Positions 1 to 64,000 of a DNA stretch of 64,000 nt are shown piece by piece (position 1 is the first letter of the stretch; every line of letters starts with the position of its first letter). Source of the DNA: a virus. The stretch covers positions 58,121 to 122,120 of IMG/VR virus record IMGVR_UViG_3300027770_003399; one strand, 5' to 3'. The translations under genes were made by a program, and so were the position numbers. The notes under the pieces were generated by a model. That model was not told where the DNA came from and did no database searches. It saw only the letters and a program-made list of their open reading frames with translations.

Positions 1-7413: not shown

Positions 7414-7926
7414 ATGAAAACCCTTTACTTAACTGTTGGGCCTCCTGCTTGTGGCAAGTCTACATTTGTAAAAAGTTATGTTGACGCATTTCCTCAAGAA
7501 AATTCTTATTTAAGCAGTGACGAGTTAAGGGGAGTATTTGGCAAAGACGAAACTGACCAATCAGTATCTCCACAAGTATTCTCTCATATACTAGACAAGG
7601 TTGAGGAATTTCTTCAAGATGAAAGCAAGCAGGGTTACCTTATAGTTGACGCTACCAATATTAATATAAGACTGCGTAAACAATATATATCTCTTGCTAA
7701 AGAATACAAGGCTAGAATTATAGCTTGGGTCTTTGAAAGAGATAGGGAAGTTTTAATAAAAAATAATAAATCTCGTAATAGAATAGTTCCTCTGTGGGTA
7801 ATAGATAGAATGTTAGATTTATATAAAAGACCTACAGAAAAAGAAGGATTCGATAAAATAGTTAATGTTCTTCCAGTACATACAGAAGCACTATTTATTC
7901 ATTCTCTTGTCTCTCCTAATCATTGA
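7414..7926 (+). CDS. P-loop kinase, polynucleotide kinase-like
   Basis: A 170-residue protein with Walker A GPPACGKST at residues 9-17, a YLSSDELRGVFG block, LIVDATNINIRLRKQYI typical of the predicted-kinase/PNK family (DATN motif), and a lid-like FERDREVLIKNNKSR. T4 Pnk carries a similar kinase domain fused to a phosphatase; here only the kinase half is present. It probably phosphorylates nucleic-acid 5' ends or a small substrate. It follows the HAD gene by 6 bases, so a split kinase/HAD pair is conceivable. Confidence 0.8.
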   Translation: MKTLYLTVGPPACGKSTFVKSYVDAFPQENSYLSSDELRGVFGKDETDQSVSPQVFSHILDKVEEFLQDESKQGYLIVDATNINIRLRKQYISLAKEYKARIIAWVFERDREVLIKNNKSRNRIVPLWVIDRMLDLYKRPTEKEGFDKIVNVLPVHTEALFIHSLVSPNH

Positions 7927-8012
7927 GGATCGATTCTACCACATGAAGATCGAGCATATAGTGTATGCTTATATATCTTTTAAATATTTTCAATCTATAA
8001 ATAGGAATAATT

Positions 8013-9257
8013 ATGTATAATAGACGCAAATTTTTATTGACCAGTGGTGCTGCTGGTTTGAGTATAGTCTCTAATAATATATCTTTTGGTGTTGATACTA
8101 CCAATGCTCCAGATATTACTCCTAATGAAAATAGTGTTCTATATATCTTTTTAAGTGGTGGGCCAACACAGATTGAAACATTTAACCCTATTCCAGAATC
8201 TACAGCAGAACGAAAATCTATTATTGGTCATTTAAATACAAATGTTGCAGGAATACGGATTGGTGGATTATGGACTGAACTAGCACAAAAAGCTAATAAG
8301 TTTTCTATTGTCAATAGTTTCAGTCATGGAGATGCTAACCATGAAAGCGCAACTCATTGGATGATGACAGGAGAAAGAACAGTTCCTAACTCACCTCCAA
8401 AGTGGCCCAGTTATGGCAGTGTTATTGGGGGCCAATATGGAACCAATACTGCTGATGGGTTGCCCACATATATTAAGCTCAACGATATTCAATATGATGG
8501 GGCAGCATGGATGGGTAATAAGTATATGGGATATACTGCTGCTGGAGAAGGTATTAAGGATTTAATCTTAAAGGAAAAACAAAAGTTTGAAAAAAAATTA
8601 GATATTCTAAAGATGATAGAGAGCGGTTCAAGAATTAGCCCAGATAATAAAGTATCACAGAATTGGATGGAACTTAGGGATCAGGCTGTTGGTGCATTAA
8701 TGGGTAAGGCTAGTGAAGCCTTTTTAATAGAAAAAGATGCTGAGTTTGAAGATTATAAAAAAGACCAGTTGGGCAAAGACTTTTTAACAGCAATAAGATT
8801 AGTAGAACGAGGAGTTAAGTTTGTTACTCTGAATTATGGTGGGTGGGATATGCACGACAATATAGCAGAAGGAATGAAAGGTAGAGTTCCCCCACTAGAT
8901 CATTATATTTCAAAGTATTTAACCTCTATGGAAAAGAGACAAATGAATACTAAAAATATGTTGGTTATGAGTGGGGACTTTGGAAGAACTCCAAAGATTA
9001 ATAAAGGCGGTGGACGAGATCACTGGCCTAGTTTAATCCCCCTGTTTATTGCTTGTGATGGATATAATATGGGCAGAACTATTGGAACATCAGATGCTAA
9101 TGCTGAAAGAGCCGATCAGAATCCTTTTGAACCAGAAGATTTGAAGTGGACAATGTTTGATCATCTGGGAATAAATAAGACTGCTGATTGGTACAGTATT
9201 GAGAATAGACCTCACTCTTTTGTTAAGACAGAAGCTAAGAATATACTAAAGGTGTAA
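8013..9257 (+). CDS. DUF1501 family protein with RR leader
   Basis: 414 residues. It begins MYNRRKFLLTSGAAGLS, a twin-arginine-type export leader. It then shows the family blocks LSGGPTQIETFNP, VNSFSHGDANHE, YGGWDMHDN and GDFGRTPKINKGGGRDHW. Export to the cell envelope is expected if the host has TAT. The 86-base upstream gap holds a weak TATAGTGTATG element and an AGGAA site. The function of DUF1501 is unknown; many planctomycete members are paired with other secreted proteins. Here it is followed by a PspC-domain membrane protein three bases after the stop. Confidence 0.9.
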   Translation: MYNRRKFLLTSGAAGLSIVSNNISFGVDTTNAPDITPNENSVLYIFLSGGPTQIETFNPIPESTAERKSIIGHLNTNVAGIRIGGLWTELAQKANKFSIVNSFSHGDANHESATHWMMTGERTVPNSPPKWPSYGSVIGGQYGTNTADGLPTYIKLNDIQYDGAAWMGNKYMGYTAAGEGIKDLILKEKQKFEKKLDILKMIESGSRISPDNKVSQNWMELRDQAVGALMGKASEAFLIEKDAEFEDYKKDQLGKDFLTAIRLVERGVKFVTLNYGGWDMHDNIAEGMKGRVPPLDHYISKYLTSMEKRQMNTKNMLVMSGDFGRTPKINKGGGRDHWPSLIPLFIACDGYNMGRTIGTSDANAERADQNPFEPEDLKWTMFDHLGINKTADWYSIENRPHSFVKTEAKNILKV

Positions 9258-9259
9258 AT

Positions 9260-9463
9260 ATGGATAGATTATATAAAAATTCTAATGATAAAATGATATT
9301 TGGGGTTTGTTCTGGACTAGCAGACTACTTGGGGATTACTTCCATAATAGTTAGACTATTAACTGTTGCTGGGGTTTTCTTTAGTTTAAGTCTCGTCTTT
9401 TGGATATATTTATTATTAGCTATTATACTGCCACAAAAAAACAAAAACAATACTGGAGTTTAA
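9260..9463 (+). CDS. PspC-domain membrane protein
   Basis: A 67-residue protein matching the PspC domain: RLYKNSNDKMIFGVCSGLADY (shortened here as KMIFGVCSGLADYLGI) followed by IIVRLLTVAGVFF and a second hydrophobic segment WIYLLLAIILPQ. Hosts use PspC in envelope stress responses. A phage copy might tune membrane integrity during infection, which is inference. The start is close behind the DUF1501 stop, with AAGGTG as ribosome binding site. Confidence 0.85.
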   Translation: MDRLYKNSNDKMIFGVCSGLADYLGITSIIVRLLTVAGVFFSLSLVFWIYLLLAIILPQKNKNNTGV

Positions 9464-9464
9464 C

Positions 9465-9890
9465 ATGAATAGAGCCAATGAGTTATTAAATTCAATAAAA
9501 AGTGAACTAGAATGTCCTCCAGCAACTCAAGATGTATCTATTAATTTAAAAAATAGACAGAATGCAATAGATGTTGCTAATTATGGGCCAGCTAATCCAA
9601 ATGAACCAGATGAACCATATTGGCAAAAAAAAGCAGATCAGTTTAAAACTACTGTGCCTATTGCAAAAACTATGTTATGTGGGAATTGTGCTGTTTTTAT
9701 TATTAAACAGAAAATGATAAATTGTATAGAAAAAGGATTAGCTTCTGAAACAGATGAGTATGGTGACCCAGAAAATCCAAAAGAGATAGTTGATCAGGCA
9801 GACCTCGGGTATTGTGAAATATTTGATTTTAAATGTGCAGGAAGTAGAACTTGTGATGCTTGGGTTGTTAATGGCCCACTAACAGATTAG
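9465..9890 (+). CDS. phage Cys-rich hypothetical protein
   Basis: 141 residues. The middle reads GPANPNEPDEPYWQKKA and the second half has paired cysteines (LCGNCAVF, INCIEK, YCEIFDFKCAG, TCDAW), suggesting a metal site or disulfides. Similar Cys-rich proteins are seen in large phages beside structural genes, but I cannot name a function. It is separated from the PspC gene by one base and from the next by nine, so it is in the same operon. Confidence 0.75.
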   Translation: MNRANELLNSIKSELECPPATQDVSINLKNRQNAIDVANYGPANPNEPDEPYWQKKADQFKTTVPIAKTMLCGNCAVFIIKQKMINCIEKGLASETDEYGDPENPKEIVDQADLGYCEIFDFKCAGSRTCDAWVVNGPLTD

Positions 9891-9899
9891 AGTATTATT

Positions 9900-10427
9900 A
9901 TGCCAATCCCAAATAGAGAAAAAAATGAAGATAAAGATAAATTTATGTCTCGCTGTATGAGTAGCGAAGTAATGAATAAAGAATATCCAGATTCTGCTCA
10001 AAGATCAGCTATTTGTTATGGGCAGAATAAATCTAAATCTGATAGTATACTAGAAAAGATTAATGACTCATATATATTAGCTAATAGTATTTGGGATGAA
10101 TCTATTGTAGACTATACTTATTATGCTCTTTATAATGAAAATAATGAATTAATATCCTCAGAAAAAGATGGTAAAAAAGTAACTTTAAATAAACCCTTTA
10201 GAACATCAGATGGCCCCAAAAAATTTAGTGTGTATGTAAAGAATGACAAAGGAAATGTTGTTAAGGTTAATTTTGGTGATCCTAACATGGAAATTAAAAG
10301 AGACGATCCAGCTAGGCGTAGATCATATAGAGCTAGACATAACTGTGATAATCCCGGCCCCAAATGGAAGGCCAATTATTGGAGTTGTAAAATGTGGTCT
10401 ACCACAAATGTATCTGACTTAACGTAG
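9900..10427 (+). CDS. phage protein with RxxYRARHNCDNPG motif
   Basis: 175 residues. The N-terminal block DKFMSRCMSSEVM followed by EYPDSAQRSAICYGQ and the C-terminal block RRRSYRARHNCDNPGPKW ending in ANYWSCKMW are both recurrent in proteins of tailed phages, often attached to prohead protease or capsid-region proteins. Here they are joined in one small protein. The exact role is unknown; a virion or head-associated function is likely from those associations. Confidence 0.75.
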   Translation: MPIPNREKNEDKDKFMSRCMSSEVMNKEYPDSAQRSAICYGQNKSKSDSILEKINDSYILANSIWDESIVDYTYYALYNENNELISSEKDGKKVTLNKPFRTSDGPKKFSVYVKNDKGNVVKVNFGDPNMEIKRDDPARRRSYRARHNCDNPGPKWKANYWSCKMWSTTNVSDLT

Positions 10428-10435
10428 GAATACAT

Positions 10436-11083
10436 ATGAATCTTTCTCTACTTCTTTTATATGATAAGATAGAAAAATTAACATATAATGATGCTTGGGT
10501 AGAAATTCCCATGCCGGATATAATATCTTTTGATTATAAAACTATTCTTAAAAGCCCGCCGTCTAATACTGATTCAAAAACATTAAAAGAATTAAAATTA
10601 GTAGCAGATGCAACATTCAATAGGTCTGATGCTGAAGTTGAAAAAATGTATAGTATAGATCAAGATTTGGATGGCCCATTTATTAATTTGCTCTCTAAAT
10701 ATAATTTGGAATATCCCCAAGAATATATAAATGTTTTCTATGACATAGTTAAGCCAGTATTAATGAATACTAAAAGCTATTGGAATAGACCAAGACCATT
10801 TCAATTGGCTAAATTATTGAATATTCCCATAAATCCAATTATTACAAATACTGTGCATACTCCTTCTTATCCTTCTGGTCATACTTTCTATTCTAGATTA
10901 GTGGCTAATATATTGAAACATACCTATCCTAAGATCGAAAATAGAATATTGGACAGTATAGTGTATGATACTGCTAGAGCAAGAGTAATACAGGGTGCTC
11001 ATTATCCATCAGATAGCGAGGCTTCTATCTTGTGTGCTAATTATGTTTTTAAAAATCTAATATTAAAAATAGGAGATATTTAA
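10436..11083 (+). CDS. PAP2-family phosphatase
   Basis: 215 residues with the three PAP2/acid-phosphatase signatures: KSYWNRPRP (C1), PSYPSGHT (C2) and ARVIQGAHYPSD (C3), which supply the catalytic His and Asp. No signal peptide or transmembrane span is evident, so it looks cytoplasmic or virion-associated rather than a lipid phosphatase. The TAA stop overlaps the next ATG (TAATG). The substrate is unknown. Confidence 0.85.
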   Translation: MNLSLLLLYDKIEKLTYNDAWVEIPMPDIISFDYKTILKSPPSNTDSKTLKELKLVADATFNRSDAEVEKMYSIDQDLDGPFINLLSKYNLEYPQEYINVFYDIVKPVLMNTKSYWNRPRPFQLAKLLNIPINPIITNTVHTPSYPSGHTFYSRLVANILKHTYPKIENRILDSIVYDTARARVIQGAHYPSDSEASILCANYVFKNLILKIGDI

Positions 11084-11256
11084 TGAGTAGATACCAAGAA
11101 ATATTAAATAGCATTTGCGAAACACTGACGGGTAAGCAAGGACTATGGGATAATATCAGAAAGAAAAAACAAAAAGAGGGTAAAAAATACAAACCTGCCA
11201 AAAGAGGAGATGAAGATAGGCCAGACCCAGAACAATGGAAAAAACTAACAAAGTAA
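11083..11256 (+). CDS. small basic phage protein (LWDNIRKK motif)
   Basis: 57 residues starting at an ATG that overlaps the PAP2 stop. It contains GLWDNIRKKKQKEG and KPAKRGDEDRPDPEQWKKL, a pattern found repeatedly in small lysine-rich proteins and protein tails of large phages. Its size and charge suggest nucleic-acid or protein binding; the function is not known. Confidence 0.75.
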   Translation: MSRYQEILNSICETLTGKQGLWDNIRKKKQKEGKKYKPAKRGDEDRPDPEQWKKLTK

Positions 11257-11276
11257 TTATTAACATGGAGAATATT

Positions 11277-11939
11277 ATGCTTCTAAAATATGACCTTGAA
11301 CAATCAATTTCAAAATTATTATCAGAACAAGAAAATGATATAACCCTAAACGAGAAACATCTCGGTAGTACGTTGGATGATTTTCTAAAAGAGCAAAATC
11401 CTCCAGAAATAAAATTAGAGATTGACGAACCTTCAGAAATTGAAGAGCCATCGAACATAGAAACAAGGATAGAATATAATAATCCTCTTGTTGTTGAACT
11501 TATTAAAAAGTCCCTAAATATACACTGGCAGCAAACAACAGTTCTTACTGCCCAAGCTGAACATCTTCAGAGATGGGGATATAAGAAACTAGCAGCTATA
11601 TTTAAAGCAGATGCTATCCAAGAACAAACACACGCTGCCATTAACATTAAAAGATTGGAATTTTTTGATGCAGATCACCAACCACTAATTATTGCCCCTC
11701 CAGCTTGGGCTAGACATGATATGGTTGCTATGATCAAATATAATCTTGCTTCTGTGATGGAAGCATCCGTTGCAGAAAGAACCACTATTGTTGCTGCTAG
11801 AGCGGTAGGAGATGAAATAACAGCTAATATGTTTATTGAACTCCTACAAGGGAGCGAAGATGGTATCGAGCTATATACCGGCTTCTTGAAATTGATTGAA
11901 CAAATGGGGATTGATAATTTCTTGACACTTCAAGTATGA
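11277..11939 (+). CDS. ferritin-like (bacterioferritin/Dps-type) protein
   Basis: 220 residues. An acidic N-terminal tail of about 70 residues precedes a four-helix ferritin-like domain: LNIHWQQTTVLTAQAEHLQRW, then DAIQEQTHAA with the ExxH iron-ligand pattern, and SVMEASVAERTTIV in a later helix with a second acidic ligand. The ATG at 11277 is chosen because GGAG lies 7 bases upstream; ATGs at 11235 and 11265 are possible. Ferritin-like proteins store iron or protect DNA from oxidation. The neighbouring small genes give no specific partner. Confidence 0.7.
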   Translation: MLLKYDLEQSISKLLSEQENDITLNEKHLGSTLDDFLKEQNPPEIKLEIDEPSEIEEPSNIETRIEYNNPLVVELIKKSLNIHWQQTTVLTAQAEHLQRWGYKKLAAIFKADAIQEQTHAAINIKRLEFFDADHQPLIIAPPAWARHDMVAMIKYNLASVMEASVAERTTIVAARAVGDEITANMFIELLQGSEDGIELYTGFLKLIEQMGIDNFLTLQV

Positions 11940-12349
11940 ATAATAAAAAAACCGTCAAAGAATTAAAGATAGCTATTAACAATCTTATTATTGAAGAAAA
12001 GAAAAAACGCCAAACTTTAAAAAAGATTTCAAAAAAATATGTTTTATATGGCACAAGACTAGCAATCCTAGTGTGTTGTCTTATAATATTACTGATAGTT
12101 GTAACTGGTATCTCTTGCATCAAAATAGATTCTCCAGAAACATCAGTTGGTAGAAAAGTTATTAAAGAGCAAATAAAATTGTACAATAATACCACAGAAC
12201 TTATGGATCATAATCACATTAATAAATATTATGAAAAACTAAATATTTCTGATAAACAAGCTCTTGAGCAAGAAATGAGACTATTGGTAGACGCAGAAAC
12301 TAAACATAGGACTAGATTAGAGAATAATTTTAATAGAAAAGGAAATTAA
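11936..12349 (+). CDS. single-pass membrane protein, hypothetical
   Basis: 137 residues. A lysine-rich N-terminus, one strong transmembrane helix (LAILVCCLIILLIVVTGI), then a charged, helical C-terminal domain. The start overlaps the ferritin-like stop (ATGA). By the positive-inside rule the short N-terminus would be cytoplasmic and the C-terminal domain periplasmic. No family is recognised. Confidence 0.7.
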   Translation: MNNKKTVKELKIAINNLIIEEKKKRQTLKKISKKYVLYGTRLAILVCCLIILLIVVTGISCIKIDSPETSVGRKVIKEQIKLYNNTTELMDHNHINKYYEKLNISDKQALEQEMRLLVDAETKHRTRLENNFNRKGN

Positions 12350-12350
12350 T

Positions 12351-12578
12351 ATGAGTGATCTTAAATATGAACCTGTTCCGCACAATCAAAAGGCTTTTCT
12401 TGAAGGGGCATCGAAACGCAGTGGTTTTCAACAAGCCTATGATGCTCTTGAAGCCGAGTATGCCTCACAATCATCCATGATAGAAGAATTAATTCCAGCA
12501 ATTGGACTACACGACTCTTTATTGAGCTATGGGTATAATCCAAAAGATTGTGAAAAAAAATTCAAGGAACCCTCTTGA
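12351..12578 (+). CDS. antitoxin N-terminus-like small protein
   Basis: 75 residues. FLEGASKRSGFQQAYDALEAEY resembles the N-terminal helix of HigA/XRE-type antitoxins (abbreviated core: KRSGFQQAYDALEAEYA), but the DNA-binding HTH that normally follows is missing and the protein ends after a short unrelated tail. Its last codons contain the -35 box of the next promoter. An AAGGA site precedes the ATG. It may be a truncated regulator. Confidence 0.6.
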   Translation: MSDLKYEPVPHNQKAFLEGASKRSGFQQAYDALEAEYASQSSMIEELIPAIGLHDSLLSYGYNPKDCEKKFKEPS

Positions 12579-12602
12579 CAAGCCGATAATACCTGATAGA
12601 AT
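12575..12602 (+). promoter_or_regulatory. sigma70-like promoter
   Basis: TTGACA at 12575-12580 with AGCCGATAA directly after it, a 16 bp spacer and TAGAAT at 12597-12602. The -35 lies inside the end of the preceding gene. Confidence 0.75.
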
Positions 12603-12623
12603 GATAGGACGAAGCAAGATTAT

Positions 12624-12641
12624 GGTTATCTCTCGATAACC
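12624..12641 (+). promoter_or_regulatory. 5'-leader hairpin
   Basis: GGTTATC-TCTC-GATAACC, a perfect 7-bp stem with a four-base loop between the promoter at 12575 and the ATG at 12678. No T-run follows, so it is not an intrinsic terminator; it could be an operator or an RNA element. Confidence 0.5.
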
Positions 12642-12677
12642 GCTTGCAAGATTGGTAGAACTCTTGGAGGACTAGAT

Positions 12678-12959
12678 ATGTCAGAGGTTACTTCGGTTGA
12701 TAAGACTACTCGGATTCGTTGTGAGGACGAGAAGTTTCTGGAAGCTGTTTTTTCTAGCAAAACATATGCTGAAATTGCAGTAAAGACGGGGCAGAAGGTT
12801 GCTAGCACAATGGCTAGATATGCTCGTACTAAGGCTTCTTTGATTGCTCAGGGCATTGATTTGCCAGCGATGGAACGAGCAAAGCCTGTAAAGACAGTAA
12901 ATAAGAATGAGAACATGGCTGATATTGTTCGCAGGCTTAGAGAAGCTCATAACGGATGA
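12678..12959 (+). CDS. small HTH-like hypothetical protein
   Basis: 93 residues with TYAEIAVKTGQKVASTMARYA, which has the spacing of a helix-turn-helix (short form: YAEIAVKTGQKVASTMARY), then a basic linker and a C-terminal helix MADIVRRLREAH. A GGAGG site precedes the ATG, and the gene has its own promoter with a leader hairpin. A DNA-binding regulator is the best guess. Two strong hairpins and a tRNA follow. Confidence 0.6.
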   Translation: MSEVTSVDKTTRIRCEDEKFLEAVFSSKTYAEIAVKTGQKVASTMARYARTKASLIAQGIDLPAMERAKPVKTVNKNENMADIVRRLREAHNG

Positions 12960-12960
12960 T

Positions 12961-13060
12961 GTACTTTTGTTAGTAAGGGTCTACCTTTTTGGGCTTTTAC
13001 TTATAACAAAGTAGTACCTCAAGAACACAGCATGGGCTTCATCTGTGCTGTGTCTTGAGG
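12961..13060 (+). other. two consecutive hairpins before tRNA-Leu
   Basis: The first pairs TTTGTTAGTAAG (from 12966) with CTTATAACAAA (13000-13010) inside flanking GTAC repeats. The second pairs 13017-13032 with 13046-13060 (15 pairs with one bulged A). Neither is followed by a T-run. The core TTTTGTTAGTAAG of the first is identical to the 5' arm of RNA module 3 at 2732 and 4148. They may be processing signals for the tRNA or a separate small RNA. Confidence 0.6.
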
Positions 13061-13070
13061 AACTATACGG

Positions 13071-13154
13071 GCCTTTGTGATGAAATTGGCAACCATAGCG
13101 GACTTAAAATCCGCTGCTCGTAAGAGCTTGTGGGTTCGAGTCCCACCGAAGGCA
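13071..13154 (+). tRNA. tRNA-Leu (anticodon TAA)
   Basis: An 84-base class II tRNA. The acceptor arms GCCTTTG and CGAAGGC pair (one G-U), the anticodon stem is GCGGA/TCCGC with loop CTTAAAA (anticodon TAA at 13105-13107), there is a long variable arm, and the T-arm contains GGTTCGAGTCC. No CCA is encoded (the sequence after the discriminator A is CTA). It decodes TTA, a codon used heavily in this AT-rich DNA. Confidence 0.95.
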
Positions 13155-13156
13155 CT

Positions 13157-13477
13157 ATGATAAACTCAACAAATAGATTCTACAAGGGCATTTGCTCAAA
13201 TTCTGGAAATGAATCTTCTAATTTTGACCATTTTTATATTTTGACAGTAAGAGATATAAATGATTATTCTGGGGGCCATATAGTAGAGACTGTAAAGAAT
13301 ACAGAAGATTATTTTGATGATGATGGAATGATTGGTAGTCCCTATTATATTATTTATGGTCATTTTAAGAGTAATTTTGCTACTACGTCTCTTTATATTA
13401 TGGAAACTGAATTTTTATATCAAGCTATTAATATTGTTGAAACCATAACTGGAAATGATATAAAAGAGAACTACTAG
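13157..13477 (+). CDS. hypothetical protein directly behind tRNA
   Basis: 106 residues from an ATG only two bases after the tRNA discriminator base. It has no recognisable ribosome binding site because the tRNA occupies that position, so translation would depend on tRNA processing or be weak. The frame also continues 5' into the tRNA, which is not a real extension. The middle contains a DYFDDDGMIGSPYY acidic loop. No family is recognised. Confidence 0.55.
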   Translation: MINSTNRFYKGICSNSGNESSNFDHFYILTVRDINDYSGGHIVETVKNTEDYFDDDGMIGSPYYIIYGHFKSNFATTSLYIMETEFLYQAINIVETITGNDIKENY

Positions 13478-13487
13478 AAAAAAGAAT

Positions 13488-13500
13488 AGGTGTATAAATA
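13488..13500 (+). promoter_or_regulatory. AGGTGTATAAATA late-type promoter
   Basis: AGGTGTATAAATA contains TATAAATA, the T4 late promoter consensus, about 30 bases upstream of the gene at 13531. It is the clearest member of the AGGTGTATA family in the window. Confidence 0.65.
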
Positions 13501-13530
13501 GATTATTCTTTCTCTATTAGGGAGTATATT

Positions 13531-13845
13531 ATGACTAAAGATATTAATCACGTTATTCAAGAAATAGCTAAACAAGACAAACAACTTCATAATATACAGA
13601 GTATAGATACTTCCTTATCTAAAGATATGTCTATCTTGAAAAAAGATGTATCTGATCTTAAAAAGTATGTCAAAACACTAGAACATAAAATAGATGCTGT
13701 TCTAGAGATCATGGTCGAATTTAGAGACGCTGTAGAAATGGCTCAAGACGATGCTGAATCATCAGAGAATCCAGATTGGACTCCTTATAACGATGAGGAA
13801 TACGATAGAGAAGAAGAAGACGAAGACGAAGATGAGGCATTTTAA
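13531..13845 (+). CDS. coiled-coil protein with acidic tail
   Basis: 104 residues. Residues ~25-60 have hydrophobic heptads (SILKKDVSDLKKYVKTLEHK) predicting a coiled coil; the C-terminus is a run of Glu/Asp. A GGGAG site precedes the ATG and a late-type promoter lies upstream. It could be a small structural or chaperone-like protein; no family is recognised. Confidence 0.7.
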   Translation: MTKDINHVIQEIAKQDKQLHNIQSIDTSLSKDMSILKKDVSDLKKYVKTLEHKIDAVLEIMVEFRDAVEMAQDDAESSENPDWTPYNDEEYDREEEDEDEDEAF

Positions 13846-13847
13846 AT

Positions 13848-14084
13848 ATGGAGAGCTTAGTTATTCTAGTCACTATTTTAGTCTTAATTGTTCTTTTAGT
13901 AGGCCCACTAGCTTTAATTATGTCTTATATTAAGATCATTCCAGATATAATTATATGGGTCATGGGATTAATTTCTATCTCTATTGGGGCATATTGGTTT
14001 ATTCTGCCGATTCCTTTTATCGTAAAACTCCCAGCGTTGCTTGCAATTTTGTTAGGAATATTCGCAGTAAAGAAAAGGTCTTGA
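13848..14084 (+). CDS. small two- or three-pass membrane protein
   Basis: 78 residues, almost entirely hydrophobic: LVTILVLIVLLVGPLALI, then IIIWVMGLISISIGAYWF, then LPALLAILLGIFAV before a basic end KKRS. It starts three bases after the previous stop. A holin-like or other membrane role is possible, but nothing decides it. Its stop overlaps the -35 of the rIIA promoter. Confidence 0.65.
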   Translation: MESLVILVTILVLIVLLVGPLALIMSYIKIIPDIIIWVMGLISISIGAYWFILPIPFIVKLPALLAILLGIFAVKKRS

Positions 14085-14109
14085 CAAGTCGATAAGACTA
14101 TGGTAGAAT
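14081..14109 (+). promoter_or_regulatory. sigma70-like promoter for rIIA
   Basis: TTGACA at 14081-14086 followed by AGTCGATAA, a 17 bp spacer and TAGAAT at 14104-14109. Confidence 0.8.
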
Positions 14110-14148
14110 GGGTGAATCATAGGACAGGAAACCTTTTTGGAGAAATAG

Positions 14149-16773
14149 ATGAAACTCGCAGATCGTACAGTTGAAACGCACTCATCCGGCATTACTAGCT
14201 CTTCTGGGTTCAATATCGCCCAAACTAGTAAAATGTTTAAAATCCTATCTGATTCTCTGTATTCGGATAAGATCATGGCTGTGATTAGAGAAATATCTAC
14301 TAATGCTCAGGATGCTCATATTGAGAGTGGAAACAAAAAACCTTTTGTTGTTCATTTGCCGAACGTAACAGAACCCGAATTCTCTGTAAGAGACTACGGC
14401 ACTGGTCTAAGTAAGAGAGATATGGAGGAGTTGTATACAACATATGGTGCTTCTAGCAAGAATGATAGTAATGATTATGTGGGATGCCTTGGTCTGGGCA
14501 GCAAGTCTCCCTTTGCGTATAGTAATAGTTTTACTACGACATCTTATTTTAATGGTAAAAAATATACTTATGTTGCGTCCATAGACGAAACAGGTATTCC
14601 ATCATTAAATCTATTTAATGTTGCAGATACATCGGAAGCTAATGGTCTACAAATTAGTTTTGCTGTTAAAACAGCAGACTTCGATGCTTTTTCTAATAAA
14701 GCAAAGAGGGTATATCATTATTTTAAGAATAAACCATTGGTAATTGGTGGTTCTCCCTTGAATGGATTTGAAAATCACAAATATAGCAAAGAAGAGATAA
14801 TCACTAGTGGGATCAACTGGAAAGTATTAAAAATCTCCAGCTATTCCAACGATGATTTTCCTTCTCAAAATAATAGAGTAGACAGTAGTCTGGTAGCTAT
14901 TATGGGAGATGTTGCTTATCCGGTAAATATTAATATGATTACTGGGTCAGTGAAAGAAGAAGATTCTGTATCGGACAAGTGGACTAATTCTTGGGGATCA
15001 CAGAAGAAGAAAAATATTCATAACTGGTCATCTTTTCTCAGCGAGATTGATAAGGGGTCTTTCTGTCTAGAAATAAATTTTAATATTGGCGAACTAGAAA
15101 TGGATGTTTCTAGAGAATCCCTCCAGTATACTAAAGCTGTTATCAAAACTATCAAAGACAAGGTGGAAGAAGCCTATCTGTCTATGAGAAAACAGGCCAC
15201 TAAGGATATTTCAGAATCTAAAACAAAAATCGAGGCTATGAGAAAATACTATAGTCTTGAACAAATCGGTAAAGGCTGGAATGTTGGGGCCACATGGACT
15301 GATTCTCATGGGGTTGCACATAAAATAGAAGACAAAGATATTGTCTATAAGATAGAACCTAACAAGAATCTACTTGTGTTTAATTATAAATCCCCATCAT
15401 ATAGAAGTAAAAGATTAGTTTGTCCAACAGATAGGATTCATGTCGAGACAATAAATGGAGTAGGATACTACGCATCAAAAGCAAAATCTAAGGTAGTATT
15501 CTTTTATCGTGATGTTAAAAGTTTGGATCAGGCTCAATCTATAGTTACAAGATATTGTAATCAGAATACCTGTTTTGCATACCTACTATCAGATAGGGAT
15601 CATGCCAAATCTCTTGAGGGATTTGACACTCTTGTAGAAGATGTTGGAAAGGAAAATATCCTTCCTGTTAGTGATTATAAAAATCTTATGAAGAATACTT
15701 CATCAAGATCAAGATCAGGTGGTTCTAGTGGACAGGGGCAGATTAGCAAGGATGATATATTTATTCTGTGTTGTTCTGACCCGAATAAGGAATTGGCTGG
15801 AATATCGGCCAAACTTAATAATTCCAATTCTTTGAGTGAGATAGATGATGATTATCTATTTGACATAAAGAAGAAAAATAAAGATATGATCTATATTCCA
15901 ATTGATAGATATTCTTCGATACTTGGATATAATGATATTTCTCTTGTGAAATTAGCAATATCTCATCTTTCGTTAAAGGTAGATGTTTTCTGCATCAAGA
16001 ATAGTTCAGTAAATATATACAGGAAGCAGGGATATAAACTTGTAGACTTTAACGATTATGTTAATCAGCTAGTGTCTGATATGAAAAAAGAATATAAAGA
16101 AGAAATGAGTTATCTGCCAATTGTTGAAAAAGAAACAAAAGAAGTCTCTATGACTTATAATAAGAAAGATAGTAGTCAATATGAATGTTGTGTACACATG
16201 CTCAATATTTTTGGGCTAGATTATAGTAAATTTATTTCTGATAAAAATCTAGTAAGAAGTATCGATCAATTCCTGATAAAAAACTTTTTTGCAGCAGTTG
16301 TGGTGAGCGATACTATTACAACAGACAGATTTAAAAGAGAAGAGTACATGACTCACATAGAGGGATTATTTAAAAAATATAATATTTCCACTATTCATAA
16401 TTTGCCAGAGAGAATAATTTCTTGTTATCAACTAAGCATTAAAATTTTAGCTTTGTACAACGATCTAACAAGACAAGAGACGCACAAATCTTTTGTTGAG
16501 GCTAAATCAACCTGCATATTAGACACTTTTGACGAAATAGCAAAAAATATTAATATTGTGCTTGACAAGAACCCTCTGATCGAGTATATTTGTAGTATGA
16601 CAAGTGTGTCTCACAACCTGACGGGATTGCAGAAATCAAATGATCCAATAGAATCTCTTCAGGCTGCTCGATCAGTGAGCAAATATCGTTATCTTTATTA
16701 TAAACAAAGAGTTCCTAAGATCAAAAACAATAGTCAGTTTCGTGTTCAAGTTGCCCGTGGTATCAATTCTTAG
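14149..16773 (+). CDS. rIIA: rIIA-like GHKL ATPase
   Basis: 874 residues. The N-terminal GHKL/Bergerat fold is clear: N box with E48, N52 and D55 (REISTNAQDA), G1 box DYGTGL at 82-87 and G2 box GLGSKSPF at 115-122. A long C-terminal region follows, longer than T4 rIIA (725 residues). In T4, rIIA and rIIB are membrane-associated and let the phage overcome RexAB exclusion. The pair is kept here in the same order, 15 bases apart, behind a strong promoter. A Ser/Arg/Gly-rich stretch (around residue 520) looks like a linker. Confidence 0.85.
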   Translation: MKLADRTVETHSSGITSSSGFNIAQTSKMFKILSDSLYSDKIMAVIREISTNAQDAHIESGNKKPFVVHLPNVTEPEFSVRDYGTGLSKRDMEELYTTYGASSKNDSNDYVGCLGLGSKSPFAYSNSFTTTSYFNGKKYTYVASIDETGIPSLNLFNVADTSEANGLQISFAVKTADFDAFSNKAKRVYHYFKNKPLVIGGSPLNGFENHKYSKEEIITSGINWKVLKISSYSNDDFPSQNNRVDSSLVAIMGDVAYPVNINMITGSVKEEDSVSDKWTNSWGSQKKKNIHNWSSFLSEIDKGSFCLEINFNIGELEMDVSRESLQYTKAVIKTIKDKVEEAYLSMRKQATKDISESKTKIEAMRKYYSLEQIGKGWNVGATWTDSHGVAHKIEDKDIVYKIEPNKNLLVFNYKSPSYRSKRLVCPTDRIHVETINGVGYYASKAKSKVVFFYRDVKSLDQAQSIVTRYCNQNTCFAYLLSDRDHAKSLEGFDTLVEDVGKENILPVSDYKNLMKNTSSRSRSGGSSGQGQISKDDIFILCCSDPNKELAGISAKLNNSNSLSEIDDDYLFDIKKKNKDMIYIPIDRYSSILGYNDISLVKLAISHLSLKVDVFCIKNSSVNIYRKQGYKLVDFNDYVNQLVSDMKKEYKEEMSYLPIVEKETKEVSMTYNKKDSSQYECCVHMLNIFGLDYSKFISDKNLVRSIDQFLIKNFFAAVVVSDTITTDRFKREEYMTHIEGLFKKYNISTIHNLPERIISCYQLSIKILALYNDLTRQETHKSFVEAKSTCILDTFDEIAKNINIVLDKNPLIEYICSMTSVSHNLTGLQKSNDPIESLQAARSVSKYRYLYYKQRVPKIKNNSQFRVQVARGINS

Positions 16774-16788
16774 TCATAGGAGAATGAG

Positions 16789-17652
16789 ATGAGCGTTCCT
16801 TTTTTGTGGGTGGATGGTAATCTTACGTTGATTTTAAATAATAAGACTTATCAGGTGTTGCCTGATCATGTCAACTATAGGATTATTCTTGAGAATCTAA
16901 AGGATAGTTCAGCAGAAGACCTTGAGGCTCTTGTGGATATTCAAAAGTGCATGGAAGTATATACAGATGGTGCTGTTGAAATCAAGCAGGGTAAAGTGTT
17001 TTACTCTGGGGAAGAGGTTCATGGTGCTATCAGTAAGAGGATTCTGGAGTTTATGAGCAAGGGACTACCTTTTGAGCCTCTGGTAAAGTTCTTGGATAAT
17101 CTTATGGAGAATCCAAGTATGCAGAGTCAGAAGGAACTGTATGATTTCTTGGAACATAAATCCCTCCCTATTACAGAAGACGGTTGTTTTCTTGCTTACA
17201 AGGCTGTTAGAAAAGACTATATGGATAAATATAGTGGGAAATTTGATAACAAGGTGGGATCAGTAGTCAGTATGATTAGAGCGAAAGTAGACGACAATCG
17301 CTCTGTAGGATGTTCTGCTGGTCTTCATGTTGGGGCTTTAGATTATGTTTGTGGATATGGTTCTTTAGAAGCTGGAGACAAGATCGTTATAGTTAAGATC
17401 AATCCGAAGGATGCTGTTAGTGTACCCACAGATAGTAATCATCAAAAACTTCGTACTTGCTCTTATGAAGTTGTTGGTGAATATGAAGGAGAGCTATTGA
17501 AGCCTTTGTATTCTTCAGAGTACGATTCTGAGGACGAGGATGAAGATGACTATGATACTTCAGAGTATGATTGGAGTTGGAAAGACGAAGAAGACGAAGA
17601 GGACGAAGATGATGACGATGTAGAAGACTACGACAATAACCAGTACCTGTGA
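16789..17652 (+). CDS. rIIB: rIIB-like protein
   Basis: 287 residues following rIIA. It has an N-terminal beta-rich segment (FLWVDGNLTLILNNKTYQV), then the conserved rIIB core PSMQSQKELYDFLEHKSLP, DGCFLAYKAVRKDY and AGLHVGALDYVCGYG, and an acidic C-terminal tail of Asp/Glu. An AGGAG site precedes the ATG. Order and adjacency to the rIIA-like gene support the call. The long acidic tail is not typical of T4 rIIB. Confidence 0.85.
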   Translation: MSVPFLWVDGNLTLILNNKTYQVLPDHVNYRIILENLKDSSAEDLEALVDIQKCMEVYTDGAVEIKQGKVFYSGEEVHGAISKRILEFMSKGLPFEPLVKFLDNLMENPSMQSQKELYDFLEHKSLPITEDGCFLAYKAVRKDYMDKYSGKFDNKVGSVVSMIRAKVDDNRSVGCSAGLHVGALDYVCGYGSLEAGDKIVIVKINPKDAVSVPTDSNHQKLRTCSYEVVGEYEGELLKPLYSSEYDSEDEDEDDYDTSEYDWSWKDEEDEEDEDDDDVEDYDNNQYL

Positions 17653-17660
17653 GATAACCA

Positions 17661-17993
17661 ATGAGTCAAGAGCCAGATAAAAAACCAGAAGATAAATATT
17701 CATTTAAAATTGATGTAGATATGTATAAAAATCTATCAAAAACATTAAAATCTCTCTGGAAAGAAATTGGTTCTTCATCACAATGTGTTTCTTTTCCTAT
17801 AACTAATATGTTCTCGTATACGGGGGAAGTAAAAGCTCCCCTGTATATGGGGAACAATCAGTATGGAGATGGTATTTATAAAACAATATTTGAGCCGTTT
17901 AGACATGAATATATTAACCATCTACAAAAACATGCTGGATACTTTGTTAGCCAGCCCAGCTACTATAAAGGAATGTTTGACATACTTAATTAA
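17661..17993 (+). CDS. hypothetical protein, 110 residues
   Basis: Starts eight bases after rIIB. It has a charged N-terminus (PDKKPEDKYSF) and aromatic-rich remainder (YGDGIYKTIFEPF). No domain is recognised. Its position suggests co-transcription with the rII genes. Confidence 0.6.
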   Translation: MSQEPDKKPEDKYSFKIDVDMYKNLSKTLKSLWKEIGSSSQCVSFPITNMFSYTGEVKAPLYMGNNQYGDGIYKTIFEPFRHEYINHLQKHAGYFVSQPSYYKGMFDILN

Positions 17994-18000
17994 GACCCAT

Positions 18001-18231
18001 ATGAAAACATATTTTATAGTATTAACTGACAATTACCACAGATTTGATACTTATGAACAAACTCGTATTTTTTGTTCACAGAGTGTAGACAAAGGAGTAT
18101 TTCCAAAACATATAAAAGAGTATTATTCACAATCCCACAATCTAATTACTGAATATATGGTTCAATCAGATGTTAGATTAATAGTGACTAAATATCACGA
18201 AGGAGTCAGCGATGAAGTCAGAATGGTATAA
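18001..18231 (+). CDS. small hypothetical protein, 76 residues
   Basis: Begins MKTYFIVLTDNYHRFDTYEQ. The ATG at 18001 lies seven bases after the preceding stop; no good ribosome binding site is seen. The C-terminal codons overlap the start of the next gene by 20 bases. The 17863 in-frame ATG would overlap the previous gene heavily and is not preferred. Confidence 0.55.
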   Translation: MKTYFIVLTDNYHRFDTYEQTRIFCSQSVDKGVFPKHIKEYYSQSHNLITEYMVQSDVRLIVTKYHEGVSDEVRMV

Positions 18232-18652
18232 AATTAATGATCTGAAAACCTTCATAAAGCATACTAGGTTCATGGTCTTTGAAACATTTGGAGACGGTAA
18301 TAACAGAGCGAATGATGATTTTACTGAATTAATGTCAAACCAAAAACTCAAAGATAAAAAAGAAATGGAAAGGCTCCTTCCTGCTAAAGAGACAATTCAA
18401 ATAATCACGGCTGGAATAAAAAAACGATTATCAAAAGATGGAGAGGTAGAATTTACAGTAACGAATAAGGCATTTAAGAAAATGTTGGAAGAGCTAAATG
18501 CTAGAATGGTTAGTAACATACTTGCGAAATTATCATCAGAAGGACTAATAGAAACTGCTTTTGATAGTGAAAAAAATGATTTTGTATTTTGGGTAAGTGA
18601 AAAAGGAAATAGTCATGTTGAAGAAGAAAGTCCAGAGCCAGAAACCGATTGA
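18212..18652 (+). CDS. hypothetical protein, possible winged helix
   Basis: 146 residues after a GGAG site. The segment FTVTNKAFKKMLEELNARMV followed by ILAKLSSEGLIETAFDSEKNDFVFWVSEKG (core: LAKLSSEGLIE then a beta hairpin) has the layout of a winged-helix DNA-binding domain. The C-terminus is acidic. It overlaps both neighbours, so it belongs to the operon that ends with RuvB. Confidence 0.55.
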   Translation: MKSEWYKINDLKTFIKHTRFMVFETFGDGNNRANDDFTELMSNQKLKDKKEMERLLPAKETIQIITAGIKKRLSKDGEVEFTVTNKAFKKMLEELNARMVSNILAKLSSEGLIETAFDSEKNDFVFWVSEKGNSHVEEESPEPETD

Positions 18653-19151
18653 GCATGATATTCATTTAAAATATAAGTGTCCAACCTGCGATCAACATCA
18701 TTGGTTAGCTTTTAGAGAAGCTAAAACAAAAAATTTCAAGGTTGTTTGTGATTGCAATACTGTTTTTAAAGTCAAAAGAATCTCTGCTTTTAAAATTAAG
18801 TATCAGCTAGAAAACAAATCTTTTGAAATAGAAAAGACCAAGAACGAGATCGCTCCTCCAATAGTAGCTGCCACAGTAGTAGCTCCAATAGTAGTTGCCC
18901 CGGTAGTAGCTCCAATAGTAGTTCCTCCAGTAGTAGCTCCAATAGTAGTTCCTACAATAGTAGCTCCTCCAGTAGTAGCCCCACCCCAGATTCCATTAGA
19001 GTTATTGAATAAAGCATGTAAACTTTTTATAACTTATGGATTTACACAGAAAGAATCGATATTGCTGTTAAAGTCTAGTTATGAGAAAAATCCAGTAGAT
19101 GACTATTCTAGTTTAATAAAAAACACCTTGGAACTAATTAAGAGAAAATAA
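18615..19151 (+). CDS. zinc-ribbon / RuvA domain III-like fusion
   Basis: 178 residues in three parts. Residues 22-47 carry C22, C25, C45 and C47, a zinc-ribbon-like set (CPTC ... CDC). Residues ~78-124 are a Pro/Val/Ala linker made of repeated APIVV/APPVV units. Residues ~126-178 (LNKACKLFITYGFTQKES then SSLIKNTLELIKRK) resemble RuvA domain III, the mobile domain that binds RuvB. RuvB is the very next gene, two bases away. Domain-level similarity is by eye. The ATG at 18615 is chosen because AAGGA lies upstream. It could recruit RuvB to DNA without the RuvA tetramer core. Confidence 0.6.
   Translation: MLKKKVQSQKPIEHDIHLKYKCPTCDQHHWLAFREAKTKNFKVVCDCNTVFKVKRISAFKIKYQLENKSFEIEKTKNEIAPPIVAATVVAPIVVAPVVAPIVVPPVVAPIVVPTIVAPPVVAPPQIPLELLNKACKLFITYGFTQKESILLLKSSYEKNPVDDYSSLIKNTLELIKRK
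18858..18985 (+). repeat. in-frame Pro/Val linker repeats
   Basis: Short DNA units built from GTAGTAGCTCCAATA-like words repeat in frame about eight times and encode the APIVV linker. Copy number is likely to vary by slippage or recombination. Confidence 0.75.
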
Positions 19152-19153
19152 AG

Positions 19154-20047
19154 ATGACATTCAGACCAACTAAATTTGAGGATATTGTAGGACAATCAGA
19201 TGTTATTAATCGTCTAAAAATCAGCACTCATGGTTTTAAAAGTGGGGAGTCATCATCCATGCCTCATCTTTTAATAGACGGCCCACCGGGGTTAGGAAAG
19301 ACCACCCTAGCCTGTGCAATAGCTAATGAGTTAGGAGTTCCTATTCTTGTTGCCAATGGAGCAAATCTAAGAAGTATTAAAAATATAATTCCTTATCTAT
19401 TGGGAATATCTTCTAAAACAGTTTTATTTATAGATGAAATTCATAGACTAACAAAAATAGTCGAAGAGTTTCTGTATCCTGTTATGGAAGATTTTATTGT
19501 TAATATTAGTACCGATGGAAATTTAGAGAAGATCGATATTCCACAATTTACTCTTATAGGAGCAACAACTAGTGGGGGAAGTTTAAGTCAACCTTTTTAT
19601 GATAGATTTCAAATGAAAGAGCATCTTTCTTTTTATACCCCAGATGAGCTAGCTAAACTAGCAGGATCGAATAGTCAGAGGCTTGGTATGGCCCTTGACG
19701 ATGAAGAACTATTGGAAATAGCAAAAAGGAGCAAGGGAACCCCTAGAATTCTTAACGCTAGATTACAGTGGTACAAAAGTTGCGTCTCTTATCACAAAGA
19801 TAAAAAAATGACGGTTGACGAAATATTTGATAGCCAAGGAATTGACAGTATGGGATTAGATATTTATGATAGAATGTATATAGGCATATTAAAAAAACAC
19901 AGGGGAACTCATCTTGGACTAAAAAGTATCTCAACATTAACAGGAATTGCTGTTGAGACAATAGAAAATAGTATCGAGCCATATTTAGTAAGGTCTGGTT
20001 TTGTACTGAGAACACAAAAGGGTAGAACTTGCGGTAACATAGATTAG
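19154..20047 (+). CDS. ruvB: RuvB-like Holliday junction ATPase
   Basis: 297 residues, slightly shorter than bacterial RuvB (~335). It starts FRPTKFEDIVGQ, as RuvB does after its N-terminal extension. Walker A GPPGLGKTT is at 43-51, Walker B LFIDEIHR at 92-99, and sensor 1 GATT follows. The C-terminal winged-helix has LDIYDRMYIGIL, SIEPYLVRSGFVLRTQKGR (core: IEPYLVRSGF). RuvB drives branch migration with RuvA. No canonical RuvA is in the window, and the gene before encodes a RuvA domain III-like tail. A general clamp-loader-like role is the alternative, but the C-terminal domain favours RuvB. Confidence 0.88.
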   Translation: MTFRPTKFEDIVGQSDVINRLKISTHGFKSGESSSMPHLLIDGPPGLGKTTLACAIANELGVPILVANGANLRSIKNIIPYLLGISSKTVLFIDEIHRLTKIVEEFLYPVMEDFIVNISTDGNLEKIDIPQFTLIGATTSGGSLSQPFYDRFQMKEHLSFYTPDELAKLAGSNSQRLGMALDDEELLEIAKRSKGTPRILNARLQWYKSCVSYHKDKKMTVDEIFDSQGIDSMGLDIYDRMYIGILKKHRGTHLGLKSISTLTGIAVETIENSIEPYLVRSGFVLRTQKGRTCGNID

Positions 20048-20154
20048 AAAATATGTCTTTATGTATGGAGAATTAACATAAACTTGATTTTTATTTCTTG
20101 GCAAATACTATTATTACAGTGTCCTTTCTCAAAATACTCTACACGAACTATAAA

Positions 20155-21045
20155 ATGAATAAAGACTCATCTCTACTTGCTAGTTTGATTAAAAACTCTT
20201 GGGTATCTAAAGATATAAATATTGAGTATTATGAAAATCCTTATCGTCATCTCATTATCGATAATTTGTTTTCTAAGGAAGTATATTCCAATATTTGTGA
20301 ACAGATACCGATATTAATATCTCAAACAGTGGCGTATAAAGATACTCCCGGTGCTACGAGCGACTATGCTGGTTATATAAAAGGAATAAGCGAAGACTAT
20401 AAAGACACCCTTGGTATTGGAGCTTTCTTGTCTTTAGAGCTAAAGAATTTTTTATCAAACATCTTTGAAGTGGAAACCAATCAATACGTTGCCACATCTG
20501 CGCATTGGCATGGTGCTCCTTCCAAATCGGGCCATATACATAGAGACTCTAACATTTGTTCTTTTTTAAGCTCAGATAAACAGATAAGTATGTCTGGAGG
20601 ATGCGTATACACAGATGATTCTGATAAAAACCCAGATACTATAAAAGTAATTAGGTCTATAGCCATGTTATACTATGCTAATAATCCAGGGAAGATAGAC
20701 GATTATGTTGGTGGTTCTACTGGAATTTATGATGGTTATCAAGGCAAGTTAATCAAAGAAGTCAAAGCTCTTAACAACAGACTATTGGTTTTTGAAGTAT
20801 GTCCAAATAGCTATCATGCTTTTATCGGAGCTAATTTTGACAGGTCTGCCTTAGTCCAGTGGTATCATTGTAGTCCAGCTTATTTTATTCATAGGAATCT
20901 ATTTCAAATAAAAAAAGATTATAAAATAGATGGTAGAACACATGAGGGTTGGGGAACTTCTGGTAGTAAATGGAATATTGAAAATGATCCAGAATATAGT
21001 AAGTATTTTGGAGAAAGTAAATTAAGGGACATACTTCTAGGATAA
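20155..21045 (+). CDS. 2-oxoglutarate/Fe(II) oxygenase-like protein
   Basis: 296 residues. GHIHRDSN supplies an HxD iron pair and a distal YHAF His lies about 125 residues later, followed by an Arg-containing DRSALVQWY. This is the double-stranded beta-helix dioxygenase layout (2OG-FeII_Oxy family), seen often in phage glycan and DNA modification clusters. The ATG at 20155 has no good ribosome binding site; a TTG at 20098 is an alternative. It is followed by an epimerase. Confidence 0.65.
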   Translation: MNKDSSLLASLIKNSWVSKDINIEYYENPYRHLIIDNLFSKEVYSNICEQIPILISQTVAYKDTPGATSDYAGYIKGISEDYKDTLGIGAFLSLELKNFLSNIFEVETNQYVATSAHWHGAPSKSGHIHRDSNICSFLSSDKQISMSGGCVYTDDSDKNPDTIKVIRSIAMLYYANNPGKIDDYVGGSTGIYDGYQGKLIKEVKALNNRLLVFEVCPNSYHAFIGANFDRSALVQWYHCSPAYFIHRNLFQIKKDYKIDGRTHEGWGTSGSKWNIENDPEYSKYFGESKLRDILLG

Positions 21046-21052
21046 GAAACAA

Positions 21053-21667
21053 ATGATAAAAATACTGGTTTTAGGAGGAACTCAATTCATAGGTAGGGAT
21101 TTAGTGGAAACCCTAATGATAAATGAGAACTATTCTTTATCCTTAGCCAATAGGGGAATTTCTAATACTAACTTATTTAATAATTTATGCAAACTAAATA
21201 TAGACAGAAATAATAAAGAAACATGCTCCAAACTAATTGATAGTGAATATGATATAGTTATAGACTTTTCCTGCTACACACAGACACAGTTCACTAACAC
21301 TATCCCTTATTTAAGACACAAAAAATATATTTATATTTCAACATCAGCAACAAGATTTCCCGAGCAGATAAGAAAAAACTATAAAAATGATCCCTACTAC
21401 TCCTATTACATCAATAAAATAGAAGCAGAAGAGTATGTGGTAAATAATATAAAAAACTGCGTCATATTAAGACCTCCTGTTGTGTACGGAGAAAATGATT
21501 ACACTGGAAGATTTTATACAAAAGATGGTATATTTTATTGGAAAAATGATAATAGAAAAGCTGGTATTAGTTCTGAAACTATTTATGTCAAAGATATAAC
21601 TAGAACTATTATACAGAACCTCTTCTTGGGCGATGATTATACAGATGCCGTAATAATTGATCTATAA
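21053..21667 (+). CDS. short NAD-dependent epimerase/dehydratase-like protein
   Basis: 204 residues with the Rossmann motif VLGGTQFIG (GxxxxxG), YISTSATRF, a YINKIEAEEY where Y and K occupy the YxxxK position, and VVYGEND. Extended SDR sugar epimerases are usually 300 residues or more, so the C-terminal substrate domain is short or partly missing. A sugar-nucleotide role is likely. Confidence 0.7.
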   Translation: MIKILVLGGTQFIGRDLVETLMINENYSLSLANRGISNTNLFNNLCKLNIDRNNKETCSKLIDSEYDIVIDFSCYTQTQFTNTIPYLRHKKYIYISTSATRFPEQIRKNYKNDPYYSYYINKIEAEEYVVNNIKNCVILRPPVVYGENDYTGRFYTKDGIFYWKNDNRKAGISSETIYVKDITRTIIQNLFLGDDYTDAVIIDL

Positions 21668-21687
21668 AAAACAGACTATTTAATAAT

Positions 21688-21996
21688 ATGTTCTTTAATA
21701 AAAATATTCGATTTGCCATAAGATCACCCAAGTGGCAGACTGTTCGTAAAAATCATCTTATTTTAAATCCTATCTGTGCTGCTTGTGGAAAATCTAAGAA
21801 ATTAGAAGTTCATCATATAGTCCCAGTACATATAGACCCCTCTAAAGAATTAGACCCCGACAACCTTATGACCTTGTGTGCTGATCCTTGCCACATTCTA
21901 TTTGGTCATTTAATGGATTTTAAGAGTTGGAATAGTGGTGTAAATGAAGATTGTAAAGAATATTATCAAAAGATATTAGATAGGCCATATAAATAA
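21688..21996 (+). CDS. HNH endonuclease
   Basis: 102 residues. CAACGK and a later C-x4-C-H pair form the zinc knuckle, and LEVHHIVPVH is the HNH core, followed by NLMTLC. It is free-standing, not inside an intron as far as can be seen. HNH proteins of this size occur as phage homing endonucleases or packaging-associated nucleases. No terminase gene is adjacent here, so homing is at least as likely. Confidence 0.85.
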   Translation: MFFNKNIRFAIRSPKWQTVRKNHLILNPICAACGKSKKLEVHHIVPVHIDPSKELDPDNLMTLCADPCHILFGHLMDFKSWNSGVNEDCKEYYQKILDRPYK

Positions 21997-22005
21997 GGAG
22001 AAGCT

Positions 22006-23343
22006 ATGTTTTCTATTTTTGGGGAACAATATGGCATCTGTAATAAGCTAGGTAGAAGAGATTTTCTATCAATAGGTGGATTATCTTTTGGTCTGGGTGG
22101 ATTATCTTTGCCACAAATATTAAAAGCTCAAGAGTCTTCTGGTAAAAAACACAAATCTTTAATCAATATATTTTTAGCTGGTGGGCCACCTCATCAAGAC
22201 TTATGGGATTTAAAGCCAGATGCTCCGTCTGAAATTAGGGGAGAATTTGATCCCATCAAAACTAATGTTGGTGGAATTGAAATTTGTGAAGTTTTTCCAC
22301 AGTTAGCTCAACGAATGGACAAGTGTGCTATCATACGATCTATCATTGGTTGTCATGGAGATCATGCTGCTTTTCAATGTATGTCTGGTTGGACTCCTGA
22401 TAATCTAAAAAGTATTGGAGGAAGACCCTCTATCGGAGCAACAGTCTCACGAATCCAAGGGTCTGTTGATCCATCTGTTCCAGCATATGTTGGTTTAGCA
22501 GATAAGACCGATCACATGCCTTGGTCTGATGCTGGAGGAGCGGGGTTTTTAGGAACATCTCACGGGGCATTTAAACCAGATGGGCCAGGATTACAGAATA
22601 TGATATTAAAAGATTTAACTTTGGATAGAATACGAAATAGAAAAGACTTGTTAGCTAGTATAGACAATTTAAAAAGGGCGATGGATTCTAATGGGTCTAT
22701 GAAAGGGATGGATTCATTTAGTCAAAAGGCTTTTGATGTTTTATCTGGTAGTAAATTATTAACAGCATTAGATTTGTCAAAAGAAGACCCTAATGTATTG
22801 TCTGCTTATGGAGATGGAAAACCTTATAATTATCAATATGATGGAGCGCCCACTTGTAATGACCATCTTTTAATGGCTAGAAGATTAATTGAAGCAGGAG
22901 TGCGGGTGGTGAGTCTTAGCTATGGTCGATGGGATAGTCATGGTAGTAATTTTGATTTGGTCAGAGATCATGGGTCAAAATTAGACCAATCTCTTAGTGC
23001 TTTAATAGATGATCTTAGTACCAGAGGAATGTTAGATGATGTAACTATTATAGTTTGGGGAGAATTTGGTAGAACGCCAAAAATAAACAAAGATGCTGGA
23101 CGAGATCATTGGCCTCAAGTAAACTCAGCATTATTGGTTGGAGGAGGAATGAAAACGGGACAGGTTATCGGTTCCACCAATAGACTAGGGGAATATGCTG
23201 TTGATAGACCAGTTCATGTTCAAGAAATATTTGCAACCCTCTATCATAATCTTGGCATAGACACATCACAACAAACAATAGTAGATACAACTGGAAGACC
23301 CCAATATCTTGTTGAGCACCCTTATCTTAAAGAATTAGTCTAA
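22006..23343 (+). CDS. DUF1501 family protein with TAT-like leader
   Basis: 445 residues, the most complete of the three paralogues. Its N-terminus has GRRDFLSIGGLSFGLGGLSL, a twin-arginine leader of the type seen in planctomycete DUF1501 proteins. Family blocks: LAGGPPHQDLWDLKP, CAIIRSI, SYGRWDSHGS and GEFGRTPKINKDAGRDHW. An AGGAG site precedes the ATG. Its stop overlaps the ATG of a membrane-anchored vWA protein, so the two are co-translated and probably act together in the envelope. Confidence 0.92.
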   Translation: MFSIFGEQYGICNKLGRRDFLSIGGLSFGLGGLSLPQILKAQESSGKKHKSLINIFLAGGPPHQDLWDLKPDAPSEIRGEFDPIKTNVGGIEICEVFPQLAQRMDKCAIIRSIIGCHGDHAAFQCMSGWTPDNLKSIGGRPSIGATVSRIQGSVDPSVPAYVGLADKTDHMPWSDAGGAGFLGTSHGAFKPDGPGLQNMILKDLTLDRIRNRKDLLASIDNLKRAMDSNGSMKGMDSFSQKAFDVLSGSKLLTALDLSKEDPNVLSAYGDGKPYNYQYDGAPTCNDHLLMARRLIEAGVRVVSLSYGRWDSHGSNFDLVRDHGSKLDQSLSALIDDLSTRGMLDDVTIIVWGEFGRTPKINKDAGRDHWPQVNSALLVGGGMKTGQVIGSTNRLGEYAVDRPVHVQEIFATLYHNLGIDTSQQTIVDTTGRPQYLVEHPYLKELV

Positions 23344-25229
23344 TGAATATTGAAAAAGACGATCAGGCTTTTATAGTTAGTTTTTTATCTCACTGTTGTA
23401 TATTACTAACTTTATCATTAATTCCTATCATTAATGAAAGAATAGCCCCAACTATTCAAATAGTATCTTATCCAGTACAAGAAATAATAATACCAGAATC
23501 AGTAGACATAGAGGACATTAATACTTTTAGTGAAGAAGAAACGATATTAAGTAATGAGGAAGCTGGAGAAGAAAGTCTACAGATAAATGAAGAGAACTTA
23601 GAAATAGAGCTTCAGTCTGTTGAAACAGTGGAGGATTTTGGCGACACAATATCCAATGAGGATTTGATGGAGCTTTCTGGGTCGTCAAATGAGTCCAATA
23701 TCGGCAACTCTGGCGTTGCTGTTAGTGGAGTTGGTAGTGCTGTTGATCGGTTGTCCAGAGAGATTGTGAGCAATGCTAATGATCGTCCAGTGGTTGTATT
23801 TTGGTTATTTGATGCTTCAGTCAGCCTTTTTAAACAGAGGGCGGATATAGCCTCTAGATTTGAAAAGGTGTTGACGGAAATAGAGCTTTCTAAAAATCAA
23901 AATCAACAGATAAATCACATAGTCAGCAGTTTTGGGGGAGTCCTTAGAACCATTACTTCTGCCCCAACCTCTGATAAAGACCAGCTAATAAAAGATATTC
24001 TGTCTATCGGACTTGATGAGTCTGGAATAGAGAATGTTTTTGGGTCGATTCAAGAACTAATAATATCTCATAAAAATCTTCTTAAAAAGAATAAATCAAG
24101 AATGATGGTAATATGTTTTACTGATGAGGTTGGTGATGATCAAAATAAATTAGAACCCCTTATTGTATCTGCCAAACAAACAGGTTGCATGATTTATGTT
24201 GTTGGAGTTCCATCTCCATTTGGTGTTGCAAAGAGTGAATTAAAATATGTTGATCCTGATGAAAAGTATGACCAAACAGAAAAATGGGTACAAATTCAAC
24301 AAGGGCCAGAGTCTTTTGTTAAAATGACCCTCAACATGAAAAGTTTAGATATAGACAATATATTAATAGATAGTGGGTTTGGGTCATATTCATTATCAAG
24401 ATTGTGTCAAAATACTGGTGGACTATACTTTGCTCTTCATCCTAATAGAAATAGTAGTCATAAAATATCTAAAAAGGATATTGATCCACTATCTTCTGGT
24501 ATTCAATACTTTTTTGATCCCAACATAATGTTTAATTATAAGCCAGATTATAGATCAATAGACCAACAAACTAAAGAAATATTATCTAATAAAACAAAAT
24601 TAGCTCTTATAAATGCTTGTAGAATTGAAGATGGGATAAATATCTCTGGTAATCAAGTTTTGAAATTTGATGCTAGAACCATAGAATCTTTCTTAAAGTC
24701 TTTAAATAAGGCTCAACAATTTTCTGCTAAACTAGACCCTAAAATAGCTCAGGTATTTTCTATTCTTCAAAACGGAGAAGCGACTAGGGGTTCGGTAAAA
24801 GAAAAGGTGTGGGGGGCGAGTTTTGATCTTGCTATGGGGCGAATTTATGCTGCTAAATGTAGAAATGAATCATACAATCTTTTATTAGCAGAAGCTAAGT
24901 TGGGAATGAAAACAGAGAGACAGGAGTCTAATCAGTGGGAACTGGTACATACTGAAGAGTCGATAAAAGGAAATAGCTCGGTGGAGAAATCTTTTAAATT
25001 AGCTAAAATGTATCTAAACAGAGTAGTCAGCGAAAATCCTGGAACCCCTTGGGCATTAGTAGCTAGCGAGGAATTGAAAACTCCTATGGGATATAAGTGG
25101 ATGGAAGGATATTTAGAACCAGATATAATGAAGATGAATGATAATGGTAACAATATCCCGAAACCTCCAAAAGATGATGAAAAAAAGATGTTGTCTCCAA
25201 AAATGCAGAGAAATGTTAGCAAGATTTGA
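23343..25229 (+). CDS. membrane-anchored von Willebrand A-domain protein
   Basis: 628 residues. One N-terminal transmembrane helix (IVSFLSHCCILLTLSLI) is followed by an acidic stretch, then a vWA domain with the MIDAS motif in LFDASVSLF (DxSxS) and a later CFTDEVGDD. The C-terminal third is helical and lacks a named domain. Similar TM-plus-vWA proteins are frequent in Planctomycetes. It starts inside the DUF1501 stop codon, implying a shared complex. Metal-dependent protein binding at the membrane is the likely role; a virion or cell-surface target is unknown. Confidence 0.75.
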   Translation: MNIEKDDQAFIVSFLSHCCILLTLSLIPIINERIAPTIQIVSYPVQEIIIPESVDIEDINTFSEEETILSNEEAGEESLQINEENLEIELQSVETVEDFGDTISNEDLMELSGSSNESNIGNSGVAVSGVGSAVDRLSREIVSNANDRPVVVFWLFDASVSLFKQRADIASRFEKVLTEIELSKNQNQQINHIVSSFGGVLRTITSAPTSDKDQLIKDILSIGLDESGIENVFGSIQELIISHKNLLKKNKSRMMVICFTDEVGDDQNKLEPLIVSAKQTGCMIYVVGVPSPFGVAKSELKYVDPDEKYDQTEKWVQIQQGPESFVKMTLNMKSLDIDNILIDSGFGSYSLSRLCQNTGGLYFALHPNRNSSHKISKKDIDPLSSGIQYFFDPNIMFNYKPDYRSIDQQTKEILSNKTKLALINACRIEDGINISGNQVLKFDARTIESFLKSLNKAQQFSAKLDPKIAQVFSILQNGEATRGSVKEKVWGASFDLAMGRIYAAKCRNESYNLLLAEAKLGMKTERQESNQWELVHTEESIKGNSSVEKSFKLAKMYLNRVVSENPGTPWALVASEELKTPMGYKWMEGYLEPDIMKMNDNGNNIPKPPKDDEKKMLSPKMQRNVSKI

Positions 25230-25259
25230 TTTAAACTCTTATTCGATAAAGGATTAATA

Positions 25260-25352
25260 ATGCCTATTGTTCTTGCACTATTTGCTATCGGTATCTATCT
25301 GACTTGTATCAGGGTTTATGATTGGTGGAATGGATACGGGGATTTGTTTTGA
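25260..25352 (+). CDS. very small membrane peptide, 30 residues
   Basis: ATG after AAAGGA, then a peptide with one hydrophobic span (IVLALFAIGIYLTCI) and an aromatic end DWWNGYGDLF. It sits at the end of the DUF1501/vWA operon. Reality rests on the ribosome binding site and the clear transmembrane pattern. Confidence 0.45.
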   Translation: MPIVLALFAIGIYLTCIRVYDWWNGYGDLF

Positions 25353-25440
25353 TTAATATAGTAATTTTATTAGCGGCAGGAAAGTTTCCTCTAATATATC
25401 TTTTAACAGCAGGATGATAATATCCAAGTAAGCAATAGTA

Positions 25441-25983
25441 TTATTTTACAACCTTAATAAAAAAAGAAGGACATCCATCATCAGCTATACATACTACCTC
25501 TTGATTTAACTGTTTACAAAAAGCAGATACTGCTTCTTTAACTCCATAATGGTAGTCATGCCCCATAATTATTCCACCATTTTTTGTCTTATAATATGAA
25601 TAAAACAAATCATTACAAACCGCTTGGATTGTGTGATCACCATCTATATAGACAGCGTCAAAAAAATTATTCTCACAGCTTTTTAAAAATGCTACTGATG
25701 GAGATCTAATGACATCAACATTATTGTAGTACTTATATTTTTGATACAACCCCAAATAAATCTCTTCCATGTTTTGTATTTCATAATGGTTGTTTCCATC
25801 TTTGTCGCCAGACCCGTAAGTTCCCTGCCAAATATCTACTAAATACAAATGTGACGGTTGAGCTTTTTCAAGAATCTCTTTTGCAAAATCTCCAACAAAA
25901 ACCCCTATCTCCAGGAAACTACAATGTTTTGGGATAATTTCAAGCAAGTCAGATCTTGTTTTATAGTGTGTGATTTTATTCAT
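25441..25983 (-). CDS. class I SAM-dependent methyltransferase
   Basis: 180 residues. Motif I region FLEIGVFVGDFAKEIL, post-I LYLVDIWQG, then AVYIDGDHTIQAV and GGIIMGHDYHYG. It is the same Methyltransf_24 type as the protein at 5217-5825, with the same order of motifs, and the two may be old paralogues. It ends a minus-strand cluster with a glycosyltransferase-like protein upstream, which suggests glycan methylation. Confidence 0.8.
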   Translation of the reverse strand: MNKITHYKTRSDLLEIIPKHCSFLEIGVFVGDFAKEILEKAQPSHLYLVDIWQGTYGSGDKDGNNHYEIQNMEEIYLGLYQKYKYYNNVDVIRSPSVAFLKSCENNFFDAVYIDGDHTIQAVCNDLFYSYYKTKNGGIIMGHDYHYGVKEAVSAFCKQLNQEVVCIADDGCPSFFIKVVK

Positions 25984-25988
25984 TTTTT

Positions 25989-26774
25989 CTAGTATTTATA
26001 ATATCTGGGTAACACTTTTCTATTTTTATTATTCATTTGATCATTAATATTCTGGATTTGGCCACCGATATAATTCTTCGGGTAAAACATAATAGAAGAT
26101 AGAAAGTCCCCAAATATATTGTCTACCTCAGTCTTAAATGGTGGATATATTTTACTTTTTATAGACTCTATAGATAATATAGATTGATCATTTCTATGAT
26201 ACTTACACTCTGACTGATCTCCATCTGGATTCTTTATAGATGGTTGTGGCCCACTAATCGATTCCTCTAAACAGAGAGAAAGAACTCTGTTCAAAAAATC
26301 TGTATTTTTTATTGTTTTTTTATAAGACTGAAAACCCGCCCATATTTGTGGAGTGTCTAAAAAAGATTCCCCTGCTAGTTTTTCTATACATTTTTTAGTA
26401 GTCCAGTTTTTGATCAAGAACTGGTCTTCGGGATATCTTAATAACAATGAGTCCATAAAGCAAAAGTCTTCTATATCAGACAGACTGCCATTTATTTTAT
26501 TCGCAGAATCTGTATATATCACGATTTCTGCATCATTTAAACTATCTAGAATAGCCCAGTACTTATAAGCAAATAAGAATGGTTTATTTAAATTTTCTAT
26601 ATTTTCTGGAATTGTTTTTATAGAAATAAAATCTGCCACATTACGAGATACCGGCTTATCTCCAAATAAATAAATGGTATGCTTTATATCTTTATTCTTT
26701 TCAAAAGAGTTTTGAAAACACTCGATAGCTTTATCAAAGAAAATATTATTACAGCATGTTATTAAGCTTATCAT
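25989..26774 (-). CDS. glycosyltransferase-like protein
   Basis: 261 residues. It opens MISLITCCNNIFFDKAI and has YWAILDSLNDAEIVIYTDSAN, where the DxA-type acidic turn is at a typical GT-A metal site, and a GP..DQS block near the C-terminus. No named family can be assigned by eye. Its neighbours in the minus-strand cluster, a methyltransferase and a GT-D-like protein, support a glycan role. Confidence 0.55.
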   Translation of the reverse strand: MISLITCCNNIFFDKAIECFQNSFEKNKDIKHTIYLFGDKPVSRNVADFISIKTIPENIENLNKPFLFAYKYWAILDSLNDAEIVIYTDSANKINGSLSDIEDFCFMDSLLLRYPEDQFLIKNWTTKKCIEKLAGESFLDTPQIWAGFQSYKKTIKNTDFLNRVLSLCLEESISGPQPSIKNPDGDQSECKYHRNDQSILSIESIKSKIYPPFKTEVDNIFGDFLSSIMFYPKNYIGGQIQNINDQMNNKNRKVLPRYYKY

Positions 26775-26823
26775 AAGTATTTTTTGTCTTTAAAATTTGA
26801 TGATATAAATATGTTGTATAAGT

Positions 26824-27483
26824 TTAAGAAGAATTTTTAGTCATCTCTTGCATCCTAGCAAGAAAGTCTTCGTCAGACTCCTCTACTTCTGGAATTACAT
26901 CTACTGATTCTGGAATCTTGGGAATATCAGGACTATCTATCAAAGACTTAATTTTATTCATAAACTCAGAATCATCTTCGATATCTAAGTCATTGCTCAT
27001 TTTATTCATTTCCTTAACTTCTGACAAAGAAATATTTTTTCTATTTGTAAAGTAATTACTTCCATATGACACATATACTTCCGACCCCTTTGAGATATCT
27101 TGGGTGGCTACAACATCTGCTATAGAAGAATCGTAATAAAAATTCCACTCTGTATTTGGACTATCTTGATGATTATAGATCATGCCATAACCCAAAACCA
27201 TCCAGAACACGCCTCCGTGAGCGTTATATTCTTTGTCTGGATTTGTTTCAGCAGAACATCCGCAATTTGATTCTTTATAACAATATTTTCTAAGTTGGGG
27301 ATCATGAATATAGTTTGATCTCCAATCCAATCTAACCATTGGACATCTCTCTATTAGTTGTCCACTAGCTATATTATTTGTTGCTATTACTCCAATTCCC
27401 TCTATTTCAGAGTAACCTACAACTATATCCTCTGACTTAAAGTATTGATTTTTTTCACCGGCTATTGGTTTTGGAAGTATCAT
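26824..27483 (-). CDS. SET-domain protein
   Basis: 219 residues. The SET order is visible: SEIEGIGVIATNNIASGQLIE at the start, a Cys-containing insert (CYKESNCGCS), YNHQDSPNTEW corresponding to the NHxxxPN catalytic/SAM block, and SEVYVSYGSNYF corresponding to the E-x4-YG end. SET enzymes methylate protein lysines with SAM. It could target host proteins or a phage chromatin-like protein. A ~60-residue acidic helix-rich tail follows the SET domain. Confidence 0.8.
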   Translation of the reverse strand: MILPKPIAGEKNQYFKSEDIVVGYSEIEGIGVIATNNIASGQLIERCPMVRLDWRSNYIHDPQLRKYCYKESNCGCSAETNPDKEYNAHGGVFWMVLGYGMIYNHQDSPNTEWNFYYDSSIADVVATQDISKGSEVYVSYGSNYFTNRKNISLSEVKEMNKMSNDLDIEDDSEFMNKIKSLIDSPDIPKIPESVDVIPEVEESDEDFLARMQEMTKNSS

Positions 27484-27534
27484 GAGATAATGTGTCCTTT
27501 TTATTATAATAAGTTAAATATGTTTTGTTTAGAT

Positions 27535-28353
27535 CTACCAGTAGCATCCACCCTCCAACAATTCTGGTCTCTCTGGAATTTCATGATACATTGGTCTTAT
27601 CCATGATTGAGTACCATACCAATCTTTGTGATGAAACATATCATCCCATCTCTTTCCTCGTATGCCAAATAATAATTGAGTCCCGCCTCCAGTATGTATG
27701 CATGATTTTCCCATAGCTTTAATAAATCTACAAACCTCTAGCGAATATCCTCCAGCTCCGACGACAGCACAATCAAATTCTGCTTTAAGAATCTCTTCTT
27801 TTAATATTTCTATTTTAGTTTGCCAATCTATTGGAGATAGTCCCGTAAGAGCCTCTGAATATCCTACTCCTATCACTACACAGCTTCCTATTTTAGCTCC
27901 GGGCCAAATTTCAGAATATCTATTAACTTGTTGCCCAATAGTATCTTTTAGTTGGGAAACACATAGTACTCTCTTGTCCCCAAGACGATAATGCCATCCA
28001 TCTTCTCCATGATCAAAAGGCTCTATCTGTGAAAAAGAATGTAAAAGTCTTCCGGTTCCCACAGAATCAATAACATATGAGTCCCCATAATCTTTGCACC
28101 AAGGCAGGACATAATCCAGATCTTTTACCGCCAAGAGATAGTTATCGAGCCAGCAAATTAGGCTCTGCTCATTCTTACAATATATTCCAGCATTTATATA
28201 TAGCATATCCTCAACCATGCGTTTTGGAATGCCCGATTTAAGATACTCAGCACAGTGCGAAGCCTCAACACTTCCTAACTTACCAATAGAAATTGGGAGG
28301 TTACTATCTGGGATCAAAAAGGGGCCTAATTTATTTAGATATGCTTCGCTCAT
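27535..28353 (-). CDS. GT-D-type glycosyltransferase-like protein
   Basis: 272 residues from the second ATG, which has an AGGA site. KLGSVEASHC near the start, GVGYSEALTGLSP, then AVVGAGGYSLEVCRFIKAMG and HTGGGTQLLFGIRGKRWD form the pattern of GT-D-like proteins found in large viruses and capsule clusters. A sugar transferase acting on virion or host glycans is the likely role. Its own promoter lies at 28386-28414 and it heads the minus-strand cluster. Confidence 0.65.
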   Translation of the reverse strand: MSEAYLNKLGPFLIPDSNLPISIGKLGSVEASHCAEYLKSGIPKRMVEDMLYINAGIYCKNEQSLICWLDNYLLAVKDLDYVLPWCKDYGDSYVIDSVGTGRLLHSFSQIEPFDHGEDGWHYRLGDKRVLCVSQLKDTIGQQVNRYSEIWPGAKIGSCVVIGVGYSEALTGLSPIDWQTKIEILKEEILKAEFDCAVVGAGGYSLEVCRFIKAMGKSCIHTGGGTQLLFGIRGKRWDDMFHHKDWYGTQSWIRPMYHEIPERPELLEGGCYW

Positions 28354-28385
28354 ATTTTTTCCTAGGAAGATACACAATCCTTAAT

Positions 28386-28414
28386 ATAATAGAACAGAAC
28401 AAGCATATTGTCAA
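28386..28414 (-). promoter_or_regulatory. sigma70-like promoter, minus strand
   Basis: On the minus strand TTGACA (28409-28414), a 17 bp spacer and TATTAT (28386-28391). It precedes the GT-D-like gene and the rest of the 25.4-28.4 kb cluster. Confidence 0.7.
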
Positions 28415-28493
28415 TAAAATAAAATCTGAATAATTAATACTAGAATAGCTCTCTTTATTACCATAAAACCAGAAACAGGCAATGCTTCTACGA

Positions 28494-28510
28494 AGGTGTA
28501 TAATATAGAG
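28494..28510 (+). promoter_or_regulatory. AGGTGTATA late-type promoter candidate
   Basis: AGGTGTATAATATAGAG, 22 bases before the ATG of the trypsin-like protease, with an AAGGAG site between. Confidence 0.6.
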
Positions 28511-28532
28511 CTTTATTATAAGGAGCATATTT

Positions 28533-29315
28533 ATGAAAATTTTTTTATCCTTTATTTTATATTTTATAATAACAACTTGCTTATTAGCTGGAACAATACG
28601 ACAAGATACGTCAGACTCTAAGTACCTAGAGTATGGTAAAAAATATATTTCTGTTGTTAAAATAAGCGGATATATGAATATTGTCCATAATTCTACCATG
28701 TCTGTTTTTGAGACGATAGAGAAGGTGGAGACAATAGCTTCTGGATCAGCAGTAGTAATAGATCCTCATTGGATATTAACTGCTGCGCATGTAGTTACCG
28801 ACTCAAATAATCATTTTTTTTATATAGGATCTAAAAAATATACTGTAGACGACATTATAGTTCATCCGTCTTATGATAAAAATAGCAAGATGACTTTTGC
28901 AGATATCGCTCTATGTTACGTCAAAGAAGAGATAGATCTTTCTTTTTATCCTCTTTTATACGACAAAGACGACGAAGTCGGGAAACTGTGTGGACTATGT
29001 GGGTATGGGTCAACAGGATCAGCATCTATGGGGGCTGTCAAGAGCGATGAAAGAAAAAGAGCAGGAAGCAATAAAGTATCTCTTATGACTGATGATCTTT
29101 TGTTCTGCGATATGAGCCGTAGGAATCCCACAGAGCTGGAGTTTTTAATATCTCATGGTGATAGCGGGGGTGGTTTATTTATAAATGGAAAACTAGCGGG
29201 TATTCACTCTTTTGTGTCTGCCTCAGATAAAAAAGCGGATTCTAGTTATGGAGATCAGAGTGGGCATACTAGGATTTCAACATATAAAAGATGGATTGAC
29301 TTTATTGTTAAGTAG
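28533..29315 (+). CDS. secreted trypsin-like serine protease
   Basis: 260 residues with an N-terminal signal peptide (FLSFILYFIITTCLLAG). The chymotrypsin-fold triad is readable: H86 in LTAAHVV, D124 in FADIALCYV and S211 in HGDSGGGLF. It should act outside the cytoplasm. It has a late-type promoter and a strong ribosome binding site, and is followed by a membrane protein, an actin-like ATPase and a subtilisin-like protease on the same strand. Confidence 0.88.
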   Translation: MKIFLSFILYFIITTCLLAGTIRQDTSDSKYLEYGKKYISVVKISGYMNIVHNSTMSVFETIEKVETIASGSAVVIDPHWILTAAHVVTDSNNHFFYIGSKKYTVDDIIVHPSYDKNSKMTFADIALCYVKEEIDLSFYPLLYDKDDEVGKLCGLCGYGSTGSASMGAVKSDERKRAGSNKVSLMTDDLLFCDMSRRNPTELEFLISHGDSGGGLFINGKLAGIHSFVSASDKKADSSYGDQSGHTRISTYKRWIDFIVK

Positions 29316-29341
29316 TTCTAATAGCTAGTCTATCTCTTGTT

Positions 29342-29355
29342 GGGTGTATAATAAT
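29342..29355 (+). promoter_or_regulatory. GGTGTATAATAAT late-type element
   Basis: GGGTGTATAATAAT about 40 bases before the gene at 29395. It lacks the first A of the AGGTGTATA motif, so it is a weaker match. Confidence 0.4.
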
Positions 29356-29394
29356 GGGTCTATCTATTGTTTTTTATATACTGGTTTATTTTAA

Positions 29395-29706
29395 ATGAGC
29401 AACATAACAATATTATTAGTAAGTGTTGGATATGTATCAATATATTTTATAGGATTTATAATGGGTAGATTGAATACTTTATCTGGAAATATGTTCAATA
29501 ATGACAATAATATGGTTAAAACTACTAGCTTTTTAAATAGAACGAAGGAGAAGCAGCAGGAGATTATTATAGATACAAAAAAGTATGTTACAGAAATAAA
29601 AACCGATCAATTAATAAAAAGTTTTACAGATTTGGGCGATACAACAGTTAATCAGGATACTATTGCTGGATCAGTTTCTAAATTAAATCAATTAAAAAAG
29701 GGGTGA
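29395..29706 (+). CDS. small N-anchored membrane protein
   Basis: 103 residues. An N-terminal hydrophobic span (ITILLVSVGYVSIYFIGFI) is followed by a soluble, lysine-rich helical tail. It lies three bases before the actin-like ATPase gene and could be its membrane partner. No family is recognised. Confidence 0.6.
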   Translation: MSNITILLVSVGYVSIYFIGFIMGRLNTLSGNMFNNDNNMVKTTSFLNRTKEKQQEIIIDTKKYVTEIKTDQLIKSFTDLGDTTVNQDTIAGSVSKLNQLKKG

Positions 29707-29709
29707 TTT

Positions 29710-30711
29710 ATGGCAAAGGGGTTAGATGTTGGAACGTCATATATTGTTTTATCTAATGAGATTAATAATACTATAGAATATAAAGATTTTAGAGATGCCT
29801 TTTATATTATCAGGCCATCAACTCCTGTTGCGACTAAAATGATAGAGAAGGGGTTGGCCGGTAAGATTTTCGTCAAAGATATAGATGGGTCATTTATAAT
29901 ACTGGGTAATGATGCTATAGAAAAAGCCATAGAAAGAAATGATAGTGCTAAAAGACCCATGTATAAGGGAGTAGTCTCTGCAAAAGAGAAAGATGCTAGA
30001 AAAATATTATCATTTATTTTAAAAGAGGTTGTAGGAAAAGCAGATGAGCCTAATGAAAAATTAGTGTTCTGTATACCTGCTCAACCGATAGATCAACAAG
30101 ACGATGATTTTGATGTTGGCTATCATGAAGATGTTATTAAATCTGTATTAGCAGAATGTGGATATGCTGCTAGAAGTATCAATGAAGCTGAAGCTCTATG
30201 TTATTCAGAATTAGAGAATGATGATTATACGGGTCTTAGCTTGTCTTGGGGTGCTGGCATGGTAAATATATGCATAATGCTTAATGGAGAGCCAACTGTG
30301 ATGTTCTCTACTACAAAAAGTGGAGATTGGATAGATAGAATGAGTGCTATCGCAACAGGGGAGCCTGATAGTGTTGTGCAAGCAGAAAAGGAGCACGGAA
30401 GTTTTATTATTGGACAAGACAACCCAAACCAAGTACTAGCTGCTGTTTCAGCATATTACGAAAGACTAATAGACTATACCACTAAACAACTAACAGCATC
30501 CTTATTACATCATAAGTCTTTGCCGAAGTTCAAAAATCCACTACCTATTGTTGTAGCAGGAGGAACATCTCAAGCAGCAGGGTTTATAGAAGAATTTGAG
30601 AAAAAATTAAAAGAAAATAATTTCCCTCTGGTAATACAACAGGTCAGACACGCAAAAGATCCTCTTCATGCTGTTTCTAGGGGGTGCTTAATAGCATCTA
30701 AAGTTTTATGA
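29710..30711 (+). CDS. actin/Hsp70-superfamily ATPase (ParM/MreB-like)
   Basis: 333 residues. GLDVGTSYIVL at the start is the phosphate-1 loop, LSLSWGAGMVNICIM about 175 residues later the phosphate-2 loop, and PIVVAGGTSQAAGF the adenosine motif. The spacing fits the actin/Hsp70/ParM fold without an Hsp70 substrate domain. Phage actin-like proteins segregate DNA or organise the infected cell. The stop overlaps the subtilase start by four bases (ATGA). Confidence 0.75.
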   Translation: MAKGLDVGTSYIVLSNEINNTIEYKDFRDAFYIIRPSTPVATKMIEKGLAGKIFVKDIDGSFIILGNDAIEKAIERNDSAKRPMYKGVVSAKEKDARKILSFILKEVVGKADEPNEKLVFCIPAQPIDQQDDDFDVGYHEDVIKSVLAECGYAARSINEAEALCYSELENDDYTGLSLSWGAGMVNICIMLNGEPTVMFSTTKSGDWIDRMSAIATGEPDSVVQAEKEHGSFIIGQDNPNQVLAAVSAYYERLIDYTTKQLTASLLHHKSLPKFKNPLPIVVAGGTSQAAGFIEEFEKKLKENNFPLVIQQVRHAKDPLHAVSRGCLIASKVL

Positions 30712-31652
30712 TATTTTTTAATAAAAAGAATAAAAAAGGACAAGTCTCTCTTCTTCCTCATACCAGAACAGAGGTATATGGATTAGATCCATCTTCTACA
30801 CAAATGATTGGATGGGAAATAAAAAAATTAAACATAGATAGACAATGGACATACTCAGAAGGAAAGGGTGTCGTTGTTGCCGTAATCGATACTGGTTGTG
30901 ATTTACAGCATGTTGATATAAAAAATAATCTATTGAAGGGAATAAATCTTTTAGACAATTCTAAAGATCCACAGGACGACAATGGTCATGGAAGTCATGT
31001 TTGTGGAATGATAGCTGCCGAAAATAATGGTTTGGGCATGGTTGGTGTTGCTCCACAAGTAAAAATTTTACCTGTTAAAGCTCTAAACTCAAAAGGAGAT
31101 GGCTCTTTACAGGATGTTATTAATGGAATCATCTGGTCAGCAGATGCTGGAGCAGATTTCATTACTATGTCATTAGGGACGAGCAATACTTCGGATGGTC
31201 TTGAGAAGGCAATAGCTTATGCCTCTTTAAAAGGCTCTGTCGTTTTTGCTGCTGCTGGTAATAGTGGAGAAAAGACAGAAATATTGTATCCTGCAAGATA
31301 TAAAAATGTTATATCTATAGGAGCAATAGATGAGCATTTAAATAGGACTTCCTTTACTTGCAGTGGAGAAGACTTAGATTTTTTATCTCCCGGACACAAT
31401 GTTTTTAGTATAGCTCCTAATAATGGCTATGCGATAATGAGTGGAACGAGTATGAGCAATCCGTTTGCTGTTGGGTGTGCTTGCCTATTACTATCTCATA
31501 ACAGGCAGCATAAAAGATTTTCTTTGAGAAGCGCTCAAGATTACATAGATGTTTTGAGCAAGGTCTGTATTGATATTCCTGAAGAAAAATATAGGTCTAG
31601 GAAGTATCAGGGAAACGGTATTATTAAACTAGATTTTACAAAGTTAATATAG
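30708..31652 (+). CDS. subtilisin-like serine protease (S8)
   Basis: 314 residues. The catalytic triad is complete: D61 in AVIDTGCD, H94 in NGHGSHVCG and S248 in SGTSMSNP, with the oxyanion Asn in AAAGNSG. No signal peptide is visible, unlike the trypsin-like protease upstream, so it probably acts inside the cell or virion. It is translationally coupled to the actin-like ATPase. Its 3' end overlaps a convergent gene by nine bases. Confidence 0.92.
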   Translation: MIFFNKKNKKGQVSLLPHTRTEVYGLDPSSTQMIGWEIKKLNIDRQWTYSEGKGVVVAVIDTGCDLQHVDIKNNLLKGINLLDNSKDPQDDNGHGSHVCGMIAAENNGLGMVGVAPQVKILPVKALNSKGDGSLQDVINGIIWSADAGADFITMSLGTSNTSDGLEKAIAYASLKGSVVFAAAGNSGEKTEILYPARYKNVISIGAIDEHLNRTSFTCSGEDLDFLSPGHNVFSIAPNNGYAIMSGTSMSNPFAVGCACLLLSHNRQHKRFSLRSAQDYIDVLSKVCIDIPEEKYRSRKYQGNGIIKLDFTKLI

Positions 31653-32624
31653 ATCAAGATCAATTTGTATCAAATTTTTACCAAGATTATTAATATCTTT
31701 ACCTTGGTTATGTCTATGAAAAAGATATCCTGATTCCACGCTAAGATAATATCCTAGATTTGGATGGTCAGTATTCTCTATTTCTATAAACATATTGGAA
31801 TATTGTGGGTGCCGATTTATAAAACTATGAAGAGTCCCTATGTCTCCATTAAAATTTTGTAAGAGAATAGTGCTTTCTCTGATATGGTGAGTACTAGAAT
31901 ATAGTTGCTCCAAATATTCATAGAAAGAGTCTTCATCTTTGGACAATAACTGCCAAATAGAATTGTGATAGTTTCCAGTTATCCATTCAGAATAATCTAT
32001 CTTTCCAAAGCTGGGTTGCATAGTAGAGACAAAATCTTTTCCGTGATGAACTATCTGAGCATTTGTTACAAAAGAATTAAAGCCCCTATATGTCATATGG
32101 GGCAAGATATCATCTATAGCCATTCTGTCATTAGAGTAATGAAAATTATTTAAAATATATTCACGGGCTCTCCTATTGATCAGATAACCCCAAGCTCCAG
32201 TAGACTTAAAATTTTTAGATAAGTGAGGAGATATTGGAATACATTTTTTTTTACCATTAAATCCAAGAAGTATAATGTCCCACTCAATAGAATTTATATG
32301 ATCAAATAAAATGGGTAGATACTCGCTTATAGGAGCTGTCTTGGAATTATTTAAAACAAATACTTCTGGATATATCTGAAAATCATCCTCTACAACCAGA
32401 ATAGTTTCAAGATTTTTATCCAAACTATCAGAAAAAACTTTAAGATGGCTAACAGTTGGGGAAGATTGAGGAATATCGGTATTTTTTATTGCTACAGAAT
32501 TGGTGAGTCCCTCTATATTAAAGGTCTTAATCTGATCATTAATATTATTTAGCCTGTCTGTGGATTCTGGAAGGCTTATGAAGAATCCCTTATCGGCAAT
32601 TATAGTTCCATTAATTGATATCAT
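31644..32624 (-). CDS. GT25-type glycosyltransferase-like protein
   Basis: 326 residues. GFFISLPESTDRLNNI near the start and ILVVEDDFQIYPE (DxD-like acidic pair) match the GT25/LPS-transferase layout, where the start region reads VINLxxxxxR. The C-terminal part is aromatic-rich and unassigned. It overlaps the convergent subtilase gene and the start of the next minus-strand gene upstream. Confidence 0.65.
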   Translation of the reverse strand: MISINGTIIADKGFFISLPESTDRLNNINDQIKTFNIEGLTNSVAIKNTDIPQSSPTVSHLKVFSDSLDKNLETILVVEDDFQIYPEVFVLNNSKTAPISEYLPILFDHINSIEWDIILLGFNGKKKCIPISPHLSKNFKSTGAWGYLINRRAREYILNNFHYSNDRMAIDDILPHMTYRGFNSFVTNAQIVHHGKDFVSTMQPSFGKIDYSEWITGNYHNSIWQLLSKDEDSFYEYLEQLYSSTHHIRESTILLQNFNGDIGTLHSFINRHPQYSNMFIEIENTDHPNLGYYLSVESGYLFHRHNQGKDINNLGKNLIQIDLDLY

Positions 32625-33282
32625 TTTTCCCTATCAAAAAATTTAATGATTCTCTGTGTCTATAATTTGCTTCGTCGGCACCATTGAACGGCCAATTTCT
32701 GCTGGCTGTTGGATCAGACACAACATAGTTATGCTCAAAGATTTGAGAGTCTATATATTTATGCTTATTTAATATTTTTGAAACATTCATATATTCATTG
32801 TCGCAGTAAATAGACTTATAGCTAGGATGATATATGTAGTTGAATCTACTATAGTATAGTTTAGTCATAACGCACCCTATGTCTAGTCTTTCTTCCCAAG
32901 ATGGGTTCATATAGTGCAAGCACCCGTCCATATCAGGATGGTATAGCTTCATATCTGAAACTATTCTTTCATCATAACTATCTCGAATAGGATATAGGTC
33001 GTCAGCAGCTAATATTAGAATATCAAAGATTAAATCAGCAGAGATGTCTGAGTTAATCGCTTCTATTTTATTATTATGATCCCCATAAAAATACTGGAGG
33101 TAATTCTTGTGTTGCTCAAGATATTCTTTAGCTTCGGCAGAATTCATCTCCTCGTCATCTTTGTCAAATGAACAAATAAAAGAAATATTATGATTATTAG
33201 ATTTTTTCTCTATGTATCTATTTAGAGAAAACTTGAATTTGTCGAGTCGTCCTCTGGATGGAAACTTAATAAGTATATTCAT
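32611..33282 (-). CDS. GT2-like glycosyltransferase
   Basis: 223 residues. ILIKFPSRGRLDKFKFSLNRY is the start of a GT-A fold seen in phage glycosyltransferases (short core: KFPSRGR), followed by FICSFDKDDEEM and ILILAADDLYP with the metal-binding acidic pair. The donor and acceptor are unknown. It overlaps the downstream GT25-like gene by 14 bases. Confidence 0.65.
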   Translation of the reverse strand: MNILIKFPSRGRLDKFKFSLNRYIEKKSNNHNISFICSFDKDDEEMNSAEAKEYLEQHKNYLQYFYGDHNNKIEAINSDISADLIFDILILAADDLYPIRDSYDERIVSDMKLYHPDMDGCLHYMNPSWEERLDIGCVMTKLYYSRFNYIYHPSYKSIYCDNEYMNVSKILNKHKYIDSQIFEHNYVVSDPTASRNWPFNGADEANYRHRESLNFLIGKNDIN

Positions 33283-33288
33283 ATAAAA

Positions 33289-33942
33289 TTACAGTAATGA
33301 GTAGTGATCAAATCTTTTATTGTTTTCATCGAATATCTCTCCAACAAAATGCCTGTCTTCCATGTCTGTTGGGAATTTTTTAGAAAAAGATTCTGTACTT
33401 CCATATGAGTCATGAATAAAACAAGTGTCTAGAATCTTTCCATATACGCGTTCTCTTAAAAAAGTCTGATCAACTTGCCAGTAATCCCCAGATGGAAAAT
33501 CCTGAAGAGTAATTCCTATTCTATCTAGTATTTGATTTCTTGCTCCCCACATACCCCCAAGTATAGCAGTATTATGGAATGGGTGGTCTCTCATTATATG
33601 AAAATCTTTGTCAGAAGCAAGCCATTCGTCGACAGCAAGTTTTTCTCTTTGGTTTAATCTTGAATCACAATCTCTAAATATAACAACATCATTTTGTGCT
33701 TCAAGACCAGCGTAGAATCTCCAAAACATACCGCTCCAATCTCCATCATTATCCATAAGGATTACTTCACAATTGGGTATAGATTTAAGATTATTGATTA
33801 TTTCACCCGTAACACTTTTACCACAATAAAACCTTGATACCCAACCTGAATAAATCTCATTTGTTAATTCTGCATTCCTTATTGCACCAATTGTATAAAT
33901 TGGCTTATTTCCCCACAAACTAAATGATATTATTTTACTCAT
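33289..33942 (-). CDS. glycosyltransferase-like protein, GT-A type
   Basis: 217 residues. NDVVIFRDCDSRLNQRE contains a DxDS acidic motif, and PFHNTAILGGMWGARN is typical of a group of uncharacterised sugar transferases. It sits in the middle of the minus-strand glycan cluster, six bases from its neighbour. Confidence 0.65.
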   Translation of the reverse strand: MSKIISFSLWGNKPIYTIGAIRNAELTNEIYSGWVSRFYCGKSVTGEIINNLKSIPNCEVILMDNDGDWSGMFWRFYAGLEAQNDVVIFRDCDSRLNQREKLAVDEWLASDKDFHIMRDHPFHNTAILGGMWGARNQILDRIGITLQDFPSGDYWQVDQTFLRERVYGKILDTCFIHDSYGSTESFSKKFPTDMEDRHFVGEIFDENNKRFDHYSLL

Positions 33943-33945
33943 AAA

Positions 33946-34581
33946 TTAATAATTTTTTAAAAAAAGTTTCCAACCATAAATATTTAGATCAATCATCGTG
34001 AAATTATTTTTAATAATTTTATCAATACATTGTTCTGTTCTATTATGATAAAACTGATTATCAAACTGAGATAAAAAATTGTGAAAACTAACACATATTT
34101 GGTCTACAGAATCAAAGTCATTAAAAGAATCAAATAAATCCCATTCAGAGCCTTCTATATTCACCTTTAAAATTGATATTGACTTAATGCCAAATCTAAA
34201 TTTAAAATCAGACCATGTTATTACATAATATTCCCCATTTTCATCAGGTATTATTGACCCCGTAATGCCATCTGAGCTTAAATTAGCTTTGCCTGTAAAT
34301 GTTGATACGAACCCTTTAAATAATTCAGAATGTTCATTTGGACTTTCTTGAGGATCAACCCCAATTACTTTCTTCTTACCAAAAAAATAACCAGCCCAAT
34401 TGTCGCTTTCAATGTCTTCAAAGCTTTTATTCCACCCTAAACAACCCAAGTCAACAATACACCCGTCGTGCATATTAAATCTTGGGTGAACACGACTCCA
34501 AATATTTACATCTTCATTGGGACCTCTTGCATACCAACTAGGTCTTATCTGAACTAATTCATTCTCGACGTTATTTTCCAT
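33946..34581 (-). CDS. FkbM-type methyltransferase-like protein
   Basis: 211 residues. IVDLGCLGWNKSFED is motif I (degenerate), VIGVDPQES the acidic post-I strand, and SILKVNIEGSEWDLF the FkbM signature (LKxDxEGxE, with N replacing the usual D). FkbM proteins O-methylate sugars. The substitution may reduce activity or reflect a different catalysis. Three similar proteins appear in this window. Confidence 0.7.
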   Translation of the reverse strand: MENNVENELVQIRPSWYARGPNEDVNIWSRVHPRFNMHDGCIVDLGCLGWNKSFEDIESDNWAGYFFGKKKVIGVDPQESPNEHSELFKGFVSTFTGKANLSSDGITGSIIPDENGEYYVITWSDFKFRFGIKSISILKVNIEGSEWDLFDSFNDFDSVDQICVSFHNFLSQFDNQFYHNRTEQCIDKIIKNNFTMIDLNIYGWKLFLKNY

Positions 34582-34617
34582 TGTTTCCCCATAAACTAAA
34601 AGATATGATTTTTCTCA

Positions 34618-34899
34618 CTAAAGATTTCCAGCATCTTTTATGATTCCAACAACAAGATTCCTAATAGAGTTTCTTTCGTGATCAGTGTAGCCCATTTTTT
34701 CACATGCTGGCATGTCATAGTCAGCATAATACTTTCTACATATATTATCTATATCAGAAAGACTTACTGTTTTAGGAATATAACAATATTTTTCTTGCAA
34801 ATCCTTCATGGTTCTGATAACTTCATTATCTTCATTATGTTTTAACTGCAGTCTATTGATCAACCAAGCAATAAATTCTTTTCGCTGTATATTAGTCAT
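34618..34899 (-). CDS. hypothetical protein, 93 residues
   Basis: A helical, charged protein with AWLINRLQLKHNEDNEVI and a late Cys pair. It overlaps the macro-domain gene start/stop by eight bases, so it is likely in the same operon. No family is recognised. Confidence 0.55.
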   Translation of the reverse strand: MTNIQRKEFIAWLINRLQLKHNEDNEVIRTMKDLQEKYCYIPKTVSLSDIDNICRKYYADYDMPACEKMGYTDHERNSIRNLVVGIIKDAGNL

Positions 34900-35461
34900 G
34901 CTTTGCCTTCAAGACGGGATAATTATAAACATACACAATGTGTTTTGCCCAAATGTCTTCAATCAGATCTGAAATAAAATTCCAATTTCCACCAGCTAGT
35001 CCACTGCCAAATTTTGGAGCATGTATTTCTACTTTTTCTTCCTTATCAGCAAATTCTGAATTATTCTGTATAGATTGAGATAGTCCGAGCATGCACTTAG
35101 CCAAAGCTAAATAATTAAGGGGTCTGGGATTATTATTATTTCTTGTTCCATTTTGAGCTATCATATTCACAATATACATTTTATGCTTATATTTTTTGTC
35201 TTCATAGACCTTAATAATTTGACTGTAGCCAAAATTTGCTTTTAGAAAATTCTTTCCAAGTAAGTGATAGTCTTCTTTTACAGAAGGATATTTATTAGCT
35301 ACCTGCTCAGCAAATCCAGATCCGAATAAGTCTATGTTGTTACAAACGTGCGGGATAAAAACTGTTGCTCCAGAATTTCCAGATTTTACTCTATCTTGTG
35401 CCATCTGAAACAAGTCATTGTTAGATACTATGTATGGGTATTTTCTATTTATTAATCTCAT
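34892..35461 (-). CDS. macro-domain-like protein
   Basis: 189 residues. VFIPHVCNNIDLFGSGFAEQ corresponds to the macro-domain first loop (HxxNxxxxxGxGxA), IVNMIAQNG to the second strand, and HAPKFGSGLAGGNW to the diphosphate-binding loop. Macro domains bind or hydrolyse ADP-ribose. In phages they can counter NAD-based or ADP-ribosylating defences, which here is inference. A GGGAG site precedes the ATG. Confidence 0.75.
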   Translation of the reverse strand: MRLINRKYPYIVSNNDLFQMAQDRVKSGNSGATVFIPHVCNNIDLFGSGFAEQVANKYPSVKEDYHLLGKNFLKANFGYSQIIKVYEDKKYKHKMYIVNMIAQNGTRNNNNPRPLNYLALAKCMLGLSQSIQNNSEFADKEEKVEIHAPKFGSGLAGGNWNFISDLIEDIWAKHIVYVYNYPVLKAKHD

Positions 35462-35723
35462 ATTTATTCTCCCTACTATTTATTTCTTTCCATTTTCCTA
35501 TAGGACATTTTTGATCTGCCCATGCTAATTTATTTAAAAATATTTTTCTCTTGCCTATAGAACATCCACAAATATAGCACTCTTGTTTTTTTTTGTTAAA
35601 TTCTACACAATTTTCACATATAGAATATCTCTCTAATATTTGCTCTTTTGTGGACTTAGGAGATCCAGCATAAATATGAAAAAGCAGGGATTTTATAAAT
35701 ACTACTATTTTAAGAAATATCAT
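35445..35723 (-). CDS. small Cys-rich zinc-ribbon-like phage protein
   Basis: 92 residues. An N-terminal hydrophobic stretch is followed by CENCVEF, CYICGCSIGKRK and CPIGKW, a cysteine pattern of small zinc-binding proteins common in large phages. The function is unknown. Confidence 0.65.
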   Translation of the reverse strand: MIFLKIVVFIKSLLFHIYAGSPKSTKEQILERYSICENCVEFNKKKQECYICGCSIGKRKIFLNKLAWADQKCPIGKWKEINSRENKYEINK

Positions 35724-35949
35724 CCTTTATACTCTCTTTAATAGCTACTATATGATTGTCTTCATTAGTATAGAATATGGGTATCTTATTATTGATTATG
35801 TCAGACCCCTTAAACCATCTCATATTACCAGCCTTTAGGTCTACACACAATCTTCTTCCATCATTCTTTTGATCACAGGTGACAATGTACATATTTCCCA
35901 GTAACTCAAAACAATCTCCGTGAGAAAGCTCTTCGATATAATTATTCAT
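35710..35949 (-). CDS. hypothetical phage protein, 79 residues
   Basis: Contains HGDCFELLGNMYIVTCDQK and GNMRWFKGSDII, matching a small conserved phage protein of beta-rich character with no known function. It overlaps the next minus-strand gene by 14 bases. Confidence 0.6.
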   Translation of the reverse strand: MNNYIEELSHGDCFELLGNMYIVTCDQKNDGRRLCVDLKAGNMRWFKGSDIINNKIPIFYTNEDNHIVAIKESIKDDIS

Positions 35950-35989
35950 GATTTATTAGATATCAGATATTAGGATTTATTTGTGACAA

Positions 35990-36172
35990 TTATTTTTTAA
36001 AAAAACTTTCCCAGTCTTCCCATTCGTCGTCTTCTTCTAGGCTTCTCTTCTTTTTCTTGAAATCCTTATTGATCTGCTTCTCCCCATATTCATCCTCATC
36101 AGAATGAGGCTTTCGCTTTTTGTCTTTTTTTCTAGGGATACTTTGTGGTTCGTCTTCGTTGTTCTGATACAT
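35990..36172 (-). CDS. small highly charged protein, 60 residues
   Basis: From the ATG at 36172 with an AGGAG site. Almost all residues are Lys, Glu or Asp (KKDKKRKPHSDEDEY, DDEWEDWESFF), suggesting disorder and an interaction role. A longer frame upstream would run through its own promoter and is rejected. It is the first gene of the minus-strand operon. Confidence 0.6.
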   Translation of the reverse strand: MYQNNEDEPQSIPRKKDKKRKPHSDEDEYGEKQINKDFKKKKRSLEEDDEWEDWESFFKK

Positions 36173-36197
36173 TTTTCTATTTGGCTCCTGTAGGTTT

Positions 36198-36225
36198 ATT
36201 GTACTAGCTTTTTTGGTTTTGTCAA
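36198..36225 (-). promoter_or_regulatory. sigma70-like promoter, minus strand
   Basis: On the minus strand TTGACA (36220-36225), a 16 bp spacer and TACAAT (36198-36203), directly upstream of the gene starting at 36172. It is divergent from the promoter at 36250. Confidence 0.75.
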
Positions 36226-36249
36226 GTCCGAGAATAAAAAATTTTCCCC

Positions 36250-36277
36250 TTGACAAATCGTAAAAAGGCGTTAGTAT
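36250..36277 (+). promoter_or_regulatory. sigma70-like promoter for glycan operon
   Basis: TTGACA at 36250-36255 with AATCGTAA following, a 16 bp spacer and TAGTAT at 36272-36277. The -10 is weak. It is the only plain promoter I see before the long plus-strand glycan operon. Confidence 0.55.
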
Positions 36278-36333
36278 TGATGCAGGTCGGGAACATAATA
36301 CGTATAGGTTTATATATACCCCTAGATAATTAC

Positions 36334-37977
36334 ATGAACTCCACAATCGTAACAGGAATCTGGAATTTAGATAGATCTTCTTTATCTGATGGTTGGTGCC
36401 GTCCATTTGACCACTATCTTGATAATTTTACGAAATTACTGGAGTGTAAGAACCTTAATCTGGCGATTTTTATAGATCCAGAACTTGAAGATATGGTGTG
36501 GAAGATAAGGGATAGGTCTAATACTGTTGTTTATCCTCATACTAGCGGATCTTTTAGTGGTGACTTTTTTCCATTTTATGATGAGGTTCAAAAAATACGT
36601 TGTGATCCTAAGTGGTTGAATCAAGTGGGATGGCTTAAAGATAGTACCCAAGCTAAGATCCCAGGATATAATCCTATGGTTATGAGTAAGATGTTTTTAT
36701 TACATAACGTAAAGATATTCAATCCTTTCAACAGTGATTATTTTTATTGGCTAGATGGTGGAATAACTAATACTGTCCACCCAGGATATTTTACCCATGA
36801 CTCTGTGATAGAAAAAATAGAGGACTGTCTATCAAAATTTTTATTCATATGTTTTCCGTATGAAACATCCACAGAAATACATGGTTTTGATATAAATGAA
36901 ATGAAAAAATATGCAAATTCTCCATCTGTAAACAAGGTTGCTCGCGGAGGATTCTTTGGAGGACCAAAAGATCAGATAAGTCAAATCAATGGTATTTATT
37001 ATTCCCTGCTAAAGGATAGTCTTAATTCTGGTCTTATGGGAACTGAAGAAAGTATTTTTACCCTAATGACTTATCTTCACCCAGATCTCTTCTCCTGCGA
37101 AAAGATAGAAGACAATGGACTTATAAATTTATTTTTTGAGAATGTTAAGGATTATAAAACAGATATTCAAATAGAAGCAAAGAATAGGAAGCATGAGAAT
37201 AATAAGATTAGCCTATATATCAACACATATAATGCCCCCGGTCAATTAAAAATGCTCCTAGATTCTTTTGAGAAATATGAACCAAGTTTTCTGGAAAAAA
37301 CAGAAAAAATACTGATCAATAACAGTACGAAAGAAGAATATTTTGATGAGTATGACATTATCGTCAAAAAATATGACTTTGTGCAGATAAGGGAGGGAAA
37401 TTTGGGGATATGCAGAGCTAGACAATTAGCAGCAGAACATTTTGCAGAATCTAAAAATAAATATATGTTCTTTTTTGAAGATGACATGCTCATAGATTTA
37501 TCTGATACCAGGTGTTCATTTGGTTTTAATAAGAATGTAAAGAGCTTGTTTAGTAATCTTGTCAATATTATGAATAAAGAGAACTATGATTTTCTTAAAT
37601 TCAGTTTTAGTGAATTTTATGGAAACAATGGTGAACAATGGAGTTGGCATAATGTTCCCCAGCATTCTAGAGATAAGTTTTTTGAGGGTAAAGACAATAG
37701 GCCAAATACAGTGTTTAAAAATATTAAAAGTCTTAATGAGACAGTTTATGCTGATGGAGAGATTTACTATTCCAACTGGCCTCATATTATAAATCAAGAG
37801 GGTAATCAAAAATGTTTTCTAGATACAAAATGGGCTAATCCCTTTGAACAAACATGGATGAGTCATATGTATTCATTAACAAAAGAAAATATTTTGAATC
37901 CAGCAATCTTACTAGCTAGTCCAATAACCCACAATAGGATATATCATTACGATGCTTGCGAAAGAAAAGAAAACTGA
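36334..37977 (+). CDS. two-domain glycosyltransferase
   Basis: 547 residues from the ATG at 36334; an upstream TTG would lie in the promoter. The N-terminal half begins STIVTGIWNLDR and has FNSDYFYWLDGG, as in the HtrL/YibB-type family of glycosyltransferase-like proteins. The C-terminal half restarts a GT-A fold (ISLYINTYNAPGQLKMLLD) with MFFFEDDMLID as the acidic metal site. This is probably two transferases on one chain. Its 3' end overlaps the next gene by 26 bases. Confidence 0.75.
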   Translation: MNSTIVTGIWNLDRSSLSDGWCRPFDHYLDNFTKLLECKNLNLAIFIDPELEDMVWKIRDRSNTVVYPHTSGSFSGDFFPFYDEVQKIRCDPKWLNQVGWLKDSTQAKIPGYNPMVMSKMFLLHNVKIFNPFNSDYFYWLDGGITNTVHPGYFTHDSVIEKIEDCLSKFLFICFPYETSTEIHGFDINEMKKYANSPSVNKVARGGFFGGPKDQISQINGIYYSLLKDSLNSGLMGTEESIFTLMTYLHPDLFSCEKIEDNGLINLFFENVKDYKTDIQIEAKNRKHENNKISLYINTYNAPGQLKMLLDSFEKYEPSFLEKTEKILINNSTKEEYFDEYDIIVKKYDFVQIREGNLGICRARQLAAEHFAESKNKYMFFFEDDMLIDLSDTRCSFGFNKNVKSLFSNLVNIMNKENYDFLKFSFSEFYGNNGEQWSWHNVPQHSRDKFFEGKDNRPNTVFKNIKSLNETVYADGEIYYSNWPHIINQEGNQKCFLDTKWANPFEQTWMSHMYSLTKENILNPAILLASPITHNRIYHYDACERKEN

Positions 37978-39229
37978 AAATACAATCTTTATACAAATAG
38001 CTTCGTATAGAGACCCTCAATTGCTTCTAACTCTTAAAGACTGTATCAAAAATGCTAAATATCCAGAAAATTTACGATTTGGAATAGCATGGCAGCATGA
38101 CTCAAAAGATAAATGGGATAATCTTGGAGAGTACGCTAAGGATAAGAGATTTAAAATACTAGACATAGATAACAAGAAAAGCAAAGGTGTTTGTTGGGCA
38201 AGAAATCAAGTTCAACAACTTTACAATAACGAAAAATATACGATGCAGTTGGATTCCCACCATAGATTTAAGAAGAATTGGGATGATACTCTAATAAAAA
38301 TGTTGATAGGATTGCAAGATGAAGGTCATGAAAAACCACTGTTGACCAGTTATTTACCCAGCTTTGATCCCGACAACGATCCTGCTTCGAGAATAAATGT
38401 TCCATGGAAAATGAATTTTGATAGATTCATACCAGAAGGAGCAGTTTTCTTTATTCCTGCATCATTTGATGAATGGGATAATAAAAAGTCTCCTCTTCCA
38501 GCTAGATTCTACAGCGCTCATTTTGCTTTTACTTTAGGAATATTCTGTAAAGAGGTTCAGCATGACCCAAACTACTATTTTCATGGTGAAGAAATTAGCG
38601 TTGCAGTAAGAGCATTTACTCATGGGTATGATCTCTTTCATCCTCATAAAGTAATATGCTGGCATGAATATACCAGAAAAGGAAGAGCAAAACATTGGGA
38701 CGACGATACAGAGTGGGGCGACAGAAACAATGAATCTCATGCTAGAAATAGAAAATTATTTCAGGTAGATGGACAGAGCAAAGATATAGACTTTGGGATT
38801 TATGATTTTGGAACAACTAGAACATTAAGAGATTATGAGAAATATTCTGGTCTTTCTTTCCGTAATAGATCAATACAAAAAAGAGTTATAGATAATAAGC
38901 CTCCTCCTGATCCAGAAACGAGCTATCTTAAAGACAAAGAATTCGATGCCTCTTTGCTCTCTATTTTTAAACACTGCATAGACATACAATATGGTCAGGT
39001 TCCAGAAGATGACTATGAATTTTGGGCTGTGGCTTTTAAGAATAAAGAAGGGGTAGAAATTTATAGAAAAGATGTTGATAAAAATGAAATACCCGGAATG
39101 AAAAATGATCCAGACGGTTATTGTAAAGTCTGGCGAGAATTTCAAACAGAGTCAAAGCCTGCAAGCTGGTTAGTCTGGCCCTATAGTAGATCAAAGGGTT
39201 GGGCAGATCAAATTATAGGTTACCTGTGA
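37952..39229 (+). CDS. GlcNAc-type glycosyltransferase (PF11397-like)
   Basis: 425 residues. TIFIQIASYRDPQLLLTLKDC, WARNQVQQLY, TMQLDSHHRF (DxH-type metal site) and FFIPASFDEW, HGEEISVAVRAFTHG are the order of the Glycosyltransferase (GlcNAc) family known from protein and Skp1 glycosylation and from bacterial clusters. The C-terminal ~110 residues are an extra domain. The substrate is unknown. Confidence 0.75.
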   Translation: MLAKEKKTENTIFIQIASYRDPQLLLTLKDCIKNAKYPENLRFGIAWQHDSKDKWDNLGEYAKDKRFKILDIDNKKSKGVCWARNQVQQLYNNEKYTMQLDSHHRFKKNWDDTLIKMLIGLQDEGHEKPLLTSYLPSFDPDNDPASRINVPWKMNFDRFIPEGAVFFIPASFDEWDNKKSPLPARFYSAHFAFTLGIFCKEVQHDPNYYFHGEEISVAVRAFTHGYDLFHPHKVICWHEYTRKGRAKHWDDDTEWGDRNNESHARNRKLFQVDGQSKDIDFGIYDFGTTRTLRDYEKYSGLSFRNRSIQKRVIDNKPPPDPETSYLKDKEFDASLLSIFKHCIDIQYGQVPEDDYEFWAVAFKNKEGVEIYRKDVDKNEIPGMKNDPDGYCKVWREFQTESKPASWLVWPYSRSKGWADQIIGYL

Positions 39230-39262
39230 TTATTTTTATAAAACACAATATTGGAGTAAAAT

Positions 39263-39928
39263 ATTAACATATTCACAGATAAGATATATGTCTGTCATTA
39301 TAAGAAGTTGACAGATAGGAAGATAATTATATTAGACCAATTACAAAAATTGGGATTAGACAATTATATATTTGTTGAGCAATTTGACAAAGACTCATGG
39401 AATACAGAAGAAATAACCAAAGAGTTTCCTAAAATCCTCCATCCTGACAATAAAATAAATAATGCAGAAAGGTCTTTAGCTTTGAAACATGCTTGGATCG
39501 TAACGGATATGCACAAGCAAGGCTATTCATCTGTGTTGGTTTTGGAGGATGATGCGGTGTTGGTCGATGACTTTGTCGAGAAATACAACTCCTACATGAA
39601 GCAGATGCCTGTAGATTGGGATATTGGATGGGTTGGAAGTTGTTTCGGTCTAAAAGAACCAGAGATTTTAAATATTAATGTATACAAAACAAATAGAGGA
39701 TCTCGATGTGCTCATGCTTATTGTATAAGTAAATCATTTTCTATAAAGATGATAGATGAAATAAAAAATATCGACAGGCAAGCAGATTTTTATTATAACT
39801 ATATTATCGATAAGTTTAATCTTAATAATTATTGGTTTCAGCCTCCACTAGCACTACAAAGTTTAGAATTTTTTTCATCGCTACGAGGAAACCAAAATCT
39901 AAAATGGGATCCACTTTTAATGGCATAA
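39263..39928 (+). CDS. GT25-type glycosyltransferase, probable ATT start
   Basis: From ATT at 39263 the frame encodes 221 residues starting NIFTDKIYVCHYKKLTDR, the typical GT25 N-terminal strand; a GGAG site lies 8 bases upstream. The first ATG-like start downstream (TTG at 39308) would delete that strand. VLVLEDDAVLVDDF holds the acidic metal pair, and RGSRCAHAYCISKS follows. ATT starts are rare but real; a mutated ATG is the alternative. Confidence 0.65.
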   Translation: MNIFTDKIYVCHYKKLTDRKIIILDQLQKLGLDNYIFVEQFDKDSWNTEEITKEFPKILHPDNKINNAERSLALKHAWIVTDMHKQGYSSVLVLEDDAVLVDDFVEKYNSYMKQMPVDWDIGWVGSCFGLKEPEILNINVYKTNRGSRCAHAYCISKSFSIKMIDEIKNIDRQADFYYNYIIDKFNLNNYWFQPPLALQSLEFFSSLRGNQNLKWDPLLMA

Positions 39929-39934
39929 TATTAT

Positions 39935-40036
39935 ATGAGTATCAACTATAATAGAGAATTTAATTTACTGTATCCTCATCGTCAGTTCGTAACTAAGATA
40001 TATGGCAATACTATTTTCATGAAAGACACAATATGA
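39935..40036 (+). CDS. very small hypothetical protein, 33 residues
   Basis: MSINYNREFN then LLYPHRQFVTKIYGNTIF. Its stop overlaps the start of the next gene (ATGA), as do many true junctions here. Support is limited to that coupling. Confidence 0.4.
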   Translation: MSINYNREFNLLYPHRQFVTKIYGNTIFMKDTI

Positions 40037-40884
40037 ATATATCATTTTCTGATTTTTGGGAAGGGGTTGATCCAAATAATAATTTTTTCTCTGATCTTCT
40101 AAAAAGCATGTATCCTGATTGTCAAGTAATTCCATTCTCAAATGATCATACCGATGTTCTTATTTATTCTTGCTTTGGCTCGGAGCACCATTCTACTGAT
40201 AAAAGTAAGGTGAAGAAGATTTTTTATACTGGCGAGAACAAGCGTCCAAATTATGATGAATGTGATTATAGTCTGACGTTTGACTTTGATGATTATGAAG
40301 GAAGAAATATTCGTCTCCCTCTGTGGATGCTTCAGATAGATTGGTTTAAAAAAGAGAACTACGGAAATCCAAGATTTGTCATCCCCCCTGCTGAGTTGAG
40401 ACATAGTCGATTCTCGAAGCGTCCCAAGACAAAGTTCTGCTGCATAGTTTTTAATAATCCTATTCCAAATAGAGCCGAAGTACTGCAAAAATTATCAAAA
40501 TATAAGAATATCGATTGCTATGGTACTGCATTTGCAAACCATTTTTGGGGAGAGGATGTTAAATATGATATCATATCTAACTATAAGTTTAATATCTGCT
40601 TCGAGAATGGAATACATTCTGGTTACTATACAGAGAAAATTATTCATGCAAAGGTGGCAGGATGCCTTCCTCTATATTGGGCAGATGAAAACTGTAAACA
40701 GGATTTCAATACGGATTCGTTTTTAAACCTTTATGACTTCCCAAATATGGACGAATATGTCGAAAAGATTATTCAATTGGATACAAATGAAGAACAATAT
40801 GATAGAATCGCTTCTCAATATCTGTTTGAAGGGAAAGAACCATCATTAGATTCAATCAAAAAACAATTACGTGAGATACTATGA
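40033..40884 (+). CDS. GT10-like (alpha-1,3-fucosyltransferase-type) protein
   Basis: 283 residues. The C-terminal donor-binding block YKFNICFENGIHSGYYTEKI (core: FNICFENG ... YYTEKI) followed by AKVAGCLPLYWAD is the GT10 signature. Earlier KTKFCCIVFNN precedes a short helix. GT10 enzymes transfer fucose from GDP-fucose; the true donor cannot be decided. It is coupled to both neighbours by ATGA overlaps. Confidence 0.8.
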   Translation: MNISFSDFWEGVDPNNNFFSDLLKSMYPDCQVIPFSNDHTDVLIYSCFGSEHHSTDKSKVKKIFYTGENKRPNYDECDYSLTFDFDDYEGRNIRLPLWMLQIDWFKKENYGNPRFVIPPAELRHSRFSKRPKTKFCCIVFNNPIPNRAEVLQKLSKYKNIDCYGTAFANHFWGEDVKYDIISNYKFNICFENGIHSGYYTEKIIHAKVAGCLPLYWADENCKQDFNTDSFLNLYDFPNMDEYVEKIIQLDTNEEQYDRIASQYLFEGKEPSLDSIKKQLREIL

Positions 40885-41963
40885 AATATGTGCTGATTAC
40901 TGGTTCCTCTGGTCTTATTGGGAGTCAATCAGTTGATTTTTTCCACCGATTGGGATATGGAATCATAGGTATTGATAATAATATGCGGCAATATTTTTTC
41001 GGAAGTAGTGCATCTACCCAACCCTCTAGGGATGCTCTAATAGCAAATTTTGAAAACTATATTCATTTTAATTACGATATTCGAGACATCGGGTTGATGG
41101 AAACTATATTTGAAAAATATGGAATATCCATTGATCTCATTATTCATACAGCATCACAGCCTTCTCACGATTGGGCAGCAAAAGAACCCATTACAGATTT
41201 TACTATTAATGCTCTTGGTACGCTTAATCTACTTGAGCTTACTCGTAAATATTGCTATGATGCGACGTTTATATTTACATCAACGAATAAGGTATATGGA
41301 GACACCCCAAACTACTTGAATATTGTTGAGCAAGAAAAACGATATGAATGCTTTGGAGAAGGAAACAGTCTATATTCTATTCCCGAAACCATGTCTATTG
41401 ACCAAACAAAACACTCTATATTTGGTGCGTCCAAGGTTTCTGCTGATGTGATGTGTCAGGAATATGGAAAGTATTTTGGATTGAAGACTGGGATTTTTCG
41501 TGGTGGCTGTTTGACTGGTCCAAATCACGCAGGCACAGAACTACACGGATTCCTTTCTTATCTAGTTAAGTGTATGGTTGAAAATAAACCCTATACTATA
41601 TTTGGCTATAAGGGAAAGCAAGTAAGAGACAATATTCATAGTTATGATCTAGTGAATATGTTTTGGCATTTCCATCAAAATCCGCAATGTGGAGAGGTGT
41701 ATAATGTTGGTGGCGGAAGAAACAATTCGTGCTCTATACTAGAAGCTATAGATGCGATAAATGAGAAGACCGGATTTGATTGGAAAAACTACAGCGTATC
41801 CAACAGTAATCGTATTGGGGATCATATTTGGTATATTACCGATTTTTCAAAATTCAAGACCCATTATCCTAATTGGAATATTACTAAAACTTTAGATAAT
41901 ACTCTCGATGAGATGATCAGTTCTGAAGTCAAAAAAGAAAGACCTCATAAGGATATAAAATGA
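40881..41963 (+). CDS. CDP-paratose 2-epimerase-like SDR
   Basis: 360 residues of extended SDR type. NAD loop GSSGLIG (8-14), HTASQPSHDWA, FTSTNKVYGD, and FRGGCLTGPNHAGTELHG with YKGKQVRDNIHS match the CDP-paratose/tyvelose 2-epimerase-like group. The expected YxxxK is SIFGASK, with Phe instead of the catalytic Tyr, as in one branch of this group. It interconverts nucleotide-linked deoxy sugars in relatives. Confidence 0.75.
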   Translation: MKYVLITGSSGLIGSQSVDFFHRLGYGIIGIDNNMRQYFFGSSASTQPSRDALIANFENYIHFNYDIRDIGLMETIFEKYGISIDLIIHTASQPSHDWAAKEPITDFTINALGTLNLLELTRKYCYDATFIFTSTNKVYGDTPNYLNIVEQEKRYECFGEGNSLYSIPETMSIDQTKHSIFGASKVSADVMCQEYGKYFGLKTGIFRGGCLTGPNHAGTELHGFLSYLVKCMVENKPYTIFGYKGKQVRDNIHSYDLVNMFWHFHQNPQCGEVYNVGGGRNNSCSILEAIDAINEKTGFDWKNYSVSNSNRIGDHIWYITDFSKFKTHYPNWNITKTLDNTLDEMISSEVKKERPHKDIK

Positions 41964-43048
41964 AAATAGCTTTTTGTAAGTTTGCTGGAATGGGAAATGG
42001 TGGTATTGAAAAATATCTACAGAGTATCTGTATGCTTTATAAGAAAAGTGGACACGATTTAGACTTCTATTATACAAATGCTGCAAAGATACTAAACACC
42101 TCTTGGATACACCCTGACAACGACCCGGATCGCATCTTATTGCTGGAAAAGCAGCAAATAGACTTGATTAAAGTTTCGGTGGGATTAAGAGGAGAGTCTT
42201 TCTCTAACATGGCCACTCAGTGGATAGATACTGATTTTTTTAATTTATTTAGGGAAGAAAATTATGAATATCTTGTTACTGCTGGAGATGGTCGCGAAGA
42301 ATTTCCATATAATAGTCTTAATGATATAAAAATTATTCATACGGTACATGGATTTCATGCTTATAATAAATCAAACATTGTTAAGTCTGTTTTATTGTGT
42401 AAATGGCAAGCTAATAAATGGATTGCAAATGGCGGAGATCATAGTCGTATGGTTATAATTCCTCCGTTGGTTCCAGTTCCAGAAACATGGACTAATACTT
42501 TCAGACAAAAGTATGGAATCCCTGCAGATGCCTTTGTGTATGGCTTACACCAGAGCAATGGTGTGGGATCATTAGTATCATTACAAGCATTTACTTCTTT
42601 GAATGACAACAATTGTTATTTTGCTTTACTTGGCGGTAGCGATATACATAGACGATATTGCCAAGACAACAATATCAGAAATGTAATTTTCTTAGATGCG
42701 ACTTCTTCATCGAATGAGATTCACGACTTTTTGGATGGTCTTGATGTTTACGCACACTGTCGTGTAGACGGAGAGGTGGCCTCAGCTTGTATCATAGAAG
42801 CTATGTTTCATAGTAAGCCGATTATTTCATTCATTGGAGACGGAACAAATCTTGGTCATCTTGAGCAAGTAGAAAATTGTGGAAAAATGACCTACTCGGT
42901 ATCAGAGTACTCTGAAGAAATGATTAGATTACAAGACAAGAATTACTACAAAGAAATGTCAATTCTTGTTAAGAACAAATATAAGAGTGTTTATGATTAT
43001 AAATTAGTTGAAGGCGAACTATTAAATTTAATAAATAATACATATTAA
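41960..43048 (+). CDS. GT4-like glycosyltransferase
   Basis: 362 residues. GMGNGGIEKYLQSIC is the N-terminal GT-B loop, FVYGLHQSNGVGSLVSL and YFALLGGSD the C-domain start, and SACIIEAMFHSKPIISF the E-x7-E-type donor site (one Glu visible). A GT-B transferase acting in the glycan operon. It overlaps the epimerase stop by four bases. Confidence 0.75.
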   Translation: MKIAFCKFAGMGNGGIEKYLQSICMLYKKSGHDLDFYYTNAAKILNTSWIHPDNDPDRILLLEKQQIDLIKVSVGLRGESFSNMATQWIDTDFFNLFREENYEYLVTAGDGREEFPYNSLNDIKIIHTVHGFHAYNKSNIVKSVLLCKWQANKWIANGGDHSRMVIIPPLVPVPETWTNTFRQKYGIPADAFVYGLHQSNGVGSLVSLQAFTSLNDNNCYFALLGGSDIHRRYCQDNNIRNVIFLDATSSSNEIHDFLDGLDVYAHCRVDGEVASACIIEAMFHSKPIISFIGDGTNLGHLEQVENCGKMTYSVSEYSEEMIRLQDKNYYKEMSILVKNKYKSVYDYKLVEGELLNLINNTY

Positions 43049-43049
43049 T

Positions 43050-43766
43050 ATGATGAAATACTGTTTTGATTTAGATGAGACAATCTGTGCTACTCCATCG
43101 TCTAGGAATTATAATGATGCTATCCCTTATAATAGAGTTATACAAAAAATTAATGAGCTGCATGATCAAGGAAATGAAATTACTATATTTACGGCTAGAG
43201 GATCGACTTCTGGAATAGATTATAGGTCATTGATAATAAAACAGTTATCCGATTGGGGGGTGAAATTTCATAAACTAATAGACAAAGGAAAGCCAAGTTA
43301 TGATCTTTTTGTTGATGACAAAGCTATAGGTGCGTCTGCATGGAGAGAAAGGGAAGGCATAAGAATTATAGGATTTGTTGCTAGTTGTTTTGATATGCTT
43401 CATGCAGGACATTGTTTGTATCTACAAGAAGCAAGAAGTGTTTGCGACTATTTGATAGCTGCGCTTCAAGAAGATCCAAATATAGACCGTCCACATAAAA
43501 ATAAACCAATTCAGTCTTTAAAAGAAAGAGAGATACAATTGCGATCCAATCGTTATGTGGATGAAATAATAATATACAAGACAGAGAAGGATTTAGAAGA
43601 AGTTTTGCAAAAGATAAAACCAGATATAAGAATCGTAGGTTCTGATGCAAAAGGCTCTAGTATAACAGGGGAAGAATATTGTAAAAATATATACTATCAT
43701 AATAGAGGGCATAGTTTTTCCTCTACAGAATTGAAAAATAGAATAATAGAAAATCATAGACAATAA
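43050..43766 (+). CDS. HAD phosphatase / nucleotidyltransferase fusion
   Basis: 238 residues in two parts. Residues 1-~105: HAD with FDLDET (D7, D9), IFTARGST and DLFVDDKAI. Residues ~108-238: cytidylyltransferase-like fold with FVASCFDMLHAGHCLYL (HxGH) and the late SSTELKNRI (ISSTxLR type). In heptose synthesis GmhB (HAD) removes the 7-phosphate and HldE-C/HddC makes the NDP-heptose, so this fusion could do the last two steps. Cytidylyltransferases for other sugars or alditols are possible. Confidence 0.7.
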   Translation: MMKYCFDLDETICATPSSRNYNDAIPYNRVIQKINELHDQGNEITIFTARGSTSGIDYRSLIIKQLSDWGVKFHKLIDKGKPSYDLFVDDKAIGASAWREREGIRIIGFVASCFDMLHAGHCLYLQEARSVCDYLIAALQEDPNIDRPHKNKPIQSLKEREIQLRSNRYVDEIIIYKTEKDLEEVLQKIKPDIRIVGSDAKGSSITGEEYCKNIYYHNRGHSFSSTELKNRIIENHRQ

Positions 43767-43792
43767 TTTAATCAAAATAAGCAGGAAATATT

Positions 43793-44476
43793 GTGAGTAT
43801 AGAAACATTAATTAATACAATCGAATCAGCAGTTCGATCTAGTCCAAAAATAATCAATGATTATGAGGATAAGTATCATTTTAATTATTGGGCAGAAGTA
43901 GTGCCAAATATTAAAGAGGATGGATTATGGATGGAATTTGGTGTTTTTCGGGGCAGAAGCATTCAGAGAATTTCTTCTCTAACTAAAAATACAGTATGGG
44001 GATTTGATAGTTTTGAAGGACTGCATGAACATTGGGACAAGGATAATCCAAAGGGTGTCTATAATTCTAGTGGAAAAATTCCCGAAGGAGCTATAATTGG
44101 AGATAATCACTGCATGTTCGACAGCTCTGCAACAAAAAACACAGAACCCTGGAATTCAAATGTTAGACTAATTAAGGGATATTTTGAAGACAGTCTTCCT
44201 GATTTCTTAAAAGAATACAAAGAAAATGCAGCTTTTATTCATATTGATAGTGATCTTTATAGCTCTTGCGTTACTATCTTTAAACAGTTGAAGTCTCGAA
44301 TCGTTCAGGGAACTATTATTTGTTTTGACGAACTCTTAGACTTTCCAACATACAAAGAGTGCGAAATAAAAGCTTTTGCAGAATTCTTAATTGATACTGG
44401 TTGGAACTTTGAACCCTTGATATATCATGGAGCAGGAGCATCATATACACAAGGTTGTATTAGGATTGTTAAATAA
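43793..44476 (+). CDS. TylF/MycF-type O-methyltransferase
   Basis: 227 residues from a GTG start with AGGAA upstream. WMEFGVFRGRSIQRIS, VWGFDSFEGLHEHW and FIHIDSDLYSSC are the SAM and metal motifs of the TylF/MycF (macrocin O-methyltransferase) family, whose members methylate sugar hydroxyls. It sits between the nucleotidyltransferase fusion and a FkbM protein. Confidence 0.85.
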   Translation: MSIETLINTIESAVRSSPKIINDYEDKYHFNYWAEVVPNIKEDGLWMEFGVFRGRSIQRISSLTKNTVWGFDSFEGLHEHWDKDNPKGVYNSSGKIPEGAIIGDNHCMFDSSATKNTEPWNSNVRLIKGYFEDSLPDFLKEYKENAAFIHIDSDLYSSCVTIFKQLKSRIVQGTIICFDELLDFPTYKECEIKAFAEFLIDTGWNFEPLIYHGAGASYTQGCIRIVK

Positions 44477-44510
44477 TATATAGGAGATTAGATGAGGAGA
44501 CTATTTGATT

Positions 44511-45149
44511 ATGGAATATAGTGAACTACATAAAAAATATTTGAATTTCCGTGATGGTATTTTTGTAGAAGCAGGAGCAAACAATGGCATCGACCAATCA
44601 AATACCTTTTCCCTAGAACGAGATCAAGGATGGAGAGGATTGTTGGTCGAGCCAAACCCGTTCGTATATGGGCAGTGTGTTTTAAATAGACTCAACTCCA
44701 TCTGTGAAAACTATGCATTGGTGTCTAGCTCGTACTCTTCAAATACAATCAATGGAGACTTCGCTCACCGCGACAACTACCAAAGTTTGATGGGGACCGT
44801 AGAAGATCCGGGGGATTATTGCGATGAGTTTCTTTTGGAGGCGAAGAATTCGCGCAAGAATGACTATGGATACATAGCCGTCCCTGCAACGACTCTCAAC
44901 TCCCTGTTGAACAAGCATAATATCACTAAGATTAATTTCCTTAGCCTTGATGTCGAGGGTTATGAGATTTCAGTTCTGAATGGACTAGATCTCAACGTAT
45001 ATCGTCCGACGTACTGCCTTCTTGAGACATCTTTTAACTTCGCTAATGGTCGTCGGTTGGTGGCAGTATCCGACCATATGATACGAAACGGCTATGAAGC
45101 GTTGGAGAATTTTGGCGCCAGTGATACTCTCTATCGGAGTCTTATATGA
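44511..45149 (+). CDS. FkbM-type methyltransferase
   Basis: 212 residues. FVEAGANNGIDQSNT (motif I), LLVEPNPFVYGQC and NFLSLDVEGYEISVL (the LSxDVEGxE signature) are clear, so this copy looks catalytically intact, unlike the one at 33946. A TTG at 44505 five bases after GGAG is an alternative start. From about 44.6 kb the sequence looks less AT-rich with more CG-containing codons. Confidence 0.85.
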   Translation: MEYSELHKKYLNFRDGIFVEAGANNGIDQSNTFSLERDQGWRGLLVEPNPFVYGQCVLNRLNSICENYALVSSSYSSNTINGDFAHRDNYQSLMGTVEDPGDYCDEFLLEAKNSRKNDYGYIAVPATTLNSLLNKHNITKINFLSLDVEGYEISVLNGLDLNVYRPTYCLLETSFNFANGRRLVAVSDHMIRNGYEALENFGASDTLYRSLI

Positions 45150-46042
45150 GAAAGAACATACTTCTGCTTGGTGGGAATGGATATATTGGAAGTAGAGTTT
45201 ACGACCATCTATATGGCCTGAACTACAATGTAACGAATGTAGATCTTTGTTGGTTTGGAAAGATTTTTGATAATACTATCCAACAAAACTATAACGAGCT
45301 GTCCAAAGAATTCATCAATGGGTTTACTCATGTAATCTTATTGGCCGCTCACTCTTCGGTTAATATGTGTAAGGGGTCTTTACTCCCATGCTTTGAAAAC
45401 AATGTCCTGAACTTCATTAAACTGATTGAGAAACTAAATGACGATCAGGTGTTGATATATAGCAGCACAGCAGCAGTATATGGAAACAATAAGAATCTAG
45501 TGGATGAGTCGTATCCAATTGCGGGTGGCATCTCCTATTACGATTACACCAAAATCTGCAACGAAAATATCATCAGTCTATACCCCAACAAGAAGATCCT
45601 TGGTCTTCGGTTCGGCTCTATCGGTGGATTCTCTAAGAACTTCAGAGGGGAGAATCTGTTAAACTCAATTTCTATGTCCTCCCTAAAGTCGAACGAGATT
45701 ACAATCACCAATCCAGAAAACTACAGATCAGTTCTTGGTATGAGTGACTTGTGTAGAGTATTCTCTACCATTTTGGCAGAAGATACTATTAAAAACAAGA
45801 TATATAACATCACTTCTATAAATGCGAAGATTATCGAGTTTGCACAGGATATTCAACGACGGACCAACTGCAAACTGATTGTGAGTGACAAGTTCCCGAC
45901 TAACTATAGTTTCAATTGTGACAACTCCCTATTCCAAAATGACTATGGATTCAAGTTCCAAGACAATGTAGCAAGTATCTATGATGAAATAATAACTAAT
46001 CGTGATTTCATAATAAGCAATGTTCTACGAGAAAACGTATAA
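45146..46042 (+). CDS. NAD-dependent sugar epimerase/dehydratase
   Basis: 298 residues. LLLGGNGYIGSRV is the NAD loop, LIYSSTAAVYGNN precedes YYDYTKICNE with Y and K of YxxxK, and LRFGSIGG follows. Typical size for extended SDR sugar enzymes. It overlaps the FkbM stop by four bases. The sugar is not determined. Confidence 0.8.
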   Translation: MRKNILLLGGNGYIGSRVYDHLYGLNYNVTNVDLCWFGKIFDNTIQQNYNELSKEFINGFTHVILLAAHSSVNMCKGSLLPCFENNVLNFIKLIEKLNDDQVLIYSSTAAVYGNNKNLVDESYPIAGGISYYDYTKICNENIISLYPNKKILGLRFGSIGGFSKNFRGENLLNSISMSSLKSNEITITNPENYRSVLGMSDLCRVFSTILAEDTIKNKIYNITSINAKIIEFAQDIQRRTNCKLIVSDKFPTNYSFNCDNSLFQNDYGFKFQDNVASIYDEIITNRDFIISNVLRENV

Positions 46043-46043
46043 T

Positions 46044-47267
46044 ATGTATAAGAACGAATGCAGGTGTTGTGGTAATGATAGACTAAAACATATTGTTGCT
46101 TTGGGAGTATCTCCTTTAGCGAACAACCTACTGAATCATGTGGATGACGACGATAATTTATATCCATTGGATGTAGCGTATTGCTGTAAGTGTAACTATG
46201 CTCAACTCACATATGTAGTTCCCCCACAAATGTTGTTCGATAACTATTTGTATGTGTCCTCCACCGCAAAAACCTTTCGAGATCATTTTAGAACAGCAGC
46301 AGCAGATTATGTCGTAGAATTTGGATTAGATGTTGACTCTGTTGTAGTGGATATCGGCAGCAACGATGGTGTCGCACTCCTTCCTTTCAAGGAAGAAGGC
46401 ATAAGGGTGTGTGGCGTAGACCCCGCTGCAAACCTCTCCAAACTCGCTAATGAGAATGGCATAGAGACGATCAATGCGTATTTTGATGCTGAAACCACTG
46501 ATAAGATTGTGGGGAAGTTCGGTAAGGTCGATCTCGTCACAGCATCCAATATGTTTGCCCACTCTGATGGTATCAAAGACATCACGACGAATGTCTTTCG
46601 TCTGCTCAAAGATGATGGCTGCTTCGTAGTAGAAGTCCAATATCTATTGGACACTATCAAGGATCTGACCTTCGACAATATCTATCACGAACACCTTAGC
46701 TATTGGTCTGTCACATCTCTCAACAACTTCTTTGGCAATTTTGGGTTTTTCGTTGTGAAAGTGAAGCACATCAATACGCACGGAGGCTCCATTCGTGTGT
46801 ATGTCAAACGCCACGCCACCAAGGTAGACTCAAGCGTTCAACATTTCCTGAATACCGAACGAGACTTCGGCCTAAATAACGAAAAGATATATGACTCTTT
46901 CTTTGAACAGATCAAGAAGATCAAAGTGAATGTCAATAAAAATCTTCGTGCCTTGAAGCAAGAAGGCTTGAAACTTGTTGGATATGGCTCTCCGGCAAAG
47001 GCGACAACTGCTCTAAACTACTTCAACATTGGTACAAAATACATCGACTATATCGTCGAAGACAACAAACTAAAACACAATAAGATCCTACCTGGTGTGA
47101 AGATCCCCATCTACTCAAAGGATAGGCTGAAAGAAGACAAGCCCGATGTCGTCATAATTATGGCTTGGAACTTCTCAGAAGAGATCAAGAGAAACAATAG
47201 GGAATTAATTGATTTGGGAATCCGATTCATCAGCATCAAAGACCTGCAAAGTGAAACATTTATATGA
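46044..47267 (+). CDS. sugar C-methyltransferase (NovU/TylCIII-type)
   Basis: 407 residues. An N-terminal zinc-binding part (CRCCGND ... CCKCNYAQ), a SAM domain (VVDIGSNDGVAL, GVDPAANLS), the HEHLSYWS active-site block and a C-terminal Rossmann-like part (KLVGYGSPAKATT) are the three-domain order of NDP-sugar C-methyltransferases. It would build a branched sugar such as a mycarose- or novose-type. The ATG at 46044 directly after the previous stop is preferred to one 24 bases upstream. Confidence 0.88.
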   Translation: MYKNECRCCGNDRLKHIVALGVSPLANNLLNHVDDDDNLYPLDVAYCCKCNYAQLTYVVPPQMLFDNYLYVSSTAKTFRDHFRTAAADYVVEFGLDVDSVVVDIGSNDGVALLPFKEEGIRVCGVDPAANLSKLANENGIETINAYFDAETTDKIVGKFGKVDLVTASNMFAHSDGIKDITTNVFRLLKDDGCFVVEVQYLLDTIKDLTFDNIYHEHLSYWSVTSLNNFFGNFGFFVVKVKHINTHGGSIRVYVKRHATKVDSSVQHFLNTERDFGLNNEKIYDSFFEQIKKIKVNVNKNLRALKQEGLKLVGYGSPAKATTALNYFNIGTKYIDYIVEDNKLKHNKILPGVKIPIYSKDRLKEDKPDVVIIMAWNFSEEIKRNNRELIDLGIRFISIKDLQSETFI

Positions 47268-47953
47268 AAATACTTTGGCACTACAACTCACACAGACACA
47301 TAGAAGAGTATCATTTGTCTAGTTGTTTCTTTAATAGATCTGACTTCCTGAAGAAACATTCAGATGTATTAGCGTGCTGTAACAAACAGAGTATTGATCT
47401 AGACGAACTCAGATCGAAATGTACATACGAATGCGGGAGCTGTGAAGTAGTTCGTAGTACAAATCCAAGTAATGGGGTCCACACAGGGCAGCTCGTTGCT
47501 CTCAATGAAACTTTTCATAAGTTCGACAAGTATGACTTTGTTATTCATAGCACACCTGATGTCTATGTGGTCGATGATAAGCCCTTGATTGCTTTGCTAG
47601 AAGAAGAGCTAGACACAGACAATCATATAATTGTTGATCATCATCCATACCATCCCGGTTGTAACTATCTGTATAGTACAGACTTCTTTGTCTTTAAGCC
47701 ACGAAAGATCACTAATTTCTTCGGAGATGAGTTTGGCCCAACAGAGCATTGTATCGAGAGCCATCTTTATAAAAAGATACATGAGTTGAATATTCCACAC
47801 AGAGTAATATGTAGGGGGCTAACTAGTCTGTATTGGCAGGTTGATGAGTATGGCATGATTCACAATCACAATAAAGATATCATTCGAAATATCTTAAACA
47901 ACAATGTCCGTCCTGATCGGGCAACTGCTAGTTCGCACATGAGCTCACATTAG
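47264..47953 (+). CDS. glycan-cluster hypothetical protein
   Basis: 229 residues. MKILWHYNSHRHIEEYH at the start, YDFVIHSTPDVYVVDDKPL with an acidic turn, and GPTEHCIESH later. The shape suggests a GT-A-like fold but no family is recognised. Its ATGA overlap with the C-methyltransferase ties it to the operon. Confidence 0.55.
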   Translation: MKILWHYNSHRHIEEYHLSSCFFNRSDFLKKHSDVLACCNKQSIDLDELRSKCTYECGSCEVVRSTNPSNGVHTGQLVALNETFHKFDKYDFVIHSTPDVYVVDDKPLIALLEEELDTDNHIIVDHHPYHPGCNYLYSTDFFVFKPRKITNFFGDEFGPTEHCIESHLYKKIHELNIPHRVICRGLTSLYWQVDEYGMIHNHNKDIIRNILNNNVRPDRATASSHMSSH

Positions 47954-47954
47954 C

Positions 47955-48707
47955 ATGAAAAAAAACCTACTATACCATTGCTACATTAAAGACACAGATA
48001 ATATCAATGAAACGATGATATTCAATCTCAAATGTCTTGAAACATATATTGATGTCTTCGACGGTAAGAAGATTGTTTATGTAGCAGTCGATAGTGTCGG
48101 AAGATATTCCAATGAAAAGATTGTGGAAGCACTCCCTATTCTAAAAAGATTCGATGAGATTCACCTCTTCAAGAATCATGCGATACACAGAGAATCAGAG
48201 TCGTTGATTAGACTATTGAGCCATGTGAAAGACTCGACAGATTCTATATCCTTCTATGGACATAGCAAGGGAAGCACACATCCAATAGATAATACTTTGA
48301 GAAATTGGATTTTGTGTATGTATTATTTTAATCTTGATGGAGATTATTTAAAAGAAGCCGAGCAGCAATTGAGTACAAATTACACTACTAGCGGCATTCT
48401 TAAAAAGGATTGCAAGACGGATGGAATTATAGGAGATTGGCATTATAGCGGAGCTTTTTTCTGGATAAATGATGAGAAGTTTTTCAAAAATGAATGGAGC
48501 AGCATGGGTTTGCTTAACGCTATGGCTCTTGAGTCATACCTTGGCCAAAAAATAAAATCATCCCAAGCCTTTAGTACCTTTGTTACAGAGTCATTTAATT
48601 TTCACATGGATGATGATCTATGGAAGAGGAAGGTAAACTTCGAAACAATCGGAGAAAAGTCATATGAGCGTTACACCACAATCCTACACAATCTTACCGA
48701 CCGATAG
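47955..48707 (+). CDS. glycosyltransferase-like protein
   Basis: 250 residues. NLLYHCYIKDTDNINETMI, SISFYGHSKGSTHPID and WHYSGAFFWINDEKFF recur in uncharacterised GT-A-like proteins of glycan clusters. No metal-binding DxD can be picked with confidence. It is one base downstream of its neighbour's stop. Confidence 0.55.
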   Translation: MKKNLLYHCYIKDTDNINETMIFNLKCLETYIDVFDGKKIVYVAVDSVGRYSNEKIVEALPILKRFDEIHLFKNHAIHRESESLIRLLSHVKDSTDSISFYGHSKGSTHPIDNTLRNWILCMYYFNLDGDYLKEAEQQLSTNYTTSGILKKDCKTDGIIGDWHYSGAFFWINDEKFFKNEWSSMGLLNAMALESYLGQKIKSSQAFSTFVTESFNFHMDDDLWKRKVNFETIGEKSYERYTTILHNLTDR

Positions 48708-48739
48708 GTTCCACTTTAATCGAAAGCATATAACATATT

Positions 48740-49315
48740 ATGGCGAATATCTTTATTGATTGTGGTTCTAATCTTGGTCAAGGATTGCAGCAAATTGCTT
48801 CAATCTATCGTATGGATGCTTCATGGATTGTCGAAACCTTCGAAGCAAATCCATATCTTATTAAGGCGCTTACGTCAAATCTTTCGCCTTTGCCTATGAT
48901 GATCACTATTCATAACAAAGCTGTGTGGGATCGGGATGGCGAAGTTTCTTTTTCAGTGATGTTGGAAGAATCGCAAGGATCGTCGGTCGAGAAATTGATG
49001 GCGGCAGCAGAGTGTGTTGACCAACATTCTGTTTCCTTTCGTAAGCACGATCACATCATCACCGTCCCGTGTATTGATATCTCGACGGCACTAAAAGTAT
49101 ATACCAAAGAAGATCGTATTGTCGTCAAGTTGGATGTCGAGGGATCTGAGTTTTGCATTCTTAGGAAGATGCTCGCTGATGGCACAATGGATCTAGTCGG
49201 CGACCTGTATATTGAATGGCACACCAAATATATTGCCTCTGAGAACAAAGAGACGGAGGCTGAATTGATACAACAAATCGTCGCACGGGGAGTAAAAATT
49301 CATGGATGGCACTAA
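48740..49315 (+). CDS. FkbM-type methyltransferase
   Basis: 191 residues. IFIDCGSNLGQGLQQI is motif I, VETFEANPYLIK the second strand, and IVVKLDVEGSEFCIL the FkbM signature. Complete motifs. It is the third FkbM-like protein in the window and directly precedes the heptose pathway genes. Confidence 0.85.
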   Translation: MANIFIDCGSNLGQGLQQIASIYRMDASWIVETFEANPYLIKALTSNLSPLPMMITIHNKAVWDRDGEVSFSVMLEESQGSSVEKLMAAAECVDQHSVSFRKHDHIITVPCIDISTALKVYTKEDRIVVKLDVEGSEFCILRKMLADGTMDLVGDLYIEWHTKYIASENKETEAELIQQIVARGVKIHGWH

Positions 49316-49316
49316 T

Positions 49317-49877
49317 ATGAACTACATTGAAACATATTTACAAGAAGTGAAGATCATCTGCGACTCGATCTCCAAAAATGATATTGATAAGCTTGCAGAA
49401 GAGATCAACACGGTGAGGACCAATAAGGGTCGGTTATTTTTTTTGGGGGTCGGTGGAAGTGCTGGAAATGCCTCTCATGCTGTAAATGATTTTAGAAAAA
49501 TTCTTGGTATAGAGAGCTACTCCGTTTCTGAAAATGTCTCCGAACTGACAGCGAGGATCAATGATGATGGATGGGATACGAGTTATTCCAATTGGCTCAA
49601 AGTTTCCAATCTATCCAAAAAAGATGCGATCATCGTATTTTCAGTTGGTGGTGGATCGGCTACCACATCACAGAATCTTGCGTGTTCTGTTGATTTGGCA
49701 AAGGAAGTCGGAGCAAAGGTTCTTTCGGTTGTTAGCAGAGACGGTGGATATTGCAAGGAAAAATCTGATATTTGTGTCTTGATTCCTGTTGCTCATTCTG
49801 ATAGAATAACGGCACACGCAGAAGAGTGGCAAGGAATTATTTGGCACCTAGTGGTAAATCTTCTTTCTGGTAATTAA
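49317..49877 (+). CDS. phosphoheptose isomerase-like SIS protein
   Basis: 186 residues. RLFFLGVGGSAGNASHAVND is the SIS sugar-phosphate loop of the GmhA family (short core: GGSAGNASHAVND), and AIIVFSVGGGSATTSQNL the second loop. DRITAHAEEWQGIIWHLV carries the late His/Glu residues of GmhA (HxEE/Q...H). It should convert sedoheptulose 7-phosphate to D-glycero-D-manno-heptose 7-phosphate. The transaldolase that can make sedoheptulose 7-phosphate is the next gene. Confidence 0.82.
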   Translation: MNYIETYLQEVKIICDSISKNDIDKLAEEINTVRTNKGRLFFLGVGGSAGNASHAVNDFRKILGIESYSVSENVSELTARINDDGWDTSYSNWLKVSNLSKKDAIIVFSVGGGSATTSQNLACSVDLAKEVGAKVLSVVSRDGGYCKEKSDICVLIPVAHSDRITAHAEEWQGIIWHLVVNLLSGN

Positions 49878-49879
49878 TT

Positions 49880-50572
49880 ATGAATATTGAAATATATGCA
49901 GACGGCTCGAGTTTTACGGAAATGGTATCAATATATAATACCAAAAAATTTGTAACCGGATTTACAACCAATCCTTCTCTGATGCGTAAAGAGAAGATAG
50001 ATAACTATGTCTCTTTTGTTGAAAAAGTAACAAGATATATAAAAGATCTTCCTATTTCATTCGAGGTATTTGCCGACGATCTTCCTGAAATGGAACGACA
50101 AGCAAAGATATTAGCTGGATTTGGAAAAAATATCTTTGTAAAGATTCCAGTAACTAATACTAGCGGAGAATCGACAAAGACGCTTATTAAATCTTTACTA
50201 GAAGATGCTATCATGGTAAATATAACAGCTGTATTTACTATCGAGCAAATAGATGAGCTTATTCCATATTTACAAGGGGGCCCTGCGATCCTTTCTATTT
50301 TTGCTGGTAGAATAGCAGATACTGGGATTGATCCAAAACCTATTATCAAGCATGGGATTAATTCAGTTCCAAGTAATGTAAAAATTTTATGGGCATCGCC
50401 AAGAGAGATTTACAATGTGTATGAAGCTGATCAACTTGGATGTCATATTATAACTATTTCTCAGGATATTCTTAAAAAACTCGAACTACAGAATAAAAAT
50501 TTAACAGAATATTCTCTAGAAACGGTAAAGATGTTCTATGATGATGCTAAAATTGCAGGATATATATTATGA
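49880..50572 (+). CDS. transaldolase
   Basis: 230 residues of the short TalC/FSA type. FVTGFTTNPSLMRK is the first signature, K88 in NIFVKIPVT the Schiff-base Lys, and ILSIFAGRIADTG the third. It produces sedoheptulose 7-phosphate from fructose 6-phosphate and erythrose 4-phosphate, or acts as a related aldolase. Phage transaldolases are known from cyanophages. Here its position between GmhA-like and HddA-like genes points to heptose supply. Confidence 0.9.
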   Translation: MNIEIYADGSSFTEMVSIYNTKKFVTGFTTNPSLMRKEKIDNYVSFVEKVTRYIKDLPISFEVFADDLPEMERQAKILAGFGKNIFVKIPVTNTSGESTKTLIKSLLEDAIMVNITAVFTIEQIDELIPYLQGGPAILSIFAGRIADTGIDPKPIIKHGINSVPSNVKILWASPREIYNVYEADQLGCHIITISQDILKKLELQNKNLTEYSLETVKMFYDDAKIAGYIL

Positions 50573-51573
50573 TTATCTCTAAGACTCCACTTAGAATTAC
50601 TTTAGCTGGTGGGGGAACCGACTTGCCAGACTTTTATTCTAGATACGGTGGCTGTGTTACCAGTATGGCTATAGATAAATATATTTATATAAGCTTTAAA
50701 AAAAATATTTTAGAGAATATTATAAGATTGTCATATCTAAAAATAGAGTCGGTCGATTCAATAGATCAATTAAGAAATGAACGAGCCAGAGAGACTATCA
50801 GATATTTTATACCTGAGCTATTAGGAAATGGAAGAGGCGGAGGATTTGAGATTTCAAGTATATCAGACTTGCCTTGTGGTAGCGGTTTGGGCTCTTCTGG
50901 AAGCTATCTAGTAGGACTTATCAATTTATTACAACACTCTCTGGATTATAGACTATCTAAAAAAAATATAGCAGATATAGCTTGTCATATAGAAATAGAT
51001 GTGCTAAATGAACCAGTAGGAAAACAGGATCAATTTATAGCTGCATATGGAGGAATAACCACATTCACTATAAGTAAAGATGGAAATGTTATAGAGCAAA
51101 AATTATATCTGGAGAACCCAGAGGATTTCCTGTCTAAAAATAGAATCTATTATACTGGATTGCAAAGAAATGCCTCAAATATTTTACAAGCTCAAAAAGA
51201 AGATATTTTTAATTTTGAAAGAAGAATGTTAAAGATACAAGAAATTAGTCATATGTCACTTGACGCTATCAAAAGAGGAGACTATGATATGTATGGAGAA
51301 CTCTTAAATCAACACTGGCAAGAAAAAAGGCTTCTAAATTCAACTATGACGAACCACGAAATAGACAGTGTCTATAATACTCTCTTGGAGAATGATTATA
51401 TTTTGGGCGGGAAAATAATAGGGGCTGGTGGGGGAGGATTCTTATTATTATATAGCCACAAGGATCACTGTTATGTTGATGAATATATGAAGAATAATAA
51501 TTTTATTAAGCTTGATTATAAGATCTCTCAGAATGGGTCAGAAATAGTCTATGATGATACAAGAAATAATTAA
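50569..51573 (+). CDS. HddA-like heptose 7-phosphate kinase (GHMP)
   Basis: 334 residues. MIISKTPLRITLAGGGTDLP is the HddA-type opening (short core: PLRITLAGGGTDL), LPCGSGLGSSGSYLVG is the GHMP ATP loop, and KIIGAGGGGFLLLY the third GHMP motif. It would phosphorylate D-glycero-D-manno-heptose 7-phosphate at C1. It is coupled to the transaldolase by an ATGA overlap. Confidence 0.88.
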   Translation: MIISKTPLRITLAGGGTDLPDFYSRYGGCVTSMAIDKYIYISFKKNILENIIRLSYLKIESVDSIDQLRNERARETIRYFIPELLGNGRGGGFEISSISDLPCGSGLGSSGSYLVGLINLLQHSLDYRLSKKNIADIACHIEIDVLNEPVGKQDQFIAAYGGITTFTISKDGNVIEQKLYLENPEDFLSKNRIYYTGLQRNASNILQAQKEDIFNFERRMLKIQEISHMSLDAIKRGDYDMYGELLNQHWQEKRLLNSTMTNHEIDSVYNTLLENDYILGGKIIGAGGGGFLLLYSHKDHCYVDEYMKNNNFIKLDYKISQNGSEIVYDDTRNN

Positions 51574-51589
51574 ATTAAAGGGATAATAT

Positions 51590-52537
51590 ATGGAATTTAA
51601 TAAAGCTATAGTTACTGGGGGAAGTGGATTTATTGGTGGTCATATTGTGGACTATCTAGTATCAATAGGTAAGGATGTTACCGTAATAGATAATGAATCG
51701 GCACAAGGTAATGACATATTTTATAAAAACGCTGGGGCTGTCTATCATAATAGAGACATCTCTTCTTATGAGGATATCTCTCCTATTTTCAAAGGCATTG
51801 ATGTTGTTTTTCATCTAGCGGCAGAATCACGCATTCAGCCATCTATACTAAATCCTATACAAGCAACTAGAACTAATATTATTGGAACGTGCAATGTGCT
51901 TCAGGCATCAAGAGAGCACAATATAGACAGGGTTATATATTCCTCTACTTCTGCTTGTTATGGATTAATAAATACTCCTCCACTAGTAGAAGACATGCCC
52001 AAAGACCATCTAAATCCATATTCTTTAACTAAATGTGCAGGAGAAGATCTTTGTGTTATGTATACTAAATTATTTAAACTTAAAACAATTTCACTAAGAT
52101 ATTTTAATGTATATGGTGCAAGGGCCCCTACTGTTGGGCAGTATTCGCCTGTTGTTGGACTACTTTTAAAACAATCAAAAGAGGGCCAGCCTATGACAAT
52201 AGTCGGTGATGGTCTACAAGAAAGAGACTTTGTTCATATATCAGATGTTATTTCTGCCAATGTTTTAGCAGCTACTACCTTTAACGAGGAAGCATTTGGA
52301 CAAGTTTTTAATGTCGGAACAGGTTCTTCAGCATCCATACTATCTCTCGCTAATTTTATAGGAACGGGACATTGTTTTATAGATGCTAGAGTAGGAGAAG
52401 CTAGAAACACTCTGGCAGACTCAACAAAAGCAAAGACTATTCTGGGCTGGGTACCAACAAAAAATATTTTTGAATATCTATCAGATGAAATAAATAAAGA
52501 TCAAGATACAGATATTGCTAGGGAAAACGATGATTGA
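51590..52537 (+). CDS. UDP-glucose 4-epimerase-like SDR
   Basis: 315 residues. VTGGSGFIGGHIVD (NAD loop), VFHLAAESRIQPS, YSSTSACYGL, YSLTKCAGEDL with intact Y and K, and LRYFNVYGARAP. Full-length and apparently active. Within the heptose/glycan operon it could epimerise the nucleotide-heptose or another NDP-sugar. Confidence 0.85.
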   Translation: MEFNKAIVTGGSGFIGGHIVDYLVSIGKDVTVIDNESAQGNDIFYKNAGAVYHNRDISSYEDISPIFKGIDVVFHLAAESRIQPSILNPIQATRTNIIGTCNVLQASREHNIDRVIYSSTSACYGLINTPPLVEDMPKDHLNPYSLTKCAGEDLCVMYTKLFKLKTISLRYFNVYGARAPTVGQYSPVVGLLLKQSKEGQPMTIVGDGLQERDFVHISDVISANVLAATTFNEEAFGQVFNVGTGSSASILSLANFIGTGHCFIDARVGEARNTLADSTKAKTILGWVPTKNIFEYLSDEINKDQDTDIARENDD

Positions 52538-53234
52538 AATAGATAGTGCTGATAACAGAGACTTTATGATTCACCACCATCTCGGAACAGGTGATCATTT
52601 TATTTGTAATGGATTAGTGAATTATATCTGTTCTGAGATAGAAAAAGAAACAGAAAAATGTCTACAGTCTTCTCCCTTGGTATATCTAGCTTGTAAAAAG
52701 AGAAATATCGAGACCGTTTCTTATTTATATAGCGACAATAAAATGGTTATACCTATAGAGATTGGAGACAATGAAATAGAGTACGTCAATAGTTTTGTTA
52801 AACTAAATAATTTAAAACTTATTAGAATAGGATTTGACAAGTGTGACAACAATAATTTTGAAGAATCTTTTTATAAACAGTTTGATATTCCATATAATTT
52901 TAGGTATGAGTACTTTAGACTGCCAAAAACAAAATTTCCGAAAATGCTACAAACTCCTAATGAAAGATTCATATTAATTCATGACACTTGCAGTGATGCA
53001 AAATATGATTTAGACATAGAGACATCTTTAACAAAAGTATATTTTGAAAGCAATGAGCCACTTTTCGCCCACATGGATTTGATAAAAAAAGCTTGGGAGA
53101 TTCATTGTATAAATAGTTCCATATATCACCTAATAGAAAATATGAGAGACGATTTGTCTTCAGGTTTATTCTTCCACAATGTTAGACAAACCTCCGTCCC
53201 CTGCAAAACATCTAAAAAATGGACGGTGGTATGA
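52530..53234 (+). CDS. viral-type glycan enzyme, unassigned
   Basis: 234 residues. FMIHHHLGTGDHFICNGLVN near the start is a motif seen in proteins of large viruses and glycan clusters whose activity is unknown (short core: HLGTGDHFICNGL). The ATG at 52530 has AGGGA upstream and overlaps the epimerase stop. No SAM or DxD motif is clear. Confidence 0.6.
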   Translation: MIEIDSADNRDFMIHHHLGTGDHFICNGLVNYICSEIEKETEKCLQSSPLVYLACKKRNIETVSYLYSDNKMVIPIEIGDNEIEYVNSFVKLNNLKLIRIGFDKCDNNNFEESFYKQFDIPYNFRYEYFRLPKTKFPKMLQTPNERFILIHDTCSDAKYDLDIETSLTKVYFESNEPLFAHMDLIKKAWEIHCINSSIYHLIENMRDDLSSGLFFHNVRQTSVPCKTSKKWTVV

Positions 53235-54067
53235 ATCTCCTATATATAAATGAGCTATCTGTTCTGCACAACAATACTGATATTATTTTTTGTAAAACAG
53301 ACTTTTTAATAAAAGAATTCTATGAAATAAAACAAAGGGGCATCGACACCATCTTAATATCTGGTAATTCAGATTATGGAATAGATGATAAAATATGCTC
53401 ACTTGTGCCAAGCAATGTCATTAAGTGGTATTGTCAGAATGCTCTATCTACTTCTTGCGATATACTAGAACCTATTCCAATAGGATTAGAAAATAAAAAT
53501 ATTTCATATAGGGATGGTCATGGCATAAGCTACCCAGAAAGAGCATCTCTTAAAGAACAACTGATCAGAGACAATAGAAGCATGTCTTTACAAGAGCCTA
53601 GTACCTATCCAAAAAAATATATTTATGCGAACTTCAACACTGCTACTAATCCTGAATATAGGAATAATATAAGAGATGTTGTGCAGAATATTGATCATAT
53701 TGAGTGGGAAAATCCAGAAAGCTCTTTTCAAGACCATACGGCCATTTCTTTCTTTTTTCATAAGATAATGAACTATAAAATGGTTCTTTGCCCAGCTGGT
53801 AATGGAATTGATACCCATAGACTATGGGAGACTCTATACTCCAATAGGATTCCTATAACCATTAAAACTGGAAACTATAAAATATATGAGCTATATGAAA
53901 AACTCCCTATTGTTATTTTAGACAGACCTCAAGATCTATTAGACTATCGGTTAATTGATAGTAAATACCAAGAAGTAATCAATAAGACATATAATATGGA
54001 TCTGTTGAAAGCTGATTATTGGAAGAATAAAATTTTATCAAACAAAAAGGTTGCTACATTAAAATGA
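53231..54067 (+). CDS. exostosin/GT-like protein
   Basis: 278 residues. KYIYANFNTATNPEYRN, then KMVLCPAGNGIDTHRLWETL corresponding to the exostosin/GT47-like C-terminal donor site (core: CPAGNGIDTHRLWE). ATGA overlaps at both ends. The donor is unknown. Confidence 0.7.
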   Translation: MNLLYINELSVLHNNTDIIFCKTDFLIKEFYEIKQRGIDTILISGNSDYGIDDKICSLVPSNVIKWYCQNALSTSCDILEPIPIGLENKNISYRDGHGISYPERASLKEQLIRDNRSMSLQEPSTYPKKYIYANFNTATNPEYRNNIRDVVQNIDHIEWENPESSFQDHTAISFFFHKIMNYKMVLCPAGNGIDTHRLWETLYSNRIPITIKTGNYKIYELYEKLPIVILDRPQDLLDYRLIDSKYQEVINKTYNMDLLKADYWKNKILSNKKVATLK

Positions 54068-54780
54068 AGTATAAGTGCTCACTGTTCTGTTCTCTGTACA
54101 AGGGCGAGAAATTTATTCAAGGATATATAGAAGATGTTCTTGCTCAGTCTATTTTCAAAGATATTGAATTTATTTTTTTAGACTGTAATTCTCCAGAAAA
54201 TGAAAAAGATTTTATTATTCCTTTAACAAAAGAATATTCCAACATAAAATATCATAGGCTTGATAATGATCCAGGACTATACTCAGCATGGAATATTGCA
54301 GTTAAGATGTGTTCGTCTAAAATAATTGGAAACTGGAATGTCGATGATAGAAAAAATAGCAATGGAATTGAACTCTTATTAAAAAAAATAATAAAATATC
54401 CAGAGATAGATATGATTTATGGTTTTACTTATGTGTCAAAAATAGCTAATGAAAAATATGATGACAATTCTTTTCAAGAGATTTATCCATATCTCCCTCA
54501 TTCTACAGAGAATTTACTCAAAAACAACTCTCCTCATTGTATGCCATTATGGAGAAAAGATTTGCATGAAAAATTTGGATACTTTGACGAAAATTATAAA
54601 TGCGCATCTGATGGAGATATGTGGTTGCGTTTTTCTGTCGGAGGAGCTATAATAGGTTTGATGAATCATCCGGTGGGCCTGTACTACCAAAACCCAACTG
54701 GTAGATCAACCGATCCAACGAATCTAAAAGAAAATATTGAAGAAGTACAAAAAATGAGAAGTAAATATATTGGAGCTTAA
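54064..54780 (+). CDS. GT2 family glycosyltransferase
   Basis: 238 residues. CSLFCSLYKGEKFIQGYIED, FIFLDCNSPENE, NWNVDDRKNSNG with the DD metal site, and HCMPLWRKDLHEKFGYFDE are the GT2 order. It probably adds one sugar of the same glycan as its neighbours. Confidence 0.85.
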   Translation: MKYKCSLFCSLYKGEKFIQGYIEDVLAQSIFKDIEFIFLDCNSPENEKDFIIPLTKEYSNIKYHRLDNDPGLYSAWNIAVKMCSSKIIGNWNVDDRKNSNGIELLLKKIIKYPEIDMIYGFTYVSKIANEKYDDNSFQEIYPYLPHSTENLLKNNSPHCMPLWRKDLHEKFGYFDENYKCASDGDMWLRFSVGGAIIGLMNHPVGLYYQNPTGRSTDPTNLKENIEEVQKMRSKYIGA

Positions 54781-54781
54781 T

Positions 54782-54943
54782 ATGGACTATGTTTTATTTG
54801 TTTGCATTATAATGACCTCACTATCCGGAATTATTAATGGACTATTAAAAGTCCAAAGAGCAAAGACGAACTCATCTCTTGGGGTAGGGTCATCTAGGAA
54901 TATTTTTACATTTATGTTTACAGACAAATATACCAATGACTAG
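54782..54943 (+). CDS. small membrane protein, 53 residues
   Basis: An ATG one base after the GT2 stop. It has one hydrophobic span at the N-terminus (YVLFVCIIMTSLSGIING) and a polar, basic remainder. No family is recognised. Confidence 0.5.
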   Translation: MDYVLFVCIIMTSLSGIINGLLKVQRAKTNSSLGVGSSRNIFTFMFTDKYTND

Positions 54944-54958
54944 TAGTGTTAATTATTA

Positions 54959-55528
54959 ATGAATAGATTAAAAAATCAAAGAGTCTATCTTGCTGGCCCA
55001 ATGGATAGGTGCCCAGATAATGGTAAAACATGGAGAGAGGATATTACTCCTTTCCTAATAGATATGGGAGCTATAGTTCTCAATCCAATATCAAAACCTA
55101 TAAACATAGCAAAAGAAGACATGGGGTCAAGAGAATATAAGAAGTCTCTAAAGGATCTTCAAAACTATGATGGTCTAGCTGTATTTATGAAAGAAATTAG
55201 AAATGTTGACTTAAGAATGGTCGATATTAGTGATTTTCTAATAGTAAATATTGATTTGGATATATATCCCTGTGGTACTATGGAAGAAATTTTTTTAGGA
55301 AATAGAGAAAAAAAACCCATAATATTGCACATGAAACAAGGTAAACAGAATACCCCAGATTGGCTTTTTGGGGCCATTCCTCATCAGCTGATATTTTCTT
55401 CTTGGGAAGAGATAAGAGGTTACCTTAATCATATCAATACTAGCAGCAGTATAGATTCGTATAAAAGATGGTATTTTTTTGATATGGAAACAATAAAAAA
55501 GAGTAAAAGTGCAAAAAATAATAAATGA
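54959..55528 (+). CDS. nucleoside 2-deoxyribosyltransferase-like protein
   Basis: 189 residues. RVYLAGPMDRCPDNGKTWRE is the family's opening (YLAGP), FLIVNIDLDIYPCGTMEEI contains the substrate-site D and the GTxEE region. A short extra C-terminal helix follows. The family swaps bases on deoxynucleosides or cleaves nucleotides. Its pairing with the GMP-reductase-like gene suggests purine nucleotide salvage or a modified-base pathway. Confidence 0.75.
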   Translation: MNRLKNQRVYLAGPMDRCPDNGKTWREDITPFLIDMGAIVLNPISKPINIAKEDMGSREYKKSLKDLQNYDGLAVFMKEIRNVDLRMVDISDFLIVNIDLDIYPCGTMEEIFLGNREKKPIILHMKQGKQNTPDWLFGAIPHQLIFSSWEEIRGYLNHINTSSSIDSYKRWYFFDMETIKKSKSAKNNK

Positions 55529-56657
55529 ATTAAAATTAGATTTTGATGATGTTCTTATTAAACCCAGAAGATCTAATCTATCTAGTCGATCAGAAGTTGG
55601 TCTAATTAGAGATTTTAAGTTTCTGTATTCTCCAAGATTATTATCTTGTGTTCCTATAATGGTAGCCAATATGGATACTACTGGAACAATGGCTATGGCA
55701 GATAAAACTATAGAGCATAACTGTATTACGTGTCTACATAAGCACTATAGTGTCGAAGATGTTGTAACCTATTTTACTTCCAGGAAAGATAAGTCGGATC
55801 TAGTATTTTATTCAACAGGAGTATCTCATTCAGATATTCAAAAGCTTACTGCTATAATGAATGGTCTAAAAATTAATGGTCTAAAAACTAATAATATTTC
55901 CTTACCAAACATCTGTATAGATGTTGCTAATGGTTATCATGAAAAATTTGTTAAAAACATCAGACATATTAGAGACTTATATCCCGAGATAATCATTATG
56001 GCTGGCAATGTTGTTACTCCAGAAATGGTTGAAGAATTAATTATTCATGGTAAAGTAGATATAGTGAAAGTTGGAATAGGTTCAGGATCTGTTTGTACGA
56101 CCAGATTAAAAACAGGTGTGGGATATCCTCAACTATCAGCAGTAATCGAGTGTAGCGATGCTGCACATGGCTTGGGCGGGCATCTGTGTTCTGACGGTGG
56201 ATGTAAAAATCCCGGAGATTTTGCTAAAGCTTTTGGAGCTAATGCTGACTTTGTTATGTCTGGCAGTATGTTTGCTGGGTGCGACGAGTGCGAAGGAGAA
56301 TGGAAATATGAATATCTAGCAAATATTTCTGGTGTTCCTTTTTGGCAACCTATGTCCCCGCATAATATTACAGATGCTCAGGCTCAAACAACAACAAGAA
56401 AAACCCATCTAGAATTTTATGGTATGTCATCTAGGAAAGCTATGACAAAACATAGTAATGGGGTAGCTAAATATAAAACGGACGAGGGTAAATGCGTTAC
56501 CATTCCATACAAGGGACTAGCATCAGAAACTATACAAGATATTTTAGGGGGACTAAGAAGCTCTGGAACATATATAGGAGCCTCTAAAATAAAAGATTTT
56601 GGTAAAAAAACAACATTTATACAGGTCACTAGTACTCATAATAAGATATATAACTAA
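55509..56657 (+). CDS. GMP reductase / IMP dehydrogenase-like enzyme
   Basis: 382 residues from a GTG start, overlapping the previous gene by 20 bases. KLDFDDVLIKPRRSNLSSR is the family N-terminus (core: DFDDVLIKPRRS), IVKVGIGSGSVCTTR holds the catalytic C196, and GGHLCSDGGCKNPGD the phosphate-binding loop. No CBS pair is present, which with the length favours GMP reductase. It would turn GMP to IMP, possibly feeding a modified purine. Confidence 0.88.
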   Translation: MQKIINELKLDFDDVLIKPRRSNLSSRSEVGLIRDFKFLYSPRLLSCVPIMVANMDTTGTMAMADKTIEHNCITCLHKHYSVEDVVTYFTSRKDKSDLVFYSTGVSHSDIQKLTAIMNGLKINGLKTNNISLPNICIDVANGYHEKFVKNIRHIRDLYPEIIIMAGNVVTPEMVEELIIHGKVDIVKVGIGSGSVCTTRLKTGVGYPQLSAVIECSDAAHGLGGHLCSDGGCKNPGDFAKAFGANADFVMSGSMFAGCDECEGEWKYEYLANISGVPFWQPMSPHNITDAQAQTTTRKTHLEFYGMSSRKAMTKHSNGVAKYKTDEGKCVTIPYKGLASETIQDILGGLRSSGTYIGASKIKDFGKKTTFIQVTSTHNKIYN

Positions 56658-57733
56658 TGAAAAATAAATTATTTCACATAAATTACAACGCTCCCGTATG
56701 CTTGACTGGCTATGGTATTGCGTCTCTAAACATATTAAGAGAGCTTTATAAGATAGATAATAATATTATTTCATATTTCCCTATTGGACAGCCCCTTATA
56801 CAGAATGAGAATGATCAAAAAATACTTTCCGAAATGTTTAATAATAGACACCTATTTGATATTGATGCTCCATTTATAAAAATATGGCACCAGTTTGATT
56901 TGGGCTCCAGAATAGGCAAGGGTAAATATTTTGCTTTTCCCTTTTTTGAATTAGACACTTTTAATAAATCAGAGCGTATTCATATGTCTGTTCCAGATAC
57001 TTTATTCCTTTCTAGCAAATGGGCTCAAGATATAGTAAGATTAAATAATATAAAGACTGAATCTTATATTGTGCCTCTGGGAGTAGATAGGGGTGTTTTT
57101 GACCATAATATAAAATCAACAAGAGTGGATAATAAATATGTTTTTCTCAATATCGGAAAATGGGAAGTTCGTAAAGGCCATGATATTTTATTGGAATTAT
57201 TCAATAGGGCTTTTCCAAATGAATCAGATGTTGAATTATGTATTTTGGCTTCTGAGATAACTAACAGCTATTCTAATAGTGATGAATTAATTAAATGGAA
57301 ATCTATGTATAATTCACCAAGAGTAAAACTATTAAGTGGACTTGAGACCAACGAGCAGGTCGCACAACTTATAGCAAATTCAGATTGTGGTATTTATCCT
57401 TCAAGAGCAGAAGGTTGGAATCTAGAATTATTAGAATCAATGTCTATGAATAAACCAGTAATAGCAACTAACTATTCATCTCACACAGAATTTTGCAATG
57501 AGGATAATTCTTTTTTAATAGATATTGATGAATTAGAGCCTGCTCACGATGGAAAAGTATTTAGCGGACAGGGTAAATGGGCAAAGATAGGAGAACAACA
57601 AAAAGAACAAATAATAAATCATATGAGATATGCTTATAATAATAGGTTGTCTCAAAATCCCAAAGGCGTAGAAACAGCTAAAAAATATTCATGGGCAAAT
57701 TCTGCAAGAATTATCATGGACATAATTCAATAA
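56657..57733 (+). CDS. GT4-type glycosyltransferase
   Basis: 358 residues. FHINYNAPVCLTGYGIAS is the N-domain glycine loop, FLNIGKWEVRKGHDILLE the start of the C-domain, and GIYPSRAEGWNLELLESM the donor-site E-x7-E. A typical GT-B transferase. It is the last gene of the glycan operon. Confidence 0.9.
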   Translation: MKNKLFHINYNAPVCLTGYGIASLNILRELYKIDNNIISYFPIGQPLIQNENDQKILSEMFNNRHLFDIDAPFIKIWHQFDLGSRIGKGKYFAFPFFELDTFNKSERIHMSVPDTLFLSSKWAQDIVRLNNIKTESYIVPLGVDRGVFDHNIKSTRVDNKYVFLNIGKWEVRKGHDILLELFNRAFPNESDVELCILASEITNSYSNSDELIKWKSMYNSPRVKLLSGLETNEQVAQLIANSDCGIYPSRAEGWNLELLESMSMNKPVIATNYSSHTEFCNEDNSFLIDIDELEPAHDGKVFSGQGKWAKIGEQQKEQIINHMRYAYNNRLSQNPKGVETAKKYSWANSARIIMDIIQ

Positions 57734-57744
57734 AAAATAGGGGC

Positions 57745-57773
57745 TTGACATTCAACCAGCTATGATGTATGCT
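57745..57773 (+). promoter_or_regulatory. sigma70-like promoter for sigma factor gene
   Basis: TTGACA at 57745-57750, a 17 bp spacer and TATGCT at 57768-57773. The AAGNCGATA element of the other sites is absent. Confidence 0.65.
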
Positions 57774-57877
57774 CAGATAGATCAGCAGGATATTTGAATA
57801 AAAACTCAAGTCCCCTGATTATCTTGTCGATATCAATTTTAGAACAAGATACCATTAGTTTCAAAACAAGGAATATC

Positions 57878-58483
57878 ATGACAAAAACTATGAAGAAATA
57901 CGACACATTGGACTCATACCTAAGTCTAGCGAAGAAGACGATCTCAAAATTTGGTCCATCTTTTTATAATAGTCTTGCAAGAGAGATGCTCAATAGCGCA
58001 GAAGCTGTTTCAGACATAGCCACAGCTATTATGTATGCTGACTGGAGATTTGACTCAGAAAGATCTGGAAGACAGGGTCTCAAAAAAACCATATATTCCT
58101 ATCGTAATCAGTGTGCCATATGGGCAATTAAGACATATATAAGCAATAAGTATAAAAATAAAAAGAATATTCTAAGTATTGATTTTGAAAACGATAGCAA
58201 CTCAACAGGATTAACAGGAACTATTCAGGACAAGAAAGCTAGTTGTCCGATAGATATATTGATCTTAGAAGAGAGTGCTGATATGCTATCCTCAGACATA
58301 GCTTCTTTACTTGACAATAATTTAATATCCGAAAAACAAAAAGAGCAGATTAAGCTGTATTATTTTGAAGATGAAACTCTTTCATCAATAGGTTTAAAGT
58401 TTGGAGTTTCTAGAGAAGCTGTTAGACAAAATATTAAAAGGGCTATGGACATCATTAAAAAGAATGACTTATACAACCAATGA
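57878..58483 (+). CDS. sigma70-family phage sigma factor
   Basis: 201 residues from ATG 57878, which has an AAGGA site; a TTG at 57794 is less likely. AIMYADWRFDSERSGRQGLKK followed by IYSYRNQCAIWAI is region 2 (core: DWRFDSERSG), and EKQKEQIKLYYFEDETLSSI then GLKFGVSREAVRQNIKRAM is region 4 with the HTH. Region 1 and 3 are minimal. This is the size of phage late sigma factors (T4 gp55 is 185 residues) but with a clear region 4. It may read the AGGTGTATA promoters. Confidence 0.82.
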   Translation: MTKTMKKYDTLDSYLSLAKKTISKFGPSFYNSLAREMLNSAEAVSDIATAIMYADWRFDSERSGRQGLKKTIYSYRNQCAIWAIKTYISNKYKNKKNILSIDFENDSNSTGLTGTIQDKKASCPIDILILEESADMLSSDIASLLDNNLISEKQKEQIKLYYFEDETLSSIGLKFGVSREAVRQNIKRAMDIIKKNDLYNQ

Positions 58484-58926
58484 ATTATATTATATACAAG
58501 ATTACAAAATATTTTTATTCTCTTCTGGCTACTAAAGATACTACTAAAGATGTACCCAGAGAAACAGAAATAGAAAAGAAAACAAAAAACTCAGAGTACG
58601 TGTGCTCTATCAGTTATTTCTTAACTACTGATAATGATATAGATATGTCTTTTTCAGTAGCTGGATTTGAAGATATGCCACTTGAAGGAATAGCTCCTCT
58701 TGGAGAAAGATGTGCTGAATTATTGTTGTCTATAAATCATGGCTTTTTTCAAGATAGACTATTAAAAACAATAAAGAGTAATTCAAGAAAACTAGAAGAT
58801 TATAGGGAAAAACTATTATTGGATAATGTGATAATTTTCTATAAATTTCTAGAAAAAGACATTATGGACATGAAAAATGGAAAAGAGCCACTAATTAGGC
58901 CTAATTCTGTCTTTAGAGGGAAATAA
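58480..58926 (+). CDS. hypothetical protein, 148 residues
   Basis: Starts in the sigma factor stop codon (ATGA). SISYFLTTDNDIDMSFSVAG and GERCAELLLSINHGFF are the most ordered-looking parts. No domain is recognised. The coupling suggests a partner or regulator of the sigma factor. Confidence 0.6.
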   Translation: MNYIIYKITKYFYSLLATKDTTKDVPRETEIEKKTKNSEYVCSISYFLTTDNDIDMSFSVAGFEDMPLEGIAPLGERCAELLLSINHGFFQDRLLKTIKSNSRKLEDYREKLLLDNVIIFYKFLEKDIMDMKNGKEPLIRPNSVFRGK

Positions 58927-58958
58927 TTACCTGCCCAACTACTTTTTTTTCTTATTAT

Positions 58959-58972
58959 AGGGTATACTATAA
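58959..58972 (+). promoter_or_regulatory. possible late-type promoter
   Basis: AGGGTATACTATAA about 50 bases before the gene at 59023. It resembles the end of the element at 5831 but lacks the GTG part. Weak. Confidence 0.3.
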
Positions 58973-59022
58973 GTGTGTGAGACTTATTATTTTTTATCAT
59001 ATTAAAAGAATAGTAGCTTATT

Positions 59023-59481
59023 ATGAGTGAAAACAATATAATAATATGGCAAAAATGGTTGGATCCATTTGGACAAGATGATCTTCCAATGGAAGATGTC
59101 TACGATGAAAATGATCAAGATGATGATCCAGAATATTATTCAGAGGATGAAGAAGATGAGGGTCGCCCACTTACAGATTTTCCAGAATTCCAGACAGCAG
59201 CTAGCAAAAGACTTGTTTTACCCATTAGGGTATTGTCAACACCAATGGGATTTATTCCTATGAATGATAATACTGCTAGTAGTAAAATATTTAATTTTTG
59301 GACAGGACACACAAATTTTAACATAACTAAAAAAGTTGCCCAATTATTGGAAGAAACAGTTGGAGTAGAGACTCTAGATATTTTTACAAGATATAGATTT
59401 AGAATAGCTATTGGCAAAGCCTTTAAGGACTCGGATATTATGAGAGATATTAACAGTAGAATATATGGGGTCTTGGACTAA
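59023..59481 (+). CDS. acidic hypothetical phage protein
   Basis: 152 residues. An acidic stretch (about residues 20-50) precedes SKRLVLPIRVLSTPMGFIP and a helical C-terminus. The pattern is that of a small phage virion or regulatory protein; no family is recognised. It overlaps no neighbour but is two bases from the ClpP-like start. Confidence 0.6.
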   Translation: MSENNIIIWQKWLDPFGQDDLPMEDVYDENDQDDDPEYYSEDEEDEGRPLTDFPEFQTAASKRLVLPIRVLSTPMGFIPMNDNTASSKIFNFWTGHTNFNITKKVAQLLEETVGVETLDIFTRYRFRIAIGKAFKDSDIMRDINSRIYGVLD

Positions 59482-59482
59482 T

Positions 59483-60172
59483 ATGTCTAATAGTAACTTA
59501 AATACAAACAATAATATAATTAGTGATCTAGAACTACAGTCTTTACATGTTCATAATTTAGATATAAAAAATAGAGAAATATTTTTACACGCACATATGG
59601 ACGGGGATGTTGATAACGGAGTAGATTATAGATCTGCTGTAATATTTGAAAAAAATTTAAGATACCTGAATTTACTGTCTCATGAGCCAATACTAATACA
59701 TATGCATATTCCAGGAGGAGACTGGGAAGACTGCTTGGGAATATATGATGCTATTAAATTTTCCAAAGCTAAAACTATTATACTAGCATATGCCAAAGTT
59801 CAATCATGCAGTAGTATTATTTTACAGGCCTCAAATATTCGGGTCATAATGCCAAATGTAAATATGCTAATACATTATGGATCTATTAGTTTAGATGCTG
59901 AGCACTCAAAAGCAGCAGCTAGTAGTGTTAGATGGAATGAAAAAGAATGTGATAAGATGATAGATATCTTCACAGATATGTGTATAAATAGTGAGATATA
60001 TGTTGAGAAGAATTGGAAACGAATGATGGCCAGAAAACATATACAGTCTCAACTAGCAAATCAGTTAGATTGGATATTATCAGCAGAAGATACTGTTAGA
60101 TATGGGTTTGCTGATGGGGTTTTGGGTAGTAAAAAATATCCGACTATAGATTCACTTAAAAAAATTAAATAA
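59483..60172 (+). CDS. ClpP-like serine protease
   Basis: 229 residues. IHMHIPGGDWEDCLGIYDAI is the ClpP crotonase-fold start (PGG), VQSCSSIILQAS holds the nucleophile Ser in the place of GxASxA, and NVNMLIHYGSIS the catalytic His. In phages ClpP-like proteins are often prohead proteases, which fits the neighbouring late-type genes. A cytoplasmic protein-quality role is the alternative. Confidence 0.8.
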   Translation: MSNSNLNTNNNIISDLELQSLHVHNLDIKNREIFLHAHMDGDVDNGVDYRSAVIFEKNLRYLNLLSHEPILIHMHIPGGDWEDCLGIYDAIKFSKAKTIILAYAKVQSCSSIILQASNIRVIMPNVNMLIHYGSISLDAEHSKAAASSVRWNEKECDKMIDIFTDMCINSEIYVEKNWKRMMARKHIQSQLANQLDWILSAEDTVRYGFADGVLGSKKYPTIDSLKKIK

Positions 60173-60177
60173 TTATT

Positions 60178-64000: not shown

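What the first reader, a model, noticed from the sequence alone, without database searches (positions are those of the whole stretch)
18615..20047. RuvB paired with a zinc-ribbon/RuvA-domain-III-like fusion instead of RuvA
RuvB is rare in phages and needs RuvA to load on junctions. Here the gene two bases upstream encodes a zinc ribbon, a Pro/Val linker and a tail resembling RuvA domain III, the RuvB-binding part. This would be a minimal recruiter of a branch-migration motor to a different DNA structure.
Basis: partly seen in the sequence, partly recalled or inferred. Interest (0 to 1): 0.8.

Follow-up and report, generated by a model that had tools for sequence, protein, structure and literature searches.

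The report
Phage RuvB with non-RuvA docking adaptor
A family of large environmental phages carries its own RuvB DNA-pumping motor, usually next to a small protein that joins a zinc-binding head to the RuvB-docking tail of RuvA, which suggests that the tail has been borrowed to aim the motor at something other than the Holliday junctions RuvA recognises.

Summary
ORF 19154-20047 is an intact RuvB. Two bases upstream, ORF 18615-19151 encodes a four-cysteine zinc ribbon, a linker and a C-terminal three-helix tail.

The tail is a RuvA domain III. A profile of 40 relatives ranks RuvA domain III first among 177,635 PDB sequences (E=0.0011). Profile-profile comparison scores 44.2, against at most 14.2 in 200 shuffles. 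The AlphaFold model's best 16 Foldseek hits are all RuvA (about 1.5 Å over 49 residues). E. coli RuvA L167 and L170, needed to activate RuvB, fall on nearly invariant Leu and Tyr.

The pair is a conserved cassette in IMG/VR phages. The adaptor precedes RuvB in 76 of 92 loci; searched from the adaptor side, RuvB follows in 78 of 79, the exception being a contig that ends there. The dependence is one-way: RuvB persists in 16 loci without the adaptor. No RuvA N-domain or RuvC was found in the large relatives.

Docking on RuvB is inferred: the structure predictor closed before I could test it. What the ribbon binds is unknown. The Pro/Val linker is a local 27-bp minisatellite, not a family trait. 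I rate this a new variant of a known kind.

The parts
18615..19151 (+). Adaptor gene: zinc ribbon + linker + RuvA-domain-III-type tail (178 aa; alternative GTG start 18597)
   Evidence: homologues in the same place in 76 of 92 RuvB loci
18663..18803 (+). Zinc ribbon, residues 17-63; C22, C25, C45, C47 and W30 invariant in 41 relatives
18804..18992 (+). Flexible linker, residues 64-126; contains a 27-bp minisatellite at 18856-18967 giving the Pro/Val repeat
18993..19148 (+). RuvA domain III-type tail, residues 127-178
   Evidence: PDB profile search E=0.0011 to 1ixs_A; Foldseek top 16 all RuvA; VIA Z up to 8.1 over 127-178; hhalign prob 96.5
19154..20047 (+). RuvB-family AAA+ motor (297 aa)
19499..19540 (+). 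RuvB presensor-1 beta-hairpin (E. coli L135-L152), the site that binds RuvA domain III in known RuvAB; tip 4 residues shorter
   Evidence: site defined in PMC9477746 and PMC2628435
20009..20026 (+). RTQKGR, equivalent of the DNA-contacting R314/R317/R319 hairpin of P. aeruginosa RuvB
   Evidence: PMC10071043
18212..18652 (+). Conserved gene before the adaptor, weakly winged-helix-like; present at every RuvB locus (92/92), including those without the adaptor

Best explanation
The two genes encode a phage RuvB motor and a small adaptor that replaces RuvA. The adaptor's tail is a RuvA domain III. As in RuvAB, it would dock on the presensor-1 beta-hairpin and helix alpha3 of RuvB, tether the hexamer and stimulate its ATPase cycle. 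RuvA's Holliday-junction-binding domains I and II are missing; in their place a basic zinc ribbon on a flexible linker anchors the motor to another target, most likely a recombination or replication DNA intermediate or a protein bound there. RuvB then pumps duplex DNA. Shown here: RuvB identity and intact catalytic motifs, domain III homology of the tail, four-cysteine ribbon, conserved linkage, no RuvA N-domain detected. Inferred: docking, activation, zinc binding, ribbon target and branch-migration output.
For: Tail is RuvA domain III by sequence: RuvA top of PDB, Pfam RuvA_C hit by 8/40 tails, NCBIfam ruvA by 15/41, hhalign 44.2 against a shuffle maximum of 14.2. By fold. E. coli RuvA L167A and L170A abolish RuvB activity without loss of junction binding (PMC2628435); those positions are Leu in 37/41 and Tyr in 39/41 tails, and G171 is 41/41. 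RuvB keeps the hairpin hydrophobics (L135, I137, I150, L152), Walker A and B, sensor 2 and the DNA-contacting arginines. Adaptor loci have RuvB next door in 78 of 79, so the adaptor depends on RuvB. No RuvA_N in 13 records.
Against: Docking was not computed. The hairpin is as well conserved in RuvB of adaptor-less phages as in the others (interface 0.82 against 0.84), so its conservation does not prove that it binds this tail. The adaptor is missing at scattered places on the RuvB tree (at least 8 changes), so the motor can work without it. Nothing shows what the ribbon binds. The records are not known to be complete.
Confidence: 0.66

Rival explanations
1. The ribbon binds a phage protein (polymerase, SSB, recombinase or RNA polymerase) rather than DNA, so the adaptor docks RuvB on the replisome or another machine.
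For: Zinc ribbons are common protein-binding modules (general knowledge); the phages carry their own Pol III alpha and RecA-like protein. Compatible with everything shown about the tail.
Against: The N-arm and ribbon are basic in most members (median net charges +3 and +4), which fits nucleic acid at least as well. No partner identified.
Confidence: 0.3
2. The tail is an ordinary UBA-like three-helix bundle that resembles RuvA domain III by convergence and does not bind RuvB.
For: UBA/CUE domains share the fold and appear in the structural list at Z 5.8 and below; a single tail scores weakly by sequence.
Against: RuvA outranks UBA in independent tests; profile-profile score far above shuffles; the tail sits beside RuvB in 78 of 79 loci.
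Confidence: 0.1
3. The phage RuvB acts as the phage's clamp loader or another replication loader, with the adaptor as its small subunit.
For: It is the only match to the phage clamp-loader family in each of 15 records.
Against: Match to RuvB is far stronger (5.8e-43 for RuvB_N alone against 1.1e-21) and includes the RuvB C-terminal winged helix and its DNA-contacting arginines. No gp45-type clamp above cut-off. The phages use a C-family polymerase, which could use the host clamp loader.
Confidence: 0.08
4. The adaptor's tail captures or poisons the host's RuvB rather than serving the phage RuvB.
For: RuvA and RuvB from different species can work together (PMC9477746).
Against: The gene is always next to a phage RuvB, 2 bases away in the window, which points to that RuvB as partner.
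Confidence: 0.06

Closest known systems
Bacterial RuvAB branch-migration complex
   Same: RuvB motor with N, lid and winged-helix C domains; partner gene directly upstream ends in a domain III on a flexible linker; RuvB hairpin that binds domain III is present.
   Different: Partner lacks RuvA domain I and the junction-binding domain II; it carries a zinc ribbon instead. RuvB lacks the N-terminal ~20 residues and has a shorter hairpin tip. No RuvC found; an endonuclease VII-family nuclease is present in most large relatives.
RuvA (domain III only, PF07499)
   Same: Fold, sequence profile and the RuvB-activating hydrophobic positions.
   Different: Only this domain is shared; it is not a RuvA.
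Phage clamp loaders (gp44-type, phrog_168)
   Same: AAA+ core; phage setting beside rIIA and rIIB.
   Different: RuvB-specific hairpin and C-terminal winged helix; far better match to RuvB.
Jumbo-phage RuvC systems (PMC7824862)
   Same: Large phages with their own junction-processing enzymes.
   Different: [quoted passage not shown] here RuvB is present and RuvC was not found.

Membership tests
RuvB | RuvB_N, AAA lid and RuvB_C domains in order | tested here: met
RuvB | Walker A, Walker B, arginine finger, sensor 2 | tested here: met
   (65/65, 65/65 and 64/65 for Walker A, Walker B and sensor 2); DRF of the arginine finger invariant
RuvB | Presensor-1 beta-hairpin with hydrophobic positions | tested here: met
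   tip 4 residues shorter
RuvB | Hexameric duplex-DNA translocase, branch migration | not testable with these tools
   needs biochemistry
RuvA | Domain III (RuvB-binding) at the C terminus | tested here: met
RuvA | Domain I (RuvA_N, OB fold) | tested here: not met
   no RuvA_N in the adaptor or in 13 phage records
RuvA | Domain II, helix-hairpin-helix junction binding | tested here: not met
   adaptor model holds only ribbon, linker and tail; no HhH hit
RuvA | Tetramer on Holliday junction | not testable with these tools
   needs biochemistry
Zinc ribbon | Two pairs of cysteines on beta knuckles | tested here: met
   four cysteines in 41/41 members; confident beta-rich model; zinc itself not tested
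Phage clamp loader | Best match to clamp-loader family, collar domain in place of winged helix | tested here: not met
   RuvB_C winged helix present, RuvB match stronger

The most novel reading that the evidence does not exclude
RuvA domain III is a transplantable coupling that phages use to aim a RuvB motor at targets other than RuvA-bound Holliday junctions. The repeated loss of the ribbon adaptor would mean the anchor is exchangeable, with other phage proteins (for example the neighbouring winged-helix-like gene) or host RuvA taking its place.
Probability: 0.35. Interest if true: 0.86.

Novelty: new variant of a known kind. Interest (0 to 1): 0.72.

Why it matters
RuvB is studied only as RuvA's partner on Holliday junctions. 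A natural RuvB whose partner keeps the docking domain but has a different head would show which parts of RuvA are needed to run the motor and which only choose the DNA. It would give a minimal system for testing that split, would add a branch-migration motor to phage recombination, and would correct the published view that phage junction enzymes come without a RuvB.

Tried and rejected
Single-sequence searches with the window adaptor in Pfam, PHROGs and PDB gave nothing; relatives were needed. tblastn of the adaptor against GenBank phages gave nothing. Full-length RuvB hits among GenBank phage records looked like phage RuvB, but those opened were bacterial: ruvA lies next to ruvB in 12 of 13 stretches read, and the 13th is a prophage edge. 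Mixed alignment A3 misplaced the adaptor rows and was discarded. Alignment-wide scans with A2 failed for lack of conserved stretches. Literature searches for phage RuvB with branch migration, rIIA/rIIB, jumbo or huge phages, or RuvA-like plus zinc ribbon found no report of this pair; that library lacks most subscription journals. Promoter-like sites near the pair are no more than chance.

Full report
Observation. RuvB (19154-20047) matches RuvB_N, the AAA lid and RuvB_C and PDB RuvB at 1e-59. The upstream ORF (18615-19151) stops two bases before it. Alone, that protein has no significant database match.

Relatives. A scan of IMG/VR with the window RuvB found 389 related stretches; the best 80 loci lie on contigs up to 238 kb. 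A second scan started from the adaptor. Of 92 loci with RuvB, 76 have the adaptor immediately upstream and 16 do not (L001 and L081 are the same place). In the reverse test, 79 loci found through the adaptor itself have RuvB directly downstream in 78; the last contig ends within 400 bases. So the adaptor is found only with RuvB, while RuvB is sometimes found without the adaptor. On a RuvB tree the adaptor's absence needs at least 8 changes, 4 of them forced by well-supported branches, which reads as repeated loss. Large adaptor-less records (200 and 230 kb) contain neither adaptor nor tail anywhere.

The tail is RuvA domain III. A profile of 40 tails searched against all PDB sequences puts T. 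thermophilus RuvA domain III first, the one solved in complex with RuvB (1ixs_A, E=0.0011), then other RuvA chains. Pfam RuvA_C is hit by 8 of 40 tails and NCBIfam ruvA by 15 of 41 full proteins, in each case more members than any other family. Profile-profile alignment with 15 RuvA domain IIIs gives probability 96.5 and score 44.2; 200 column-shuffled controls reach at most 14.2 and the reversed profile 9.9. The AlphaFold model has a confident ribbon, an unstructured linker and a confident three-helix tail. Foldseek's first 16 PDB hits are all RuvA (E 0.4-1.2, probability up to 0.99, 1.5 Å over 49 residues), and VIA-align gives RuvA Z up to 8.1 over residues 127-178, with UBA/CUE domains at 5.8 or below. 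Those Z values alone would be modest for a small helical domain; the agreement of the sequence and structure tests carries the conclusion. E. coli RuvA L167 and L170, whose mutation abolishes RuvB activity but not junction binding (PMC2628435), align with a nearly invariant Leu (37/41) and Tyr (39/41) next to an invariant Gly.

The RuvB side. Walker A, Walker B, sensor 2 and the C-terminal arginines that touch DNA are conserved in all or nearly all of 65 phage RuvBs. The presensor-1 hairpin that receives RuvA domain III in solved complexes (PMC9477746) keeps its hydrophobic positions and is four residues shorter at the tip. It is equally conserved in adaptor-less phages, so this is permissive evidence, not proof of docking.

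What the adaptor lacks and adds. There is no RuvA_N domain in it or in 13 phage records, and its model contains no helix-hairpin-helix region. It adds a basic four-cysteine ribbon (41/41; median net charge +4). The linker is the least conserved part (12% identity, 10-62 aa); in the window it is a 27-bp minisatellite.

Genome setting. The window lies in a 122,120-base phage record that is probably incomplete: the RecA-like, endonuclease VII and Pol III alpha genes of its larger relatives were not found in it. In relatives the order rIIA, rIIB, one or two small genes, a weakly winged-helix-like gene (92/92), adaptor, RuvB recurs. The larger records carry a RecA-like protein (12/13), an endonuclease VII-family nuclease (11/13) and Pol III alpha (12/13), but no RuvC, Pol A or Pol B. 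RuvB is their only clamp-loader-like match.

Known work. [quoted passage not shown] PHROGs has no RuvB family that matches. The full-length RuvB hits I opened in GenBank phage records lie in host chromosome context. I found no description of this pair.

Mechanism. The best reading is a RuvB motor with a substitute for RuvA: tail on the hairpin, ribbon on the target. Homology of the tail is well supported; docking is likely by homology; the target is open.

Noticed in passing
window 1-1123 (gene starts at G000:C1:57903), 8013-9257, 22006-23343: Three DUF1501 proteins, at least two with a Tat-like N terminus, in one phage record (Pfam E 1.9e-98, 1.2e-62, 9.2e-89). From general knowledge this family is typical of Planctomycetes-type bacteria, so they may point to the host; three copies in a phage are unusual.
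   Followed up: partly
window 29710-30711 and relatives (cluster 7, 67 loci): Actin-like protein matching Pfam Volactin at 1.4e-62; conserved 1-2 kb downstream of RuvB in many relatives.
   Followed up: no
window 18212-18652 (cluster 0, 92/92 loci): Gene always just upstream of the RuvB/adaptor unit, weakly winged-helix-like; it stays when the adaptor is lost, so it may be the more essential RuvB partner.
   Followed up: partly
12 large relatives (G001-G004, G013-G020): Phages with rIIA/rIIB but a bacterial C-family Pol III alpha and no Pol A or Pol B match.
   Followed up: partly
window 18856-18967: 27-bp minisatellite (4.1 copies, 90% matches) encoding the Pro/Val linker; linker length may vary between close strains.
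   Followed up: no
GenBank 'phages' records, e.g. MT836546, OR844993, CAKLQF020000007: Records labelled phage that carry a chromosomal ruvA-ruvB pair, i.e. likely host contamination.
   Followed up: partly
L143 (RFVO01000059.1, Chitinophagia MAG): The only adaptor+RuvB pair found in bacterial genome contigs, on an 11.4-kb contig; probably a phage contig binned with the MAG.
   Followed up: no
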